63,901 nucleotides of DNA from the NCBI GenBank assembly GCA_005792355.1, contig SXSC01000394.1:1-63901 (forward strand). The letters are read 5' to 3'. Below the pieces are notes generated by a model. It saw nothing but the letters and a program-made list of their open reading frames with translations. It was not told where the DNA came from and ran no database searches. Below, piece by piece: positions 1 to 63,901 of the stretch. A program made the position numbers and the translations under genes. Each line of letters opens with the position of its first letter. Position 1 is the first letter of the stretch. The DNA is from Opitutaceae bacterium. Lineage in GTDB: Bacteria; Verrucomicrobiota; Verrucomicrobiia; Opitutales; Opitutaceae.

Positions 1-229
1 TTGAGCCGGGGTGATCATGGGGTCTGCGTAAAGGCCCCAAGCACTACCGCTCACGCAGGCCGGCGCCCACGTAAAACCAGATACTTACGTGTCGGGTTCT
101 AGTTGGCGCCGCTGTCGAAGATGAACTGGCGTTCTACACTCCACCGTTCATTGAATCTTTACGGCAGGGCGGACGGTCTGGCTTCCGCGCTGGGTCAAGA
201 TTCCAGAAGGTCGCCCAACCGGAGCCGGC
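1..229. other. Left edge, no recognisable gene
   Basis: I see no convincing gene here. A frame on the plus strand is open from base 1 to a TAG near 100 and would end in ...YLRVGF, and a minus frame gives a short open run ending at a TAG near 104, but both are short and match nothing I know. I looked for a tmRNA or tRNA 3' end and did not find one. It may hold the tail of a gene that lies outside the window. Confidence 0.3.
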
Positions 230-559
230 TCACGCCACGTGCGCGGCGAGTTTTGTCTTGAGGGCCGCTTTCGGCATCATGCCGACAAAAGTCTCGGCGA
301 CCTTGCCGCCCTTGAAGAGAATCATGGTCGGAATGGCGCGGACGCCATATTCGGCGGCGACGGTCTCGTGTTCGTCGATGTTGACCTTGGCAATCGTCAG
401 TTTGCCGGCGAGTTCCGTCGACAATTCCTCGAGGATTGGGGCGATCGCCTTGCAGGGGCCGCACCAGGGCGCCCAACAATCGACGAGCACCGGGGAGGCG
501 GAGGTCGCAACGGTGGTCTTGAAAGACTCGGTGGTGAGATTGGTGATATTGGCAGACAT
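230..559 (-). CDS. trxA: Thioredoxin
   Basis: A 109-residue cytoplasmic thioredoxin, the general protein disulfide reductase kept reduced by thioredoxin reductase. The redox motif WCGPC is at residues 32-36 in the usual WAPWCGPCK context, and the cis-proline is in RAIPTM near residue 76. The start is the ATG giving MSANITNL, which fits the family length; a frame extending further upstream would overlap the 45-codon membrane-peptide gene. That gene ends only five bases before this start, so trxA looks like the last gene of a minus-strand run coming from lptD. Identification is very secure. Confidence 0.97.
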   Translation of the reverse strand: MSANITNLTTESFKTTVATSASPVLVDCWAPWCGPCKAIAPILEELSTELAGKLTIAKVNIDEHETVAAEYGVRAIPTMILFKGGKVAETFVGMMPKAALKTKLAAHVA

Positions 560-564
560 GTGAT

Positions 565-702
565 TTAGCGGTTGAGAAGCAGTAGAAGCGAAAAGAGCAC
601 GGATGCAACTGCGGCGACACCGCACAGGCCGACGACCCAGGAGGGCACGGGTCGGGTCGGGTCGACCGGGAATCCCGCGAGGGGGTGCGATGACTTGGAC
701 AT
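565..702 (-). CDS. Small single-span membrane protein (45 residues)
   Basis: A 45-codon frame starting ATG at 702 and ending TAA at 565. It begins MSKSSHPLAGFPVDPTRP, then has one hydrophobic segment of about 24 residues (roughly residues 20-43, SWVVGLCGVAAVASVLFSLL and on), and ends LLNR. It fits the gap between the upstream small gene (11 bases away) and trxA (5 bases away) almost perfectly, which is what one expects of a real member of the operon. I recognise no family. The alternative is that this is merely a spacer with a chance hydrophobic frame; the tight packing and the positive residue at the cytoplasmic end argue for a gene. Confidence 0.55.
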   Translation of the reverse strand: MSKSSHPLAGFPVDPTRPVPSWVVGLCGVAAVASVLFSLLLLLNR

Positions 703-713
703 GGCGACGGCGC

Positions 714-983
714 TCAGCGCGGCCGTACCTGCTCGATGATATCACCGAGTTCGCGGGGGTCCAGGGCTTCGAGGTGTTTGTCGCGGCGCTTCAACTCCTC
801 GAAAGTTTTCACCATCGTCTCCGTCATCGCTTCGTGGGTGTTTTGCGAGCCGCCAACCAAAACGAACTTCTCTCCGGTCGTGATGCGCTTGTGACCGTCT
901 TCGTGATCAAGGCCGACGCCGAGAATGCCACTGATTTTCGGTCGGCGTTCCTTGCGGGCAGGTTTGCTGGATTCGTTGCTCAC
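714..983 (-). CDS. Conserved small protein next to scpA
   Basis: An 89-residue charged protein, no signal or membrane segment, starting MSNESSKPARKERRP and ending DIIEQVRPR. The start codon is GTG and overlaps the scpA stop by four bases (GTGA), a classic sign of translational coupling. The basic N-terminus is followed by ISGILGVGLDHEDGHKRIT and then by a helical C-terminal half with MTETMVKTFEELKRRDKHLEAL. I do not recognise the family. The tight coupling with scpA suggests co-expression, but not necessarily a role in chromosome segregation. Confidence 0.75.
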   Translation of the reverse strand: MSNESSKPARKERRPKISGILGVGLDHEDGHKRITTGEKFVLVGGSQNTHEAMTETMVKTFEELKRRDKHLEALDPRELGDIIEQVRPR

Positions 984-1804
984 GCCGTCACCGTGGGTGG
1001 GATTTCCGAGGTTTCAAGCGGGTTTTCCACCGCGAAGCTTTCGGCCACAGTGGCGGCGGTGGCCGGGATTTCTTCCACCGCCTCGGCGAGGATGTCGGAA
1101 AACGCCTCGTTCTGCCGGAGGCGCAGCTTCTTGATCCGGGTCAGCTCGAGCAGCGCAAAAAAAGTCGCCACGAGCCGCCGCAAGGAGACGCCCGCGGGAA
1201 ACAGCTCGGAGAAGACGAATGATTTCTCCGTCCGCGTGCGGGCCAGCAGCCATTCCATCTGATCCGCGACGGTCACGGTCTCGTCATGAATCTCCCCGAT
1301 CACGAGTTTCTCCGCGAGTCGGCGCAGCACAATGTTGAAGGTGTTCCACAGCTCGATCCGGTCGACGCTCCGCAGCGGGCGATCGGTGTCCGTGCTGGTC
1401 AGAGCCGACACGTGGCGCGCCATCAGGTTCTGCCGGGTTTCGACCAACTGGGCGAGACTCGCGGCGGCGTCCTTGAATTTCTTGTATTGGAGGAGCTGGT
1501 GGACCAGTTCCCAGCGTGGGTCGACCTCCTCGTCCTCGGCGTTGGGATCGACGGCGTGCTGGCCCTTCGGCAGGAGCAGGCGGCTCTTGATTTCCATGAG
1601 GGTGGCGGCCATCACGAAAAACTCGCCGGCCACATCGAGGTCGAGCGAGCGCATGGCGTGCAGCGCGTCGATGTACTGGCGGGTCACGGACTCGATTGGG
1701 ATGTCGTAGATATCCAGCTCGTTCTTGCGGATGAGGAAAAGCAGCAGATCCAGCGGGCCTTCGAAGACCTGGAGCTTGATGCGATAATCGGAATCGGGAA
1801 CCAC
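980..1804 (-). CDS. scpA: Segregation and condensation protein A
   Basis: ScpA, the kleisin subunit of the bacterial SMC condensin complex, bridges SMC heads and helps compact and segregate chromosomes. The N-terminal signature (IKLQVFEGPLDLLLFLIRK, residues 8-26, then ELDIYDIPIESVTRQYI) is diagnostic, and the C-terminal winged-helix half contains the SLRRLVATFFALLELTRIKK block. At 274 residues it is near the family norm. The start is the ATG giving MVPDSDYRI. No scpB is visible in this window. It lies 43 bases downstream of the rsmB-like gene and overlaps the next small gene by four bases. Confidence 0.95.
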   Translation of the reverse strand: MVPDSDYRIKLQVFEGPLDLLLFLIRKNELDIYDIPIESVTRQYIDALHAMRSLDLDVAGEFFVMAATLMEIKSRLLLPKGQHAVDPNAEDEEVDPRWELVHQLLQYKKFKDAAASLAQLVETRQNLMARHVSALTSTDTDRPLRSVDRIELWNTFNIVLRRLAEKLVIGEIHDETVTVADQMEWLLARTRTEKSFVFSELFPAGVSLRRLVATFFALLELTRIKKLRLRQNEAFSDILAEAVEEIPATAATVAESFAVENPLETSEIPPTVTA

Positions 1805-1847
1805 GGTCGGCTGATGGTTGGGCGGGCGCGGAGCGCGGCAAGGGAAA

Positions 1848-3014
1848 TTATTGCCGGCGCAGCGAGGCGACGAAAAATCCGTCGCTATCGTGGCGGGCGG
1901 GCCAGATGGTCAGACCCGCCCCATCCGGTTCAAACCCAAAGGTATTGGCGAACGGTTCGGCGTGAAACTCCCGGTGCTCCGCGAGGAAGGCCGCCACCAC
2001 GTCCAGATTCTCCTGTCCGCTCAGGGAACAGGTGGCATAGACCAGCTGACCGCCGGGTTTCACCTGGGCGGCGAATTGCCGGAGCAACGCCGCCTGGGTC
2101 TGCGCCGCCCGTGCGATGTGCGCGTCGGTCGTCACCCACTTCAGATGGGGGGCGCGTCGCCAGGTGCCCGTCCCGCTGCACGGTGCATCCACGAGCACGC
2201 CGTCATAGCGGTCGGTCCCGGGCGCGGTACAGGTGCGGACATGTTTGATGCCAGCTCGCGAAACGCGGGTGCGCAATTCGGCCAGCGCTGCGGGCCGGAC
2301 ATCGTGGGCATCGACCTGGCCGGAGCCCCCGACGAGCCGGGCGAGTTGCAGGGTCTTGCCTCCCGCCCCGGCACAGGCGTCGAGCCAGTGTCCTCCCGGA
2401 TTCACGCCAACCGCGGAGAGAATTAGTTGCGAGCCGAGATCCTGCACCTCAATTTTTCCGGTCCGCCAGGAATATGTCGAGGAGACGTCAACCTCACCCA
2501 GCACGCCAACCGCGCTCGGTGAGGCCGACGCGCGCCGCCATGTCCAGCCGAGGGCGTCGAATTCGGCGAAGACGTGTGCCGGATCCGCGGTCTGCAGGCG
2601 GAGCCACAGGGGCGCGCGACGTAATTGGGCGGCAAGTTCCTCGCCGGCGAAAAGTCGGGCGCAATGGCTGCGGAACCAGACTGGCAACAACTCCGTCTGG
2701 TCACCGCGAGGCGGATCCCCGGCGGCGAACGCGGCGCGGAAGGCGTGAGTTGCCGGTGTTTCAGCCGACAGCCAGGCCACGCGCCGGACGGTTTCCTCCG
2801 GTTGGGAGTCGAGCAACGGTTCGATCCAGGGGAGGAACCGCACGGTGGTATAGATCAGCTCGCGATAGAGGCGGCGGTCGCGGGAGCCAAAGCTGCGGTG
2901 CGCGGCCAGCAGCTGTTGGATCCGCGCCGGCAGGGAAACATCGCGGTGCCAGTGCGGTCGCAGCCGCGCGAGGAGTTGCAGAAACACGCGCTGCTGGTTG
3001 CCGGCGACGCTCAC
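1848..3014 (-). CDS. rsmB: RsmB/NOP-family RNA m5C methyltransferase
   Basis: A 388-residue SAM-dependent RNA cytosine-C5 methyltransferase of the RsmB/Sun group, which in E. coli modifies 16S rRNA C967. The N-terminal third looks like the NusB-like RNA-binding domain. The catalytic domain has the SAM-binding DACAGAGGKTLQLA segment, the motif IV cysteine in VDAPCSGTGTW and the motif VI nucleophile in YATCSLSGQEN. It is shorter than E. coli RsmB (429). The start lies 5 bases after the lptD stop, so the two are likely co-transcribed. The family is certain; the exact target base is inferred. Confidence 0.9.
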   Translation of the reverse strand: MSVAGNQQRVFLQLLARLRPHWHRDVSLPARIQQLLAAHRSFGSRDRRLYRELIYTTVRFLPWIEPLLDSQPEETVRRVAWLSAETPATHAFRAAFAAGDPPRGDQTELLPVWFRSHCARLFAGEELAAQLRRAPLWLRLQTADPAHVFAEFDALGWTWRRASASPSAVGVLGEVDVSSTYSWRTGKIEVQDLGSQLILSAVGVNPGGHWLDACAGAGGKTLQLARLVGGSGQVDAHDVRPAALAELRTRVSRAGIKHVRTCTAPGTDRYDGVLVDAPCSGTGTWRRAPHLKWVTTDAHIARAAQTQAALLRQFAAQVKPGGQLVYATCSLSGQENLDVVAAFLAEHREFHAEPFANTFGFEPDGAGLTIWPARHDSDGFFVASLRRQ

Positions 3015-3019
3015 GTTGG

Positions 3020-5218
3020 TCAGAAGCGAATGGCGTCGACCCGCACGTCGAGTCCGAAGTTACTCTCCCGCTTGCGGCCGGAATAGACGCTGACCGTGTA
3101 GGAAACGAGCCAGGTGTTGCCCACTTTGTGTGCCAGTCCGTAGGCCTGCTCGTTGAAGCGATGCTTCCGCGCGTCGTAGTGCAGGCGGGAAATTGCCTCA
3201 AATCGCTCGTTGAGGCGGCGGCGGCCGTCGATCGCGTAGTCCTGGATTTGTCCGCGGAGAAAATTATTTCCGAAGCGAAGCGACCACGCGGTGCCAGCGC
3301 GAAGGGTCACGCCGGAATTGAACTCACGCAGCGCGAAGTTCCGCGGAGAGAAGCTCTGATAAAGATCGAACTGCAACCAGCGTGCCGGCATGGCCGCGAT
3401 CTCGGCGTGAATCTCGGAGACGCCATGCTCCCCGGGCCGGCGTTTGGCGCGAAAGTCGTTCGCCACCTTGAACACGAGGAGATCGCGGCTCCCGTGGACC
3501 GGGTCGCGGGTTTGCACGATGTTGTCGAAACCGAGCCGGAGCGTATTGGTGGCGTGCAGGTCGTCGAGGTTGCGGGTGTCGCCGAGCCCCAGTGGCGGCA
3601 GGTAAGTGGCGAACGATTCCCGATCGATCGGGAGAATTCGGTCGCGCCCGTGATCGCCTCGCGGGATGTAGCGGTAGCTGAGGCGTGGAGTAAAGAGGTG
3701 GCGCAGACCGTCGATTTTCCACTGCGGATTCTTGTAGTCGAAGGTGCCACTGGTGCGCAGCGTGGCGTCGAAGCCCAATTCACCGAGGACGCGCGTGGTG
3801 CCGCCGTGATCGACCACTGACCAGGATAAACCGCTCGGATCCAGGACGGATCCGAGAGGGATTGTGTGGGAGTAAGACGTGACGCGCGCTCCGGCGACGG
3901 GTGAGATCGCGAGCCAGTCCGTCGGCGCGAATGGCCGCTCGATCGCGTAGTAGGCGTCCAAGCGGGTCGTGCGTAGTCGCTTCACCGGGAGGGCGGGGAG
4001 GTTTGTCGGGCCGGGCACCGTCAAGCGGAGGATGGCGGGACCGGTCGGGACGGTCGGAGTTGGCCAGGCGGAATACCGTTCACTGACGAACGCGGCGCTG
4101 GCATTGAAACGCGTGTAGAAGCCGTTGCCCACGGCGAGGGGCAGCAGATCGAAGCGCAATTCCGGAAGCTTTTCCTGCACCGCGTGAAAGCGGTTGGGCT
4201 GAAACCGCGCAAAGGCGGACACGAAGAAGTTCGCGCCGGTGTACACCCCTTCGACGAAGTTGTCCGGCTCCTGCACCGGGAAGAAGGCGCGCGGCCGGAA
4301 ATCGCGCACCACGTCGGAATCTTTCCACCAGTTGAGCTGGGCGTTCAGCGTCAGATTGTCTCCGCTGCGCTGCTGGTGCTGCCATTCGGCGTAGGCGCGA
4401 TCTTCGGCGATCGGGCGGGAGCGACTATCGGTTTTCTTTTCGCCATGATCGTTGATGTAGCCCGAGCGAAACGTTCCGCGCAGATTCCCGGGGTTTTCCG
4501 GCGAGTCGTAACGCAGGGCCGGGCCGGCCATCAGGCCGCGCGCTGAAAACACACCCAAGCCCGCGCCCACGCGCAGTCCGGGTGAGACCGGTACGAGCGC
4601 GACGGCCTCCACGAACGCGCCGAGTGACCGCCGGTAACCTCCGTCCAGCGCGATGCTCGCGGCAAAGGGCTGCGCCAACTCGTGTTGCCAGCGCGGCAAC
4701 CCAAAGGGCTGGGCGTGTCCGAGGCCCGCCGACGCTTTTTCGGTGCGAAGGACCCTCCCGGGCGAAATCACGAGGGTGTCCGCGACGACGGTGGGCTGCC
4801 ACGGTCCCGGCTCGCCGTAACTCAAACGGGCCCGCCGAATCGTAATCTCGGACGGCGTGCCCTCCGCCGCCGCCCCTTCGGCGAAGTAGGGTGGGCTGCC
4901 CAGCCGGATGTCCTGCGCGGAGAAGAATCCGTCGGTGCGGCGATACTCGAGCCGATCGGCGAGGAGGCGGGCCCCCTCCCGGGTGAAAACCACGCGGCCT
5001 GTGGCGATGAACGTCTCGGTCTTTTTCTCAAACCGGATCTCATCCGCGGTCAGCAGGAGGTTTTCACCGCGCACCGAGGCATTGCCCTTGTAGACAATGT
5101 TGCCGTCGACACTCAGGTTGCTGTCGAGGTAGTCGCCCGTGAGCTCGATGGGCTTTTCCGCCGAGCGCAGGGGAAACCCGGCGGCAAGCGTGATTAAGAG
5201 GAGGAAGCGGCGAAGCAC
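3020..5218 (-). CDS. lptD: LPS-assembly outer-membrane protein LptD
   Basis: Outer-membrane beta-barrel that inserts lipopolysaccharide into the outer leaflet. I choose a GTG start at 5218 because it gives a clean signal peptide (VLRRFLLLITLAAGFPLRSA). Further upstream the frame stays open but encodes an Arg/Pro-rich stretch unlike a secreted protein. The mature N-terminus carries the OstA/LptA-like beta-jellyroll (about residues 25-135: VDGNIVYKGNASVRGENL, then DEIRF and ATGRVVF). The rest is barrel sequence ending in DVRVDAIRF, a C-terminal aromatic typical of barrel assembly. At 732 residues it is close to LptD. Overall similarity to E. coli LptD is low, so naming rests on architecture. 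Confidence 0.82.
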   Translation of the reverse strand: MLRRFLLLITLAAGFPLRSAEKPIELTGDYLDSNLSVDGNIVYKGNASVRGENLLLTADEIRFEKKTETFIATGRVVFTREGARLLADRLEYRRTDGFFSAQDIRLGSPPYFAEGAAAEGTPSEITIRRARLSYGEPGPWQPTVVADTLVISPGRVLRTEKASAGLGHAQPFGLPRWQHELAQPFAASIALDGGYRRSLGAFVEAVALVPVSPGLRVGAGLGVFSARGLMAGPALRYDSPENPGNLRGTFRSGYINDHGEKKTDSRSRPIAEDRAYAEWQHQQRSGDNLTLNAQLNWWKDSDVVRDFRPRAFFPVQEPDNFVEGVYTGANFFVSAFARFQPNRFHAVQEKLPELRFDLLPLAVGNGFYTRFNASAAFVSERYSAWPTPTVPTGPAILRLTVPGPTNLPALPVKRLRTTRLDAYYAIERPFAPTDWLAISPVAGARVTSYSHTIPLGSVLDPSGLSWSVVDHGGTTRVLGELGFDATLRTSGTFDYKNPQWKIDGLRHLFTPRLSYRYIPRGDHGRDRILPIDRESFATYLPPLGLGDTRNLDDLHATNTLRLGFDNIVQTRDPVHGSRDLLVFKVANDFRAKRRPGEHGVSEIHAEIAAMPARWLQFDLYQSFSPRNFALREFNSGVTLRAGTAWSLRFGNNFLRGQIQDYAIDGRRRLNERFEAISRLHYDARKHRFNEQAYGLAHKVGNTWLVSYTVSVYSGRKRESNFGLDVRVDAIRF

Positions 5219-5593
5219 GCGCGCAGCAATAGCGCCGTCCCGGGGGCAGGCAAGCAAGCTTCCGGCGGGCCCGGGGCCGCCCGGCAACTCCGGATGGCGC
5301 CGAAGGTGTCGGCGGGGGCTGATGGGAAACCGGATTGCATGGAGCCGCCTCAGGAGGCGGTCAGCCGCAGTGGCCCGCGAAGCGGCGCCAGCTAAGCGGT
5401 TGACGGGATGGCGCGGGGGGCCGGACCAGCCCTTGCGGCGTTTGGCCTTGCCGCCCACCTGCGAATCAGCGTCTGACCTGATGGCCCGCGACCTTGTGCC
5501 ATCCTCAACGACGACGGGACGCAGACCGGCGGGAACCGCAGCCGATGAAACCCGACGCTTGCCTCAACTCCGCGCCGAGGTAATTTTCCGCCC
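5219..5593. other. Intergenic, divergent promoter space between lptD and uma2
   Basis: No gene seen. It holds one short perfect hairpin, CCGCCTC-AG-GAGGCGG at 5345-5360, without a T-run. The region should contain the promoter of the lptD-trxA run on the minus strand and of the Uma2 gene on the plus strand, but I could not pick out convincing -35/-10 boxes. Confidence 0.4.
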
Positions 5594-6157
5594 ATGGAAA
5601 CCAGCGCCCCTTCACTCCTCTTCTCCGTTGAGGACTTCCTCCGCCACGAGGCCGACGGCCCGGTGCGGCACGAATACATCGGCGGCCGCGTCCACGCGAT
5701 GGCCGGCACGAGTGAGGCGCACAATCTGATTTCGGTGAACTTGGTGTCCGCGTTTCATGCCCAGCTCCGCGGCGGTCCGTGCAAGGCCTACATGGCTGAC
5801 TTCAAGGTGCGGCTGGAAATCAACCGCGAGGACATTTTCTACTATCCAGACGTGATGGTGGCCTGCCAGCGAGTCGGGGTGGAACAATACTATCTCCGTT
5901 ATCCGACTCTGCTCGTGGAAGTGCTTTCGCCCTCCACTGAAAATATTGACCGCCGGGAGAAACTGCTCAACTACCCGCAGATTTCCACGGTCGAGGAATA
6001 CGTGCTGATCGCGCAGGATACGCGCGAAGTGACGATTCATCGCCGGGCGGAGGACTGGGCCCCGTGCCTACACACCGCTCCGGATTCCCTCGCCGAGTTC
6101 CGCTCGATCAAGTTTTCGCTTCCGCTCGCCCGCATTTACGAGGGCGTGCTCGGATAG
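5594..6157 (+). CDS. Uma2 family endonuclease-fold protein (DUF820)
   Basis: A 187-residue protein of the Uma2/DUF820 family, a restriction-endonuclease-like (PD-(D/E)XK) fold very abundant in cyanobacteria and some Verrucomicrobiota; its cellular role is unknown. The expected catalytic pattern is visible: Glu27 in RHEYIGG, Asp86 in FYYPDVMV, Glu109 in LLVEVLSPST, and a following lysine at about 123 in RREKLLNY. The N-terminus (SVEDFLRHEADGP) is also typical. It stands alone, downstream of a long gap, and the antitoxin remnant behind it is on the opposite strand. All family residues are intact, so the protein is probably functional. Confidence 0.88.
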   Translation: METSAPSLLFSVEDFLRHEADGPVRHEYIGGRVHAMAGTSEAHNLISVNLVSAFHAQLRGGPCKAYMADFKVRLEINREDIFYYPDVMVACQRVGVEQYYLRYPTLLVEVLSPSTENIDRREKLLNYPQISTVEEYVLIAQDTREVTIHRRAEDWAPCLHTAPDSLAEFRSIKFSLPLARIYEGVLG

Positions 6158-6304
6158 GGTGGCACGTTCGAGCAAGCTGCGCACTCTTACGTGTCGATTC
6201 AGCCTCTGACGGAGGTCGGCGATTTTTCCGAAGGCATCGGTGGCGGTCACGAACTGGCCGTCGTCGCTCAGCGTGTTGCCGGCGCAAATCGCGGCGAGGT
6301 CGAG

Positions 6305-6465
6305 CTAGCCGCACTGGTGTGCTCGCAACCCGACCGCTGTGATCTGCACGGGGTGCAGCGCGATCGCGTCGGCACCGAGCATCACACCAATCTCTTCTCC
6401 TCGGCGGGCGCGGTTGAGCCAGTAACCAGGCGAGCGCGGGCATCCTTGACAGTCAACGTCTTCAT
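6305..6465 (-). pseudogene. Phd/YefM-type antitoxin remnant, frameshifted
   Basis: From the ATG at 6465 the minus strand reads MKTLTVKDARAR, then runs out of frame. In the next frame it continues GYWLNRARRGEEIGVMLG and then ALHPVQI, the normal continuation of a Phd-type antitoxin (DNA-binding N-terminus that also neutralises a partner toxin). Joining the two halves needs one inserted base near 6428. The second frame stops at 6305, about 54 codons in, earlier than usual for the family. No intact toxin gene is next to it. I read this as a decayed toxin-antitoxin relic; a single-base sequencing error is the alternative explanation for the shift. Confidence 0.6.
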
Positions 6466-6785
6466 GATGGCGGTTTTTGGGCGTCTTTGTCGCATCCCGC
6501 CAACTTCTGCCGCCGCGCGCCCGGATTCGCCTGCTTCGGGGCGCCTTTCGGAGATGCCCCCCCACACCACCTTGACCCGGCGATATTTCAGCTTGCGCCG
6601 CCATTTGGGACAGGGGACGCTGATCGTTCGCGGCTGTTAGTCGGTCAGGTTGGCGTAATGCCGCGAGCTCCCGCCAGCCTCCCAACGCCAGTACAACCAT
6701 CAACCAATCCGGCTGCACTTTACGGTGTGGTCGACCCGTCGGATGCGCGTCTTTGGAGCAGACGCACGGCCGACGTCTTCAGCCT
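6466..6785. other. Intergenic, leader of rpsA
   Basis: Apart from the antitoxin remnant that ends it on the left, I see no gene. The 320 bases before rpsA should hold its promoter and leader. There is no strong Shine-Dalgarno sequence directly before the rpsA start, as is also the case for S1 genes in other bacteria, where S1 regulates its own translation; that parallel is an inference here. Confidence 0.4.
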
Positions 6786-8456
6786 ATGAGTTCAGTAATG
6801 CAAGAGCTGCTCGCACAGTCGTCCTTCGACAAATTGAAGGAAGGCGCCATCGTCCCGGGCACCATCACCGAAATCCGCCAGAATGAAGTTGTCGTCGATA
6901 TCGGCGGCAAATCCGAAGGCGTCATCCCGGCCAACGAGTTCATCGACATCGGTGAGCTTCAAATCGGCTCCACCATCGAAGTGATGGTCGAAAAACTGGA
7001 GGACAAGAGCGGCGCACCCGTGCTTTCCTTCGACAAGGCCGAGCAAAAGAAAAACTGGGATAACATCCTCACCAAGTTTCCTGAAGGCTCCGTGGCCGCG
7101 GGGCGCGTGAAGGCCAAGGTGAAAGGCGGTCTCATCATCTCGATTGGCGTCGATGCCTTCATGCCGGCGTCGCACATCGACATCCAGCCGCCCAAGAACC
7201 TCGACCAGTACGTGGGCCAGACCTACGACTTCAAGGTTCTCAAAATCAACGTCGAGCGGAAGAACATCGTGCTCTCCCGTCGCGAACTCATCGAACAGCA
7301 GCGCACCGACAAGCGCCGCAACCTGCTCGACAGCATCCAGCCCGGCCAGGTCCGCAAGGGCGTGGTCAAGAACATCACCGACTTCGGCGCGTTTATCGAC
7401 CTCGATGGCATGGACGGCCTGCTGCACATCACGGACATGTCGTGGGGCCGCATCTCGCACCCGAGCGAAATGCTCAAGCAGGGCGAGGAGATTCAGGTCA
7501 TGATCATCGAGGTGAACCGCGACAAGGAGCGCGTTTCGCTCGGTCTCAAGCAGACCACCAAGAATCCGTGGGATGAAATCGACCGCAAGTTCCCCGTCGG
7601 CGCCAAGGTCCACGGCAAGGTGGTCAACCTGGTGCCCTACGGCGCGTTTGTGGAAATCGAGCCCGGCGTCGAGGGTCTCGTGCACATCACCGAGATGTCC
7701 TGGACCAAGCGCATCACGAAGCCCTCCGAACTGCTCAAGGTCGGCCAGGAGCTCGATGCGGTGGTGCTCGGCATCCAGAAGGAAGAGCAAAAGATCTCGC
7801 TCGGCCTCCGCCAGCTCGAGCCGAACCCGTGGGACATGGTCCGCCACAACTATCCGATGGGCGCCCGCGTCCGCGGCAAGGTCCGCAACATGACGACCTA
7901 CGGCGCCTTCATCGAACTCGAAGAGGGAATCGACGGCATGGTGCACGTCTCCGACATGAGCTGGACCCGCAAGGTCAACCATCCGTCCGAAGTCCTGAAG
8001 AAGGGCGACGAAGTGGATGCCATCGTGCTCGACGTCGATGCGCAGCAGCAGCGCATCAGCCTCGGCATGAAGCAGCTCGCGATCGATCCGTGGACCGATA
8101 TCGACGCCTTCTTCAAGATCGGCGACGTCGTGCAGGGTTCCGTCACCAAGATCACCTCTTTCGGCGCCTTTGTGGAGCTGAAGGACGGCATCGACGGGCT
8201 CGTGCACATCTCGCAGATCAGCGAGGAGCGCATCGACAAGGTGAAGGACGTCCTGAAGTCCGGCCAGCAGGTGAGCGCCCGCGTGATCAAGATCGATCGC
8301 GAAGAGCGTCGCCTCGGCCTGTCGATCAAGGCGGCCAACTACTCGGAGACAGAGCTCGCCGCCGAGACCTCGGCCTACGAGGCGATCAACCGTAGCGCCG
8401 GCAACGACATGATGAACCTCGGCGACATCCTCGACGAAGCGGCGAAGAAGGAATAA
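6786..8456 (+). CDS. rpsA: 30S ribosomal protein S1
   Basis: S1 binds mRNA on the 30S subunit and helps start translation of structured or weak-SD messages. The 556-residue protein contains six S1 (OB-fold) RNA-binding repeats at roughly residues 19-83, 99-167, 186-254, 271-341, 358-428 and 445-515. Repeats 3-6 each carry the GAF(I/V) and the (L/M)(L/V)H(I/V)(T/S) signatures. Length matches E. coli S1 (557). I chose the start MSSVMQELL; an in-frame ATG four codons later (MQELL) is equally possible, and the frame also extends 11 codons upstream. A strong terminator follows the stop. Confidence 0.96.
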   Translation: MSSVMQELLAQSSFDKLKEGAIVPGTITEIRQNEVVVDIGGKSEGVIPANEFIDIGELQIGSTIEVMVEKLEDKSGAPVLSFDKAEQKKNWDNILTKFPEGSVAAGRVKAKVKGGLIISIGVDAFMPASHIDIQPPKNLDQYVGQTYDFKVLKINVERKNIVLSRRELIEQQRTDKRRNLLDSIQPGQVRKGVVKNITDFGAFIDLDGMDGLLHITDMSWGRISHPSEMLKQGEEIQVMIIEVNRDKERVSLGLKQTTKNPWDEIDRKFPVGAKVHGKVVNLVPYGAFVEIEPGVEGLVHITEMSWTKRITKPSELLKVGQELDAVVLGIQKEEQKISLGLRQLEPNPWDMVRHNYPMGARVRGKVRNMTTYGAFIELEEGIDGMVHVSDMSWTRKVNHPSEVLKKGDEVDAIVLDVDAQQQRISLGMKQLAIDPWTDIDAFFKIGDVVQGSVTKITSFGAFVELKDGIDGLVHISQISEERIDKVKDVLKSGQQVSARVIKIDREERRLGLSIKAANYSETELAAETSAYEAINRSAGNDMMNLGDILDEAAKKE

Positions 8457-8516
8457 GAGGAACTGCCGCAGCGGCTGTTCCTAATTTTCAAGGCCTGCAC
8501 TTCACGAACATTCCAG

Positions 8517-8546
8517 GCCGCCCGGAGCAATCCGGGCGGCTTTTTT
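8517..8546 (+). terminator. Intrinsic terminator of rpsA
   Basis: Perfect 10-bp stem GCCGCCCGGA/TCCGGGCGGC closed by a GCAA tetraloop (GNRA type) and followed by six T residues, 60 bases after the rpsA stop. A textbook Rho-independent terminator. Confidence 0.93.
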
Positions 8547-8587
8547 GTGGCTATAATCGCGGGGCTAGTGTGCCGACCGCAAAGTAG

Positions 8588-8665
8588 CGTGACAAGTAGC
8601 GGCGAGCGCCAGCGAGTGGAGCGCGCCGGTGGTCCACTCGCTGGCGCTCGCAGCTACACGTCACG
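8588..8665. repeat. Long intergenic hairpin with 33-nt arms
   Basis: Two 33-nt arms (8588-8620 and 8633-8665) are reverse complements with about three mismatches and enclose a 12-nt loop. The inner 25 nt (GTAGC, then GCGAGCGCCAGCGAGTGGA) match at 24 of 25 positions. There is no T-run and it lies well past the rpsA terminator, so I regard it as a dispersed palindromic repeat rather than a terminator. Confidence 0.7.
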
Positions 8666-8724
8666 AAAGTTATTGGTCGCGCCACTAGAGTCCGAGTCGA
8701 TCCCCATGACTGTCCGATCTTGTT

Positions 8725-8860
8725 GAAGGCGGGGTGCCATCACCCCGCAGGTTTCGCGCCGCGGCTACCGCAACCGAAGAATCGGCCCAGGAGGGCGCGA
8801 TTGGAACGGAGAAGAACGCACTGCGATCGCACAATCTCGCGGGGGGGGCACCCCGCCTCC
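8725..8860. repeat. Palindromic element with GGCGGGGTGCC termini (copy 1)
   Basis: Left end GAAGGCGGGGTGCC (8725-8738) and right end GGCACCCCGCCTCC (8847-8860) are inverted repeats (13 of 14). The left end forms a hairpin GCGGGGTG-CCAT-CACCCCGC. The same termini bound the element at 15593-15668, but here the centre is longer (136 versus 76 bases in total). No coding frame of interest lies inside. Confidence 0.72.
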
Positions 8861-8881
8861 AGCGAACCTAAAAGGTAGTGC

Positions 8882-9964
8882 TCAGTTGCGCCCGGCTTTG
8901 CCCTGTCTTGTCGTCTTGCTCTCGACGAACTCGCGAATCACCGCCATTCGATCGCGCTGGCGGTTTTCCTCGTCAACCTCGTCGGCCGTGCGGACGGCCT
9001 CATTTTTCGCCATGGCTTTCCGCATTTTGTTTAGCGCGAGATACTCGAGCTGGCGAATGCGCTCACGGGTGACGCGGAATTTCTTTCCGACCTCCTCCAG
9101 GGTGAGTTCATCGCGGCCCTCCAGCCCGAAGCGCAGCTTGATAATCTCCGCCTCGCGGGCGTCGAGGGAGTTCACCATGTCGCTAAGGTCGCTGTTGAGG
9201 TTTTTGTCGCGCAGGCCTTCGAACGGGCTGACGGCGTTGGCGTCGCCCACGATTTCGCCAAACGTGGCGGAGTCACCGTCCTCGCCAACCGGGGCGTCGA
9301 GCGACGCGGGGCGAACGCTGACGGACTTGAGGTGCGCCACCTTCGAAGTCGGGATTTGGAGCTCGATCGCCAATTCTTCGTCGGTGGGATCGCGACCGAG
9401 TTGCTCGCTCAGCACCATGGCGGTGCGGCGCATTTTCGAGATCTTGTCCACCAGATGAACGGGCAGGCGGATGGTTTTGCTCTGGTTGGCGAGGGCGCGC
9501 TTGATCGACTGTTTGATCCACCAGGCGGCATAGGTGGAGAGCTTGCCTCCCTTGCGCGGGTCGAAGCGTTCGACGGCTTTGATCAGGCCGATGTTACCTT
9601 CGCTGATGAGGTCGAGGAGCGGCAGGCCGAAATCCTTGTAGTCCATCGCGATTTTCACCACGAGCCGCAGGTTGGCCGAAATCATATGGTCGCGGGCGGC
9701 CTTGTCGCCGCGGCGGATCCGGCGGGCCAGGGTGATTTCCTCGGCGATGGTCAGGAGGGGCGTTTTGCCGATCTCCTGAAGGTAAAGCTGGAGATTGCTG
9801 CGCTCGCCGTGCGGAATCTGGACGTTGGAGGCGGGCTCGGGTTTCTCAAGGAAGGAGGGCGGCGCATCCATCGGGGCGGCGGTGAGGGCGGTGGTCGATG
9901 CTCCCGAGACGGCCGAATCGTCGGGGTCGGTGATGTCGCGGGGAGCTTTTGCTTTTGAGGGCAT
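8882..9964 (-). CDS. RNA polymerase sigma-70 family factor (RpoD/RpoS-like)
   Basis: A 360-residue primary-type sigma factor. Region 1.2 (NLQLYLQEIGKTPLLT), region 2 with DLISEGNIGLIKAVERFD and the -10 binding TYAAWWIKQSIKRA, region 3, and region 4.2 with LTLEEVGKKFRVTRERIRQLE are all present. It has a low-complexity N-terminus and no long region 1.1, so it resembles RpoS or a short RpoD. I cannot tell from this window whether it is the housekeeping factor. The start MPSKAKAP has a good ribosome site (AAAAGGA a few bases upstream); the longer frame upstream has no such site. Confidence 0.93.
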   Translation of the reverse strand: MPSKAKAPRDITDPDDSAVSGASTTALTAAPMDAPPSFLEKPEPASNVQIPHGERSNLQLYLQEIGKTPLLTIAEEITLARRIRRGDKAARDHMISANLRLVVKIAMDYKDFGLPLLDLISEGNIGLIKAVERFDPRKGGKLSTYAAWWIKQSIKRALANQSKTIRLPVHLVDKISKMRRTAMVLSEQLGRDPTDEELAIELQIPTSKVAHLKSVSVRPASLDAPVGEDGDSATFGEIVGDANAVSPFEGLRDKNLNSDLSDMVNSLDAREAEIIKLRFGLEGRDELTLEEVGKKFRVTRERIRQLEYLALNKMRKAMAKNEAVRTADEVDEENRQRDRMAVIREFVESKTTRQGKAGRN

Positions 9965-10384
9965 GGGTGGGTCCTTTTGAGTTAGAGGGATGAGGAAAGA
10001 AGTTGTTCCCGATCTGTTAGCGTAATTCGTACCAGTTACATTACGTGCGAACACGACCGGAGGATGCACTGGGAGCTCTTAGGGTGGGGTAATAGTGTCA
10101 CACCGGAGTGTGCCATCGAACATCAATTGGTAACACTTCGGTCACACCAGGCAGCCTGGCGGATTGCCAATCGACAGGACGTTTTCGGGTCGAAAATTCG
10201 CGGCGGTGGTGTGCCCGGGCGGGCAAACATTTGGGCAAAAAGATGTGGGGTGCAGAATCGGAGCTGAGTCGGGTCCGATTTCATCTTTTGCCTCCCTTTT
10301 TTTGCCTCCCTCCCTTGGCGAGGGGGAACGCCGACATCTTCCCGCGGCGCACAGCGTTGGTACCGCCAAGCCAAACGATTCACC
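9965..10384. other. Intergenic between sigma factor and trpE
   Basis: Both neighbours are on the minus strand, so this holds the promoter of the sigma factor and the 3' side of trpE. I see no gene. Short inverted repeats occur (ACGTAAT/ATTACG near 10018-10046 and CACAC-CGGA-GTGTG near 10099-10112) that could be operators; neither can be assigned. Confidence 0.35.
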
Positions 10385-11872
10385 TCAAAACTGCTCGGCC
10401 ATCTCGACGGCCTTGAGCAACGCCGTGGCCTTGCTGATGGTCTCCTGGTATTCCGACACGGGCACGGAGTCCGCCACGATGCCGGCCCCGGCTTGAATGT
10501 GAATCCGGCCGTCCTTGATTAGTGCCGTGCGCAGCATGATGCAGGTATCCATGTTTCCATCGTAGCCGACATAGCCGAGGGCTCCCGCGTAGATTCCTCG
10601 TTGCGACGGTTCGTACTGCGCGATGATTTGCATGGCCCGGATTTTCGGCGCGCCGCTGACCGTCCCGGCGGGAAACGTGGCCCGCATCAGGTCGTACGCG
10701 TTCTTGTCGGGCGCGATCCGCCCCTCGACCTGCGACACAATGTGCATCACGTGCGAATAACGTTCGATGACCATCATCTCGGGGACCTTCACCGTCCCGT
10801 AGGCGCAAACCCGGCCGATGTCGTTGCGGGCCAGATCGACCAGCATGAGGTGCTCGGCACACTCCTTTTCATCGGCGAGCAGCTCCTTTTCGAGCGCCAG
10901 ATCTTCGGCGGGCGTCGCGCCCCGCTTGCGGGTGCCCGCGATGGGGCGAATCTCCACCAGACCGTCCGTGAGTCGCACATGCACCTCGGGCGACGCGCCG
11001 ACGATGGAAAAATCGCCGGCCTCGAGGATGAACATGTAAGGCGACGGGTTGACCGTCCGAAGGGTGCGGTAGAGGTCCAGGGGTGCCTTGGCGAAGGGCC
11101 GGGAGAAACGCTGCGACGGCACAAACTGGATGATGTCGCCCGAGCGGATGAACTCCTTGCCGTCGATCACCACCTGTTCGAAAGCCGTTTGGGTGAAATT
11201 GCCCGGGGGCACGTTGATCTTCGGGCTGTCGACCAGCGGGGCCGGGGCGAGTTCGCTGGGATGGCGCAGCAGCGCGAAGAGCGCGTGGAGTTCAGCCACG
11301 GCGGCGTCATAGGCGGCGCCGGCGTCGATCCCGGCGCGGACGTGGGCATTGACGCAGAGGCGCAGGGTCTGCTTCGCGCGATCGAAAATCAGCAGCGAAT
11401 CAGACAACATGAAATAGAGGAGGGGGAGCCCGAGGACGTCCGTGGACACGGTGGGCACCGATGGCTCGATGCGGGAGACATATTCGTAGCCGATGAAGCC
11501 GACCGCTCCACCCGTGAAGCGGGGCAGGCCGGGAAGTACCACCGGCCGGTACCCGCGCATCTCCGCTTCGATGAGGGTGAGCGGGTCGCGCGGGGTGGGA
11601 ATCGTGGTCGTGGCCTGGCCCGGCACGCGCACTTCGGTGGTTGCAGGTCCGCAGGCGAAAATCTTGCGGGGACGGCAGCCGATGAAACTGTAACGCGAGA
11701 GATTTTCGCCACCCTCCACGGATTCGAGGAGATACGATGGACCGGCCTCCTTCAGCTTCGCATACGCGGACACGGGAGTTTCGAAATCCGCCATCAGGTC
11801 GGTGTAGACCGGAATGACGTTTCCCTGGTGGGCGAGGCTCGCAAAGACTTCGCGGGTCGGGTGGATGATCAT
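10385..11872 (-). CDS. trpE: Anthranilate synthase component I
   Basis: Converts chorismate and ammonia (supplied by TrpG) to anthranilate, the first step of tryptophan synthesis. The 495-residue protein has the N-terminal tryptophan-binding LLES element (SYLLESVEGGENLSRYSF), implying feedback inhibition, and the catalytic blocks PIAGTRKRG, LVDLARNDIGRV and FPAGTVSGAPKIRAMQII. I chose the start MIIHPTREVF because the family begins shortly before VFASLAHQGNVIPVY; an upstream ATG 19 codons earlier gives a basic tail and seems unlikely. No trpG or other trp gene is in the window, and I found no leader peptide rich in Trp codons upstream. Confidence 0.95.
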   Translation of the reverse strand: MIIHPTREVFASLAHQGNVIPVYTDLMADFETPVSAYAKLKEAGPSYLLESVEGGENLSRYSFIGCRPRKIFACGPATTEVRVPGQATTTIPTPRDPLTLIEAEMRGYRPVVLPGLPRFTGGAVGFIGYEYVSRIEPSVPTVSTDVLGLPLLYFMLSDSLLIFDRAKQTLRLCVNAHVRAGIDAGAAYDAAVAELHALFALLRHPSELAPAPLVDSPKINVPPGNFTQTAFEQVVIDGKEFIRSGDIIQFVPSQRFSRPFAKAPLDLYRTLRTVNPSPYMFILEAGDFSIVGASPEVHVRLTDGLVEIRPIAGTRKRGATPAEDLALEKELLADEKECAEHLMLVDLARNDIGRVCAYGTVKVPEMMVIERYSHVMHIVSQVEGRIAPDKNAYDLMRATFPAGTVSGAPKIRAMQIIAQYEPSQRGIYAGALGYVGYDGNMDTCIMLRTALIKDGRIHIQAGAGIVADSVPVSEYQETISKATALLKAVEMAEQF

Positions 11873-12160
11873 CGTCGAAGCGTGCTTAATGCGAGGCCAC
11901 GCACGGCGCCGCAAGGCGAATGACTGCAACGGTGACGCGGCGAACCGGCCTCAATTGAAATTCACCTCGACAAGCCGTCGCCTTCCATCGAAACAAAGTG
12001 CCTGCCCCACTTGACTGAACCTCGCGAAATTCACTGGGCGAATTGGATCCTCTCCGGCCCGCCCAAGCCGTCCATGACATGCGATGCTTCTCGCCGGGCG
12101 GGGCCGTTCCGGCGCAGTCGATTGGCAATGGAAGGCGCTTAACCCAACCTCTCAAACACC
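11873..12160. other. Divergent intergenic, trpE / TonB receptor
   Basis: Promoter region for two divergent genes. No gene seen. The nonamer GAAATTCAC occurs twice (11957-11965 and 12028-12036), which may be chance. No cobalamin or other riboswitch signature was noticed before the receptor gene. Confidence 0.35.
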
Positions 12161-15004
12161 ATGAAAAACCTCCCCCTCATTGCCTGCCTTGCGGCGTGGC
12201 TTGCCGTCGCCGTGGCGCCGCTGGCGCCAGCCCAGACCGCCCCGGTCGTTTCCTCCCCTAATCCCAAGGGCGAGACCGTTCTCCTCAATCCGTTCGAGGT
12301 GAACACGAGCAAGGACACCGGTTACGCCGCGGGCAGCTCGCTCGCCGGCGGTCGCGCCGATACGCCGCTCCGGCTCACGCCCGCCTCGATTTCGGTGATG
12401 ACGCGGGAGTTCATGGACGATCTCAATATCACCAATCTCGAGGGCGCGTCCAATTGGGCGACCAGTGTCATGCCGGGCAACGAACGGCAGAACGAGACCC
12501 CCTTCGGCACGTTCCAATTTAATTTTCGCAACACCGGCGGCTCGGGAAATTATCCGACGCGAAACTACTTCCTGTTCTACGCCAACTCCGACACCTACAA
12601 CACCGAGCGCTTCGAATTCGCCCGCGGCCCCAATTCCCTGCTCTTCGGCGACGCGGCGCTCGGCGGGGTTTCGACCAATTTCACCAAGCAGGCCCGCTTC
12701 AACCTGAAGCGCCATGAGTTTCGCCTGCAGGCGGACTCCGACGGGGGCTGGCGCAGCGCCCTCGACACGCAATGGGGCAACAACAATTTTGGCGTCCGCG
12801 CCAACGGCCTGGTGCAGCGCAACCAGGGCTGGCGGGACGGCACCTATGAGGATCGCGACGCCATTCACGTGGCGGCCTCGTACAAGGTCGGACCCAACAC
12901 CCAGATTCGCGTGGAGCACGAGACGCTCGAGACGCGGGCGCTGATCTACCAGACGACCTATGCGGACAACGCCTCGTACTGGAACGGCACCACGGTCAAC
13001 AGCGACAACTCCATCATCGCCAGCCCGAACAATTTCGGCCTCGAGCAGTTTGGCGGCAACGCGTACCTCGTCTACTCGTTTACCTCGCCCACCGCGGGTG
13101 TGCTCGACTGGCGCACCTCGTATCGCACCCGTGGCACCGGCTTCGCGATCAAGCCGGAGGGCCGGAGCGAAGTGGCCAACTCCCCGCGGTTGCCATCCCG
13201 CGAGTTCAATCTCGGCCCGATCGATTCGAAACAGATCCGGCAGCTCAACAACAACGTCCTCTACGTCGACCACCGCATCAACGCCGACTGGTTTGCCCAG
13301 CTCGCCTACTTTCGGATGGACCACGACGCCGAGGCCAAGAACACCGAGAGTCGGGCGACCGACCATCGCGTCGACGTGAATCGTCTCCTCCCGAACGGCC
13401 AGCCCAATCCGAAGTTTGGAAAAACCTTCGCCGACATCGATCAGCAGATCCAGTATCAGGACAACCGCGTCGAGGACGTGCGCTTCCTGACCACCTACAA
13501 GTTCGACTGGCAAAAAGCCTTCGATCTCAAGCAGCGCCTCAGCTTCATCGGCGGTTTCCGCCCCGAGCGCTTCGAAATGTGGCAACGCCGCATGCGCCGG
13601 GTGAACAACCCCGCCGTTCCGCTCGTGACTGACGCCCGCAACATCGTTCGTTACCGTGTTTACTGGGACGAGCCGATGACGTACGCCGTCGGCAACCAGC
13701 CGCCTTCGATCCCCGGCGCGGAGTTCAAGTACGCCGACATCGGTTTCGGCAGCAAGGAGCATAAGGACCTCACGTACATGCAGGTGGTTTCCGCCAGCAC
13801 GTTTTTCAACGAGCGCCTCTCGGTCCTCGCCGGCATTCGTCGCGATACGCTCAAGCGCCGCATCATCCAGCAGTACACCAACGATCCGATCACCGGCTAC
13901 TCGATTTACGGCGGCTTCGATCCCTCCATCAAAGCCAACCGTCCCGGTTACGAACAGAACGAACGGGTCAACGTCAGCAGCAGCAATCTCGGCGGCGTGT
14001 TCTACCTGCTGCCGTGGCTCGGTCTGCAGGCCAACTATTCGGAAAATTTCGGTCTGCCGACCTCCGGGGTGAACAAGTACGACGGCTCCGGCTTCAGCCC
14101 GCCCAAGGGCAAGGGTTCCGACCTCGGCGTGAAGTTCTCCCTCGCGCAGAACAAGCTCTACGCCGTCATCAGCCGCTATGAATCGTCTCAGGTCGACCGC
14201 ATCCTCGGCGGCGGCAATCTCACGGAAATCCGCCGCATCTGGACAAACATGGGCGCGACTGAGGATAACAAGATCAACTTCAATTACCGCGACACCGAGG
14301 ACATCGAGGCCACCGGCTGGGAGGCTGAAATTGTCGCCAACCCGTTGCCGAACGTCCGGCTCAGCGCCAACCACGCGCGCCCCGAGGCCACCATCATCCA
14401 GCAGCGGCCCGGTCAACAGGCCTACGTCGCCGCCAATCTCGCCGCCTGGAGCGCGGCCGGCGCCCTGGCCGCCCCCACCGGAGCCGTCATCAACCCGACG
14501 CAAATTCGCGCCGACATCCTCACCGTCAACAACGCCATCGAGGGCATCGCCAAGGGGGCGACCACCAACAACACGTTTCGCCACAGCACGAACTTCTACG
14601 GCACGTACACCTTCACGGGTGGTCCGCTCAAGGGGCTCAACATCGGCGGCGGCGGCAATCACCGCGCGACCCGCAAGATTGGCAATCGCGACGCCCGCCT
14701 GAAGTTCAACACCACCGCGCCCACCGCGCCGCAGATCCGGGAGGCCGCCTTCACCTACCTGTACGCCCCGGCCACGTTTGAGGCGACGATGCACGCGAGC
14801 TACGACTATCGTTTCAGCCAGAAGGTGCGCGCCCGCTTCCAGCTCAATGTCACGAATCTCCTCAACACCCGGGACCTCGTGATCACGGGCTACGGCGCCT
14901 ATAATATCGGCGGCCTCGGCACCAATCCTGTCGCCCAAACGGACAACGGGTTTTACTACATCAATCCACGGAAGTTCACGCTCAGCTCGACCTTCAATTT
15001 CTGA
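12161..15004 (+). CDS. TonB-dependent outer-membrane receptor
   Basis: A 947-residue outer-membrane receptor importing an unknown large or scarce nutrient using TonB/proton-motive energy. It has a signal peptide (MKNLPLIACLAAWLAVAVAP, cleaved near AQT), then the segment LLNPFEVNTSKDTGYAAG, which I recognise from Opitutaceae receptors. A plug domain follows (RLTPASISVMTREFMDDL, then ERFEFARGPNSLLFGDA), and then the barrel ends in FTLSSTFNF with the terminal Phe needed for barrel assembly. The substrate cannot be read from sequence, and no SusD or transport partner lies beside it. A small unrelated ORF follows 38 bases later. Confidence 0.93.
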   Translation: MKNLPLIACLAAWLAVAVAPLAPAQTAPVVSSPNPKGETVLLNPFEVNTSKDTGYAAGSSLAGGRADTPLRLTPASISVMTREFMDDLNITNLEGASNWATSVMPGNERQNETPFGTFQFNFRNTGGSGNYPTRNYFLFYANSDTYNTERFEFARGPNSLLFGDAALGGVSTNFTKQARFNLKRHEFRLQADSDGGWRSALDTQWGNNNFGVRANGLVQRNQGWRDGTYEDRDAIHVAASYKVGPNTQIRVEHETLETRALIYQTTYADNASYWNGTTVNSDNSIIASPNNFGLEQFGGNAYLVYSFTSPTAGVLDWRTSYRTRGTGFAIKPEGRSEVANSPRLPSREFNLGPIDSKQIRQLNNNVLYVDHRINADWFAQLAYFRMDHDAEAKNTESRATDHRVDVNRLLPNGQPNPKFGKTFADIDQQIQYQDNRVEDVRFLTTYKFDWQKAFDLKQRLSFIGGFRPERFEMWQRRMRRVNNPAVPLVTDARNIVRYRVYWDEPMTYAVGNQPPSIPGAEFKYADIGFGSKEHKDLTYMQVVSASTFFNERLSVLAGIRRDTLKRRIIQQYTNDPITGYSIYGGFDPSIKANRPGYEQNERVNVSSSNLGGVFYLLPWLGLQANYSENFGLPTSGVNKYDGSGFSPPKGKGSDLGVKFSLAQNKLYAVISRYESSQVDRILGGGNLTEIRRIWTNMGATEDNKINFNYRDTEDIEATGWEAEIVANPLPNVRLSANHARPEATIIQQRPGQQAYVAANLAAWSAAGALAAPTGAVINPTQIRADILTVNNAIEGIAKGATTNNTFRHSTNFYGTYTFTGGPLKGLNIGGGGNHRATRKIGNRDARLKFNTTAPTAPQIREAAFTYLYAPATFEATMHASYDYRFSQKVRARFQLNVTNLLNTRDLVITGYGAYNIGGLGTNPVAQTDNGFYYINPRKFTLSSTFNF

Positions 15005-15042
15005 GCAGGGCGGCGGGCCGGCCGGTTTGGACGACCAGATCC

Positions 15043-15444
15043 ATGACGCCCAGCCTTCCTGCCGCGTTGTACACTGCCACCAACCGGGCGGTGCTGGCGC
15101 ACGTGGACGAAAGGTCAGCCCACTCCGACATCGGCGACGCGTTGGTCGCCGCGCTGCGCCAATTGGGCGATGTGCAGATCCATTGCCGGGACTGGCAGCA
15201 ATGTCGCGCCGTGCTCGCCGCCACGGGGAACGTGATCTTCGGTGTTGCGATTGGGATGAACACAATCGCTTTCCGGCTTGATCAGCGGATGCAGGCGCGG
15301 GCGCTGGCGTCCGGCGGAGCGGCGTATCCGGAATGTGGTGCGGAGTGGGTGTCGTTTGTCCTCTTCCGCGATGATTGGCCAAAGGTGGACGTCGAGTTTT
15401 GGGCTCTGAAAGCGTATGTCGATGCGCGGTCGGACGCGGGCTGA
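15043..15444 (+). CDS. Hypothetical protein, 133 residues
   Basis: A soluble protein without signal peptide, starting MTPSLPAALYTATNRAVL. It has an alternating helix/strand pattern, hydrophobic strands such as NVIFGVAIGMNTIAF, and an ending with WVSFVLFRDDWPKVDVEFWALKAY. The amino-acid mix looks like a folded globular protein, not a random frame, and the frame continues to a natural stop. I do not recognise the family. It follows the receptor by only 38 bases on the same strand, so it may be co-transcribed. Confidence 0.6.
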   Translation: MTPSLPAALYTATNRAVLAHVDERSAHSDIGDALVAALRQLGDVQIHCRDWQQCRAVLAATGNVIFGVAIGMNTIAFRLDQRMQARALASGGAAYPECGAEWVSFVLFRDDWPKVDVEFWALKAYVDARSDAG

Positions 15445-15592
15445 ACGGGACCGGCTCCCGCTGGTCGGCGATCCCGCTCGATCTCCGTGGTCGGGACAAG
15501 GTCCTTCCCCGGGGCAGGCCGCGACCCACGCTCGTGGCGGTTGACGATGTCGGTGGGGCATTGAGTGATCGCCGGTTCATTCGTTCGTCCCT

Positions 15593-15668
15593 GGAGGCGG
15601 GGTGCCCTCACCCCGCGAGGCATTTGCTGCGAATCTGAAAATAGCAGGGTGGGGGGCACCCCGCCTCC
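15593..15668. repeat. Palindromic element with GGAGGCGGGGTGCC termini (copy 2)
   Basis: A 76-base element with perfect 14-bp terminal inverted repeats (15593-15606 and 15655-15668). It folds as two hairpins, GCGGGGTG-CCCT-CACCCCGC (15597-15616) and GCAGGGTG-GGGGG-CACCCCGC (15644-15664), whose loops are complementary. Same family as 8725-8860. Confidence 0.8.
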
Positions 15669-15738
15669 ATTGATCTAATCGCATCTTCGCTTTCCCGTGT
15701 CACCATCTTGGCTCGGCTCTCGTCATCCCTTGCTTCTG

Positions 15739-17148
15739 ATGAACACTCCCAAGATGAACCTCACGCGTCGCACCTTTCTGAAATCATCCGCGCTGGCGGC
15801 CACGGCGTTTTCGCTGCCGCGGTTTGCCATCGGCCAGGCGGGCGGGTCGCCCAACGGCAAGATCAACGTCGCCTGCATCGGTATCGGCAATCGCGGCTGG
15901 TTCGCGGTCGCGGAGCTGATGAAGGACCCGCGCGTCAACCTCGTCGCGGTGTGCGACGTCGACCAGGCGCTCGTCAACGATACCTATCGGAAGGCGGCGA
16001 ACCTGAAGAAAAACTCCGAGCTCGGCTGCGCGGAGCTCTCAACCGTCACGCACTTTGCCGACTACCGCGAGATGTTCGCGAAAATGAGCGACCGAATCGA
16101 CGCGGTGACGGTCTCGACGCCCGATCATCACCACTACCCGGCGGCGATGATGGCGATACAGCGTGGCAAGCACGTCTACGTGGAGAAGCCCCTCACCCAC
16201 AGCGTGGGCGAGGCCCGGGCGCTGCGCGCCGCGGCGAAGAAGCACGGCATCGTCTCACAGATGGGCAACCAAGGTCGCGCCACCGAAGGCATCCGGTTGA
16301 TGAAGGAGTGGGTCAACGCCGGCGTCATCGGCGAGGTGCGGGAGGTGCAGGCGTGGTCACCCACATTTTCGAACAACTATTTCGCGCGGCCGGCGTCGCT
16401 GCCCCTGCCGGCGCAGACGCCACCGTCGACGTTGAACTGGGATCTCTGGCTCGGACCGACCGAGAAACGTGCGTACCACGAGAGCATCGCGCCGGTGCGG
16501 TGGCGCGGTTGGTGGCAGTTTGGCAACGGCATGCTCGGCGACTGGGCCTGCCACACGCTCGATGCGCCGTTTTGGGCGCTGGAACTTGGCGCCCCGACCT
16601 CGGTCGACGTGGAGGTCAGCGCCGTCAGTCCCGACATCGCGCCGCTGTGGGCGGAGCTGACCTACAGGTTTCCCGCGCGTGGCAACCGTCCGCCGGTCAC
16701 GCTGAAATGGCTGGAAGGTGCGGAGAAGAAACCCGCCCCCCCGAAGGGGTGGGAGGACGATTCGAAAAAGTCCGGTTTCCCCGCCCGCGGCATGCTCATG
16801 CTCGGCAGTAATCACACGCTCCTTGCGCCCGGGGGCCGTCCCGACAGCCCGCGGTTGTTGCCGACTGCCGTGATGGAGGAATTCAAGAAGAACCGGCCGC
16901 CGGCGACGATTCCGCGCGTGCTCGGCGGGCCGATGAAGGAATGGCTCGACGCGATCGCGAAGACGGGCCCGCTGCCGGGATCGAACTTCGAGTATTCGGT
17001 GCCGCTCTCCGAGATGGTGTTGCTCGGGGTCGTGGCGATGCGCACGGGCAAGCGGATCGAGTGGGACGCGAAGTCCGGGCGCGTGACGAACGACGCGGCG
17101 ATAAACGATCTCATCAAGGTGCATGCGCGGGCCGGTTGGAAGGTGTGA
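15739..17148 (+). CDS. Gfo/Idh/MocA-family oxidoreductase, Tat-exported
   Basis: A 469-residue NAD(P)-dependent sugar or inositol-type dehydrogenase carrying a twin-arginine signal (NLTRRTFLKSSALAATAF). The Rossmann nucleotide site is IGIGNRGWF after VACI. The conserved EKPLTHSVGEAR block contains the family lysine, and the C-terminal alpha/beta domain follows. The Tat signal implies folding with cofactor before export to the periplasm, as is common in Verrucomicrobiota and Planctomycetota. MNTPKM is chosen as start; the ATG five codons on (MNLTRR) is equally good. The substrate is unknown. A URO-D-like gene follows on the same strand 318 bases later. Confidence 0.92.
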   Translation: MNTPKMNLTRRTFLKSSALAATAFSLPRFAIGQAGGSPNGKINVACIGIGNRGWFAVAELMKDPRVNLVAVCDVDQALVNDTYRKAANLKKNSELGCAELSTVTHFADYREMFAKMSDRIDAVTVSTPDHHHYPAAMMAIQRGKHVYVEKPLTHSVGEARALRAAAKKHGIVSQMGNQGRATEGIRLMKEWVNAGVIGEVREVQAWSPTFSNNYFARPASLPLPAQTPPSTLNWDLWLGPTEKRAYHESIAPVRWRGWWQFGNGMLGDWACHTLDAPFWALELGAPTSVDVEVSAVSPDIAPLWAELTYRFPARGNRPPVTLKWLEGAEKKPAPPKGWEDDSKKSGFPARGMLMLGSNHTLLAPGGRPDSPRLLPTAVMEEFKKNRPPATIPRVLGGPMKEWLDAIAKTGPLPGSNFEYSVPLSEMVLLGVVAMRTGKRIEWDAKSGRVTNDAAINDLIKVHARAGWKV

Positions 17149-17184
17149 GCGTGGGCGGATGCCCGGCGGAATTGCCCGGAGTTT

Positions 17185-17298
17185 CGGAGGGCGCCGCTTT
17201 GTCGGCGCCGTGGTTTCCGATCGAAAACGCGGCTGCGACGAAGCGCAGACCTCCGAGGTGGAACACGTCTTCCGGAGGGCTGCGCTTCGTCGCAGCCG
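17185..17298. repeat. Triple-hairpin element with complementary loops
   Basis: CGGAG-bounded element. Hairpin 1: GGCGCCG-CTTTGT-CGGCGCC (17190-17209). Hairpin 2: GGCTGCG-ACGAAG-CGCAGAC (17231-17250). Hairpin 3: GGCTGCG-CTTCGT-CGCAGCC (17278-17297). Loops 2 and 3 are exact reverse complements, and loop 1 matches loop 3 in 5 of 6. The arms 17230-17255 and 17273-17298 are inverted repeats at 25 of 26 positions. A related copy lies at 37326-37423. Confidence 0.8.
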
Positions 17299-17466
17299 TG
17301 GGGAAGCCTCGCGAATCGGCGCATTTCCCCCCTGCGCACCCACGCTGGTTTTCGCCGTGCGTCTCGAGGGGATCAGTGATTAAAGAAAATCTCTCCGTAT
17401 TTATCTTGGAGCAGGCCTCTCCGAGTCCCGGCCCAGCCGATTGTCAAACGCACGAAATTCCCGATC

Positions 17467-18528
17467 ATGACCACCTCTCAATGGGACACGATTAAACGCG
17501 CCGCCCGGCTCGAGAAACTCCGGCAGGTTCCGCTGGCGCTCATCATCGACAGCCCGTGGATCCCCGGCTACGTCGGCGTGAATCATCTCGATTTCTTCCT
17601 CGACCCGCAGATCTGGTTCCAGTCGCACCGCCAGATTCACCGGGAGTTTCCGGACATCATCTTCGTCCCCGGCTGGTGGCTGGAATACGGCATGGCCGCG
17701 GAGCCGTCGGTGTTGGGATCGAAGATCAAGTTCTGGCCGAACAACACCCCGAGCGAGTGCCACATGCTCTTCAACATCGAGGATGTCGACCAGCTGGCTG
17801 GCTACGAAGTCGAGGCCGACGGGTTCATGGCCCTGACGTTGCATCGTCTCCGCATGCAGCGGCAGCAGGTCCTCGACACGGGCGAGGCCTTTCGGATGGC
17901 GACCTCGCGTGGTCCGATGTGCACCGCCGGCTTTGCCCGCAACACGAGTGACTTCATGATCGACCTGATCGAGAAACCGGCCTGGGCCCACAAGCTCCTC
18001 GATCTCTCCACGCGCATCATCATCGACTGGCTGAAGGCGCAGGCCAGGGCGATGGGCCCGACCGTCGAGGGCATCTTCGTGCTCGACGACATCGTCGGCT
18101 TCGTGAACGAGGAATATTACAAGGAATTCTGCCATCCCTACCTGAAGCGCATCTGCGATGCTTTCCCGCCGGATTGGGTGAAACTCTATCACAACGACGC
18201 CTCGATCGAGGCGTGCCTCGAACATCTGCCCGACGCCGGTTTCAACCTGCTCAACTGGGGCAAGCAGACCGACATCGCCGACGTGAAGCGGCGCGTCGGT
18301 GGGCGCATGTGCCTGATGGGAAATGTCAACCCGCTCGAGGTCGGCGTCCGCGGCACGCCCGGGGAGGTGCGCGCAGCCACGCTGGCGGTCCTCGAAAAGA
18401 GCGGCGGCGAGGGCATCGTGCTCTCGGTGGGTGGTGGGGTGAGCCCCGGCATGCCGCGCCAGAACATCCAGGCGATGCAGGCCGCGCTCGCGGAATTCAA
18501 CCAGGCCCACTTCGGCCTGCGGCGCTGA
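17467..18528 (+). CDS. Uroporphyrinogen decarboxylase (URO-D) family protein
   Basis: A 353-residue TIM-barrel protein of the URO-D superfamily, which includes HemE and corrinoid/coenzyme-M methyltransferases. Characteristic pieces are the VKLYHNDASIEACLEHLPDAG and NLLNWGKQTDI blocks, GRMCLMGNVNPLEVGVRGTP and the C-terminal SVGGGVSPGMPRQNI. The HemE N-terminal RQAGRYMPEY motif that binds uroporphyrinogen is absent, so this is unlikely to be a haem enzyme and more probably a methyltransferase-like or unknown-function relative. It lies downstream of the Gfo/Idh gene after a palindromic repeat. Substrate unknown. Confidence 0.87.
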   Translation: MTTSQWDTIKRAARLEKLRQVPLALIIDSPWIPGYVGVNHLDFFLDPQIWFQSHRQIHREFPDIIFVPGWWLEYGMAAEPSVLGSKIKFWPNNTPSECHMLFNIEDVDQLAGYEVEADGFMALTLHRLRMQRQQVLDTGEAFRMATSRGPMCTAGFARNTSDFMIDLIEKPAWAHKLLDLSTRIIIDWLKAQARAMGPTVEGIFVLDDIVGFVNEEYYKEFCHPYLKRICDAFPPDWVKLYHNDASIEACLEHLPDAGFNLLNWGKQTDIADVKRRVGGRMCLMGNVNPLEVGVRGTPGEVRAATLAVLEKSGGEGIVLSVGGGVSPGMPRQNIQAMQAALAEFNQAHFGLRR

Positions 18529-18606
18529 AGGTGCCGGCGCTGAGCTGCAGTCTGTTCGAGCTGCCGCTGAAATAATGGATATGAACCGCTTGTGGCCCGC
18601 GGCGCC

Positions 18607-20220
18607 TCACGCCGCCGCCGCGGTCTCAAAGACATGTTCGAACAGCACGGCGCATTTTTGCGGGAAGAGCGGCGGCGTGTACGCCTCCGGCAGGCCCTGG
18701 TCGAGTACGTCCTCGATTTCTAGCCGCACGCGCGCCCGCGTCTGGGCCTGCTGCCGCCAGTCGAGCGTCAACGACGCCTTCACCTGCTCCAGCAGGCGGC
18801 GGGCGACCTTCTTCACCTGCTCCCGCTCGGCGCGCGACAGCTCCGGCCCCGGGCGCGTCAACAGGTCGAAGACCGTCAGCTCCGCTTCGGTCAGGCTCTC
18901 GCGGACGTGCCGTTGCTGCTCGTCGGACAGGTTGCGACTCAGCTTCACCAGTTCGTCGAACAACTCCTCGATGCTTCGACTGCCCGCGTTGTAGCTTTCG
19001 ATCAGCTCCTCGAACTTTTCCGCGAAGCCGGCGCGGGTCTTGTTTAGGCGGATCAATTTTCCCAACTGGGCGCGGATCGCGGCTTTTAGGATTTCGAGGT
19101 CGGTGTTCTTGGTCTTCGACTGCTTGAACTTCTTCGCGAGCGCCTGGAAGTCGATCTTGGACAGGTCGAGGGCCGCATTCGATCTGGTGGGTATCGCCAC
19201 CCCGGTGATCGATGCGTCTAAGACTTGGTTGATGCCCTCCATCACCGCCGACAAATCGACCGGCTCGGGTTTCAGCTTGGCATGGATTGCGTCGGCGATC
19301 GCGGCCAGACATGCCACCCGACTGGCGAACTCCAACGCCGCCGGGTCGGGCTTCACGGCGCCATAGAGGGTGCTCACGAGCCGATGATGACCAAAAAACT
19401 CGCGTCGCAACGGGTCCGGTGAAATCAGCGCGTCAACCGCGGTAACAATCCGTTCCAACCGCTCCATGCTGCCCAGCGGCAATTGTTCAGTGGCCGCGAG
19501 GCTGACGCCTCGCTCTCCACAAAAATCCGTTGCCGCCGCCAAGCCTTGGAGCAACTTGGTGGCGACCACCAACTCGCAGCGCGGCGTGCCTTCCTTCTGG
19601 TCGTAAACCGCCACGGCCTGCGGGGCGCCGTCCTCATGCTGCGCCAGCGTCAGCAGGCCGATATGATCGCGGATCATCTTGCCGTCGAGAGCGAGCGCCT
19701 GGGGCAGCGTGCCCGCGCGAGCCTGGAGCCAGTCGTGCAGGAGCGTGGCGAACGCCTCGCTGTCCAGACGGGTGAGCACCGCGTAGAACACGGAGTAGGT
19801 CGGCACCTCGTAGAAGGCCCGCTGCCAGTGCTCCGGCAACGCGCGCACCGCCGCGGCAAGGGTTTGGGTCGCCAGATTAGGGGCTTCGCCCTTGGCGGTG
19901 AGTAAAAGGAAGCGGCGGTTTTGCCCGATCAGTTTCAGTCGTTCCACCCGTTGCGTCGTGCTCCAGCCGAGCCACCGGTCGCGATCCTTCAACGCGTAGC
20001 AGGCCGGCCCCCAGGCCAGCAGTGCCGCGGGCCGGCCGCGCACTTTGACAATCTGACGCAGGTAGTCGCCCACGGGCCGGCCCGCTTTCAGGTATTGGCG
20101 CTGCGTCAGTTGCTCATCAAACCACGCCACGCCTGCTGGCCCCACGATCTCGACTTCAAGCTCTGGTCGCTCGGATGCCGCTTCGGCGGCCGTTTCTATA
20201 GTTGGATGGGCAGGATTCAT
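18607..20220 (-). CDS. Chimeric protein: DruA-like + ISAs1 transposase start + HsdR C-terminus
   Basis: A 537-residue frame built from three recognisable parts. Residues about 22-136 resemble DruA/DUF4338 (YLKAGRPVGDYLRQIV, then DRDRWLGWSTTQRVERLK and NRRFLLLTAKGEAPNLA). Residues 137-225 match the start of ISAs1-family transposases (VPTYSVFYAVLTRLDSEAF, then LPQALALDGKMIR with the first catalytic Asp). Residues about 228-537 match the C-terminal domain of type I restriction subunit HsdR (LRREFFGHHRLVSTLYGAVK, then EKFEELIESYNAGSRSIEEL, LLTRPGPELSRAEREQVKK and GLPEAYTPPLFPQKC). The other transposase catalytic residues and the HsdR nuclease/helicase motors are missing. The frame is unbroken over 1.6 kb. 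The start is MNPAHP; eight more codons are open upstream. It may be a fossil deletion fusion or a repurposed protein. Confidence 0.82.
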   Translation of the reverse strand: MNPAHPTIETAAEAASERPELEVEIVGPAGVAWFDEQLTQRQYLKAGRPVGDYLRQIVKVRGRPAALLAWGPACYALKDRDRWLGWSTTQRVERLKLIGQNRRFLLLTAKGEAPNLATQTLAAAVRALPEHWQRAFYEVPTYSVFYAVLTRLDSEAFATLLHDWLQARAGTLPQALALDGKMIRDHIGLLTLAQHEDGAPQAVAVYDQKEGTPRCELVVATKLLQGLAAATDFCGERGVSLAATEQLPLGSMERLERIVTAVDALISPDPLRREFFGHHRLVSTLYGAVKPDPAALEFASRVACLAAIADAIHAKLKPEPVDLSAVMEGINQVLDASITGVAIPTRSNAALDLSKIDFQALAKKFKQSKTKNTDLEILKAAIRAQLGKLIRLNKTRAGFAEKFEELIESYNAGSRSIEELFDELVKLSRNLSDEQQRHVRESLTEAELTVFDLLTRPGPELSRAEREQVKKVARRLLEQVKASLTLDWRQQAQTRARVRLEIEDVLDQGLPEAYTPPLFPQKCAVLFEHVFETAAAA

Positions 20221-20264
20221 CCATATTATCCCAAACCAAAACACCCGCTTTTGTCTGGAAAAAA

Positions 20265-20280
20265 GTCACACCCGTGTGAC
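20265..20280. promoter_or_regulatory. Palindrome GTCACAC-CC-GTGTGAC, operator candidate
   Basis: Seven-bp arms around a two-base centre, 45 bases upstream of the chimera start and about 100 bases upstream of the divergent helix-turn-helix gene. On the minus strand a GATAAT box lies between it and the chimera ATG. The position suits a repressor site controlling one or both genes; the binding protein is not known. Confidence 0.4.
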
Positions 20281-20382
20281 TCACAAACTTACGCAGTCAA
20301 AAATATTGGCCATGGCCCTGCACTATAGGGACGGCGATCTGCCCTTGCTATACTGTGGCGGGGTGACCATAGTATATTTCCC

Positions 20383-20778
20383 ATGTCATCAAAGAAACTC
20401 AAAGAATTGGTGGAAGCGCGCGCCAAGCTCGCCAGCCTTGAACAGTCCATTGCACTTGAGCTCAGGAAGGAATTGAGCGGTCTGCCGGCACAATACGGCT
20501 TTGCCTCGGTGGCTGAATTTGTCGCCGCCGTGAAATCCGCGGCAGGTGCCCGTCGCGGTCGCAAGCCCGGCAAAGCCAAAGCCAAGGCCAAAGCCAAGGC
20601 GAAGGTCGGCGGCAAGAAGCCTCGCACCCGAGCGGTCATCACCGATGCGACCCGCGCGGAGGTGAAGCAGCTGGTGGCCGCCGGCAAGACCGGTCGCGAG
20701 ATTGCCAAGGCCGTGGGGATTTCCCTCCCCAGCGTGCATAACCTCAAGAAGGCGCTTGGCCTGGTGAAAAAGCGCTGA
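20383..20778 (+). CDS. Basic DNA-binding protein, coiled coil + AK-rich linker + helix-turn-helix
   Basis: A 131-residue strongly basic protein. Residues 1-32 form an amphipathic helix (KKLKELVEARAKLASLEQSI). Residues 36-50 (AQYGFASVAEFVAAV) resemble the oligomerisation part of H-NS-like proteins. Residues 53-85 are a Lys/Ala/Arg linker containing an alternating KAKAKAKAKAK run. Residues 86-127 form a Hin/resolvase-type helix-turn-helix (TDATRAEVKQLVAAGKTGRE then IAKAVGISLPSVHNL). It looks like a nucleoid-associated or regulatory protein. It is divergent from the transposase/HsdR chimera and ends in a strong terminator, so it is a single-gene unit. A TATACT box at 20349 could be its -10. I know no named homologue. 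Confidence 0.8.
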   Translation: MSSKKLKELVEARAKLASLEQSIALELRKELSGLPAQYGFASVAEFVAAVKSAAGARRGRKPGKAKAKAKAKAKVGGKKPRTRAVITDATRAEVKQLVAAGKTGREIAKAVGISLPSVHNLKKALGLVKKR

Positions 20779-20806
20779 TTCGCCGTCGCCGGCGTCCGAC
20801 TTGCGC

Positions 20807-20835
20807 GCCCCCGCCAGCGGCGGGGGCTTTTTTTT
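20807..20835 (+). terminator. Intrinsic terminator
   Basis: Nine-bp GC stem (GCCCCCGCC/GGCGGGGGC) with a three-base loop followed by eight T residues, about 30 bases after the stop of the helix-turn-helix gene. Confidence 0.92.
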
Positions 20836-20877
20836 GCTTGGGCGCCCGGGCCAACCTCGGCGAATGTCCGCCTCCGC

Positions 20878-21792
20878 ATGCCGGTCCCCTTCATCCAGGC
20901 CAATACCAATGGTCGCCTCCACGCGGCGACCGAGCCGTCGGTGACTCCCCTCAACCGCGGCTTTCTCTATGGCGACGCTATTTATGAGGTCTGGCGTACG
21001 TATCATGGCGTCGTGTTTGCGTGGGACGAACACTACGATCGTTTGGAAAGATCGGCCGGGGCCCTGCACCTGTCCCTGCCGTGGGCCCGCGCGGCGATCT
21101 TCATGGAAGTGGCGAGGACGGTCGCGGCCTATCGCGAAGCCACGCGGTTCCTGGGAGAGGTCTATGTCCGGCTGCAGGTGTCGCGTGGCGGAGGCTTGAT
21201 CGGCCTCGACGTGGCGCTGGCGGACCAGGCTGATTTCGTGGTGCTGGTGCAGCCCTGTCCGGAAAATTCGGCCGAAGTCACGCAACGGGGGCTGCGGCTC
21301 GCGGTGGCCACGGGGTTGCGGCGCAATCCGATCGAGACGCTGAACCCGGCCTGGAAGACGGGTAACTATCTGAACAACATTCTTTGTCTGCGCGAGGCGC
21401 GGGCCGGCGGCGCTGATGACGTGTTGATGCTGAACCTGCGCGGCGAAATCACGGAGGCTGCGACGTCCAATATTGCATTTGTGCGCGACGGCGCAGTGCT
21501 GACGCCCCGGCTCGAGGCGGGCATCCTCGGTGGCATTACCCGGGGTCTGATGCTGGGGCAAGTCGCCCCCGGGGCCGGTGTGAGCGCCAGCGAGGCGACC
21601 CTTTGTCCCGCGGACCTGGACAGGATGAGCGAATGCTTTTTGATGTCGACGACCAAGGACATCGTGCCGGTTGGGTCGATCGACCAGGTGGGATTCGCGG
21701 TTGGGCCCGATACGGTCACGGTGCGCCTAAAAGCGGCGTTTGCGGATTATGCCCGCGGGGCGGCGGCGGCGCATCCGGAGCGCAGGGTGTAG
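20878..21792 (+). CDS. Class IV pyridoxal-phosphate aminotransferase
   Basis: A 304-residue fold-type IV PLP enzyme, the group of branched-chain aminotransferase IlvE, D-amino-acid aminotransferase and aminodeoxychorismate lyase PabC. The N-terminal NRGFLYGDAIYEVWRTYHG and the cofactor lysine in LNPAWKTGNYLNNIL are clear, as are GEITEAATSNIAFV and the phosphate-binding GILGGITRGLML. The wording of the motifs (RGFLYGDAIYE) does not separate the three activities. trpE and folC, genes of chorismate and folate use, lie within 11 kb, making PabC-like lyase activity one option, but this is weak context. Confidence 0.88.
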   Translation: MPVPFIQANTNGRLHAATEPSVTPLNRGFLYGDAIYEVWRTYHGVVFAWDEHYDRLERSAGALHLSLPWARAAIFMEVARTVAAYREATRFLGEVYVRLQVSRGGGLIGLDVALADQADFVVLVQPCPENSAEVTQRGLRLAVATGLRRNPIETLNPAWKTGNYLNNILCLREARAGGADDVLMLNLRGEITEAATSNIAFVRDGAVLTPRLEAGILGGITRGLMLGQVAPGAGVSASEATLCPADLDRMSECFLMSTTKDIVPVGSIDQVGFAVGPDTVTVRLKAAFADYARGAAAAHPERRV

Positions 21793-21827
21793 CGCGCATT
21801 TTTCCCGGCGCGGCAACCGCAACCGAA

Positions 21828-21898
21828 GGAGGGACGGTTTCCCAACCGCCCAAATACGGTCGCCGGGGATTCTTCGGCGGTTGGGAAACCGCCGCTCC
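21828..21898. repeat. Double-hairpin element, GGAG/CTCC ends
   Basis: Arms 21828-21850 and 21876-21898 are inverted repeats at 21 of 23 positions. Each arm is itself a hairpin: CGGTT-TCCC-AACCG (21835-21848) and CGGTT-GGGA-AACCG (21878-21891), with exactly complementary loops. Confidence 0.78.
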
Positions 21899-21940
21899 GG
21901 GACGGAGGATCAAAATCGCCGCGCCCCGCCAGCGCGGCGA

Positions 21941-23110
21941 TCAGTACCGCCGCAGGCTTGGATCGATTTCCTTCGCCCAGGCGTCGATTCCCCCGGCGAT
22001 GTTGGACACGGCCGGATGGCCGTGCGCCCGCAGAAATTCCGTCACGCGCCGGCTGCGTCCGCCGACGTGGCACAGGATGAGCAGATGTTGATCGCGCGGC
22101 AGCGAGTCCGCCTGTTCGGGAATCTGGCGCATCGGGATGTGCTCGGCGCCGGCCAGCTGGCAGATCTCCAACTCGCAGGGCTCACGCACATCGATGATTT
22201 TGGTCCGCTCCGGGGCCGAGTCGTGGAGATCTTTCGCCTCGGCGACGGAGATCTCGATCGGGTATTCGACGTCGGACCCGCGCGGCAGTGGCGCCGGGCA
22301 GGGCGCCGCGCTGTAGCGCTCGGGGTTGAGGTCGCGGATTGCTGGCCGGTCCCCACACAGTGGACAGCCCGAATCAGACTTGAGTTGCAGGTTCTGGAAC
22401 TTCTGGGCGAGCGAATCGTACATCAGCAACCGTCCGCGCAGTGATTCACCAATTCCGGTGAGGAGCTTGATGGCTTCGAGCGCCTGCAGGCTGCCGATGA
22501 CACCGCAGAGCGCGCCGAGCACGCCGGCCTCGCCGCAGCCGGGAACGGTCCCGGCCCGCGGGGGTTCGGGAAAAAGGCAGCGGTAGCACGGACCACCGTG
22601 GGTCGGATCAAAGACCGCGACCTGCCCCTCAAACTTGAACACACTGCCGTAGACCAGGGGGCGACGCGCGAAGAACGCGGCATCGTTGTTCAGGTAGCGG
22701 ACGCCGAAATTGTCGGTGCCGTCGACCACCACGTCGTAGTCGGAAAAAAGCGCGACCGCGTTGACGGGGACGATGCCGTCCGCGTGGGTGACGATCCGCA
22801 CAAACGGGTTGGTCGCCCGCAGGCGACGCGCGGCGGAGGTCACCTTGGATTCGCCGACACTGGTGTCGTCGTGGAGCAGTTGGCGTTGCAGATTGTGCAC
22901 CTCGACGAGGTCAAGGTCGGCGATGCCGATGGTGCCAACGCCCGCGGCCGCGAGGTAGAGCGCGGCCGGGCTGCCGAGGCCGCCGGCGCCGACGACCAGC
23001 ACGCGGGCGGCGGCGAGTTTCTGCTGACCAACGAGGCCCACCTGATCGAGCAGCAGGTGCCGGCTGTAGCGCGCGAGTTCGGCGGGCGAGAGCACGGGTG
23101 CGGTGGACAT
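21941..23110 (-). CDS. moeB: MoeB/ThiF-type adenylyltransferase with C-terminal rhodanese domain
   Basis: A 389-residue E1-like enzyme that adenylates the C-terminal glycine of a small sulfur-carrier protein (MoaD or ThiS) and, through its rhodanese domain, can load it with sulfur. The ATP site is VVGAGGLGSPAALYL (about residue 41), the catalytic cysteine region is CGEAGVLGALCGVIGS, and two zinc CxxC pairs occur (CYRC and CPLC). The rhodanese domain (about 290-389) has its active-site Cys in LLILCHVGGRS. This is the MoeZ/MOCS3 layout. Start MSTAPVLS; the frame continues upstream but only antisense to ruvX. It could serve molybdopterin or thiamine synthesis. Confidence 0.93.
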   Translation of the reverse strand: MSTAPVLSPAELARYSRHLLLDQVGLVGQQKLAAARVLVVGAGGLGSPAALYLAAAGVGTIGIADLDLVEVHNLQRQLLHDDTSVGESKVTSAARRLRATNPFVRIVTHADGIVPVNAVALFSDYDVVVDGTDNFGVRYLNNDAAFFARRPLVYGSVFKFEGQVAVFDPTHGGPCYRCLFPEPPRAGTVPGCGEAGVLGALCGVIGSLQALEAIKLLTGIGESLRGRLLMYDSLAQKFQNLQLKSDSGCPLCGDRPAIRDLNPERYSAAPCPAPLPRGSDVEYPIEISVAEAKDLHDSAPERTKIIDVREPCELEICQLAGAEHIPMRQIPEQADSLPRDQHLLILCHVGGRSRRVTEFLRAHGHPAVSNIAGGIDAWAKEIDPSLRRY

Positions 23111-23142
23111 GGCGGCGAAAGAGAGCCGGAACCCGGCCGGTC

Positions 23143-23156
23143 GCAATTGAAATTGC
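23143..23156. promoter_or_regulatory. Small palindrome between moeB and ruvX
   Basis: GCAATT-GA-AATTGC in the 78-base divergent space between two start codons. AT-rich within GC-rich surroundings, so it may be part of a promoter or operator. No regulator can be named. Confidence 0.25.
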
Positions 23157-23188
23157 ACCGGCGGGCAGCCCACGGCGGAATTGCCCGG

Positions 23189-23629
23189 ATGCGTTGTCTC
23201 GGAATCGACCACGGTGCCCGCCGGATCGGGCTCAGCTACGGCGACGAGCTCGGCGTGGCCACGCCGCTGCCCGCGTTGACCGAGGTCGAGGCGGCGAAGC
23301 GGTGGGCCGCGCTGGCGGCGGTCGTGAAGCAGCGCCGGGCAACCGATCTGGTGGTCGGGCATCCGCTGAATATGGACGACACGCCCGGGTTCAAGGCGAA
23401 GGAAATCGAGGCCTTCGCCGCGCGCCTGCGCGCCGAATTCGGGTTGCCGGTGCATCTCGTGGATGAGCGGCTGACGAGCTACGAGGCGGAGTCGACGATC
23501 GCGAAGTCGAAGCGGCGCGAGGTGCGGGCGAGCGGGATCATCGATTCGCGGGCGGCGACGCTGATCCTGCAGGATTTCCTCAATCAGAAATTTCCGCCGC
23601 CGGCGTCCGAGGAGGGTGTGCTGCCATGA
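23189..23629 (+). CDS. ruvX: Holliday-junction-resolvase-like protein RuvX/YqgF
   Basis: A 146-residue RNase H-fold nuclease required for 16S rRNA 5'-end maturation in E. coli and suggested as a junction resolvase. The first catalytic Asp is in CLGIDHGARRIGLSYGD (residue 6), followed by DLVVGHPLNMD with the conserved GxPxxxDG-like motif, then HLVDERLTSYEAE, and the last acidic residue near IDSRAATLILQDFL. The start is ATG at 23189 giving MRCLGIDHG. It overlaps truA by four bases (ATGA), starting a tight run ruvX-truA-comF-accD-folC. Confidence 0.95.
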   Translation: MRCLGIDHGARRIGLSYGDELGVATPLPALTEVEAAKRWAALAAVVKQRRATDLVVGHPLNMDDTPGFKAKEIEAFAARLRAEFGLPVHLVDERLTSYEAESTIAKSKRREVRASGIIDSRAATLILQDFLNQKFPPPASEEGVLP

Positions 23630-24390
23630 GCATCCGCCGCTGGAAGTGTGTCTGTGCCTACGACGGCACGGAGTTTGCCGGCTGGCAAAGCCAGATGGGA
23701 GGCACGGCCATCCAGGATGTGATCGAGGCGCGGTTGGCGCAGATCTTCAAGGCGCCCGTGCGGATCCACGGCAGCGGGCGCACGGACGCGGGGGTGCACG
23801 CGCGGGGCCAGGTGTTTCATTTTGACGCCGAGTGGCCGCATGCGGCGGGAAAGATGCTCGCGGCGTTTCGCGTGGGATTGCCGGCGGCGATTCAGATCAA
23901 ATCGGTCCGGCCCGTGGCACCGGATTTTCACGCGCGCTTCCAGGCGACGGGAAAATGCTATGTGTACCACCTTAGCCTGGGTGATGCGGATCCCTTCACG
24001 CGGGCGTTTTCCTGGCAGATTTTCCGGCCGCTCGATGTGGAGGCGATGCAGGCGGCGGCGGCGGTGTTGCGCGGGCGGCACGATTTCCGGGCGTTTATTG
24101 CGTTGAATGGACCCGCCCGCGAAGACACCGTGCGCGACTTGCGGCGGCTCGAAGTTGTGCGGCGCGGCCGGCGAATCCGGATCACCGCGGAGTCCGCCGG
24201 TTTTCTCTACAAAATGGTGCGCAGCCTGACCGGCGCGCTTGTCGCGGTGGGTGACGGGCGGCTGAGGGTGGACGACGTGCGCGAACTCCTGCGGTCGAAG
24301 GAGCGAATCCCCGCGGTGAAAACGGCCCCGCCCCACGGGCTGTTTCTGATGAAGGTGTGCTATGGAGGAACGGGGAGGCGGCGTGCATGA
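23626..24390 (+). CDS. truA: tRNA pseudouridine(38-40) synthase
   Basis: TruA isomerises uridines 38-40 in the tRNA anticodon stem-loop to pseudouridine. The catalytic aspartate is in the family motif GSGRTDAGVHARGQV, and the AYDGTEFAGWQ and ESAGFLYKMVRSLTGAL motifs are complete. The 254-residue length is normal. It is coupled to ruvX and comF by ATGA overlaps at both ends. Confidence 0.97.
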   Translation: MSIRRWKCVCAYDGTEFAGWQSQMGGTAIQDVIEARLAQIFKAPVRIHGSGRTDAGVHARGQVFHFDAEWPHAAGKMLAAFRVGLPAAIQIKSVRPVAPDFHARFQATGKCYVYHLSLGDADPFTRAFSWQIFRPLDVEAMQAAAAVLRGRHDFRAFIALNGPAREDTVRDLRRLEVVRRGRRIRITAESAGFLYKMVRSLTGALVAVGDGRLRVDDVRELLRSKERIPAVKTAPPHGLFLMKVCYGGTGRRRA

Positions 24391-25145
24391 ACCCACTGCT
24401 GACGCAGGCGGCCCGCGGGCTTTCCGACGTGATCTTTCCGCCGGTTTGCGTGCATTGTCGCGCGCTGGTCACGACGGTCGACGGCCCGCCGGGTGAAGGC
24501 CGCGCGTTCCGACACCTTTGTGCGCCCTGTGCGAGACAGCTCGACTACGTCCAGCCGCCGCATTGCGCGACCTGCGGCCATCCGTTCTACGGGGTCGTCG
24601 ACGGTGCCCGGATGTGTCCGAAATGCGAAGGGCTGGATCCGGCGTTTCGGGAGGGCCGGACGGCGGTGTTGTTCAAGGGCCCGGCCCGGGCGTTGATCAT
24701 CGAGTTGAAATATCACCGGGGGCTCCACGTGCTGGAGGACTTGGGCGAGATTTTCCGGCGGGCCCCGCATGTGCTCGCAAGTGTGCGCGGAGCGACGCTG
24801 GTGCCGGTGCCGCTGCACCCGCGCAAGGCGCGGGAGCGCGGTTACAACCAGGCGTTGCTGCTGGCGCAGCGACTCGCGACGGCGGCGGGCGCGGAGACCC
24901 AGGTGGAGTCGCTGCTGCGGCGCGACGTTGACACGCCGACGCAAACCGCGTTCGACCGGCGGACGAGGATGGCCAATTTGAAGAATGCCTTTGCACTTGC
25001 CGCGGGGGCCGCGCTCAATCCGGATCTGCACTACATCATTATCGATGACGTCTTCACCACCGGTTCCACGCTCAACAGCTGTGCCCGCACGCTCCGGCGG
25101 GCTGGAGCGGTGAAGCTGGACGTTGTCACCTTTGGCCACGGCTAA
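24387..25145 (+). CDS. comF: ComF family phosphoribosyltransferase-fold protein
   Basis: A 252-residue ComF/GntX-type protein linked to DNA uptake in competent bacteria. The N-terminal zinc finger is visible as cysteines in PPVCVHCRAL, HLCAPCARQ, HCATCGHPF and MCPKCEGLD. The C-terminal half is a phosphoribosyltransferase domain with the PRPP loop YIIIDDVFTTGSTLNSCA. The start is the ATG that overlaps the truA stop, with GGAGG nearby upstream; a longer frame starting inside truA is unlikely. Whether this organism is competent cannot be judged here. Confidence 0.92.
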   Translation: MNPLLTQAARGLSDVIFPPVCVHCRALVTTVDGPPGEGRAFRHLCAPCARQLDYVQPPHCATCGHPFYGVVDGARMCPKCEGLDPAFREGRTAVLFKGPARALIIELKYHRGLHVLEDLGEIFRRAPHVLASVRGATLVPVPLHPRKARERGYNQALLLAQRLATAAGAETQVESLLRRDVDTPTQTAFDRRTRMANLKNAFALAAGAALNPDLHYIIIDDVFTTGSTLNSCARTLRRAGAVKLDVVTFGHG

Positions 25146-25152
25146 TTCTGCC

Positions 25153-26025
25153 ATGCATTTCGACAAACCCACCTACACGGTTCGCAAGGTCCGCAAGAAG
25201 GACATTCCCAAGGGGCTTTACACCAAGGATCCCGCCACGGGGGATATAATCTTTAACAAGGAGGTTGAGGACAACCAGATGGTCTCGCCGAAGAGCGGTC
25301 ACCATTTCCCGATTGGGGCGCGCGCGCGGATCGCCCACTTGTTGGATGCGGGTACCTTCGTGGAGGCGGACGCCGAAGTGAAATCGAGCGACCCCCTGAA
25401 GTTTGTCGATTCCCAGCCCTATCCGGAGCGGTTGAAGCGCTACGTGCGTGACAGCGGCCTGCCGGAGGCGGTGGTCTGCGGGTGCGGCACGATTCTGGGC
25501 CTGGAGGTATCGGTGGCGGTGATGGATTTTCGATTCTGCGGCGGGGCGATGGGGGCGGCGGCCGGGGAGAAAATCACCCGGGCGATCGAGACAGCGATCA
25601 AACGCCGGATTCCGTGCATCATTTTCAGTGCCTCCGTCGGCGCGCGCATGCAGGAGGGGATTTACTCGTTGATGCAGATGGCGAAGACCAGCGCGGCGCT
25701 CGGCCGGCTCGCGGCGGCCCGGCTGCCGTTCATCTCGGTCCTGACGCATCCGACGATGGGTGGGGTCACGGCCAGCTTCGCAACGCTGGGCGACGTGATC
25801 GTGGCGGAGCCGGGAGCCCTGATCGGATTTGCCGGCGCCCGGGTCATCAAGGATACCACCAAGCAAACGCTGCCCGCCGGATTTCAGACCGCCGAGTTCC
25901 TGCTGAAGCACGGACTGATTGACCAGATCGTGAGCCGGCTCGAGTTGCGTGACCGCCTGCACGAAATCCTCTCGGCACTGCATCTGCGCAAAAAGGCGCC
26001 GCTGCCGGCGGCGGGCGGCAACTAG
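25153..26025 (+). CDS. accD: Acetyl-CoA carboxylase carboxyltransferase beta subunit, zinc ribbon lost
   Basis: AccD with AccA transfers carboxyl from biotin to acetyl-CoA to make malonyl-CoA for fatty-acid synthesis. The 290-residue protein has the crotonase-like core (GGAMGAAAGEKITRAIE, then SASVGARMQEGIYSLMQM and HPTMGGVTASFATLGDVI). The four cysteines of the usual N-terminal zinc ribbon are absent: where other AccD proteins read CPKCGHHF this one reads SPKSGHHF, and the first CxxC is replaced within GLYTKDPATG. Also SVGAR replaces the usual SGGAR. Start MHFDKP, seven bases after comF. folC follows, a common pairing. Confidence 0.94.
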   Translation: MHFDKPTYTVRKVRKKDIPKGLYTKDPATGDIIFNKEVEDNQMVSPKSGHHFPIGARARIAHLLDAGTFVEADAEVKSSDPLKFVDSQPYPERLKRYVRDSGLPEAVVCGCGTILGLEVSVAVMDFRFCGGAMGAAAGEKITRAIETAIKRRIPCIIFSASVGARMQEGIYSLMQMAKTSAALGRLAAARLPFISVLTHPTMGGVTASFATLGDVIVAEPGALIGFAGARVIKDTTKQTLPAGFQTAEFLLKHGLIDQIVSRLELRDRLHEILSALHLRKKAPLPAAGGN

Positions 26026-26034
26026 CCCGGAAAA

Positions 26035-27306
26035 ATGCGGGCGAGCGCGTACGCGGCGGCGTTGGACTATCTCTTCGCCCAACGGGCGCACGGGCCGAAA
26101 TTCGGTGTCGATCGCATGGCGTTGCTCGCGCCGGCACTCGGCCATCCGGAGCGAGCCGTGCCCTGTCTCCACGTGGCTGGCACGAATGGCAAGGGCTCGG
26201 TGGCGGCGATGCTCGACGCGATTCTGCATGCGGCCGGCTGGCGGACCGGGCTCTACACGTCGCCGCATCTCGTCCACCTCGGTGAGCGTGTGCAGGTGGA
26301 CCGCCGCATGCTGCGCGAGGCGGAGATCGTCGCCTATCTGGCGGAATTGCGTCCCATCGCGGAAAAGATCTCCGGGGAAAATGCCGCCGACCACCCGAGT
26401 TTCTTTGAGTTCATGACGGCCATGGCGTTCCTGGAATTCGCGCGGAGGCGTTGCGAGATCGGGGTGATTGAGGTGGGGCTCGGTGGCCGGCTCGACGCGA
26501 CGAACGTGATCACACCGGAGGTGACCGTGATCACCTCGATTGCGATGGATCACTGCGAAATCCTGGGCGACACGATCGAAAAGATCGCGGCGGAAAAGGC
26601 GGGCATCATCAAGCCGGGCCGGCCGGTGGTGGTGGGTCGGGTGCCCGCTGCGGCGGAAACGGTCATCCGGACGATCGCCGGCGAACGCGGTGCTCCGGTG
26701 CGATCGGTGGAGGAGGTGTTTGGTCACGAACTCGACGGCTACCCGCACACCAATCTCGAGGGAGACTACCAGCGTTGGAATGCGGCGACGGCCACGCTGG
26801 CCGCGCGCGCCCTCGAGGGGAAATGGAATATCACGGGCCCCGCGATTGCCCGCGGCCTCGCGCACGTGGACTGGCCGGGGCGCTGGCAGCGCGTGTCGCT
26901 TGGCGGGCGGCTGGCGATCCTGGATGCATCGCACAACCCGGAGGGTGCGCAGGTGCTCGACTCGAATCTGCGGCACCTCGTCGCTGAAACCGGCCGGGCA
27001 CCCGTCGTGATTACGGGTGTGCTCGGCGCGGCGCGGGCGCGGCCCTTGATCGAGACGATCGCGCGCCATGCGCGGGAGATTCACTTCGTCGTGCCGCAAC
27101 AGCCGCGGGCCTGCTCCTACGACGAGCTGACGGCCCTGGTGCCGGCGGAATTTCGCGGACGGGTCGTGCGTGGAACGGTGGCGGACATTTTTCCCGGACC
27201 GGATCAGTGCACGGTCGGCGGCACCGCGGACGTCGTGGTGGTCACGGGCTCAATCTTCCTGTTGGGCGAGGTGATGGGGCGGCTCGAGAGCGCCAAGCCG
27301 AAGTGA
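26035..27306 (+). CDS. folC: Folylpolyglutamate synthase / dihydrofolate synthase
   Basis: FolC attaches glutamate to dihydropteroate and adds further gamma-linked glutamates to folates. The 423-residue protein has the P-loop HVAGTNGKGSVAAML, the second ATP motif SIAMDHCEILGDTIEKIAAEK, and the C-terminal Mur-ligase-like domain with ILDASHNPEGAQVL. The start MRASAYAAAL is 9 bases after accD. It closes the ruvX-truA-comF-accD-folC run. Confidence 0.95.
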   Translation: MRASAYAAALDYLFAQRAHGPKFGVDRMALLAPALGHPERAVPCLHVAGTNGKGSVAAMLDAILHAAGWRTGLYTSPHLVHLGERVQVDRRMLREAEIVAYLAELRPIAEKISGENAADHPSFFEFMTAMAFLEFARRRCEIGVIEVGLGGRLDATNVITPEVTVITSIAMDHCEILGDTIEKIAAEKAGIIKPGRPVVVGRVPAAAETVIRTIAGERGAPVRSVEEVFGHELDGYPHTNLEGDYQRWNAATATLAARALEGKWNITGPAIARGLAHVDWPGRWQRVSLGGRLAILDASHNPEGAQVLDSNLRHLVAETGRAPVVITGVLGAARARPLIETIARHAREIHFVVPQQPRACSYDELTALVPAEFRGRVVRGTVADIFPGPDQCTVGGTADVVVVTGSIFLLGEVMGRLESAKPK

Positions 27307-27455
27307 TCCGGGTCTGCCGGCTGGAGAAACAAGTGCTCGTCATGGTGGGCTTCGCGGCTGGCCATCGCGCGATTGTTTACGCAGGCAGACGAGAGGCGGC
27401 CCGGCCTGTAACTTTTCCGCGATTCGCGGGTTCTGGAGGCAATCCTGATCCGCGC

Positions 27456-27668
27456 ATGAAATTCCTCATCGCACTCCTGCTTTGGGCAATCGTCCTCCTG
27501 CTGTGCTGGCCCATCGCGCTGCTGTTGTTGGTGCTGTGGCCGATCCTGTGGTTGCTCTCGATTCCGTTCCGCATGGTCGGAACCCTGGTGGAGGCCTTGC
27601 TCGCGTTGGTGAAAGCCGTGCTGTTCCTCCCGTCACGGATTCTCGGCGGCGGTGACCGGCAAACGTAG
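27456..27668 (+). CDS. Small hydrophobic membrane protein (70 residues)
   Basis: Starts MKFLIALLLWAIVLLLCWPI, with one or two membrane segments in residues 2-36, then an amphipathic helix (VGTLVEALLALVKAVLF) and a short tail SRILGGGDRQT. A GGAGG lies 15-20 bases before the ATG, a little far. Composition is that of a real membrane protein and the reading frame fits the gap. No family is recognised. Confidence 0.65.
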   Translation: MKFLIALLLWAIVLLLCWPIALLLLVLWPILWLLSIPFRMVGTLVEALLALVKAVLFLPSRILGGGDRQT

Positions 27669-27786
27669 GGAACCGCTCCTCTCGGCTCAGCCAGCCTGAT
27701 GGCCGACCGCGAGCGGAACGAATCAGGCTCGCCCACGGCGCAACTCTGGACTCGCCGTGACGAGCCTTGACGGTAAATTTTGCGCG

Positions 27787-29490
27787 ATGCGTCGCCTCGC
27801 CGTTTGCCTACTCCCGTTGATTCTGATCGTCGGTGCCCAAGCCAGCCTCCCGGTGGCGGTGAGGCCGGTCACGGCTGCGCACGGCATGGTGGTGGCTGCG
27901 CACCCGCAGGCGGTCGAGGCGGGGCTCGCCGTCCTAAAGGCCGGGGGCAACGCCGTCGATGCCGCGGTCGCGACTTCTCTCGCAGTCGGGGTTGCCGAGC
28001 CCTACGGCTCCGGCCTCGGAGGTAAATTGATGCTGCTCTACTTCCACGCGGGCACGGGCAAGACGCATGCGGTGGAGGCGATGGATGCGGCGGGCTCGAT
28101 CGATGTAGCGGCCTACTTGAATCGTCCGACCGATGAGCGCAGCTACGGATATGGCGCGGTGTGTGTGCCGGGGCTCGGCGCGGGACTCTGGGCCACCCAC
28201 CAAAAATGGGGGGCGAAACCCTGGGCCGAGGTCGTGCAACCGGCGATTGTCCTCGCGCGATCCGGTTTTCAGATCCTGCCAAAGAGCCGGGAGCATTTTG
28301 CCGAACAGGAAAAAAAACTGCGCCGCGGCGACGCTGAGATCGCCCGGCTTTATTTGCCGCACGACCGGTTGCCGGCCGTCGGTTCCCGGCTGGCGAACGA
28401 GGACCTGGCGCGGACGATGGAAGCGATGGCGCAGCGGGGCCGCGACGGGTTCTACCGTGGCGCGGTCGCGGCGGCGATCGTGGCGGCGGTGCAGCAGGGC
28501 GGCGGGTCGCTCACGCTGGCCGATCTTGCAAACTACGAGGCGCGCATCGTTGAGCCCGTCACGATGGACTTTCGCGGCTACACGCTGCAGTGCGGGCCGC
28601 CGCCGTCGAGCGGCGCGGCGCTTTTTCTACCGATCCTGAAGGTATTCGAAAAGGAAACCTTCGGTGGTGGCCCGCTGCGCACCGCGGCCAACCTCGACCT
28701 CATCGGGCGCGTCTGGCGCGAGGCTTATCCCGCGATCGCACGCAACATCGGGGATGTGCCGGAGTCGCGTTTTCGGCTGGAGCAGCTGTTGGCGCCCGCG
28801 GCCATCGCGGACCTGCGGGCCCGGGCGTTTGGTCCGCCGCGGGCCAGAAAAAAGGTGGCGGTCCGGGACGCGCGTGAGGAGGAATTGCGCTTTTATGAGA
28901 GCGCGATGGCGGCGACGACGCACTTCATCGTGGTCGATCGCGCGGGCAACATCGTCTGCGCGATCCAATCCCAAAGCCTGCATTTTGGCGCGGGGGTGGT
29001 GCCCCCGGGCACCGGCGTCGTGCTGAACAACTCGATGAGCAATTTCGCGACCACCGGCCCGCAGGGCCCCAACTATGTCGCGCCCGGGAGACGCCCCCGC
29101 AGCACCATCGGGCCGACGATTGTGCTCCGGGAGGGCAGACCGGTTTTCGCGATCGGGATTCCCGGTTCGTCCCGCATTCCCACCGCCCTCTTGCAGGTAT
29201 TGCTGGATCGACTGGCGTTGAACCGTCCGCTGGCCGCCGCGATTGGCGACACCCGGGTGCACTATCAGTCCGGAGAACGTGCGGGAGAGTCGGATACGTT
29301 CGAGGCCGAGGCGTCCCTGCCGGCCGGGGACGTGCAGGCGCTGCGAACGCTCGGCTGGCGAGTCGAGCTGCGCGAGGCGGCGGGCACGGGCCGGCATTTT
29401 GGCGGAGTCAACGCCGTCGAATTCAACGCCGACGGCACGCTGACCGGCTACGCCGACCCGCGCCGGACCAACGTGGCGGCGGGGCACTGA
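27787..29490 (+). CDS. ggt: Gamma-glutamyltransferase
   Basis: A 567-residue periplasmic or secreted N-terminal nucleophile hydrolase that cleaves gamma-glutamyl bonds (glutathione, gamma-glutamyl peptides, possibly poly-gamma-glutamate). A signal peptide is present (MRRLAVCLLPLILIVGAQA). Conserved blocks are MVVAAHPQAVEAGLAVLKAG, YGSGLGGKL, the autoprocessing site ahead of the nucleophile Thr at about 377 (AATTHFIVVDRAGNIVCAIQ), FGAGVVPPGTGVVLNNSM and GIPGSSRIPTALLQ. I start at MRRLAV rather than ten codons upstream because it begins the signal peptide. It opens the group of glutamyl-related genes that runs to 41 kb. Confidence 0.92.
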   Translation: MRRLAVCLLPLILIVGAQASLPVAVRPVTAAHGMVVAAHPQAVEAGLAVLKAGGNAVDAAVATSLAVGVAEPYGSGLGGKLMLLYFHAGTGKTHAVEAMDAAGSIDVAAYLNRPTDERSYGYGAVCVPGLGAGLWATHQKWGAKPWAEVVQPAIVLARSGFQILPKSREHFAEQEKKLRRGDAEIARLYLPHDRLPAVGSRLANEDLARTMEAMAQRGRDGFYRGAVAAAIVAAVQQGGGSLTLADLANYEARIVEPVTMDFRGYTLQCGPPPSSGAALFLPILKVFEKETFGGGPLRTAANLDLIGRVWREAYPAIARNIGDVPESRFRLEQLLAPAAIADLRARAFGPPRARKKVAVRDAREEELRFYESAMAATTHFIVVDRAGNIVCAIQSQSLHFGAGVVPPGTGVVLNNSMSNFATTGPQGPNYVAPGRRPRSTIGPTIVLREGRPVFAIGIPGSSRIPTALLQVLLDRLALNRPLAAAIGDTRVHYQSGERAGESDTFEAEASLPAGDVQALRTLGWRVELREAAGTGRHFGGVNAVEFNADGTLTGYADPRRTNVAAGH

Positions 29491-29676
29491 GGCGGCGGGT
29501 CGCCGGCGGCCGGCGGCTGGCGGTCGCGCCGGGAGCAAGCGGAAGGAGAGAGAGGCAACCGGGATCGATGGCCGCCGCCAAAAAATTGCGGAAATTTCGT
29601 TTGGCGTGCTTGCCCCGCCGTGACGGGCTCTCACCTTGGCAAGACCCATCCCCCGGGCAATTCCCCCACCACACCC

Positions 29677-32600
29677 ATGAAAACATATTCCCACCAGTTT
29701 GCCTGCCTGCCACTCGGCTTCGCCGCCTTGCTCGCCGGCGTGGCTTCCATGCACGGACAGACGCCGACGCCTAAACCGGCCGGTGGCGGCGAGACGATCA
29801 AGCTCGAAGCGTTTGCGGTCACCGGTTCCCACCTGAAACGACTCGAACAGGAAAAAGCCCTGCCGGTCACGGTGGTCACGGACGAAGACATCAAGCTGCG
29901 CGGCGTGGCGACTCCGGCGGAGTTGTTCGCGAGCCTGCCGCAGGCCGGACGCGTGCCGATCGGCGAGAGCCAGGCTTCGGGCGCCGATGCGCGCGGAGAT
30001 ATCGCGACCGTCAGCCTGCGCGGTCTCGGTTCCGGCAATACGCTCGTCCTGCTCAACGGCCGGCGCATCGCGCCGCATCCCATTTCGATGCCCGAGGGCA
30101 ACATCGGCGTGCCGAGCATGGGCACCAACATCAACGTCCTGCCCACCGCCGCGATCGCGCGGATTGAGGTTCTGCGCGACGGCGCCTCGGCCGTCTACGG
30201 CACCGATGCGACGGCCGGTGTCGTCAACACGATCCTGCACCGCGATTATGACGGGATCAGCCTGGCCACCCGGTTTGCCACGACCGAACACGGCGGCGGC
30301 ACCGAATGGCGGGCGACGATCGCGGGAGGAGTGCGATCGAAGAACCGTGCCACCAAACTCGTGTTCAACTACGACTTTCTCGACCGCGGGGAGATCCGAA
30401 ATTCCGATCGCGGTTTCGCGCGCAATGTCGACCACCGCCTGCGCGCCCCGGCCCCGTGGAACGGCTCGACCGCAGACAACAGCGTGGACCTGCGCTCGGA
30501 TCGCGGATTTTTCGGCAGCTTTCAACGCGGGACAGTCACGGCGGCGAATACGGTCACCGGTTCCCGACCGGCCGGTGTCGCCACCACGCAGGTGTCGGCC
30601 ACCGGCGTGTTCTTTTTCGTGCCGACCGCACCCGGTTCCGCGACTCGCACGCTGCAGGCGACGACACCCGATCGCAGCGTGAACTCGGCGGTGGGCGCGT
30701 ATTACATGAACCTGAATGATTTTCGTTTCCTGATCCCGGCGACCCGGCGCCACAACCTCTATGCGTCGCTCGATCATGAGTTCAGCAAGAATCTCACGTT
30801 CTTTTCCGACCTCACGTACTACCGGGGCGACTCGCACAATGAGCGGGAGCCGTCGCGCGTCGACGGCACGGCGGACAACAACATCTTCGTCTCGGCCGGG
30901 AATCCTTACAACCCCTTCGGCACGCGCTTCTACGACGCGGCCGGCGCGCCCAACAGTGATGGCACGCCGCGGCTCACCGGCGCGCCCTCGGATGTGGTGC
31001 TCTCGCGGGTCACGCTGCCGGAGTTTGGCCCGCGCAAGATCGACGTGCGCTCCGAGACGATGCGGGCGCTCGCGGGCTGGCGTGGACGGCTTTCCGACCG
31101 GTGGAGTTGGGAAAGTGCGGTGCTTTATTCGCGGGCGGAAACCACCGACCTCGAATCCAATGCGATCAAGGAGAGCCAGCTCCGCGATGCCGCGCAGCGC
31201 ACCAATAACACGGCGCTGAATCCGTTCATGACGACCTTCGCCGTCGTCGGCGGTGCGCTCACGACGAGCGGGGCACGCTTCGTCAACCCCGACTCCGTCA
31301 TCGCCCCGCTGCGCGGCACGTTTTACCGCCGCGGCGAGACCGAACTCAGCAGCCTCGATTTCCGGGTCAACGGCGCGCTCTGGGAGCTGCCCGCCGGGCC
31401 GATCGGGCTGGCGGCGGGCGGCGAATATCGCCGCGAGACCTATGTCGATTTCCGCGACGCGGAATCCGGCCGGCTCACGGCCGCCGACGTCAGCGCCCTT
31501 GGCCTCCAGGCGCGCCTGGTGGGTGACAACAACTACATCCAGGTCAGCCCGACCGACAACACCGACGCCCGGCGCAACAACACCGCCGTCTTTGCCGAAG
31601 TGGTCGCGCCGCTCTATGGCCAACGCCAGGGCGACCTCATGCAGTCGCTGGAATTTTCCGGTGCCGTGCGCCACGAAAAATATTCAGATTTTGGCAATAC
31701 CACGAAGCCCAAGGTCGGCCTCTCGGCCCGCCTCTTCGACTGGGTGATGCTGCGCGGTTCCTTCAATCAGGCCTTCCGTGCGCCCAATCTCGCCTCGCTG
31801 TTTTCGTCCGCCGCCCAGCGCAGCATCACTGGCGTCAACGACGCCTACCGTGCCGCGGTGACGAGTTCCGCGGACGACGGCACGACCGGTCGTCGTGTTT
31901 CGCTCCGCACGGGCAATCGCAACCTCAAGCCCGAGGAATCTGAAACGTTTACGGTCGGCGCGGTCTTCGAGCCGCCGGCGCTCAAGGGCTTTTCCTTCGG
32001 CATTGACTGGTGGCGGCTCGAGCAGACTGATGCGATCACGCGGTTGGATGCCGGCAATATCATTGCCGAGGACACCGCCCTGTTGACCGCGGCCAACGCC
32101 GCCCAGCAAACCGGAGCGGTGACGACTGTGGACCTGAGCAAAGCCGGCAGCCCGAATATCATTCGCAATCCGGTCACCGCCGCCGATCAGACGGCGTTCG
32201 CCGCCTATAATGCCACCCGGCCCCGCGTCCAACAGCGGGCGACCGTCGGCTCCATCCGCTTCGTCGGCGAATCCTATTTGAATGCCGCCGGCCGAAAATT
32301 GTCGGGCGTCGACATTTTGATCGGCTACCGCTCGCCGAAGACGAGCTTCGGTGCTTTTCGCGCCACTGCCGAAGCATCCCATCTGCGGCAGTTCGACGAA
32401 CAGCTCGTCGCCGGCGGACCGATCAGCGAGTTGAGCTGGACCGACGGCAACACGCGATGGAAGGGCTCGCTCACGCTCAACTGGAAACGAGGCGATTGGT
32501 CGGCCGGTTGGGTCAGTGACTATACCGGGCGCACGAAGGATCCGTTTGTCCGTACCACCACCGCCACCGGTCCGGCCATTTCCAGCGAGGGTTACCTCAT

Positions 32601-32811
32601 CGTTGAAGACCAGTGGATCTCGAAACTCAGCGTCAGCCGACAATTTCGCGGGCAAGGCTGGCTGGGAAACTCCAGCGTTCGCGTGGGCGTCAACAACCTC
32701 TTCGATGTCGAGCCGCCCTTTGCGCTTGGCGGCGATGCCGATGGTTACATGCGCGGCTTCGGCGACCCGCGCGGTCGCGCCTGGTATGTCGAGCTGACCA
32801 AACGGTTCTGA
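29677..32811 (+). CDS. TonB-dependent receptor
   Basis: A 1044-residue outer-membrane receptor. Signal peptide MKTYSHQFACLPLGFAALLA, a TonB-box-like segment ETIKLEAFAVTGSHLKR, and a plug domain (SLRGLGSGNTLVLLNGRRIA, then IARIEVLRDGASAVYGTDA and GVVNTILHRD). Then the barrel, ending RGRAWYVELTKRF with the C-terminal Phe. The V-L-L-N-G-R-R plug motif marks the large peptide/saccharide-type group seen in Xanthomonas and Caulobacter. It is closely related to the receptor at 34180, with CapA between them. A role in bringing in the substrate of the following hydrolases is inferred from position only. Confidence 0.94.
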   Translation: MKTYSHQFACLPLGFAALLAGVASMHGQTPTPKPAGGGETIKLEAFAVTGSHLKRLEQEKALPVTVVTDEDIKLRGVATPAELFASLPQAGRVPIGESQASGADARGDIATVSLRGLGSGNTLVLLNGRRIAPHPISMPEGNIGVPSMGTNINVLPTAAIARIEVLRDGASAVYGTDATAGVVNTILHRDYDGISLATRFATTEHGGGTEWRATIAGGVRSKNRATKLVFNYDFLDRGEIRNSDRGFARNVDHRLRAPAPWNGSTADNSVDLRSDRGFFGSFQRGTVTAANTVTGSRPAGVATTQVSATGVFFFVPTAPGSATRTLQATTPDRSVNSAVGAYYMNLNDFRFLIPATRRHNLYASLDHEFSKNLTFFSDLTYYRGDSHNEREPSRVDGTADNNIFVSAGNPYNPFGTRFYDAAGAPNSDGTPRLTGAPSDVVLSRVTLPEFGPRKIDVRSETMRALAGWRGRLSDRWSWESAVLYSRAETTDLESNAIKESQLRDAAQRTNNTALNPFMTTFAVVGGALTTSGARFVNPDSVIAPLRGTFYRRGETELSSLDFRVNGALWELPAGPIGLAAGGEYRRETYVDFRDAESGRLTAADVSALGLQARLVGDNNYIQVSPTDNTDARRNNTAVFAEVVAPLYGQRQGDLMQSLEFSGAVRHEKYSDFGNTTKPKVGLSARLFDWVMLRGSFNQAFRAPNLASLFSSAAQRSITGVNDAYRAAVTSSADDGTTGRRVSLRTGNRNLKPEESETFTVGAVFEPPALKGFSFGIDWWRLEQTDAITRLDAGNIIAEDTALLTAANAAQQTGAVTTVDLSKAGSPNIIRNPVTAADQTAFAAYNATRPRVQQRATVGSIRFVGESYLNAAGRKLSGVDILIGYRSPKTSFGAFRATAEASHLRQFDEQLVAGGPISELSWTDGNTRWKGSLTLNWKRGDWSAGWVSDYTGRTKDPFVRTTTATGPAISSEGYLIVEDQWISKLSVSRQFRGQGWLGNSSVRVGVNNLFDVEPPFALGGDADGYMRGFGDPRGRAWYVELTKRF

Positions 32812-32844
32812 CCGCGCTTCGCTCCGGCCCTTGCGTCACACCCC

Positions 32845-34011
32845 ATGCGTCATCCGCTTAGACTCTCACGCCTCATCGCCGCGCTGGCTTTGATCGCGAC
32901 CGGTGCGCCGGCACCCGCGGCTGAGCCGGTCGCGGCCGGCAAAGCCGGGCGGGGTGATCTCCGCGTGATGCTGGTCGGCCAGGCGTTGGTGAAAAAAGAC
33001 CTGCGGACGATTGTACCTGAGTCGGTCGCGCAGGCCCGCGACTACCTCAGTGGCGCGGATGTCGTGTTCACCAACCTGGAAACGTCGATCGCGCCGCTCG
33101 GCTTCACGGGCCCGCCGCGTTCCGCGACGTCGGTTTACGGCTCGCCGGCGGTTTTGGACTGCCTGAAAGCGATGGGATTCAACCTGCTTTCGCTCGCGAA
33201 CAATCATGCGTTCGACCTCCTCGAGAGCGGCCTGCTGGCCACGCGCGGCGAAGTGGCGCGTCTCGGCTTTGCCCATGCCGGCACCGGGGCAAACGCGGAG
33301 CAGGCCGCCGGTGCGGCGATCCTCGACACGCCCGGCGGCACCGTCGCACTCGTGGCGATGGCCTCGGGCGGGGTGCAACTCACGCCGGAAACGTGGGCGG
33401 GAACCGCCAGGGCCGGCGTGAATTTCCTCGAGGTAAAACCCGATGGTTCCCTCAACCCGGAGCACCGGGATCGCATCTTGCATGCCGTCCGCGAAGCCGC
33501 GGCCCGGGCGCGCACGGTGATCGTTTATCAGCACAATCATTATTGGGGCGAGCCCCGCGGACACGACGGACCGCCGGGCCGGGAGCGCCGCATCGACCGC
33601 TTTGAAACGCCGGCCTGGATGGAAAAATGGGCGCGGCAACTCATCGACGCCGGCGCGGGCATTTTTGTCGCGCACGGCAATCCCGCGCTGCACGGCATCG
33701 AAATCTACCAGGGCCGGCCGATTCTCTACGGACTTGGCAACTACATCTTCCAATCGGCGGGAAGCCTGGACCGCTACGGCCCGCTGACGTGGAACAGCGC
33801 GGTCGTCGACGTGCGGTTCACCGGCGGTCGCCTCAGCGCCGTGCGGTTGAAACCGCTGGTGCTTGCGCTGGAAGGCGAAGCGCGCGGCGCGCCGTTCCTG
33901 GCCCAAGGCGGGGAGGCGACGGCTATCCTCTCCCGGTTGGCGGACCTGTCGCGTCGGTACGGCACCGAGTTGCGCATCACGCATGACTCGGCCGAGGTGA
34001 ACCTAAAATAG
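32845..34011 (+). CDS. CapA-family (poly-gamma-glutamate system) protein
   Basis: A 388-residue exported protein (signal MRHPLRLSRLIAALALIATG) with the calcineurin-like fold of CapA/PgsA. Matching blocks are DVVFTNLETSIAPLG, NLLSLANNHAFDLLESGL, HRDRILHAVREA, YQHNHYWGEP and GIEIYQGRPILYGLGNYIF. Two positions usually occupied by metal-binding residues differ: the first motif is VMLVGQAL where the family has GD, and AHGNPALHG stands where GHHPH is usual. CapB and CapC are not nearby, so synthesis of a capsule is unlikely. Lying between two receptors and 33 bases after the first, it may be a periplasmic hydrolase or binding protein. Confidence 0.85.
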   Translation: MRHPLRLSRLIAALALIATGAPAPAAEPVAAGKAGRGDLRVMLVGQALVKKDLRTIVPESVAQARDYLSGADVVFTNLETSIAPLGFTGPPRSATSVYGSPAVLDCLKAMGFNLLSLANNHAFDLLESGLLATRGEVARLGFAHAGTGANAEQAAGAAILDTPGGTVALVAMASGGVQLTPETWAGTARAGVNFLEVKPDGSLNPEHRDRILHAVREAAARARTVIVYQHNHYWGEPRGHDGPPGRERRIDRFETPAWMEKWARQLIDAGAGIFVAHGNPALHGIEIYQGRPILYGLGNYIFQSAGSLDRYGPLTWNSAVVDVRFTGGRLSAVRLKPLVLALEGEARGAPFLAQGGEATAILSRLADLSRRYGTELRITHDSAEVNLK

Positions 34012-34048
34012 GCTTGGCCTGGCCCGGCCGGGTTGATCGGAGTTGCGC

Positions 34049-34078
34049 GCGGTGATTGCAATTTTCTCCAATCACCGC
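34049..34078. promoter_or_regulatory. 10-bp inverted repeat before TonB receptor gene
   Basis: GCGGTGATTG and CAATCACCGC pair perfectly around a ten-base AT-rich loop, 38 bases after the CapA-like gene stop and 100 bases before the receptor start. No T-run follows, so it is either a weak terminator or an operator. Confidence 0.35.
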
Positions 34079-34179
34079 ACCGTCTGGCGATTCCCATCCC
34101 GACTTACGACGATGTCGGTTTCCATCCTGACCCGGGTGGAGCGGGAGCTCAGCCAGATGCCCACCAAATCAACCCATAC

Positions 34180-37100
34180 ATGAAAACAGTCACTACCTGC
34201 CTCGATCGGACCGCGTTGGCGCTACTGGCGCTGACCTTTGCTGTTACGACGGCTGGCGCTCAGTCTGCGCCGGCCACCTCCACCCCAGTCATCTCTGGCG
34301 CCGCCAAAAAAGAGGACGCCGTCAAACTGGAGGCGTTCACCGTGACCGGCAGCAACATCAAGCGGCTCGACTTTGAGCAGGTGCTGCCGGTGACCGTTTT
34401 CAGCAAGGACTTCATGGAGGCGCGCAATGCCATTACGCCGGTGGAGATGTTGATGGCGCTGCCGCAACTCACCAATGTGCCGCTCAACGAGTCGACTTCG
34501 GGCGGCGCCAATTCCCGCGGCGACAACGCCAACGTCAACCTCCGCGGCATCGGCGCCACCTATACGCTCGTGCTGCTCAACGGCCGCCGGGTCGCCCCGC
34601 ATCCCACCACGTCGCCCGACGCGGGTCAGCTCGCCTCTTACGCCAACGTGAACCAACTGCCCACCCAGGGGCTCGAAAGCATCGACGTGCTGCGCGACGG
34701 GGCTTCTTCGATTTACGGATCGGACGCGGTCGCCGGCGTGATCAACTACCGGACGCGGCGCGACCTGCGGGGCACCGAAGTGCGCACCCGCTTCGGCATG
34801 CCCGAACACGGCAGCGGCGAGAGTATCCAAGGCACGCTGACACACGGACAGGCCTTTGCCGGCGGCAAGGCCCGTTGGCTGACGACGCTCGATTATGTGA
34901 GGCGCGCCGACATTCCTTACAGCGAGCGGGCGCGGACGAAAAACGCGGATCACTCCGGGTTGGCCCCGGCGCCCTTTAATGTCCCGGGCAGCGCGTTCGA
35001 CGACCGCGCCACGATCGGCATCTATCCGACATTTCGCGTCGGGGCCAGCACGGCGACCACCTATTTCCGGCCGGTCAATGGAGTGCTGACGCTCACCGGC
35101 ACCGGGCCGAGCCGGGCGAACAACCCGGAATATTATTTCCCAATCACCCGGTACCAGAATCTCGGCCAGACCAAGAGCGACCGCTTGAACTGGTTCAACA
35201 ACCTCGAATTCGATCTCAACGACCGCGTGACCGCGTTTGCGGACTTCTCGGTTTACCACTCCAACACGTCGCTCGTGCGGCAGCCGATCAACCTCAACGC
35301 CCCGACGGGCGAAAGGCCCGCTCCCCTCTCGATCAACAGTCCGTTCAATCCCTACGGTTCGCGCTTCTACAGCCCCACGGGCGCGCCCAATGCCGACGGC
35401 ACGGCGCGCCTTACGGGCACGCCGCAGGTTGCCACGCTCTATTCCGTGTCGTTGATCGACAACGGCGCGGAGGACGTCACGGTGCACTCGGGCATCTACC
35501 GCGCGGTGGCGGGCCTGCGCGGGAAGCTTGGCCAGGACTGGACGTGGGACACCGCCGCGCTCTATACGCGGGCGTATTCGGCGGACCTTTCGAACCACGC
35601 GGTGCGCGAGTCGCTGCTGCAGGCGGCTCTCCAGCGCAGCGACTCCACGGCGTTCAATCCGTTCGGCTCCACGTTCCGGGTCGCGGGTAACGCCGTCGTG
35701 GCCGACCAGCCGTACCGCAATCCGAAGAGCGTGCTCGACACGTTTGTGCAGGTCTGGCGCCGCGATGGATTCACCGCCATCACGAGCGCCGATCTGCGCA
35801 CGGCCGGGCCGTTGTTTCGTTACTGGGGAAATACGGTGTCGCTCGCCGCGGGCGGCGAGTTTCGGCGCGAGCAGTTCAAGGATCAGCGGGCGCCGTTTGT
35901 GGGCTTGAATCCGGCGAACTCAGGGCTTGATCCCAACGATAACGACTTCGTGCTCGCTTCCCCGAAACCTGATTCCGCCGGCGATCGCACGGTCTACAGC
36001 GCCTACGTCGAAACCGTCGTTCCGGTGGTCGCGCGGGAAAAGCGGATACCGCTCATCGACTCGTTGGAACTCACCGGCTCGGCCCGGTATGAGAATTACA
36101 GCGATTTCGGCACAACCACGCGGCCGAAGTTTGGCGCCAACTGGCGTCCAGTCCGCAGCCTGATGGTACGGAGTTCGCTGAACCGCGGTTTTGCGGCCCC
36201 TAATCTCCCGACGCTCTATGCCCCGACGCAGTGGACCCTCGACAGCCTGCCCGGGCGCGTCGATCCGTACCTTTCCCAGACTCTGGGCACGGCGGCCTAC
36301 CCGATGCGCAATTATTCTTCGGGCAACACCAAGCTGAAGCCAATTACGTCCGAGGGGCGCAGCGCCGGCATCGTGCTCGAGGTTCCGAAGGTGAAGGGTC
36401 TTTCGGTCACGGTGGATTATTGGAAGATCGAACAGTCCGATGTCGTCGGCGCAAGACTCGACACTCAGATCCTCGATTCTGACAACGCCCTGTTGCGCGC
36501 GTATACGGCTGCCCAGCTTGCCGCCGGTCGCACAGTCGCGCAGATCGACGCCGGCAGCGGCACCGCCAATTACAAGGGTGATCCGTCGATTGCGCGCAAT
36601 GCGCCGACGGTGCAGGAAATCGCCGCGTTCGCCGCGTACAACGCCACGCGGCCGGCGGCCCAGCAGGTCGCCGCCGTTGGCACGGTTCTCTCCCGCAGTG
36701 CCCCGTACGAGAATATCGCCAAGGGGCATGTCAGCGGCGTCGACCTTAGCCTTGCCTATCAACTACCGACGCTGCCGGTCGGAAGGCTTACCTTTAACAC
36801 CGACTGGAGCTACCTGATCAAGAGCTACCAGATTCGCAGTGCCGTTGGCGCGGCCCCGTCCACGATCGAACGCATGGATGTGGAGGGGACCACGCGGTGG
36901 CGCGGCAACGCCATGGTCACCTGGCGCAAGGGCCAGTGGAATGGCAGTCTCAGCGCATACTATGTTGGCAGCTTTGCCGATTCGGCGGCGGTCACGACCG
37001 CTACAGTGTACAACAACCTCGGCGCGCCGCGCTACCTTTCAAAGCAGCTCGACGGCGGAAACTATCTGTACCGCTACCGGGTGAGTGACGTCACGAGCTA

Positions 37101-37296
37101 CAACGCGGCGGTCGGTTACCGTTTCCCGCGCGAGGCGAACAAGTGGCTGCGCAGTTCCTCGATCCGGCTCGGGGTGGTGAATCTCGCCGACAAGGAGCCT
37201 CCCCTGTCCTCCGATACGGCGGGATACTCGACTTCGGTCCACTCGAGCCTCTTCGCCGGCCGGACGTGGTCGATCGAACTCACGCGCCAGTTCTGA
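34180..37296 (+). CDS. TonB-dependent receptor
   Basis: A 1038-residue receptor with signal peptide (MKTVTTCLDRTALALLALTF), the segment DAVKLEAFTVTGSNIKRLDF, and plug blocks VNLRGIGATYTLVLLNGRRV and SIDVLRDGASSIYGSDAVAG. The long barrel ends GRTWSIELTRQF. Layout and wording are the same as in the receptor at 29677, so the two are paralogues that probably take up related substrates. I start at the ATG with the signal peptide; about 49 codons of open frame upstream are non-coding in appearance. The peptidase-transporter genes follow after a palindromic repeat. Confidence 0.94.
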   Translation: MKTVTTCLDRTALALLALTFAVTTAGAQSAPATSTPVISGAAKKEDAVKLEAFTVTGSNIKRLDFEQVLPVTVFSKDFMEARNAITPVEMLMALPQLTNVPLNESTSGGANSRGDNANVNLRGIGATYTLVLLNGRRVAPHPTTSPDAGQLASYANVNQLPTQGLESIDVLRDGASSIYGSDAVAGVINYRTRRDLRGTEVRTRFGMPEHGSGESIQGTLTHGQAFAGGKARWLTTLDYVRRADIPYSERARTKNADHSGLAPAPFNVPGSAFDDRATIGIYPTFRVGASTATTYFRPVNGVLTLTGTGPSRANNPEYYFPITRYQNLGQTKSDRLNWFNNLEFDLNDRVTAFADFSVYHSNTSLVRQPINLNAPTGERPAPLSINSPFNPYGSRFYSPTGAPNADGTARLTGTPQVATLYSVSLIDNGAEDVTVHSGIYRAVAGLRGKLGQDWTWDTAALYTRAYSADLSNHAVRESLLQAALQRSDSTAFNPFGSTFRVAGNAVVADQPYRNPKSVLDTFVQVWRRDGFTAITSADLRTAGPLFRYWGNTVSLAAGGEFRREQFKDQRAPFVGLNPANSGLDPNDNDFVLASPKPDSAGDRTVYSAYVETVVPVVAREKRIPLIDSLELTGSARYENYSDFGTTTRPKFGANWRPVRSLMVRSSLNRGFAAPNLPTLYAPTQWTLDSLPGRVDPYLSQTLGTAAYPMRNYSSGNTKLKPITSEGRSAGIVLEVPKVKGLSVTVDYWKIEQSDVVGARLDTQILDSDNALLRAYTAAQLAAGRTVAQIDAGSGTANYKGDPSIARNAPTVQEIAAFAAYNATRPAAQQVAAVGTVLSRSAPYENIAKGHVSGVDLSLAYQLPTLPVGRLTFNTDWSYLIKSYQIRSAVGAAPSTIERMDVEGTTRWRGNAMVTWRKGQWNGSLSAYYVGSFADSAAVTTATVYNNLGAPRYLSKQLDGGNYLYRYRVSDVTSYNAAVGYRFPREANKWLRSSSIRLGVVNLADKEPPLSSDTAGYSTSVHSSLFAGRTWSIELTRQF

Positions 37297-37325
37297 CAGC
37301 GACCTCGTTAAAGAACGCACTACGT

Positions 37326-37423
37326 CGGAGGGCGCCGTCCGGGACCCTGAGCCTGTCGAATGGGCTTTGTCGGCGCCGCGAAATTCACTTCTAGAAACGG
37401 CTGCGACGAAGCGCAGCCCTCCG
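37326..37423. repeat. Double-hairpin element carrying an inserted repeat
   Basis: Bounded by CGGAGGGC and GCCCTCCG. Hairpin 1 has the same arms as at 17190 (GGCGCCG at 37331-37337 and CGGCGCC at 37371-37377, loop CTTTGT), but 27 bases are inserted in its loop (37338-37364) including GGACCCTGAGCCTGTCGAA, a repeat seen in many bacteria. Hairpin 2 is GGCTGCG-ACGAAG-CGCAGCC (37399-37418). Confidence 0.78.
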
Positions 37424-37457
37424 AGAAGATTTCCAATTGAATTTGACCCTGTGGATA

Positions 37458-38885
37458 ATGAAACAACTCCTCCTTCTCGCCCTCGCGGCGGCACTGCCCC
37501 TTGCGGGGCAAACGACCAAACCCGAAGTCCTCCAGCGCATTGACGCCACCAAGGCGACCTATGACGAGATCGCCCTCAAGATCTGGCACTATGCCGAGGT
37601 GGGCTTCCAGGAGGTGAAGAGTTCCGCCCTGTTGCAGGAGCAGCTCCGGCAGGAAGGCTTCACCGTGCGGGCCGGCGTGGCGGCGATCCCGACGGCCTTC
37701 GTCGCGAGCTTCGGCAGCGGCTCGCCGGTGATTGCCGTGCTCGCGGAATATGATGCGCTGCCCGGCGTGTCGCAGGAGGCGGTGCCGGAAAAGAAGGAAC
37801 GGGCGGGCGCGACCGCGGGCCACGCCTGCGGTCATCACTTGTTTGGCGCCGGTTCGGTGCAGTCCGCCGTCGCGGTGAAGGACTGGCTGAAGGCGACCGG
37901 GAAGAAGGGCACGCTGCGCGTGTATGGCACGCCCGCGGAGGAGGGCGGTTCGGGCAAGGTCTACCTGGTGCGCGCCGGGCTCTTCGACGACGTCGACGTC
38001 GCGGTCCACTGGCACCCGGGCGATCGCAACGGCATCACGATGATGCCGTCGCTGGCCAACAAGTCGGGCAAGTTTCGGTTTCGGGGCGTGGCGGCGCACG
38101 CCGCCGCCTCGCCGGAGCGGGGGCGCTCGGCGCTCGACGGGGTGGAGGCGATGAACCACATGGTGAATCTGCTGCGCGAACACGTGCCCGACAGCACCCG
38201 CATCCACTACGTCATTACGCGGGGGGGCGAGGCGCCCAACGTCGTGCCCGCCTTCGCCGAGGTGTATTATTATGTGCGCAGTCCGCGACGGGAGATCGTC
38301 ACCGAGGTCTGGGAGCGCGTGACGCAGGCGGCGACCGGTGCCGCGCTGGGCACCGGCACCAAGGTGGACTGGGAGGTCACCGGCGGCGTCTACGAATTGC
38401 TGCCGAATGAGGTGCTCGGCCGCATCATGCAGGAAAATCTTTCCGCGGTCGGCGGGGTGACCTACACCGCCGAGGAACGCGCCTTTGCGCTCAAGATCGG
38501 GCGGAGCGTTTTCGGGCAGGCGCCCGCGCCGGAAGCCGCCGCGTTGATTGCCCCGTTTAATCCGAATCCGCCGCGCGAGGGTGGGGGATCGACGGACGTG
38601 GGCGACGTCAGTTGGACGGTGCCGACGGTGGGAGTGCGGACGGCCACCTGGGCGCCCGGCACTCCCGCCCACAGCTGGCAGGCGGTGGCCTGTGGCGGCA
38701 CGACGCTCGGCCTCAAGGGCATGAACGTCGCGGCGAAGACGATGGCGGCGACGATGCTCGATTACTTTACCCGGCCCGACATCGTCGCGCAGGCGAAAGC
38801 CGAATTGCACAAGCGGCGCGGCGGGGACTTCAAGTATGCCTCGCTGCTCGGGGATCGTCCGCCGGCGTTAAACTATCGCGACTAA
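37458..38885 (+). CDS. M20-family amidohydrolase, AbgB-like
   Basis: A 475-residue metal-dependent amidohydrolase of the M20D group (p-aminobenzoyl-glutamate hydrolase AbgB, IAA-amino-acid hydrolases, N-acyl-amino-acid deacylases). It has a signal peptide (MKQLLLLALAAALPLAGQ). Metal-site motifs are IAVLAEYDALPGVSQ, AGHACGHHLFGAGSVQSA, GTPAEEGGSGKVYL and the dimerisation-domain block RFRGVAAHAAASPERGRSAL. The gene pair downstream (N-formylglutamate amidohydrolase-like and AbgT) strongly suggests that it releases an amino acid, probably glutamate, from an acyl or aminobenzoyl conjugate. The exact substrate is inferred. Confidence 0.9.
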   Translation: MKQLLLLALAAALPLAGQTTKPEVLQRIDATKATYDEIALKIWHYAEVGFQEVKSSALLQEQLRQEGFTVRAGVAAIPTAFVASFGSGSPVIAVLAEYDALPGVSQEAVPEKKERAGATAGHACGHHLFGAGSVQSAVAVKDWLKATGKKGTLRVYGTPAEEGGSGKVYLVRAGLFDDVDVAVHWHPGDRNGITMMPSLANKSGKFRFRGVAAHAAASPERGRSALDGVEAMNHMVNLLREHVPDSTRIHYVITRGGEAPNVVPAFAEVYYYVRSPRREIVTEVWERVTQAATGAALGTGTKVDWEVTGGVYELLPNEVLGRIMQENLSAVGGVTYTAEERAFALKIGRSVFGQAPAPEAAALIAPFNPNPPREGGGSTDVGDVSWTVPTVGVRTATWAPGTPAHSWQAVACGGTTLGLKGMNVAAKTMAATMLDYFTRPDIVAQAKAELHKRRGGDFKYASLLGDRPPALNYRD

Positions 38886-38907
38886 GAGGCCGCGCGCCGC
38901 CCGCCCG

Positions 38908-39783
38908 ATGCCGCCAACTGAGCTCAATCCGGTCTTCGTGCTGACGGAGCCGACCGGTCCGGCCGCGCCGGTGGTGTTCGATTCGCCTCACAGTGGCATC
39001 ACCTACCCTTCGGATTTCGCGCCGGCGGCCACGCGGGCGCAAATCCGCACGACCTGGGATGCCTACGTTCACGAGTTGTTCGGCGCGGTGCCGGCGACGG
39101 GTGCGACGCTGCTGGCGGCCAACTTTCCCCGCGCGTACCTTGACGCCAATCGTGCCGTGAGTGACATCGACCCGGAGCTCCTCGATTCGCCTTGGCCCGA
39201 GCCGATCGAGCTGAGCGAGCACGCGCGCCGCGGCATGGGTCTTATCCGTCGCTTCGCTCTGCCTGGCGTGCCGATGTATGACCGGCGGCTCTCCGTGGCC
39301 GAAGTGCGCCGGCGCATCGATGAGTGCTTCATTCCGTATCGCCACGCGCTGCGTGAAATGATCGACGCCGCGTGGCGCCGCCACGGCGCGGTGTGGCATT
39401 TTAACTGCCACTCGATGAAGTCGCGCGGCAACGCCATGAACCGCGACGCGGGCGCCGCGCGCCCCGACTTCGTCATCGGCGATCGCGACGGCACGACGGC
39501 CTCGCCGGCATTCACGGTCTGGGTCGCGGAGTATTTTACGCAGCTTGGCTACCGGGTGAAAATCAACGATCCCTATCGCGGTGCCGATATCATCCGCACC
39601 CATGGCGATCCGGCCAGGGGTCGCACCAGCATCCAAATCGAGATCAATCGCGGGCTCTACCTCAACGAGGCGACCTGCGAACGCGGTCCGCGCTTCGCGA
39701 CCCTGCGCGACGAATTGACCGGTTTCGCGCAGGCGGTCGCGGCGCAGGCGCGCGAGCCACTCGCGCGGAAGGCGCTGCCATGA
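38908..39783 (+). CDS. N-formylglutamate amidohydrolase family protein
   Basis: A 291-residue cytoplasmic member of the HutG/FGase family, which releases glutamate from N-formyl-glutamate in one histidine-degradation route. The family opening VVFDSPHSGITYPSDF, the block YLDANRAVSDIDPELLD, and HFNCHSMKSRG with the likely metal histidine are clear, as are VIGDRDGTTASP and IQIEINRGLYLNE. No histidine-utilisation (hut) genes are here. Instead it sits between an AbgB-like enzyme and an AbgT transporter, overlapping the latter by four bases, pointing to a related N-acyl-glutamate substrate. Confidence 0.92.
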   Translation: MPPTELNPVFVLTEPTGPAAPVVFDSPHSGITYPSDFAPAATRAQIRTTWDAYVHELFGAVPATGATLLAANFPRAYLDANRAVSDIDPELLDSPWPEPIELSEHARRGMGLIRRFALPGVPMYDRRLSVAEVRRRIDECFIPYRHALREMIDAAWRRHGAVWHFNCHSMKSRGNAMNRDAGAARPDFVIGDRDGTTASPAFTVWVAEYFTQLGYRVKINDPYRGADIIRTHGDPARGRTSIQIEINRGLYLNEATCERGPRFATLRDELTGFAQAVAAQAREPLARKALP

Positions 39784-41315
39784 GTGAGAATCCCACGCCC
39801 GCCGCCCCGTCGTTCTTCCAGCGATCGCTCGCGCGAGTCGAGTGGGCGGGAAACCTGCTGCCGCATCCGGCTTCGCTCTTTATCATCCTCTGCGTGATCA
39901 TGGTGGTCGCGTCCTGGATCCTAAGTGTCACCGGAGTGAGCGTGGAGCATCCGCTGACGCACCGGAGCATCGGCGCCCTCAACCTGCTCTCCGCCGACGG
40001 ACTGCAGCGCATCATTCTGGGGTTGTTGCCGAATTTCGTGAACTTTGCGCCGCTCGGCCCGGTGCTCGTCTGTCTGCTCGGCTTGGCCGCGGCGGAGCAC
40101 TCCGGGCTGCTGGGCGCCTGCCTGCGCCTGATTGTGCACTGTACGCCGCGCTGGCTGCTCACCTGGGTGGTGGTGTGGTGCGGGGCGATGTCGCACACCG
40201 CGGGGGACATCGGCTACGTGCTGCTGTTGCCGCTCAGCATGGCGCTCTTTCACGCCATCGGCCGGCATCCGCTGGCGGGACTCGCCGCGGCGTTCGCGGG
40301 TGTCTCGGGCGGGTTTGCGGCCAACCTGCTCATCTCCACCAGTGACGTGGTGCTCGCCGGATTCACCCAGGAGGCCGCCCGCCTGATCGACCCGAAGTAC
40401 ACGGTCAATGCGATGGCGAACTACTATTTCCTCGGGACGTCGGTGTTTCTCATCACGGCCATCGGTGCCGTGGTGACGGAGCGGTTGGTCGAGCCGCGTT
40501 TTGGCCCGTACCGCGGGGAGATGCAGCCGCAGGCCTTGCAACCGCTGGCGCCGGCGGAACGGCGGGCCCTGCAGGGGGCGCTCGCCGTCTTCCTCGTCCT
40601 GGTCGCGCTGGTGCTCGCCGGCCTGCTGCCCGCGGAGGGCGTGCTCCAAGATCCCGCGAAACCGGGCTTCATTCATTCCTATTTTGTGCGCGGCCTGGTA
40701 TTTTTCATCTTCGTTTTCGGCCTGTTTCCATCGCTGGCGTACGGTGCGATCGCGGGGACGATTCGGAGCGACAGCGACGTTTACAAGGGCATGCAGAAGA
40801 CCATGGAACTTGCGGCGCCGTATTTGGTGGTGGTGTTTTTCATCGCGCAGTTTGTGAACCTGTTCGCCTGGTCCAACGTCGGCGTGATCCTCGCGGTGAA
40901 GGGTGCGGCCATCCTCCAGTCGCTCAGACTCGGCCCGGTGCCGCTGGTCATAGGCCTCGTGGTGCTCACCGCGAGCACGGATATCTTCCTCGGTTCCGCG
41001 TCGGCGAAGTGGGCCATTCTCGCGCCGGTGTTTGTCCCCATGTTCATGCTGCTCGGCTATTCGCCGGAGCTGACGCAGGCGGCCTATCGGGTGGGCGACA
41101 GTGTGATGAACGTCGTCACGCCGCTGGCCTCCAACTTCCCGTTGGTCCTGATGTTTGCGCAGCGCTACGAGCCCAAGACCGGCATCGGGACGATGGTCGC
41201 ACTCATGCTGCCCTATTCCATTTGCTTCATGGTGGGCTGGACGCTGCTCCTGATTCTCTGGACCTATCTGGGCTGGCCGCTCGGACCGGGCGCGCAGCTA
41301 TTCCTGAAGATGTAG
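39780..41315 (+). CDS. AbgT-family transporter
   Basis: A 511-residue inner-membrane protein with about eleven or more hydrophobic spans, of the AbgT family (E. coli AbgT imports p-aminobenzoyl-glutamate; other members export sulfonamides). Typical segments are NLLPHPASLFIILCVIMVV, NFVNFAPLGPVLVCLLG, MSHTAGDIGYVLLLPLS, FIFVFGLFPSLAYG and the NFPLVLMFAQRYEP-GIGTMVALMLPYS end. It overlaps the upstream amidohydrolase gene by four bases. This pairing makes import of an acyl-glutamate-type compound likely. Confidence 0.93.
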   Translation: MSENPTPAAPSFFQRSLARVEWAGNLLPHPASLFIILCVIMVVASWILSVTGVSVEHPLTHRSIGALNLLSADGLQRIILGLLPNFVNFAPLGPVLVCLLGLAAAEHSGLLGACLRLIVHCTPRWLLTWVVVWCGAMSHTAGDIGYVLLLPLSMALFHAIGRHPLAGLAAAFAGVSGGFAANLLISTSDVVLAGFTQEAARLIDPKYTVNAMANYYFLGTSVFLITAIGAVVTERLVEPRFGPYRGEMQPQALQPLAPAERRALQGALAVFLVLVALVLAGLLPAEGVLQDPAKPGFIHSYFVRGLVFFIFVFGLFPSLAYGAIAGTIRSDSDVYKGMQKTMELAAPYLVVVFFIAQFVNLFAWSNVGVILAVKGAAILQSLRLGPVPLVIGLVVLTASTDIFLGSASAKWAILAPVFVPMFMLLGYSPELTQAAYRVGDSVMNVVTPLASNFPLVLMFAQRYEPKTGIGTMVALMLPYSICFMVGWTLLLILWTYLGWPLGPGAQLFLKM

Positions 41316-41376
41316 GGAAAAGTCGGACAAAAGCCTTGCCAAGGGTGGGGCGCGTCTCTGTTTTCGACCGCTCTCC

Positions 41377-41571
41377 ATGCAAAAGACAAAGAAGTCCGTA
41401 GCCAAGCGGTTCAAACTTACCTCCACTGGCAAGCTCGTGCGCCGCACTCCTGGCTTTCGTCACTTGCTTGGCGCGAAGAGCACGAAGCAAAAGCGACGTG
41501 CCTCCCGCGACAAGCTGGTGGCCGAGGGTCAGGCCGCAATGCTCAAGCGCGCACTGCCGTTTGGTCTCTAA
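41377..41571 (+). CDS. rpmI: 50S ribosomal protein L35
   Basis: A 64-residue basic ribosomal protein. The sequence from KKSVAKRFKLTSTGKL to HLLGAKSTKQKRRASRD is typical of L35. It is followed by rplT as usual, but the customary upstream gene infC is missing: an AbgT transporter precedes it by 61 bases. A TTGCCA at 41337 may be part of its promoter; no clear Shine-Dalgarno sequence is seen. Confidence 0.96.
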   Translation: MQKTKKSVAKRFKLTSTGKLVRRTPGFRHLLGAKSTKQKRRASRDKLVAEGQAAMLKRALPFGL

Positions 41572-41666
41572 CTCGTTAGCGGACCAACGCGCATCAACCT
41601 AAACTTCGCACGCGGGTGAAATTCCCAGCCGACCTGCGCGCGACTAACCTAAAAGGATAACCCAAC

Positions 41667-42050
41667 ATGGCTCGTGCAACAAATAGTCCCGCCTCGCGCA
41701 AGCGTCGCAAGAAAGTCCTGAAGTACGCCCGCGGCTACTTCGGCAGTAAATCCAAGCTCTTTCGCTATGCGAAGGAAGCCGTCCAGCATGCCTGGCAATA
41801 CGCCTATGCGGCTCGCCGCAAGAAAAAGGGCGACCGCCGCGCTCTCTGGATCGTGCGTCTGAACGCCGCCTGCCGCAACGCCGGCATCAGCTACAGCCGC
41901 TTCATCGAGGGCATGGCCGCCGCGAACATCCAGCTCGACCGCAAGGTGCTGAGCGACCTCGCGATTCGCGACGAGGTGGCGTTTAATGGCCTGGTCAAAC
42001 AAGCCCAGGACGCGTTGAAGGCCAAGGCGAGCGCCGCGAAGCAGGCCTGA
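41667..42050 (+). CDS. rplT: 50S ribosomal protein L20
   Basis: A 127-residue primary 23S rRNA-binding protein needed for 50S assembly; in several bacteria it also represses its own operon. RKKVLKYARGYFGSKSKLF and the C-terminal YSRFIEGMAAANIQLDRKVL are diagnostic. AAAGGAT about 13 bases before the ATG gives a good ribosome site. A terminator follows 54 bases after the stop. Confidence 0.98.
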   Translation: MARATNSPASRKRRKKVLKYARGYFGSKSKLFRYAKEAVQHAWQYAYAARRKKKGDRRALWIVRLNAACRNAGISYSRFIEGMAAANIQLDRKVLSDLAIRDEVAFNGLVKQAQDALKAKASAAKQA

Positions 42051-42103
42051 GTCTCAGTCAACGCGAGCCCCTGGCGGGCTCGCCTCCCTGTTTGGTATTT
42101 CAG

Positions 42104-42146
42104 GAAGGACGGGCCTCGCAACACGAGGTGCCGTCCTTCTTTTTTG
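42104..42146 (+). terminator. Intrinsic terminator of rpmI-rplT
   Basis: Outer stem GAAGGACGG/CCGTCCTTC with a further GCCTCG/CGAGG-type inner stem, followed by a run of T residues. It lies after rplT. Confidence 0.88.
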
Positions 42147-42149
42147 TCT

Positions 42150-42228
42150 TAATCGTTCTTCGTTCTCTTTCTCATTATCTTGGCTATATCGAGAGAACGA
42201 GGAACGATTACGAAGAACGAGAACGAGT
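42150..42228. repeat. TCGTTCT-type inverted repeat element
   Basis: TAATCGTTCTTCGTTCTCT (from 42150) pairs with AGAGAACGAGGAACGATTA (ending 42210) with one mismatch. A further direct run CGAAGAACGAGAACGAG follows to about 42227. I know similar octamer-like repeats as flanks of four-helix-bundle genes in Verrucomicrobiota and Planctomycetota. Here there is no gene inside, so it looks like an empty or miniature copy, sitting between the rplT terminator and pheS. Confidence 0.65.
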
Positions 42229-42253
42229 GGCCGGTTTGTTAATCACTTTTTCC

Positions 42254-43297
42254 ATGCAAGACCAACTTTCCGCCCTCCTCGCCAAAGCCGCGGCCGAACT
42301 GCCCGGGATTGTCACACGTCCCGATTTCGAGGCCGCCAAGGCACGCTATGTCGGCCCCAATGGCGAACTCACGGCCCTGATGAAACAGATGGGCGCCGTC
42401 CCCAAGGAACAGCGGCCCGCCGTCGGCAAGCTGATCAACGAGACCAAGACGCAGCTGCAGGCCCACCTCGACACCGCGCTGGCGCGCCTCGCGTCCGCCG
42501 AACTCGCCGCCCAACTCGGGCCGGCGGTTGATCCCACGCTGCCTTCGCCGGATCCGGGCCCGGGCACGATGCACCCGCTCACCCTGGTGCGCGAGGAGAT
42601 GTGCCGGATCTTGCGCAAGGTGGGTTTCGCCGTCGCCGATGGCCCGGAGGTCGAGACCGAATATTACTGCTTCGACGCGCTCAACACGCCCGCCGACCAC
42701 CCGGCGCGCGATGACAAGGATACGTTCTACTTTCCCGCGGCCGCCCGCTTCGGCAATGTTTCCAAGAAAGTCTCCGACGAAAAGTACCTGCTCCGCACCC
42801 ACACCTCCTCGGTGCAAATCCGGACCATGCTCAAGGGCCCGCCGCCCATCCGCATCGTCTCGCCCGGCCGCGTCTATCGGCGCGACACCACCGACGCCAC
42901 CCACAGCGCCAATTTCCATCAGCTCGAGTGCCTCTACGTCGACCGGAACGTCACGGTGCGCGACCTCAAGGCGCTGCTCGACTACGTCTTCGCGTCGCTC
43001 CTCGGCAAAGACACCAAGACCCGTTTCCGGCCACATTACTTCGGTTACACTGAGCCGAGCTTTGAAGTCGATCTGACGGCGACCCATCTCCCGAAGGTGA
43101 AGAAGCCATGGATCGAGATCGGCGGCTGTGGCATGGTCGATCCCTCGGTGTTCGAGGCGGTCGGGTACGACCCTGAAATCTGGAGCGGCTATGCCTTCGG
43201 CATGGGCCTCGAGCGTCTGGCCATGCTCCTCTACGGCATCGATGACATCCGGTACTTCTACCAAAACGATCTGCGCTTTCTGAAACAGTTTGCCTGA
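42254..43297 (+). CDS. pheS: Phenylalanine-tRNA ligase alpha subunit
   Basis: Catalytic subunit of the alpha2-beta2 enzyme that charges tRNA-Phe. The 347-residue protein has an N-terminal coiled-coil arm, the motif 2 region RIVSPGRVYRRDTTDATHS, then HQLECLYVDRNVTVRDLK, and motif 3 GYAFGMGLERLAMLLYGI. The start MQDQLSALLAK is normal; upstream open frame runs through the repeat element and is not coding. pheT starts 23 bases downstream. Confidence 0.97.
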   Translation: MQDQLSALLAKAAAELPGIVTRPDFEAAKARYVGPNGELTALMKQMGAVPKEQRPAVGKLINETKTQLQAHLDTALARLASAELAAQLGPAVDPTLPSPDPGPGTMHPLTLVREEMCRILRKVGFAVADGPEVETEYYCFDALNTPADHPARDDKDTFYFPAAARFGNVSKKVSDEKYLLRTHTSSVQIRTMLKGPPPIRIVSPGRVYRRDTTDATHSANFHQLECLYVDRNVTVRDLKALLDYVFASLLGKDTKTRFRPHYFGYTEPSFEVDLTATHLPKVKKPWIEIGGCGMVDPSVFEAVGYDPEIWSGYAFGMGLERLAMLLYGIDDIRYFYQNDLRFLKQFA

Positions 43298-43319
43298 AGA
43301 ATTTCCTGCGGAAATTCCT

Positions 43320-45785
43320 ATGAAAATCTCCCTCAACTGGCTCCGCGACTACGTGGCCCTCGACGCTTCGGTCGGGGAAATCTCCCGTGCCATCACCTTC
43401 CTCGGTTTCGAGGTCGAATCCGTGCAAACCACCGGCGCGCCCCCTCTCGACCACGTCGTCGTCGGCGAAATCCTCACCCGCGCCCGGCACCCGAACGCCG
43501 ACAAGCTTTCCGTCTGCACCGTCGACGTCGGGCCCGCCGGCGGCGTGAAAACAATCGTTTGCGGCGCGCACAATTGCGACGCCGGCCACCGCGTCCTCGT
43601 GGCGCTCCCCGGCGCCGTGCTGCCGGGCAATTTCGAAATCAAGCTGTCAAAGATTCGCGGCCAGGCTTCCGAGGGCATGATGTGTTCGCCCGATGAAATC
43701 GGACTCGGCGGCGAGCACAGCGGCCTCCTCCTCCTCGACGGCCGGCCTGCTCTCGGCACGCCCATCAACCAGGCGCTGCCGCCGGGCGATATCGTCCTCG
43801 ACCTCGAAATCACCCCGAACCGTCCGGATTGCCAGTCGCACCTCGGCATCGCGCGCGAGCTCGCCGCCTGGTTCAAGCTGCCGCTCATCTATCCGCAGGA
43901 GAAATTCCGCGGCGATGTCTCCGCTGCGCCCGCGCGCCCCGAGCTGCTGACATCCGTCCGGGTCGACCATCCGGTGGACTGCCCGCTTTACACCGCGCAT
44001 CTCATCACGGGCATCAAAATTGGCCCCAGCCCCGCCTGGATGCAGGAGCGGCTCAAGGCCGTCGGCCTGCGCCCGATCAACAATGTCGTCGACGTCGGCA
44101 ACTACGTGATGCTCGAGACCGGCCAGCCGCTGCATGCGTTCGACGCCCGCAAACTCGCCGGCAACCAGCTGGTCATCCGGCGGGCGGTCGACGGCGAAAA
44201 GCTCACCACCCTCGATGGCAAGGCGCGGCTGCTGAGCAGCCGCATGCTCGTCATCGCCGACGCCGAGCGCCCGGTGGTCATCGCCGGCATCATGGGCGGC
44301 GAGAACTCCGGCGTGGGCGCCGACACGACCGACCTCGTGCTGGAATGCGCGATTTTCAAGCGGCAATCGATCCGCTGGACCTCACGCAAGCTCGGGCTCT
44401 CCTCCGATTCGGCGTACCGCTTCGAACGGGGGGTCGATCCCCATGGCGTGCATGAGGCCGCCTGGCGGGCCATCGACCTCATTTTGGAAACCGCCGGTGG
44501 CCAGGTGGCCGGGCCCGCGTATTCGGTCGGCGGCGACGTACCGTGGCAGCGTGAAATTGTCGTCACGCACGACTATATCACGGACAAGCTTGGTTTCGAC
44601 ATTCCGGCGGCCGAGATGCGCGCGGCCTTCGAGTCGCTCGAGCTCACCATCGCCCGCGAGGAGCCCACCACCCACCCGCGGCGCGGTCCGGCGTGGACCG
44701 TCACGATTCCGAGCTGGCGGGATGACCTCGATCGCCCGATCGATCTGGTCGAGGAAGTGCTGCGGCTTTACGGCACGGAGAAGATTCCGGCGACGGTCGT
44801 GCAATCACCCGGGCTCCCGGCGGAGGACGATCCGATCACGCTCTTCAACCGGCGCGCCACCGACTACCTGGTCGGCCATGATTTTCACGAGTGCGTCAAC
44901 ACCACCCTGCGTCCGGCAAAGGAAATCTCCCTCTGGGTCTCGCAGGCCGCCGTGCAGGAACTCGCGTTGACCAATCCGTTTGTCGACGACCAGACGCACT
45001 TGCGGCCGACGTTGATCACGGGACTGCTCGAGTCGCTGAAGCTGAACCAGTCACGGGGTGTCGTGGCGACGCGGTTGGGCGAGACCGGACGGGTCTTCAT
45101 GGAAACCAACGGACACGTGCTCGAATGTGCGGCCGCGGCATTTGTGGTGGCCGATCCGCTGGGCGAGCGCGTCTGGCGCCAGCGCGAAGCCGTCGATTTC
45201 TATGCGGTGAAGCACCATGTGGCCGCGCTGGCGGCTTTCGGAGGTGTTGAGCTGACGGGCCAGCCGCTGGTCCCCACGGCCGGCGCGCATTTTGGCTGGC
45301 AGGAAGGCCAGTCCACGGCGACGGGGGACATCTCAGAAGGTTGGACCGCGCGCTTCGGTCTGCTGAACCTCGCCATGGTGAAGTCGCTCGGGATTGAAGG
45401 GAAAGTCTACGCCGGGATCTTCGCGATCCTGCCCGAGAAGCTCCCACCCGGATTCGCGGCCCGCCGTTTCGCCGATTTCAGCCTCTTCCCGGCCGCGCTG
45501 CGCGATCTCGCGCTCGTGGTGGACGAGGCGATGCCGGCAGCCGAGGTGCAGCGCGCACTCGTGACGATCGCCCGGGGCGCCGCGGGCAGCGCCTTCGCGG
45601 TTGAGCGCGTGAGCGTCTTCGATGTCTTCACGGGGCCCGGCCTGCCGGAAGGGAAGAAGAGCCTCGCCTTCGCCCTTGTCTTCCGTGCGACGGATCGCAC
45701 TTTGACCGACGAAGAAGTGAGCGCGGCGTTCCAGAAAATCCAGGATGACCTGGGCAAGAATACCTCCTATCAAATCAGAAAGTAA
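43320..45785 (+). CDS. pheT: Phenylalanine-tRNA ligase beta subunit
   Basis: The 821-residue beta subunit holds the editing site that removes mischarged tyrosine. Domains in order: N-terminal MKISLNWLRDYV, tRNA-binding OB domain (HPNADKLSVCTVDVG, then GMMCSPDEIGLG), B3/B4 editing domain (NRPDCQSHLGIARELA, then RPINNVVDVGNYVM), B5 domain, catalytic-like core, and C-terminal anticodon-binding FDX-ACB domain (FSLFPAALRDLALVVDE). Length and order are normal. Confidence 0.97.
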   Translation: MKISLNWLRDYVALDASVGEISRAITFLGFEVESVQTTGAPPLDHVVVGEILTRARHPNADKLSVCTVDVGPAGGVKTIVCGAHNCDAGHRVLVALPGAVLPGNFEIKLSKIRGQASEGMMCSPDEIGLGGEHSGLLLLDGRPALGTPINQALPPGDIVLDLEITPNRPDCQSHLGIARELAAWFKLPLIYPQEKFRGDVSAAPARPELLTSVRVDHPVDCPLYTAHLITGIKIGPSPAWMQERLKAVGLRPINNVVDVGNYVMLETGQPLHAFDARKLAGNQLVIRRAVDGEKLTTLDGKARLLSSRMLVIADAERPVVIAGIMGGENSGVGADTTDLVLECAIFKRQSIRWTSRKLGLSSDSAYRFERGVDPHGVHEAAWRAIDLILETAGGQVAGPAYSVGGDVPWQREIVVTHDYITDKLGFDIPAAEMRAAFESLELTIAREEPTTHPRRGPAWTVTIPSWRDDLDRPIDLVEEVLRLYGTEKIPATVVQSPGLPAEDDPITLFNRRATDYLVGHDFHECVNTTLRPAKEISLWVSQAAVQELALTNPFVDDQTHLRPTLITGLLESLKLNQSRGVVATRLGETGRVFMETNGHVLECAAAAFVVADPLGERVWRQREAVDFYAVKHHVAALAAFGGVELTGQPLVPTAGAHFGWQEGQSTATGDISEGWTARFGLLNLAMVKSLGIEGKVYAGIFAILPEKLPPGFAARRFADFSLFPAALRDLALVVDEAMPAAEVQRALVTIARGAAGSAFAVERVSVFDVFTGPGLPEGKKSLAFALVFRATDRTLTDEEVSAAFQKIQDDLGKNTSYQIRK

Positions 45786-45787
45786 CT

Positions 45788-46030
45788 ATGAAACTGGCAT
45801 TGAAATTTGATATCGTCGAAGCGCTACGGGATAATCTTCACCTCTCGCCTTTTCGCCGCTTCGTCCTCCGCCTTCATTCCGGGGAGAAACTGACCGTGTC
45901 CAACCCCGATGTGCTCACGGTCACCCAATCGAATTACATCGTTTTCGATGCGGGCAAAGGGATGCGGATTCTCAATGCCACCTTGATCGCGTCGATCGAT
46001 TTTCCCGAGAAGCGGAAACTCGTCGCCTGA
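45788..46030 (+). CDS. Small conserved protein, first of a tandem pair
   Basis: An 80-residue protein starting two bases after pheT. It reads MKLALKFDIVEALRDNLHLS, then PFRRFVLRLHSGEKLTVSNP and DVLTVTQSNYIVFDAG. The PF-x-x-F-x-x-R-L-H-x-G core with beta-rich remainder resembles a short uncharacterised family found in Planctomycetota and Verrucomicrobiota. It is a paralogue of the next gene. No signal or membrane segment. Confidence 0.8.
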   Translation: MKLALKFDIVEALRDNLHLSPFRRFVLRLHSGEKLTVSNPDVLTVTQSNYIVFDAGKGMRILNATLIASIDFPEKRKLVA

Positions 46031-46060
46031 CGGCGCGAGCGTTGGTCTGCGGAACTTACC

Positions 46061-46303
46061 ATGAAATTCGCCCTCAAATTTCCCTTTGTTGATGAAGTTC
46101 GGGAGGCTCTGCACAAGGCACCCTTCGAGCCTTTTGTGATCCGCCTCCACTCCGGCGAGATGCTCAAGATCACGAATCCCGATGTTCTTTCGGTGACGAT
46201 GTCTGGCCGTGTAATTTGGGACGATGGCAAGGGCTACCGTAATCTGAACCCCACGCTGCTCGCTTCCGTCGAGGCGATAAGACCGGCCAGACGGAAATCC
46301 TGA
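46061..46303 (+). CDS. Small conserved protein, second of a tandem pair
   Basis: Also 80 residues, clearly duplicated from its neighbour: MKFALKFPFVDEVREALHKA, PFEPFVIRLHSGEMLKITNP, DVLSVTMSGRVIWDDGKGYR and LNPTLLASVEA align position for position with the first copy. The C-terminus is more basic (RPARRKS). It ends three bases before gatC, so the pair sits inside a pheT-gatC transcription run. Function unknown. Confidence 0.8.
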   Translation: MKFALKFPFVDEVREALHKAPFEPFVIRLHSGEMLKITNPDVLSVTMSGRVIWDDGKGYRNLNPTLLASVEAIRPARRKS

Positions 46304-46306
46304 GCG

Positions 46307-46597
46307 ATGGCAACGATTCCCTCTCTCGATATCGACCATGTCGCCAAGCTCGCCCGCCTCGCGCTGACGCAAGAGGAGAAAGCGACCTTCGCGCAGCAGC
46401 TCGGGAGTGTGCTGCATCACATCGAGCAGCTCAGCAAGGTGGACGTCAGCGGCGTCGAGCCCAGCGCCCACGCCTTTGCCGTGGTCAATGTCTGGGCCGA
46501 CGATGTCGCGCGGCCCGGCTTCCCGGTGGACCAGGCGCTGCGCAATGCGCCGGCCCAGCGCGACAACATGATCGTGGTGCCCAAGGTCGTCGAATGA
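46307..46597 (+). CDS. gatC: Glutamyl-tRNA(Gln) amidotransferase subunit C
   Basis: A 96-residue GatC, which stabilises GatA and contacts GatB in the complex that turns Glu-tRNA(Gln) or Asp-tRNA(Asn) into Gln- or Asn-tRNA. DIDHVAKLARLALTQEEKAT and the C-terminal LRNAPAQRDNMIVVPKVVE are typical. gatA follows after 96 bases and gatB after the GxxExxY cassette. Confidence 0.96.
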   Translation: MATIPSLDIDHVAKLARLALTQEEKATFAQQLGSVLHHIEQLSKVDVSGVEPSAHAFAVVNVWADDVARPGFPVDQALRNAPAQRDNMIVVPKVVE

Positions 46598-46612
46598 CCC
46601 GAAGCTGAACAG

Positions 46613-46662
46613 AAGGTAACCAAGGGAACGGGAATCGGGTTCCCCTCGCACGTCGTTACCTT
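46613..46662. repeat. Nested inverted repeat between gatC and gatA
   Basis: Outer arms AAGGTAAC (46613-46620) and GTTACCTT (46655-46662) enclose inner arms GGGAAC (46624-46629) and GTTCCC (46639-46644). No T-run, so probably a small dispersed element or attenuator-like hairpin rather than a terminator. Confidence 0.5.
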
Positions 46663-46693
46663 ACTTGCCTTTTGTTTGAGACATCTTGCTGGA

Positions 46694-48157
46694 ATGCCTG
46701 CCCAACTTCACTACCAGTCCATCACGCAGCTCGCCGCCGCTCTCGCCGCGAAGGAAATCTCCGCGGTTGAGTTGACCCACGCCGTGCTCGCCCGCACCAC
46801 GGCGGTGGACGCACGCGTGCAGGCCTTCAATTCGCGCGACGAACCGGATGCGCTCACCCAGGCGGCGGCGTCCGATGCGCGTCGCGCCAGCGGTGAGGCT
46901 TGCGGCCTGCTCGACGGAATTCCCGTCGGCCTCAAGGACGTGATTGCGGTCGCCGGACAACCGCTGACGGCGGGGAGCAAGATCCTGGCGAATTTCGTTT
47001 CGCCCTACGACGCCACCGTTACCACGCGTCTCAAACAGGCCGGCGCCGTGCTGTGGGGCCGGCTCAACTGCGACGAGTTCGCAATGGGTTCCTCGACGGA
47101 GAATTCCGCGTTTCACCCGACCGCCAACCCGTGGGACGTCACCCGCGTACCGGGTGGATCCTCGGGGGGCAGCGCCGCCGCCCTCGCTGCCGGCGAAGTG
47201 GTCGCGGCGCTCGGTTCCGACACCGGCGGCTCGATCCGGCAGCCCGCGGCGTTTTGCGGTGTCGTCGGGCTGAAGCCAACCTACGGCCTCGTTTCCCGTT
47301 ACGGCCTGGTCGCCTACGCTTCGTCGCTGGATCAGATCGGGCCGCTCGCGCGCACGGTGGAGGACGCGGCGATTGTGCTGGGCGGGATTGCGGGTCACGA
47401 CGAGCGCGACTCGACCTCCTTCCAGGCGGAAATACCGGATTACCGCGCCGCCCTCGCAACCCGGAGCGGTCCGTGGCGGATTGGCATTCCGAAGGAATAT
47501 TTCGGCGAGGGCCTCGATCCGGAAATTGGCGCGGCCGTCGAGCGGGCGGTCAAGTTCTACCAAGCGCAAGGATGTGAGATCCGCGAGGTATCGTTGCCCC
47601 ACACGCAATACTGCCTCGACACGTATTACATCATCGCGACGGCCGAAGCTTCGTCGAACCTCGCCCGGTTCGATGGCATTCGCTACGGGCATCGTTCGAA
47701 AAACGCGAAGGACGTCGTCGATCTCTATTTTCAGTCGCGGGCCGAGGGCTTCGGGGCCGAGGTCAAGCGCCGGATCATCCTCGGCACGTACGTGCTCTCG
47801 AGCGGCTACTACGACGCCTCGTATCTGCGCGCCCCGCAAGTGCGCACGCTCATCCGGCAGGATTTTCTCAACGCCTACCGCGAGGTTGATGCGCTCCTCA
47901 CGCCGACTTCGCCAATTCCCGCATTCAAGCTCGGGGAAAAATCCGATCCGCTGGCGATGTATCTCTGCGACATCTACACCATCGGCGTGAACCTTGCCGG
48001 GCTTCCCGCCATCAGTGTGCCGGGCGGATTCACGACGGGCGGTCTCCCGATTGGCCTGCAACTGATCGGCCGGCCCTTCGAGGAAGCCGACCTCCTCGCC
48101 CTCGCCCACACCTACGACCGCGCCCACGACTGGAACAAGCGGCATCCGGCACTATGA
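46694..48157 (+). CDS. gatA: Glutamyl-tRNA(Gln) amidotransferase subunit A
   Basis: The 487-residue amidase subunit hydrolyses glutamine to supply ammonia. The Ser-cisSer-Lys triad is visible: Lys in [13 protein letters not shown], cis-Ser in [15 protein letters not shown], and nucleophile Ser in [14 protein letters not shown]. The start is MPAQLHYQ; an in-frame ATG six codons upstream is less likely. The mobile-looking GxxExxY cassette begins five bases after its stop. Confidence 0.97.
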
Positions 48158-48162
48158 TTTTT

Positions 48163-48610
48163 CGACACAGAGAGCACTGAGGAAACACAGAGGACACAGA
48201 GATGAATCTAGAAATCGATCAACTCACAGAGCAGATCATCGGTGCAGGCATTGAAGTTCATCGGGAACTAGGTCCCGGATTATTAGAGTCAGCGTACCAG
48301 CGCGCGCTGGCCTATGAGCTACGACTGCGCGGGGTGGCATTCGAAGAGCAGAAACTTTGCCCGATAAAATATAAGGACCTGGTCATCGACGACGCCTACC
48401 GTCTCGATTTTCTTGTCGCAGGAATGGTCGTGGTAGAGCTGAAGACTGTGGACGCGTTGCTCGATGTACATGACGCACAGGTTCTGACCTACCTCAAATT
48501 CACCGGTTGCCACATCGGTCTGCTGCTGAACCTCCGTTCCACGGTCCTGACGCGCGGCCTGCGGCGCCTTGCTCTGTGATCTCTGTGTCTCCTCCGTGAC
48601 CTCTGTGTCG
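48163..48610. mobile_element. GxxExxY cassette with 39-nt terminal inverted repeats
   Basis: The sequence 48163-48201 and the reverse complement of 48572-48610 are both 39 nt long and match at 33 positions without gaps (CGACACAGAG...CACAGAG type). The only gene inside is the GxxExxY protein: its ATG starts right after the left repeat and its stop lies within the right one. No target-site duplication is evident. The cassette splits gatA from gatB. A gene-less relative is at 58241-58337. Confidence 0.72.
48202..48579 (+). CDS. GxxExxY family protein (PD-(D/E)XK-like)
   Basis: A 125-residue protein of the GxxExxY family, named for the motif seen here as GLLESAY (residues 26-32) in HRELGPGLLESAYQRAL. 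The likely nuclease-fold catalytic residues are Asp69 in YRLDFLV and Glu79/Lys81 in VVVELKTVD, followed by Gln93 in DAQVLTYLK, as in PD-(D/E)XK folds. The family often lies in repeat-flanked cassettes in Verrucomicrobiota and Planctomycetota. Function is unknown; since it is enclosed by inverted repeats, a part in cassette movement or maintenance is a fair guess. Confidence 0.9.
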   Translation: MNLEIDQLTEQIIGAGIEVHRELGPGLLESAYQRALAYELRLRGVAFEEQKLCPIKYKDLVIDDAYRLDFLVAGMVVVELKTVDALLDVHDAQVLTYLKFTGCHIGLLLNLRSTVLTRGLRRLAL

Positions 48611-48627
48611 CAATCCGACTCGATTCC

Positions 48628-50085
48628 ATGAACTACGAAGCCGTCATCGGGCTGGAGGTCCACGTCCAGGTCAAAACCGCCTCCAAGGTCTTCACGCGGG
48701 TGGCGGCCGGTTACGGACACGAGCCGAATACGCTCACCGATCCCGTGGTGCTCGGCCTGCCGGGTGCGTTGCCGGTCATGAACAAGGCCGCGCTCGACGC
48801 CATTATCAAGGCCGGGCTGCTCCTGGGCTGCCAGATAGCGCCCGTGTGCAAGTGGGACCGGAAAAACTATTTCTACCCTGACTCCCCGAAGAACTATCAG
48901 ATTTCGCAGTACGACCAGCCGATGTGCCTCGGCGGTGCGGTGGAAATCGAATTGCCGGGCGCCGCGCGCAACCTGATGGGCGGGCACCAGCTGATTCCGC
49001 TCACCCGCATCCACCTCGAGGAGGATGTCGGCAAGTTGAACCACGGCGCGAGCGACTCGCTCGTCGACTACAACCGCGCCGGCACGCCGCTCATGGAGAT
49101 CGTATCCGACCCGGCGATGCACTCGGCGGAAGAAGCCTACGCCTACCTGACCTCGCTCCGCGCGACCATGATCTGCGGCGGGATCTCAGATTGCGACATG
49201 GAGAAGGGCCAGCTCCGCTGCGACGCCAACATCTCGATCCGCCCCGTGGGGCAGACGACACTGGGCACCAAGGTCGAACTCAAGAACCTCAACTCAATCT
49301 CGTTTGTGCGCGACGGCATCGCGCACGAGATCAAGCGCCAGCTCGGCGTGCTCGAGCGCGGTGGCACGATCGTGCAGGAGACCCGCGATTACGACGGCAT
49401 GGAAGGCACCTCGCAGTCGCTGCGCACGAAGGAAGATGCCCACGACTACCGCTATTTTCCGGATCCGGATTTGATGCCGGTCGTCGTGGATGCGGCCTGG
49501 AAGGCGCGCCTCCAGGCTGAATGCCCCGAGCTGCCGTTCGAGAAACAGCGGCGATTCATCGCGCAGTACCAACTGCCCTACACGCTAACCTCTGTGCTCG
49601 TCTGGGATCGGGCGCTGGCGGATTATTTCGAGGAAACCGCGAAACTGGCCGGGCCCGGGCGGGCGCAGGCGGTCGGGAACTGGATCGTGAACGATTTGTT
49701 GCGGGAGCTGGGCCACGCGAAACTCGCCCTGGCCGGTGCGAAAGTCCGCCCCGCGCAGCTGGCCGCGCTCGTGCAACTCGTCGATGCCGGCACGGTGCTG
49801 GCCAACGCCGCGAAGGAAGTTTTCAGCGAAATGTTTGCCACGGGCGATCAGCCGGACGCCATCGCGGAGCGTCGGGGATTGAAAGCGGCACCCACGGACA
49901 GCAACGAGCTGGAGCAATGGTGCCGTGACTCGATTGGGGCGAATGCGAAGGCGGTCGCGGAATTCAAGTCCGGCAAGGAAAGCGCGATCAACGGCCTCAA
50001 GGGCCCGGTGATGAAGGCCGCGAAAGGCAAGGCCAACCCGAAGCTGGTGGATGAGACGCTGCGGCGGCTGTTGGCGGGCGCGTAG
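48628..50085 (+). CDS. gatB: Aspartyl/glutamyl-tRNA amidotransferase subunit B
   Basis: The 485-residue kinase-like and tRNA-binding subunit phosphorylates and then amidates the misacylated amino acid. Typical blocks are YEAVIGLEVHVQVKTASKVF, CKWDRKNYFYPDSPKNYQIS, RIHLEEDVGKLNHG, DYNRAGTPLMEIVSDP, RCDANISIRPVG and the C-terminal YqeY-like tail ending KANPKLVDETLRRLL. Complete and of usual length. Confidence 0.97.
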   Translation: MNYEAVIGLEVHVQVKTASKVFTRVAAGYGHEPNTLTDPVVLGLPGALPVMNKAALDAIIKAGLLLGCQIAPVCKWDRKNYFYPDSPKNYQISQYDQPMCLGGAVEIELPGAARNLMGGHQLIPLTRIHLEEDVGKLNHGASDSLVDYNRAGTPLMEIVSDPAMHSAEEAYAYLTSLRATMICGGISDCDMEKGQLRCDANISIRPVGQTTLGTKVELKNLNSISFVRDGIAHEIKRQLGVLERGGTIVQETRDYDGMEGTSQSLRTKEDAHDYRYFPDPDLMPVVVDAAWKARLQAECPELPFEKQRRFIAQYQLPYTLTSVLVWDRALADYFEETAKLAGPGRAQAVGNWIVNDLLRELGHAKLALAGAKVRPAQLAALVQLVDAGTVLANAAKEVFSEMFATGDQPDAIAERRGLKAAPTDSNELEQWCRDSIGANAKAVAEFKSGKESAINGLKGPVMKAAKGKANPKLVDETLRRLLAGA

Positions 50086-50132
50086 CGGAGATATTTCGGG
50101 CCGCGGCAAGCGCGACCGCGTCGAAGGTTAAT

Positions 50133-50741
50133 TCACCCGGGGCCATATATTCTCCGTCTTGTTCGGATACGGTATAACCGCTCGGTGAAGCCACCCTCGT
50201 CGGTGAACGCGGTGGCCTGCGCCTCGATTTGCCGGTCCAGGAGTGCACAGGCCACGCCGATCAGGACCAACGCGGCATTTGCCGCGAGTTCAGGGAAGGT
50301 CGACCGGATGGACACGATGGACTTCATGGGCGTGCCCTTCGGCATCAGCTGGCCCTCCGGTCCATTTTGCCCATTCAGTCCATGTACCTCTCGAACCCAC
50401 GCCGCCACGGCGTCAGCTGTGGTGCAGCGCCGTGCCACCAGCGCCGCCCGCCGCAGATCGGTTTTTTGCCAGAGCGGCAAGTGGCGGTGCCGTAGATAAT
50501 CTTCATAGTCGAGGCGCAGTTCTTCCAGACTGGCGCGGGCCACGTTCGTGAGCTTGAGCTCCATCTTCTTGGAGGTGCCGCTTGCCTTGCTTCCTTCCGC
50601 GATGTTCTGCACGCCGCTCCGCGCGGCTTGCACCATCTGGTCGTGGGTGCGGCTGCGTGGACTGCCAAGCCACACATCTACCCAAATTTGGGTATAACGG
50701 TTTGGGGCCCGGGAGTTGCAGCCGCCGTTGGCACCCGACAT
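50133..50741 (-). CDS. Four-helix-bundle (S23-like) suffix protein, N-terminus altered
   Basis: A 202-residue frame in which the core from [20 protein letters not shown] through [19 protein letters not shown] and [15 protein letters not shown] is a textbook four-helix-bundle protein of the 23S-intervening-sequence family with the long suffix domain (ending [13 protein letters not shown]). Before that core the family normally has some 40-50 residues with GGYRKL-type sequence. Here they are replaced by unrelated sequence encoded on top of the recQ promoter region (including a perfect palindrome). I therefore think the gene is 5'-truncated and the listed start is only nominal. Such genes are typical passengers of repeat cassettes. 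Confidence 0.65.
50679..50698 (+). promoter_or_regulatory. Palindrome TACCCAAATTTGGGTA over a possible -10 box
   Basis: Perfect 16-bp palindrome (50679-50694) partly overlapping TATAAC (50693-50698), 53 bases before the recQ start. The arrangement suggests a repressor site on a recQ promoter; no good -35 box is seen and the regulator is unknown. Confidence 0.42.
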
Positions 50742-50750
50742 GTAATTGGG

Positions 50751-52673
<1,923 letters not shown>

Positions 52674-52697
52674 CAGGGTTTCGGCGCCGCCACGGAT

Positions 52698-54596
52698 TCA
52701 GGGAAGAACCAGTGGTACCGGTTCAAGGCCGCCGGGGCGGCGGGCGGTGTATGTCCGCAAATGCAGTTGTCCGGAAGTGAGATCGGCGCGTCCGGAAAAC
52801 GACAAATTCACGACACCGCGCGGCGGGGTGTTGCCGCCGGCAATCTGGTGGAGCGCGGCCCCGGACTTCACATGACCGCCGCGATGAATCCAAATCGCCA
52901 ACAGGTCGTTTTGCGCGGCGGATGACGGTTCCAGCGAGTAAGATAAGCCGCCAGTTGTCGGGTCATAAACCCAATCAACGGAACTGCGCCCGCCGTCTTC
53001 AAGCAGCAGGCTGGTCTTCCACGACTTCGGTCTGGGCGCCTTTCCACTCACCAACGCGGGCGTGCTGAACGGCGCCCGCCTGGGCTGCGTGGCTTGTTCG
53101 ATGGCATAACCGAGCGATAGTAATTCCGCTTCGGCGAATGCCCCGCCCAGCAGATCGACGCCGATTGGCACTCCATCGTCGGTAAACCCCGCCGGCACCG
53201 CCAGCGCTGGAAGGCCGGAGGTCGCGCTTAACAGACAATTGATGCCGCCCTGCGAATCTCCAATCCGGGCGGGTCTTCGTCGCAGCGTGGGATAAAGCAG
53301 TGCGGCCACGCGGTTTTCCTCCATGGCCGCTTCCACCGCGTGCCGCGTCGCCGTCCGCTTGACGAGTGCCCGGCGGTATTGGTCGGTGTCGCGCTTCTCG
53401 ACCGCATTTCTAGTTTTAAAGCGCGCCTCGAGCTCAACGTGGTACAGACCACGTTCCAGTATATCCCCGATCGATTTGATGGGCGCCGCGGGATGGCGCG
53501 CCAGATAGTCGGCCAGATCGAACTTGGCCTCCGCTGGGATGACGCTGCTGTCACGCAGCAGGTCGTCGAGACCGGGAATGACAATGTCGATCGGCTCGGC
53601 ACCCGCTTTTTTCAAAGTGGCGAGCCATTTGTTGACGAGGTCAGTCACCTCCTGATCTTCGGGTGCGGTCCCAAACAGGCTCCGGATGACTCCCAAGCGC
53701 GCTCCTTTTAGCGCGTCGCCGCGAAGCGCATCCCGATATGACTTCGGGATCCGACCTTCGCTTGCGCGGGTCACAGGGTCGGCGGGATCGACGCCAACCG
53801 TTGCGTCGAGCATCAACGCCAGATCGGTGATCGACCTGGCCAGCGGGCCACCGATATCCTGGGTGGTCGAGAGAGGAACGATGCCGGTGCGACTGGAGAG
53901 CCCCTGTGTGCCGCGTAGGCCAAACAGATTGTTGTGGGATGACGGGCTTCGAATTGAGCCGCAGGTATCGCTGCCCATGCCTGCCGCCGCGAAATTGGCC
54001 GCGACGGCCGCGCCTGTTCCGCCGCTCGAACCTCCGGGGTTCCGGTCCAGATCATAGGGGTTGCGCGTTTGGCCGAAACGCGAGCCGACGGTGGTGATGC
54101 CCATGGCGAGTTCATGCATGTTGGTTTTTCCCAGCACGACGGCACCGGCCTGCTTCAATCGCTGAATCATAAACGCATCGGATTTCGGATGAAAGGTCGC
54201 GAGCGCGATCGAGCCGGCCGTCGTCGGCAGTTCGACGGTTTCGTAGTTGTCCTTCACCACGATCGGAATGCCGTGCAGCGGGCCCCGTGGGCCGCGGGCG
54301 CGTCGTTCCAAGTCCAGCGCGTCGGCGGCGGCCAACGCCTGCGGATTGGTTGCCACCATGGCGTTGATCGCCGGGCCCGGTTGATCATAGGCCGCGATTC
54401 GAGCGAGGTAGAGCTCGACCAGTTGGCGCGACGTCAACGCTCCGGCGTGCATGGCTGCCTGCAACTCCAGAATAGATTTCTCCAACACTTCGAAATCATG
54501 CGGCGCCGGGGGCGACGGTTGCGCGCGGGCGCAAACGAGCGCGACGGCGAAGAGGATTGCCCACTGCAAAGAAGTGCGAACGCGTCCCATATTCAT
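52698..54596 (-). CDS. Secreted amidase with CHRD-like C-terminal domain
   Basis: A 632-residue amidase-signature enzyme with a signal peptide (LQWAILFAVALVCARAQ). The catalytic triad is Lys in HGIPIVVKDNYETV, cis-Ser in NPGGSSGGTGAAVAA, and Ser in GSDTCGSIRSPSSHN. The amidase fold covers about residues 35-510. The last 110 residues form a second domain with WIHRGGHVKSGAAL and GQLHLRTYTARRPGG, resembling the CHRD domain of secreted proteins. Substrate unknown. It is divergent from the VWA gene. Confidence 0.87.
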   Translation of the reverse strand: MNMGRVRTSLQWAILFAVALVCARAQPSPPAPHDFEVLEKSILELQAAMHAGALTSRQLVELYLARIAAYDQPGPAINAMVATNPQALAAADALDLERRARGPRGPLHGIPIVVKDNYETVELPTTAGSIALATFHPKSDAFMIQRLKQAGAVVLGKTNMHELAMGITTVGSRFGQTRNPYDLDRNPGGSSGGTGAAVAANFAAAGMGSDTCGSIRSPSSHNNLFGLRGTQGLSSRTGIVPLSTTQDIGGPLARSITDLALMLDATVGVDPADPVTRASEGRIPKSYRDALRGDALKGARLGVIRSLFGTAPEDQEVTDLVNKWLATLKKAGAEPIDIVIPGLDDLLRDSSVIPAEAKFDLADYLARHPAAPIKSIGDILERGLYHVELEARFKTRNAVEKRDTDQYRRALVKRTATRHAVEAAMEENRVAALLYPTLRRRPARIGDSQGGINCLLSATSGLPALAVPAGFTDDGVPIGVDLLGGAFAEAELLSLGYAIEQATQPRRAPFSTPALVSGKAPRPKSWKTSLLLEDGGRSSVDWVYDPTTGGLSYSLEPSSAAQNDLLAIWIHRGGHVKSGAALHQIAGGNTPPRGVVNLSFSGRADLTSGQLHLRTYTARRPGGLEPVPLVLP

Positions 54597-54778
54597 GATG
54601 TGCGGTTCGACCTACGTCAGTTGCCGTGGTCCGTCGAGCCCCTTCGGACGTCGCAGGCTCACGGATATTTTCCTGTGAGACGCGGCGAAGTTTCCCAGCT
54701 CAAGATTCGCCCATCGTGCCAGCGCGGAGGTGTCGGAGGGGTTTGCGCGATTAGGTTTTTGCGCAGCAAACCCTGCGC

Positions 54779-54818
54779 ATGACAAACTCCTGACAATTCG
54801 CTGACCACTCACTGACAA
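54779..54818. promoter_or_regulatory. Four (A/C)TGACAA direct repeats at 11-bp spacing
   Basis: Heptamers ATGACAA (54779), CTGACAA (54790), CTGACCA (54801) and CTGACAA (54812) are each followed by a 4-base spacer, giving an exact 11-bp period. This is the geometry of OmpR/PhoB-family binding sites such as the Pho box. A TTTACT at 54838 could be the -10 box. The OmpR-type regulator at 58354 is the natural candidate binder. Confidence 0.68.
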
Positions 54819-54870
54819 CCGGTGCGGCGTTTCGTGGTTTACTCCTGGGGTCAAAACCAAGGACAAAATT

Positions 54871-56235
54871 ATGAAACATCATCTCCACCTCACTGTCGCG
54901 GTCGCGCTCATCGGCGCGATGTCGCTTGCCCTCTCGAGCAGGTCCACCGCCCGCGCTGCCGACCACGGCTCCGAAGCTGTCCGGCTTCGCGTCGACGTCG
55001 ACCGCGGCATCTTACCCGCCGAAACCACCGAACGGGCGGTCGTGAAGATAGCCCTCGATTGCCTCCGGCTGCCGCGGCGCGACGCGCGACCGCCCGTGAA
55101 CATCGCCCTTGTGATTGATCGCTCGGGCTCGATGGCGGGTGACAAGATCGCCCGGGCGCGCGAGGCCGCCCTCGAGGCGGTGCGGCGGCTGGCGCCCGAC
55201 GATATCGTGGCGCTCATCGCCTACGATACCGCCGTGCAGACGCTCGTGCCGGCCCAGCGCGTGGGTGACGGTCGCCGGCTCGAACGCGCCATCCACGGCC
55301 TCGAGGTCGGGGGCAACACCGCGCTGCACGGCGGCGTGGCGCGCGGCGCGGTCGAGGTGCGCCGGCACATGGAAGACCGGCGTTACACCAACCGCGTCAT
55401 CTTGCTGTCCGATGGCCTGGCCAACGTCGGTCCGAGTTCGCCGGAAGAATTGGGCCGGCTCGGCACCTCGCTCGGGCGCGAGGGCATCTCGGTCACGACG
55501 ATCGGCCTCGGACTCGGTTTCAATGAAGACCTGATGACGCGCCTCGCCCAGCGCAGCGACGGCAATACCTATTTTGTGGAACACAGCGGAGATCTCTCGC
55601 GGATCTTCGCGGCGGAGCTCGGTGACGTGCTCAACGTCGTCGCGCGCCGTGTCGTGATCGAAATCGAATTTCCCGCCGGGGTGCGGCCGCTGCGGTTTGT
55701 CGGCCGCGAGGGTTCCATCCGCGGCCAGCGGGCCGAGCTTTCGCTTAACCAGCTCTACGGCGGGCAGGAGAAATTTGCACTCGTCGAGGTCGAGGTCGCG
55801 CCGGAGAGGGCCGGCGTGGAGATCGAGATCGCCCGGGCGCGGGTCAGTTATGAGGATGCGCTGAGTCAGCGCCAAACCAGATTGAGCGCCGAGCGAAAGG
55901 TGCAGTTCAGCGAAAACCGTGCGGCCGTGGTGAAGTCGGCGGACCACAAGGTGCAGACCGACTACGCGGCCAACGTCATCGCCGTGGCGAAGGACGAGGC
56001 GATCGTGCTGGTGGACGGCAACCGCCGCGAGGCGGCCGCCGCAGTGATGCGTGAGCGGTCCAAGGAGCTAAAGAAGATGGCGGACACCTATGGGAATGTG
56101 GCGGTGGGCCAGGTGGCCGCTGCCGCCGCGCCGGCCGCCGCCAAGCTGGAACGCGACGGACTGGACAACTCGGAGCGCAAGAGTTTCCGCGCCGAGGCCG
56201 CCCAGACGATGAACCAGCAGTCGCCGGTCCGGTAA
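54871..56235 (+). CDS. VWA-domain secreted protein
   Basis: A 454-residue exported protein (signal MKHHLHLTVAVALIGAMSLA) with a von Willebrand A domain from about residue 75. The metal-ion-dependent adhesion site is intact: DRSGSM in IALVIDRSGSMAGDKIARAR, the later Thr in GGNTALHGG, and Asp in VILLSDGLANVG. The region after the domain is beta-rich, and the C-terminus is Ala/Lys-rich and helical. It precedes the kinase and regulator genes and may be a periplasmic partner or a target of that system, possibly in envelope stress. Confidence 0.9.
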   Translation: MKHHLHLTVAVALIGAMSLALSSRSTARAADHGSEAVRLRVDVDRGILPAETTERAVVKIALDCLRLPRRDARPPVNIALVIDRSGSMAGDKIARAREAALEAVRRLAPDDIVALIAYDTAVQTLVPAQRVGDGRRLERAIHGLEVGGNTALHGGVARGAVEVRRHMEDRRYTNRVILLSDGLANVGPSSPEELGRLGTSLGREGISVTTIGLGLGFNEDLMTRLAQRSDGNTYFVEHSGDLSRIFAAELGDVLNVVARRVVIEIEFPAGVRPLRFVGREGSIRGQRAELSLNQLYGGQEKFALVEVEVAPERAGVEIEIARARVSYEDALSQRQTRLSAERKVQFSENRAAVVKSADHKVQTDYAANVIAVAKDEAIVLVDGNRREAAAAVMRERSKELKKMADTYGNVAVGQVAAAAAPAAAKLERDGLDNSERKSFRAEAAQTMNQQSPVR

Positions 56236-56351
56236 GCTGCCTTGCCGCCACGATTCTACGACTGCACGAGGTCTCGTGGTCCTGTGGTCTGAGGCGAAGC
56301 CTCCTCCGTTTCCCTCCTTTTCAATTGGCCGGTTTAAACTAGTCTCCCGCC

Positions 56352-58220
56352 GTGCTTCCCACCTCGCGCCGCATTCTACTCTACTGGCTCCTGTTGCTGG
56401 TACCGGCGCTCGTGGTGGGAGGCGCGGCGATTTTCCTGCTCCAGCGCGAAGAAGCGCGACTGCAAAAGCAGGGTGAATACCTCGATGAGGCCCGTCGGGC
56501 CGCGCTCACGGCGCAAGCCCGGCTGATTGTGGAGAACGTCGAGCTCTTCGTGGGCGATGCGCAGGCTGGCCTGCTCGAGACCCTGGCGACCGCGCCGGAC
56601 GTGGGGCTGGATGCGTTTCTCGACCGCTGGGAGCGGAGCAATCCGCTCGTGCGGACGACGTTTCGCAGTCTGCCCGATGGGCGGCTGGTGCGACCCGCCG
56701 TTGGCGCGGTGGAGGAGGAGGCCCAGGGTTTCCTGCGCCGGTTCTCGCGCGAGTTCGCGCGGCGCCCGCCGTGGAGCCCGGCGGAAGTTTCCATCGGATC
56801 GGCGGCCAAGGAGCAGGATGAGAAGAAATCGAAGGATGAGTCCGAAGTGCGGAAACTTGCGGCCCAGAATGTTTCGCAGGCCCAGTCGGCGCGCCGGAAC
56901 TTGCAGCAAACGGCCGGTTCGCGCGACTACGCCCTCGCGGACAGCGCCCCAACGGCGACGGCAGCGGCGGCTCCGATGGCTCCCTCTCCCTTGCCTGCCG
57001 CCGCGCGATCGCGACAGCAGGAGAAATCCGAGGTGGCTCCGGCGGGCGTTTCTGCGGTGACTTTGGGCCGAGTGGAGTCGGCTGCGGCCAAGCTGGAGAA
57101 GGACAGTCTGCCGGATACGCGCGGCTGGCAGCCGCGCATGCTCGAGGGCCGCTTGCACGTGATCGGGTGGGTGCGCCCGGGTGGGGCCGGGGAGTTTCGG
57201 GGGGTGGAGTTGGGCGTTGCGGCGCTCGTGGGCCGGCTGAGTGGCGCGTTGCCGGCCGAGGTCGGCCTCGGGGAGGGCTACGCGCTGCGCGACAGCCAGG
57301 GACGCGTGTTGCACCAACGCGGCGTCTTGCCGGCGGCCGGCGAGCCGGCGGTGCGGGTGCCGCTCGCGGCGACGTTGCTGCCGGGCTGGGAAGTCGTGGC
57401 GTATTTCACCGGGGCGGCGGAGACGGGTGGCGGCGCGGGTTTTTTTTGGGTGGGCGCGTTGCTGGTTGCGATTTTCGTCGCGGCGATTCTCACCGGGGGA
57501 TCGCTGCTGCTGTGGCAGGCGCGGCGCAGCGAGGCCGAGGCGGCGCAGAAGACGTCGTTCGTCGCCAATGTGTCGCACGAGTTCAAGACGCCGCTCACGA
57601 CGATCCGGCTGTATTCGGAGTTGCTCGAACAGGGTCGGGTGCGGGATGCAACGCAGGGCGGCGAATACCTGCGCACGATTGGACGCGAGACGCAGCGGCT
57701 CGCGCGCCTGGTGAACAACGCGCTCGATTTCAGCCGGCTCGAGCAGGGCCGGAAGAAATATTCCCGCGAGCCGGTGGACCTGCGGGTGGAACTTACGCGC
57801 CTGCTCGAGACCCTGGCGCCCCGCATGGCCGAGGCGGGACTGACGTTGCGCCGCGATTTCCCGGACACAGCGGTCGCGGTTTTCACGGATCGGGATGCGC
57901 TCGAGCAGATCGTGCTCAACCTGATCGACAACGCGTTGAAGTACGGATTGGCCGGGGGCGAGGTTTCCGTCATGCTCGTCGCGCGAGGCAGCGGCGGAGC
58001 CGAGGTGAGGGTGGGGGATCGCGGGCCCGGGGTGCCGTTGGAACATCGCGAACGAATTTTCGAGAAATTCCACCGGGTGGACGACGCGCTGACGGCGGAA
58101 AAGAGCGGCGCGGGATTGGGGCTCAGCATCGCGCGGCAGCTCGCGCGCGGTCAGGGCGGTGAAGTGCGCTACGTGCCGCGCGCCGGCGGCGGAGCGGAAT
58201 TTATCCTGGAGCTGCCATGA
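56352..58220 (+). CDS. Membrane sensor histidine kinase
   Basis: A 622-residue kinase that starts with GTG (MLPTSRRIL). A first membrane span is at residues 8-30. It is followed by a long periplasmic part (about 31-358) with a low-complexity Ala/Ser/Lys stretch (TATAAAAPMAPSPLPAAARS). A second span lies near 361-386. The phosphoacceptor His409 is in FVANVSHEFKTPLTTIRLY, the N box is NLIDNALKYG, and G boxes are VGDRGPGVP and GAGLGLSIARQLARG. There is no obvious HAMP domain between span 2 and the His domain. The periplasmic sensor resembles nothing I know. It lies 116 bases downstream of the VWA gene. Confidence 0.93.
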   Translation: MLPTSRRILLYWLLLLVPALVVGGAAIFLLQREEARLQKQGEYLDEARRAALTAQARLIVENVELFVGDAQAGLLETLATAPDVGLDAFLDRWERSNPLVRTTFRSLPDGRLVRPAVGAVEEEAQGFLRRFSREFARRPPWSPAEVSIGSAAKEQDEKKSKDESEVRKLAAQNVSQAQSARRNLQQTAGSRDYALADSAPTATAAAAPMAPSPLPAAARSRQQEKSEVAPAGVSAVTLGRVESAAAKLEKDSLPDTRGWQPRMLEGRLHVIGWVRPGGAGEFRGVELGVAALVGRLSGALPAEVGLGEGYALRDSQGRVLHQRGVLPAAGEPAVRVPLAATLLPGWEVVAYFTGAAETGGGAGFFWVGALLVAIFVAAILTGGSLLLWQARRSEAEAAQKTSFVANVSHEFKTPLTTIRLYSELLEQGRVRDATQGGEYLRTIGRETQRLARLVNNALDFSRLEQGRKKYSREPVDLRVELTRLLETLAPRMAEAGLTLRRDFPDTAVAVFTDRDALEQIVLNLIDNALKYGLAGGEVSVMLVARGSGGAEVRVGDRGPGVPLEHRERIFEKFHRVDDALTAEKSGAGLGLSIARQLARGQGGEVRYVPRAGGGAEFILELP

Positions 58221-58240
58221 AAGCATCAGAAACAGCCGTC

Positions 58241-58337
58241 GTCACAGTGAGCACGGAGGAAGCACAGAGGTCACGGAGTTCGGCCATAGGCGCATGGCTC
58301 TGTGACCTCCCCGTCTCCCTCGGTGTCCTCTGTGTCC
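58241..58337. repeat. ACAGAG-type inverted repeat without a gene (miniature copy)
   Basis: Left arm 58241-58278 and right arm 58298-58337 are imperfect inverted repeats of the same type as the ends of the cassette at 48163-48610. Both contain the words CACAGAGG, GTCAC and GGAG in the same order. Only about 20 bases lie between the arms. It looks like a deleted, non-autonomous version inserted between the kinase stop and the regulator start. Confidence 0.7.
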
Positions 58338-58353
58338 AATTCCGGTTTCCATC

Positions 58354-59052
58354 ATGAAGGCCAAGATTCTCATTGCCGAGGACGACACCAACATCCGCCT
58401 CGGGCTCGTGGCGACGCTCGAGAGCGAGGGCTACGCGGTCACGGCGGCGGGCGACGGCGCGCAGGCGCTGCGGATTTTCCCGCAGGAGAAATTTGAACTG
58501 GTGGTGCTCGATATCATGATGCCCAAGGCGAGCGGCTACGATGTGTGCCGGGAATTGCGCGCCCGCGGCTCACGCGTCCCGGTGCTGTTTCTCACCGCCA
58601 AGGGCGAGGAGATCGACAAGGTGGTCGGGCTGAAGCTGGGGGCGGACGACTACGTGACCAAGCCGTTCGGCGTGCATGAGTTGCTCGCGCGCGTCGAGGC
58701 GCTCCTGCGGCGCGGGCGGGTGACAGAGAAGGGCGGCGGACGGGAGCTGCCGCCGACGTTTCAGCTCGGTGCTGCGGAGATTGATCGCCGAAAGTTCCAC
58801 GCGGTGATTGCGGGTCGGACGACAGCCTTGACGGCGCGCGAGTTGAAACTCGCGGAGGTGTTCGCGGCCCACCCGGGTGAGGTCCTCACCCGCGATGCGT
58901 TGCTGAACGCCGTCTGGGGCGTGGATTATTTTGGCACCACGCGCACACTCGATCAGCACGTGGCGCAGTTGCGCAAGAAAATCGAGGCGTCGCCCGGGGC
59001 GACGTCAGTGATCGCGACGGTGCACGGGGTGGGCTATCGGTACGACGCCTGA
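58354..59052 (+). CDS. OmpR-family response regulator
   Basis: A 232-residue two-component regulator. The receiver domain has acidic residues in LIAEDDTNIR, phosphorylated Asp53 in VVLDIMMPKASG, Thr81 in FLTAKG and Lys103 in DYVTKPFG. The C-terminal winged helix has LTARELKLAEVFAAHPGEVL, LDQHVAQLRKKIE and GVGYRYDA. It pairs with the kinase upstream, from which it is separated by the miniature repeat. It may bind the 11-bp-spaced repeats before the VWA gene. A terminator follows immediately. Confidence 0.96.
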   Translation: MKAKILIAEDDTNIRLGLVATLESEGYAVTAAGDGAQALRIFPQEKFELVVLDIMMPKASGYDVCRELRARGSRVPVLFLTAKGEEIDKVVGLKLGADDYVTKPFGVHELLARVEALLRRGRVTEKGGGRELPPTFQLGAAEIDRRKFHAVIAGRTTALTARELKLAEVFAAHPGEVLTRDALLNAVWGVDYFGTTRTLDQHVAQLRKKIEASPGATSVIATVHGVGYRYDA

Positions 59053-59055
59053 ATG

Positions 59056-59076
59056 CAAAACCGCTTGGCGGTTTTG
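59056..59076 (+). terminator. Hairpin terminator after the response regulator
   Basis: Perfect stem CAAAACCGC/GCGGTTTTG with loop TTG, four bases after the stop codon. The T-run is in the stem, and A-run symmetry would let it work in both directions. Confidence 0.65.
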
Positions 59077-59174
59077 TCTAAGCCCGCATGAACTCGAAGC
59101 TCACGCCGGAACGTCGATGCGTTGGCGGTCGGGAAAATGCGAAAACCAAGCAGAGCGGGAAGAATGCGGGCTGC

Positions 59175-60080
59175 CTACACCGCGCACAACTTCACCGACT
59201 CGCGCAGTGACGTCAGCGGATCGCGCTTCGGAATGAATTCCTGACCGACGAAGCCCTTGAAACCGGTCGCCTTGATCGCCCGCATGATCGGCGGGTAGTT
59301 GAGCTCCTGCTGATCCTGCGGTTCGAACTCATTGCGGCCGGGATTGCCGGCGGTGTGATAGTGGCCGAGATAGGCGGCGTTGTCCGTGATCGTGCGGATT
59401 ACGTCTCCCTCCATGATTTGCATGTGGTAGATGTCGTAGAGCAGCTTGAAGCGCTCGGAGCCGACGCGTTTCACGAGATCGACCCCCCACGGCGTGCGAT
59501 CGCACATGTAGTCCTTATGATTCACCTTCGAATTGAGGAGTTCCATGATGACGTTAATCCGGTTTTTCTCCGCAAACGCCATCAGGCGCTTGAGACCGAT
59601 GGCGCAGTTATCGAGGCCCTTCTCGTCGTCCAGTTTTTCGCGGTTGCCCGAAAAACAAATCACATTTTCGAAACCGGCGGCGGCGACCTCGGCGATGCGC
59701 TTCTCATAACTCGCGACGAGCGTATCATGGTGCTCGAGACGGTTCCAGGCCTTGCCGATCCCGCCGACGCTCACGCCCTGGGGCGTCTTCGCGGTGGGAT
59801 TGCTCACCATGGCGCAATTCAGGCCGAATTTCTTGAGGATCGGAAAATCCTCGGGGTTGAGCAACTCGACGGACTCAAGGCCGATGTCCTTGGCGGCGGC
59901 GCAGAACGGGTCGAGCGCAATGTCCTTGTAACACCATTTGCAGACGGATTGACGGATCGAACCGCCCGAGGCGGCGGGTTTCGCGGCCTTTTCGGCGGCG
60001 CGGGAGGGAGGAAGAGATGCGAGCGCGGCGGCGCCGGCGATATTGCGAAGTGCGGTGCGGCGAGACATAGAGGAAGGCAT
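59175..60080 (-). CDS. Hydroxypyruvate isomerase-like TIM-barrel protein, Tat-exported
   Basis: A 301-residue xylose-isomerase-like TIM barrel with an N-terminal twin-arginine-type signal (MSRRTALRNIAGAAALASLP). Likely metal and acid/base residues are Glu in VIMELLNSKVNH, Asp/His in LLYDIYHMQIMEGD, His in LGHYHTAGNPGRNEFE, and Glu in GFVGQEFIP, matching the hydroxypyruvate isomerase (Hyi) pattern. The start MPSSMSRRT is chosen; MSRRT four codons on is equally possible. With the nearby Gfo/Idh gene it suggests periplasmic handling of a sugar-like compound, a common Verrucomicrobiota theme; the substrate is unknown. Confidence 0.87.
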   Translation of the reverse strand: MPSSMSRRTALRNIAGAAALASLPPSRAAEKAAKPAASGGSIRQSVCKWCYKDIALDPFCAAAKDIGLESVELLNPEDFPILKKFGLNCAMVSNPTAKTPQGVSVGGIGKAWNRLEHHDTLVASYEKRIAEVAAAGFENVICFSGNREKLDDEKGLDNCAIGLKRLMAFAEKNRINVIMELLNSKVNHKDYMCDRTPWGVDLVKRVGSERFKLLYDIYHMQIMEGDVIRTITDNAAYLGHYHTAGNPGRNEFEPQDQQELNYPPIMRAIKATGFKGFVGQEFIPKRDPLTSLRESVKLCAV

Positions 60081-60598
60081 GGCAGGGGAGGGTGGAGGAG
60101 GAAGAATCGCCGCGGTGGATGGGTTTGGCAAGTGCGCAGGTCGGGGCCGCGGGTGACCGGAAGTTGGGACAACTCACGGCGCATCCCCGCCAATCTCGAT
60201 CCGGGCAAGACCGTGCATTGGGGTGATCGGCGTGCGACGAGATGTTCCTCGGCTGGTACCGTGCCCCGTGGGACGAAAGCGCGCGGCTGCCGTCACCCCA
60301 AAATCTAAGCTGGGCAGCACCGCTCGGAGGGGCGACATTCCTGTCGCCCAAGGTCGTCGGGCCATGAATCGGCGGCAGGAATGCCGCCGCCCCGACAATC
60401 GATCTTGCTACGACAGAATGGTGGGTCAAGCGCACGGCCAAGCCGGAAGGATCGGGCAACGCCCCGTTCCATTCCGGGCCGCGGGGAGAACCGGCCGGAA
60501 AAATGGCGGCGTGGTGCGTTGTTTGATTGCGCGGACGGTGCGCTTGGGTCCTTTGTTCACGCCCGGTCGACCTCACCCCGAAAACTCTCCGCACAAAA
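60081..60598. other. Divergent intergenic with one palindromic element
   Basis: 518 bases between the divergent isomerase and transporter genes. The only structure I can support is the double-hairpin repeat at 60325-60393. Frames are open on the plus strand, but they look like random GC-rich sequence. Confidence 0.4.
60325..60393. repeat. Double-hairpin element with TTCC and GGAA loops
   Basis: Hairpin 1 GGCGACA-TTCC-TGTCGCC (60331-60348) and hairpin 2 GGCGGCA-GGAA-TGCCGCC (60371-60388), 22 bases apart, have exactly complementary tetraloops. The left end is CGGAGG as in the other elements. Confidence 0.75.
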
Positions 60599-61945
60599 AT
60601 GCACCCTGCCACGCCTTCGCCGACGCACCCCGCTCCGACTTCGGTCGGCGGAATTCTCCGGCAACTCGGTCCCGGGCTCATCATCACCGCCTCCATTGTC
60701 GGCTCGGGCGAATTGATCGTGACGCCCAAGCTCGGCGCGAGTTTTGGTTTCACGCTCCTCTGGTTCATCATTGTTGGCTGCGTCCTGAAGGTGTTCATCC
60801 AAATCGAGCTGGGCCGTTTCACGCTGGCCCGCGGACTCACGACGCTCGAAACGATGAACCTCGTGCCCGGCCCGCGTCTCGTGGTCTCGTGGCTGTTGTG
60901 GCTGTGGGCGATCATGTTTGCCGCGACGATTTTTCAGATCGCGGGCATGGTGGGCGGGGTTGCGAGTGTCATGGCGATTGCGGGGATCAACCTTTCGACC
61001 AAGGTCCTCGCGGTCATCATCGGGGTGGTGACCGCAGTGCTCCTCGTCGTCGGGCGCTACAAGCTCGTCGAGGTGGCGGCGACGTGGATGGTCGTGGCGT
61101 TCACCCTCTGCACGATGGTCGCGGTGATCGCGTTGCAGTTCACGCCGTATGCGGTGACGATGAAGAATCTGGCCGACGGCTTCAGTTTCAATCTGCCGGG
61201 GACGTTCACGGTGGCGTTTGCGGCGTTCGGAATCATCGGCGTGGGGGCCTCGGAGCTGATCTATTATCCCTATTGGGTGTTGGAAAAAGGTTACGCACGG
61301 CATGTCGGACCGCCCGACGGGAGCGTCGCCTGGGCCGAGCGTGCCCGCGGCTGGATGCGCGTGCTCAAGGCGGATTCGTGGGTCTCCTGCGCGATCTACA
61401 CGAGTGCGACGATTGCGTTTTATCTGCTCGGAGCGGCGGTGCTGCACGCCAAGGGCCTGGACGTAACCAACGCCGACATGATCAAGACGCTTTCCGCGAT
61501 GTATGTGGAAACATTCGGGGCGTGGAGCCTGTGGCTGTTTCTCATTGGTGCGGTGGCGGTGCTTTATTCCACGATTTTTGTGGCGACCGCTTCGAACGCC
61601 CGCCTCATGGCGGATGCCTTGGTGGTCTTCAAGGTGCGGACCTTCTCCGCCGAGACGGACCGCCAGAGGATGATTCAGTGGTTTTGCGTCCTCGTGCCGG
61701 CGGTGTGGACCCTGCTCTATGTCGTTTGGGGCTCGCCGGTGACGCTGGTCTTCGTCGGCGCCGTCGCGCAGGGCATGATGATTCCGTTCCTGGCGCTGGC
61801 GGCGCTCTGGTTGAACTACCGCCGGGCCGATCCGGCGTTGCGCACCGGCATTTTTTGGCGGGTCTGCCTGTGGGTTTCGGCTGCGGCCATGACCGCGGTC
61901 GGGCTGTATCAGGTGGTCACGACGGTGACGCCGCTGCTGAAGTAA
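60599..61945 (+). CDS. Nramp-like transporter without the canonical metal motif
   Basis: A 448-residue inner-membrane protein of the Nramp (MntH/SLC11) superfamily with about eleven spans. The first helix begins GPGLIITASIVGSGELIVTP; true Nramp proteins have DPGN where this one has GSGE, and helix 6 has IGVGASELIYYPYW in place of the Met-Pro-His metal motif. The key metal ligands are thus missing, so transport of manganese or iron is doubtful. Relatives lacking these residues are known in Planctomycetota and Verrucomicrobiota with unknown substrates. The start MHPATPSP is preceded by open but non-coding sequence. Confidence 0.85.
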   Translation: MHPATPSPTHPAPTSVGGILRQLGPGLIITASIVGSGELIVTPKLGASFGFTLLWFIIVGCVLKVFIQIELGRFTLARGLTTLETMNLVPGPRLVVSWLLWLWAIMFAATIFQIAGMVGGVASVMAIAGINLSTKVLAVIIGVVTAVLLVVGRYKLVEVAATWMVVAFTLCTMVAVIALQFTPYAVTMKNLADGFSFNLPGTFTVAFAAFGIIGVGASELIYYPYWVLEKGYARHVGPPDGSVAWAERARGWMRVLKADSWVSCAIYTSATIAFYLLGAAVLHAKGLDVTNADMIKTLSAMYVETFGAWSLWLFLIGAVAVLYSTIFVATASNARLMADALVVFKVRTFSAETDRQRMIQWFCVLVPAVWTLLYVVWGSPVTLVFVGAVAQGMMIPFLALAALWLNYRRADPALRTGIFWRVCLWVSAAAMTAVGLYQVVTTVTPLLK

Positions 61946-62274
61946 GGGCGGGGCGACAATCTGATCCGCCGCGTTGGCGCAGCCGGGCGAACCCTTCATT
62001 GAGTCGTTACGGCTGGCCCGCGTTTTTCACACTCTTGTTCCTTGTTTCCCCTGCTTCCCAGCTCTGATTTTTCCGCTCCGGCGCAGCCGGCGAGTCAATG
62101 CCGGCTAAACAGCTTTCGCGTGGGTTTGACCAAACGATGCGCAGCGGTTGACGGTGTTCGCGAATATGATGCGCCCAAGCCTCGCGGTGCCTTCGTCGGT
62201 TGCCACTAGGAAATCCCCTTTGCTTTAGCCACCTCTCCTCTCATCCTCCTCCACAACAAGCCTGCGCTAATCCT
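61946..62274. other. Intergenic before second Gfo/Idh gene
   Basis: 329 bases without a gene. It includes TTGACC at about 62126 and TTGACG and TATGAT near 62148-62170, but the distances do not give a clear promoter. Confidence 0.35.
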
Positions 62275-63684
62275 ATGAACGTCATCTCGTCTCCCGCGTT
62301 GTCGCGTCGTGAATTTCTCAGACGGTCGGGTCAGGTCGCCGCAGTTTCGGCCCTGGCTGGCGTCACTCTGCCGCACGTGCATGCGGCGGGCAGCGACCTC
62401 ATCCGGGTCGCCTTGGTCGGCTGCGGCGGCCGCGGCACCGGGGCCGCCGGGCAGGCGCTCTCGACGAAGAGCGGTCCGATCAAACTCGTGGCAATGGCGG
62501 ACGTGTTTCCGGCGAAGGTGAAAGCCTCGCTCGAGCGCCTGACCAAACAATATCCACAGCAGGTGGCTCAGATCGAAGTGCCTGCCGAGCGGCAGTTCAT
62601 CGGCTTCGATGGGTACAAGGCGGCGATGGACTGCCTGAAGCCGGGGGATGTCGTCATCCTCGCGACCCCGCCGGCGTTTCGCTGGGTGATGTTCCAGCAC
62701 GCGATCGCGAAGGGGCTGCACGTGTTCATGGAGAAACCCGTGTCGGTGGACGGGCCCACGACGCGCCGGATGATTGCCCTCGGGGAGACGGCGAAGGAAA
62801 AGAATCTCAAGGTGGGCGTCGGCCTGATGGTCCGCCACTGCGAAGGCCGGAAAGAACTCTATCAGCGCATTCGGAACGGGGAGATCGGGGATATCGTGTC
62901 GATGCGGGCCTATCGCATGGGCTCCGGGGGTGGCACGGCCCCGCCCAAGCCGGAGGGTATTTCGGAGTTGATGTATCAGATTTCCAAGTTCCACGCGTTT
63001 CTCTGGCTGAGCGGCGGCGTGTTCTCCGACTACTACATCCACCAGATCGACGAGTGTTCCTGGATGAAGGACGCGTGGCCGGTGGAGGCCATGGCGATCG
63101 GCGGTCGCCACTACCGCGGCGATTCGCTCGACCAGAATTTCGACACCTATTCGGTCCAATACACCTATCCCGACGGGTCCAAGCTCTACTACGAGGGGCG
63201 CAACATGCCCGGCGTGCACAACGAATTCGCCAGTTATGCCCATGGCACCAAGGGCTCGGCGGTCATCACGACGAATTCCCATCATCCCGGGAAGGTGCGC
63301 ATCTACGCCGGCCAGAAGGTGCCGCGCATCCTGACCCCGAAGGATCAAATCGATCTTACGGACAAGAATCTGCGCTGGGCGGTTCCGCAGCCGGAGAAGA
63401 ACCCGCAACAACTCGAGTGGGACAACCTCGTCGCCGCGATCCGCCAGGACAAGCCGTACAACGAGGTCAAGCGCGGTGCCGAAGCCAGCATGGTCGCCTC
63501 GATGGGCCGCATGGCCGCGCACACGGGGCAGATCATCACCTTCGACCAGATGCTGAACTGCGAACACGAGTTCGCTCCGGACGTTGACAAGCTGACGATG
63601 GACAGTCCGTCGCCGTTGCCACTGGGCCCCGACGGCAAGTATCCCGTACCGCGGCCGGGCATCGAGACGAAGCGCGAATACTGA
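62275..63684 (+). CDS. Gfo/Idh/MocA-family oxidoreductase, Tat-exported
   Basis: A 469-residue dehydrogenase-fold protein with a twin-arginine signal (SRREFLRRSGQVAAVSALAG). The NAD site is VALVGCGGRGTGAAGQAL, the family lysine is in HVFMEKPVSVDGPTTRRM, and the substrate-domain block SGGVFSDYYIHQIDECSWMK supplies a possible catalytic His. It belongs to the same superfamily as the protein at 15739, but the two are not close. Start at ATG 62275 (MNVISSPAL); open frame upstream lacks a signal. It follows the Nramp-like gene on the same strand. Confidence 0.93.
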   Translation: MNVISSPALSRREFLRRSGQVAAVSALAGVTLPHVHAAGSDLIRVALVGCGGRGTGAAGQALSTKSGPIKLVAMADVFPAKVKASLERLTKQYPQQVAQIEVPAERQFIGFDGYKAAMDCLKPGDVVILATPPAFRWVMFQHAIAKGLHVFMEKPVSVDGPTTRRMIALGETAKEKNLKVGVGLMVRHCEGRKELYQRIRNGEIGDIVSMRAYRMGSGGGTAPPKPEGISELMYQISKFHAFLWLSGGVFSDYYIHQIDECSWMKDAWPVEAMAIGGRHYRGDSLDQNFDTYSVQYTYPDGSKLYYEGRNMPGVHNEFASYAHGTKGSAVITTNSHHPGKVRIYAGQKVPRILTPKDQIDLTDKNLRWAVPQPEKNPQQLEWDNLVAAIRQDKPYNEVKRGAEASMVASMGRMAAHTGQIITFDQMLNCEHEFAPDVDKLTMDSPSPLPLGPDGKYPVPRPGIETKREY

Positions 63685-63901
63685 GAGCGCCCGACGCTGG
63701 GCAGCCGCCAATCGCCGAGAGTCGCCGGGAGATGACCCTTTGCGCGACAAGCCATCGATTTCTGACGGATCTTCGATAATTTCGTGAATTATTCTTATGG
63801 AATACGAGTGAAAGTAAGGCAATAGTGTGTTGTCACTAATAATTGCTTAATATGCTTGCCGTCCCCGGGTGGCTCCGCAGCGTCGAACCGTGTTCATCAA
63901 A
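63685..63901. other. Right edge, AT-richer intergenic
   Basis: From about 63770 the sequence becomes AT-rich compared with the rest of the window, as in a promoter region for a gene beyond the right end. No gene is seen. Confidence 0.4.

Follow-up and report, generated by a model that had tools for sequence, protein, structure and literature searches.

An open frame joining a DruA-ISAs1 transposase remnant to an HsdR tail in an Opitutaceae genome is very probably a recent deletion-fusion relic

The window analysed here, positions 1-63,901 of contig SXSC01000394.1 of an Opitutaceae bacterium (GenBank assembly GCA_005792355.1), carries on its minus strand an open frame (P0001) whose product would begin as a transposase and end as an HsdR protein, and the question raised by this locus is whether such a frame encodes a working new protein or is the residue of rearrangement. 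A first-pass annotation had described it as an uninterrupted three-part chimera of DruA-like, ISAs1 and HsdR segments, either very recent or maintained. The frame is indeed open from end to end (Table 1), with an alternative GTG start possible at 20244 and coding-like third positions (GC3 of 0.81). Its length of 537 codons, together with two domain matches above their cut-offs, argues that it is not a product of chance.

Table 1. Features of the chimeric frame and its surroundings, in window coordinates
Feature	Position	Strand	Basis or remark
Chimeric open frame P0001	18607..20220	-	537 aa plus TGA stop; no internal stops
Residues 1-136, DruA module (N-terminal part) from a DruA-ISAs1 transposase	19813..20220	-	PF14236; L028 alignment
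Residues 137-226, piece of an ISAs1 transposase containing ALDGKMIR	19543..19812	-	NF033564; L028 identity
Residues 227-537 (311 residues), HsdR C-terminal part	18610..19542	-	PF11867; 63% identity to G196 tail
URO-D family gene (PF01208), left flank, convergent with the chimera	17467..18528	+	
Small gene with HTH_23 domain, right flank	20383..20778	+	Pfam
IS left end, CAGGGCCATGGCC... (minus strand opens CAGGGCCATGG at 20320)	20300..20320	-	Like several named copies
9-bp CACTATAGG, candidate target duplication	20321..20329	+	Single occurrence in the window
Join 1, where 162 internal codons (486 nt) present in L028 are missing, in frame	19813..19819	-	BLAST pieces
Join 2, residue 226/227	about 19543/19544	-	ISAs1 identity to L028 ends at G226, HsdR afterwards

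All three segments named by that annotation were recovered in profile searches. The DruA profile PF14236 (Pfam) matches residues 11-139 with 34.3 bits (cut-off 27), aligning positions 40-172 of its 297; the ISAs1 profile NF033564 (NCBIfam) matches residues 137-210 with 22.2 bits, under its cut-off of 70, and aligns positions 38-108 of 314; and T1RH-like_C (PF11867) matches residues 251-527 with 128.7 bits (cut-off 26.8), the sole domain above its cut-off in the HsdR part. PADLOC reports REase_I at residues 251-508 and DruA only at an E-value of 0.01. The middle segment retains ALDGKMIR, which we take to be the motif bearing the first catalytic Asp of ISAs1 transposases, and the remainder of the catalytic domain is missing. 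A phmmer search of the frame against solved structures returned none at E-values up to 1, and structure predictions were too poor to use, with a mean pLDDT of 48.8 for the chimera and 43.7 for the DruA domain of a named transposase copy (L037).

Comparison of the frame with the genome contigs collection returned 14 loci, 13 of which (L028-L040) encode a DruA module first and an ISAs1 module after it. Both modules are present in all 13 of these named copies and lie in one open frame in 12, the exception being L038, where the two parts occupy different frames. Pfam searches of L037, L028 and the more distant L015 gave DruA matches of 54-66 bits plus a DDE-associated domain. A group of insertion sequences thus has DruA followed by ISAs1 as its native, ordinary architecture, and since the two modules form a single transposase, the frame derives from two source genes and not from three as had been proposed. 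Our literature search found no paper pairing either DUF4338 or DruA with ISAs1. Because DruA here also forms the N-terminus of ISAs1-type transposases, a PF14236 match alone is no proof of a Druantia system. The frame moreover differs from Druantia in carrying an incomplete DruA module and in that the DruA module of its relatives is a transposase N-terminus and not a Druantia gene; the genes immediately beside it are one of the URO-D family and a small one with an HTH domain. It shares with ISAs1-family elements a left terminal sequence resembling that of several named copies, but has neither a complete DDE transposase nor, in the window piece, a right end.

The nearest copy, L028, is identical to the frame at 119 of 158 positions over residues 1-158, a stretch that extends beyond join 1, and at 91 of 99 over residues 134-232, which extends a few residues beyond join 2. 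Measured against this copy, the border at residue 136 that had been read as a fusion of DruA to ISAs1 is an internal deletion, through which the DruA module loses its later part and the ISAs1 module its beginning. Seven base pairs at 19813-19819 align to both flanks of the deletion and possibly represent microhomology. One DUF4338 domain is described as GNAT-like in a passage of PMC10853773, and a deletion of this extent is predicted to destroy such a fold.

Relative to L028, the frame also lacks everything past residue 226, together with the right end of the IS, and the residues that follow resemble the C-terminal end of an HsdR-type frame of 1052 residues in another genome (G196, L080). They share with type I HsdR proteins the C-terminal domain PF11867, the endonuclease and motor domains being missing. 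Some HsdR matches appear to start at residue 144-150 (in G002, G016, G028, G056 and G196), which would place HsdR sequence well upstream of join 2. For the two alignments inspected, G056 and G196, we rejected this placement, as the upstream region of HsdR aligns only weakly there over the ISAs1 segment; L022 of G028 gave no alignment. The chance that both joins would fall in frame is about 1 in 9.

Full-length homologues with the same three-part order had been suggested as a check. Among 56 relatives, 16 match some part of the whole frame and none joins a high-identity transposase part to the HsdR tail; a 61-residue probe spanning the junction matches three, on the transposase side only in each case, and finds no match across the join in G002, G016, G028 or G056 (G196 lies outside this set). 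The join was likewise not found in the 14 loci of the genome contigs collection, in plasmids (31 records match the frame, none at 80% coverage) or in phages (one record, at 21% coverage), and no relative of the frame was found among viral contigs. A functional three-domain chimera was rejected on these grounds. By itself, the HsdR tail has matches at E-values up to 1e-20 in seven of the 371 further genomes searched from the order; six of them lie in open frames of 1047-1211 residues and the seventh in a frame of 175 residues that has a stop.

We also considered how the transposase came to lie where it does. The DNA match to L028 extends to window position 20316, close to the outer limit of the IS left end, and the 9-bp CACTATAGG abuts that limit. 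In all seven relatives examined by tblastn, the small HTH gene is immediately preceded by an SDR gene, and this pair is split here. The SDR gene of the same genome (G000) is found on another contig, C193 (L100), where it is 86% identical to that of G001 and the match stops 187 bases short of the end of the contig. A second CACTATAGG occurs on C193 at about 148-156, 28 nt past the SDR stop, and minus the insert, 90 nt would separate the SDR and HTH genes. A URO-D gene beside the HTH gene was not seen in the fetched stretches of relatives, and tblastx of the relatives' upstream regions against the window gave noise alone among the matches listed.

The two copies of CACTATAGG flank unlike ends, since the end of C193, CACGGCAGTGTCA, does not resemble the right ends of the named DruA-ISAs1 copies (12 of 13 compared). 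It is instead a repeat shared with contig C198, 99% identical over 147 bases, and no IS right end is present in the window piece. We read CACTATAGG as a candidate target duplication left by an insertion that later underwent internal rearrangement; a composite insertion or a later IS-mediated rearrangement may account for the difference between its ends. Elsewhere in the genome, another DruA-type element, 44-46% identical to the DruA part in the window, lies at the starts of three contigs (C156, C211 and C220; L004, L006 and L007). The three copies have the upstream sequence GACGGTGTCAGC... in common, for which reason this element probably breaks the assembly.

To the right of the break, the gene beginning at 20383 was at first taken by its appearance for H-NS-like, an assignment rejected once Pfam identified the HTH_23 domain. 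The heptamer CTTGCTA occurs upstream of its start at 20344-20350, in the window and in all seven relatives, and is possibly a promoter element that the insertion spared.

The HsdR tail had been proposed to let a fused protein dock on a type I complex, and the genes for such a complex were sought in the same assembly. PF11867 matches nothing there other than the chimeric frame; PF04313 has one match, under its cut-off and containing a stop; PF01420, used to search for HsdS, has none; and PF02384 has three matches, none of them a convincing hsdM, one being a protein with sub-cut-off MmeI/Eco57I matches and the other two short frames, each at the start of a contig. An intact HsdR, HsdM or HsdS was thus not seen, and with an assembly of 416 contigs at 98% completeness, absence of these genes is likely though unproven. 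Unlike a type I restriction system, then, the frame has neither a detected hsdS nor a convincing hsdM to accompany it, and docking finds no support in these searches.

Broken hsdR tails of this type also occur in two further genomes of the genus. In one genome (G010; L010/L076), the tail is reduced to the part corresponding to residues 400-537 and lies about 500 nt from an integrase gene; the C-terminus of the chimeric frame ends where this remnant ends. In the other (G012; L024/L077), an HsdR N-terminus (PF04313) runs out of frame into residue 384 at a contig end, and upstream of the broken gene lie hsdS, a gene for an OLD-like ATPase and a Fic gene.

Selection on the frame was assessed by codon likelihood with three taxa and branch-specific dN/dS, using a custom script; silent sites are saturated towards the outgroups, so that the branch dN/dS has little power and is not decisive. 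For the transposase part, the log likelihood was -1451.14 with one omega and -1452.49 with a neutral window branch, and for the HsdR tail the corresponding values were -1151.05 and -1150.08. Divided further, the DruA part gave -898.25 with one omega, -896.67 with the window branch free and -896.74 with it neutral, and the ISAs1 part gave -538.77, -537.58 (with a lower omega on the window branch) and -538.83, so that the subsets do not point the same way. Neutral evolution on the window branch since the join was therefore not rejected by this three-taxon analysis.

Positions that are otherwise invariant offer a second view. Three of the 91 positions invariant in 12 other transposases are broken in the transposase part, where the others break 0-6. 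In the HsdR part the count is 1 of 48 when the G010 remnant (L010) is included (others 1-6) and 7 of 95 when it is left out (others 5-14). As such positions are broken no oftener here than in other copies, there is no sign of decay, nor is there one of maintenance. Under neutrality, the computed probability that no stop would have arisen since the join is 0.065 at 0.05 changes per site and 0.58 at 0.01, which implies that the join is young if the frame is neutral.

These observations are most readily accommodated if the frame, instead of encoding a working new protein, is a recent deletion-fusion relic of an insertion sequence and of a type I locus since lost, a reading that we consider very probable. 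An ISAs1-family element with a DruA-bearing transposase would have left its left end just upstream of the HTH gene, as suggested by the end sequence, the 9-bp repeat at the break and the broken synteny. The transposase gene would have lost 162 internal codons, probably through slippage between short repeats, and a second deletion or rearrangement would have taken away the remainder of the IS together with the greater part of a type I restriction locus, so that codon 226 of the transposase now continues in frame into the final 311 codons of hsdR. The join itself is observed, and the path to it is reconstructed, as neither the right end nor the missing part of hsdR was located. The product is predicted to have neither transposase nor restriction activity, given a partial DruA module, some 90 residues of catalytic domain and the loss of the HsdR endonuclease and motor parts; the frame would still be open because the join is recent and stops have had little time to accumulate. 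Counted against this reading are the freedom of the frame from stops and frameshifts, the fact that both joins are in frame, the lack of any positive sign of decay and the unlike ends flanked by CACTATAGG. Of the alternatives that the first-pass annotation had left standing, the inactive relic or deletion scar agrees with the missing join homologues and with selection indistinguishable from neutral in a low-power codon test, and of its choice between very recent and maintained, a recent join is favoured and no sign of maintenance was seen.

An assembly artefact, in which an IS piece and an hsdR tail from different places or strains were joined at about 19543, is suggested by the 416 contigs and 5.06% contamination of the assembly, by IS-like ends at the starts of C156, C211, C220, C193 and C198, which imply that the assembler struggled with repeats, and by a somewhat higher GC content in the right flank (0.665 over 20400-29600) than in the left (0.63). 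We nevertheless regard it as unlikely: the join is in frame, the chimera (0.632) has the same GC content as the left flank, with a segment to the far right (40-49 kb) at 0.630, and the boundary at 20320 is independently backed by the 9-bp CACTATAGG on C193. Nor was a close copy seen that could have caused a misjoin, the eight other matches in the same genome being 35-46% identical and confined to the DruA part.

That selection has kept a chimeric protein, started by the IS and using the helical C-terminal domain of HsdR to bind a methyltransferase core or some other partner, would account for the length and GC3 of the open frame, for a C-terminus coinciding with the end of the G010 remnant and for the persistence of the frame if neutral change had reached the higher of the two divergences considered above. 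It is very improbable, however, in view of the severed DruA module, the lack of any homologue with the join in the 56 relatives and the genome contigs collection, the failure to see an HsdM or HsdS partner in the assembly and a window branch for which neutrality was not rejected. Hardly credible is a further variant, in which a newborn translatable chimera takes its promoter, start and N-terminus from the IS and its HsdR docking domain serves as a decoy for incoming type I methyltransferase cores. If the frame is the relic that we favour, it illustrates how a long open frame resembling a designed multi-domain protein can arise from an IS through deletions.

More interesting than the chimera is an apparent -1 frameshift in the DruA-ISAs1 transposases. 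In all 13 named copies (L028-L040), the DDE domain continues in the -1 frame for its last third, and at the switch there is in each a run of three to five C followed by five to seven T (for example CCCCCTTTTT at L037:7238-7247 and CCCCTTTTTT at L028:2801-2810); the distant L015 has the same arrangement, with six C and six T. The 0 frame covers positions 1-179 of the ISAs1 profile in L037 and 1-180 in L028, and the -1 frame covers 198-314 and 200-313, respectively. L033, L034 and L038 carry further breaks. According to a 2012 paper, reports of such fusion products were at that time confined to the IS1 and IS3 families (PMC3281130). The arrangement resembles a programmed -1 frameshift and is probably one.
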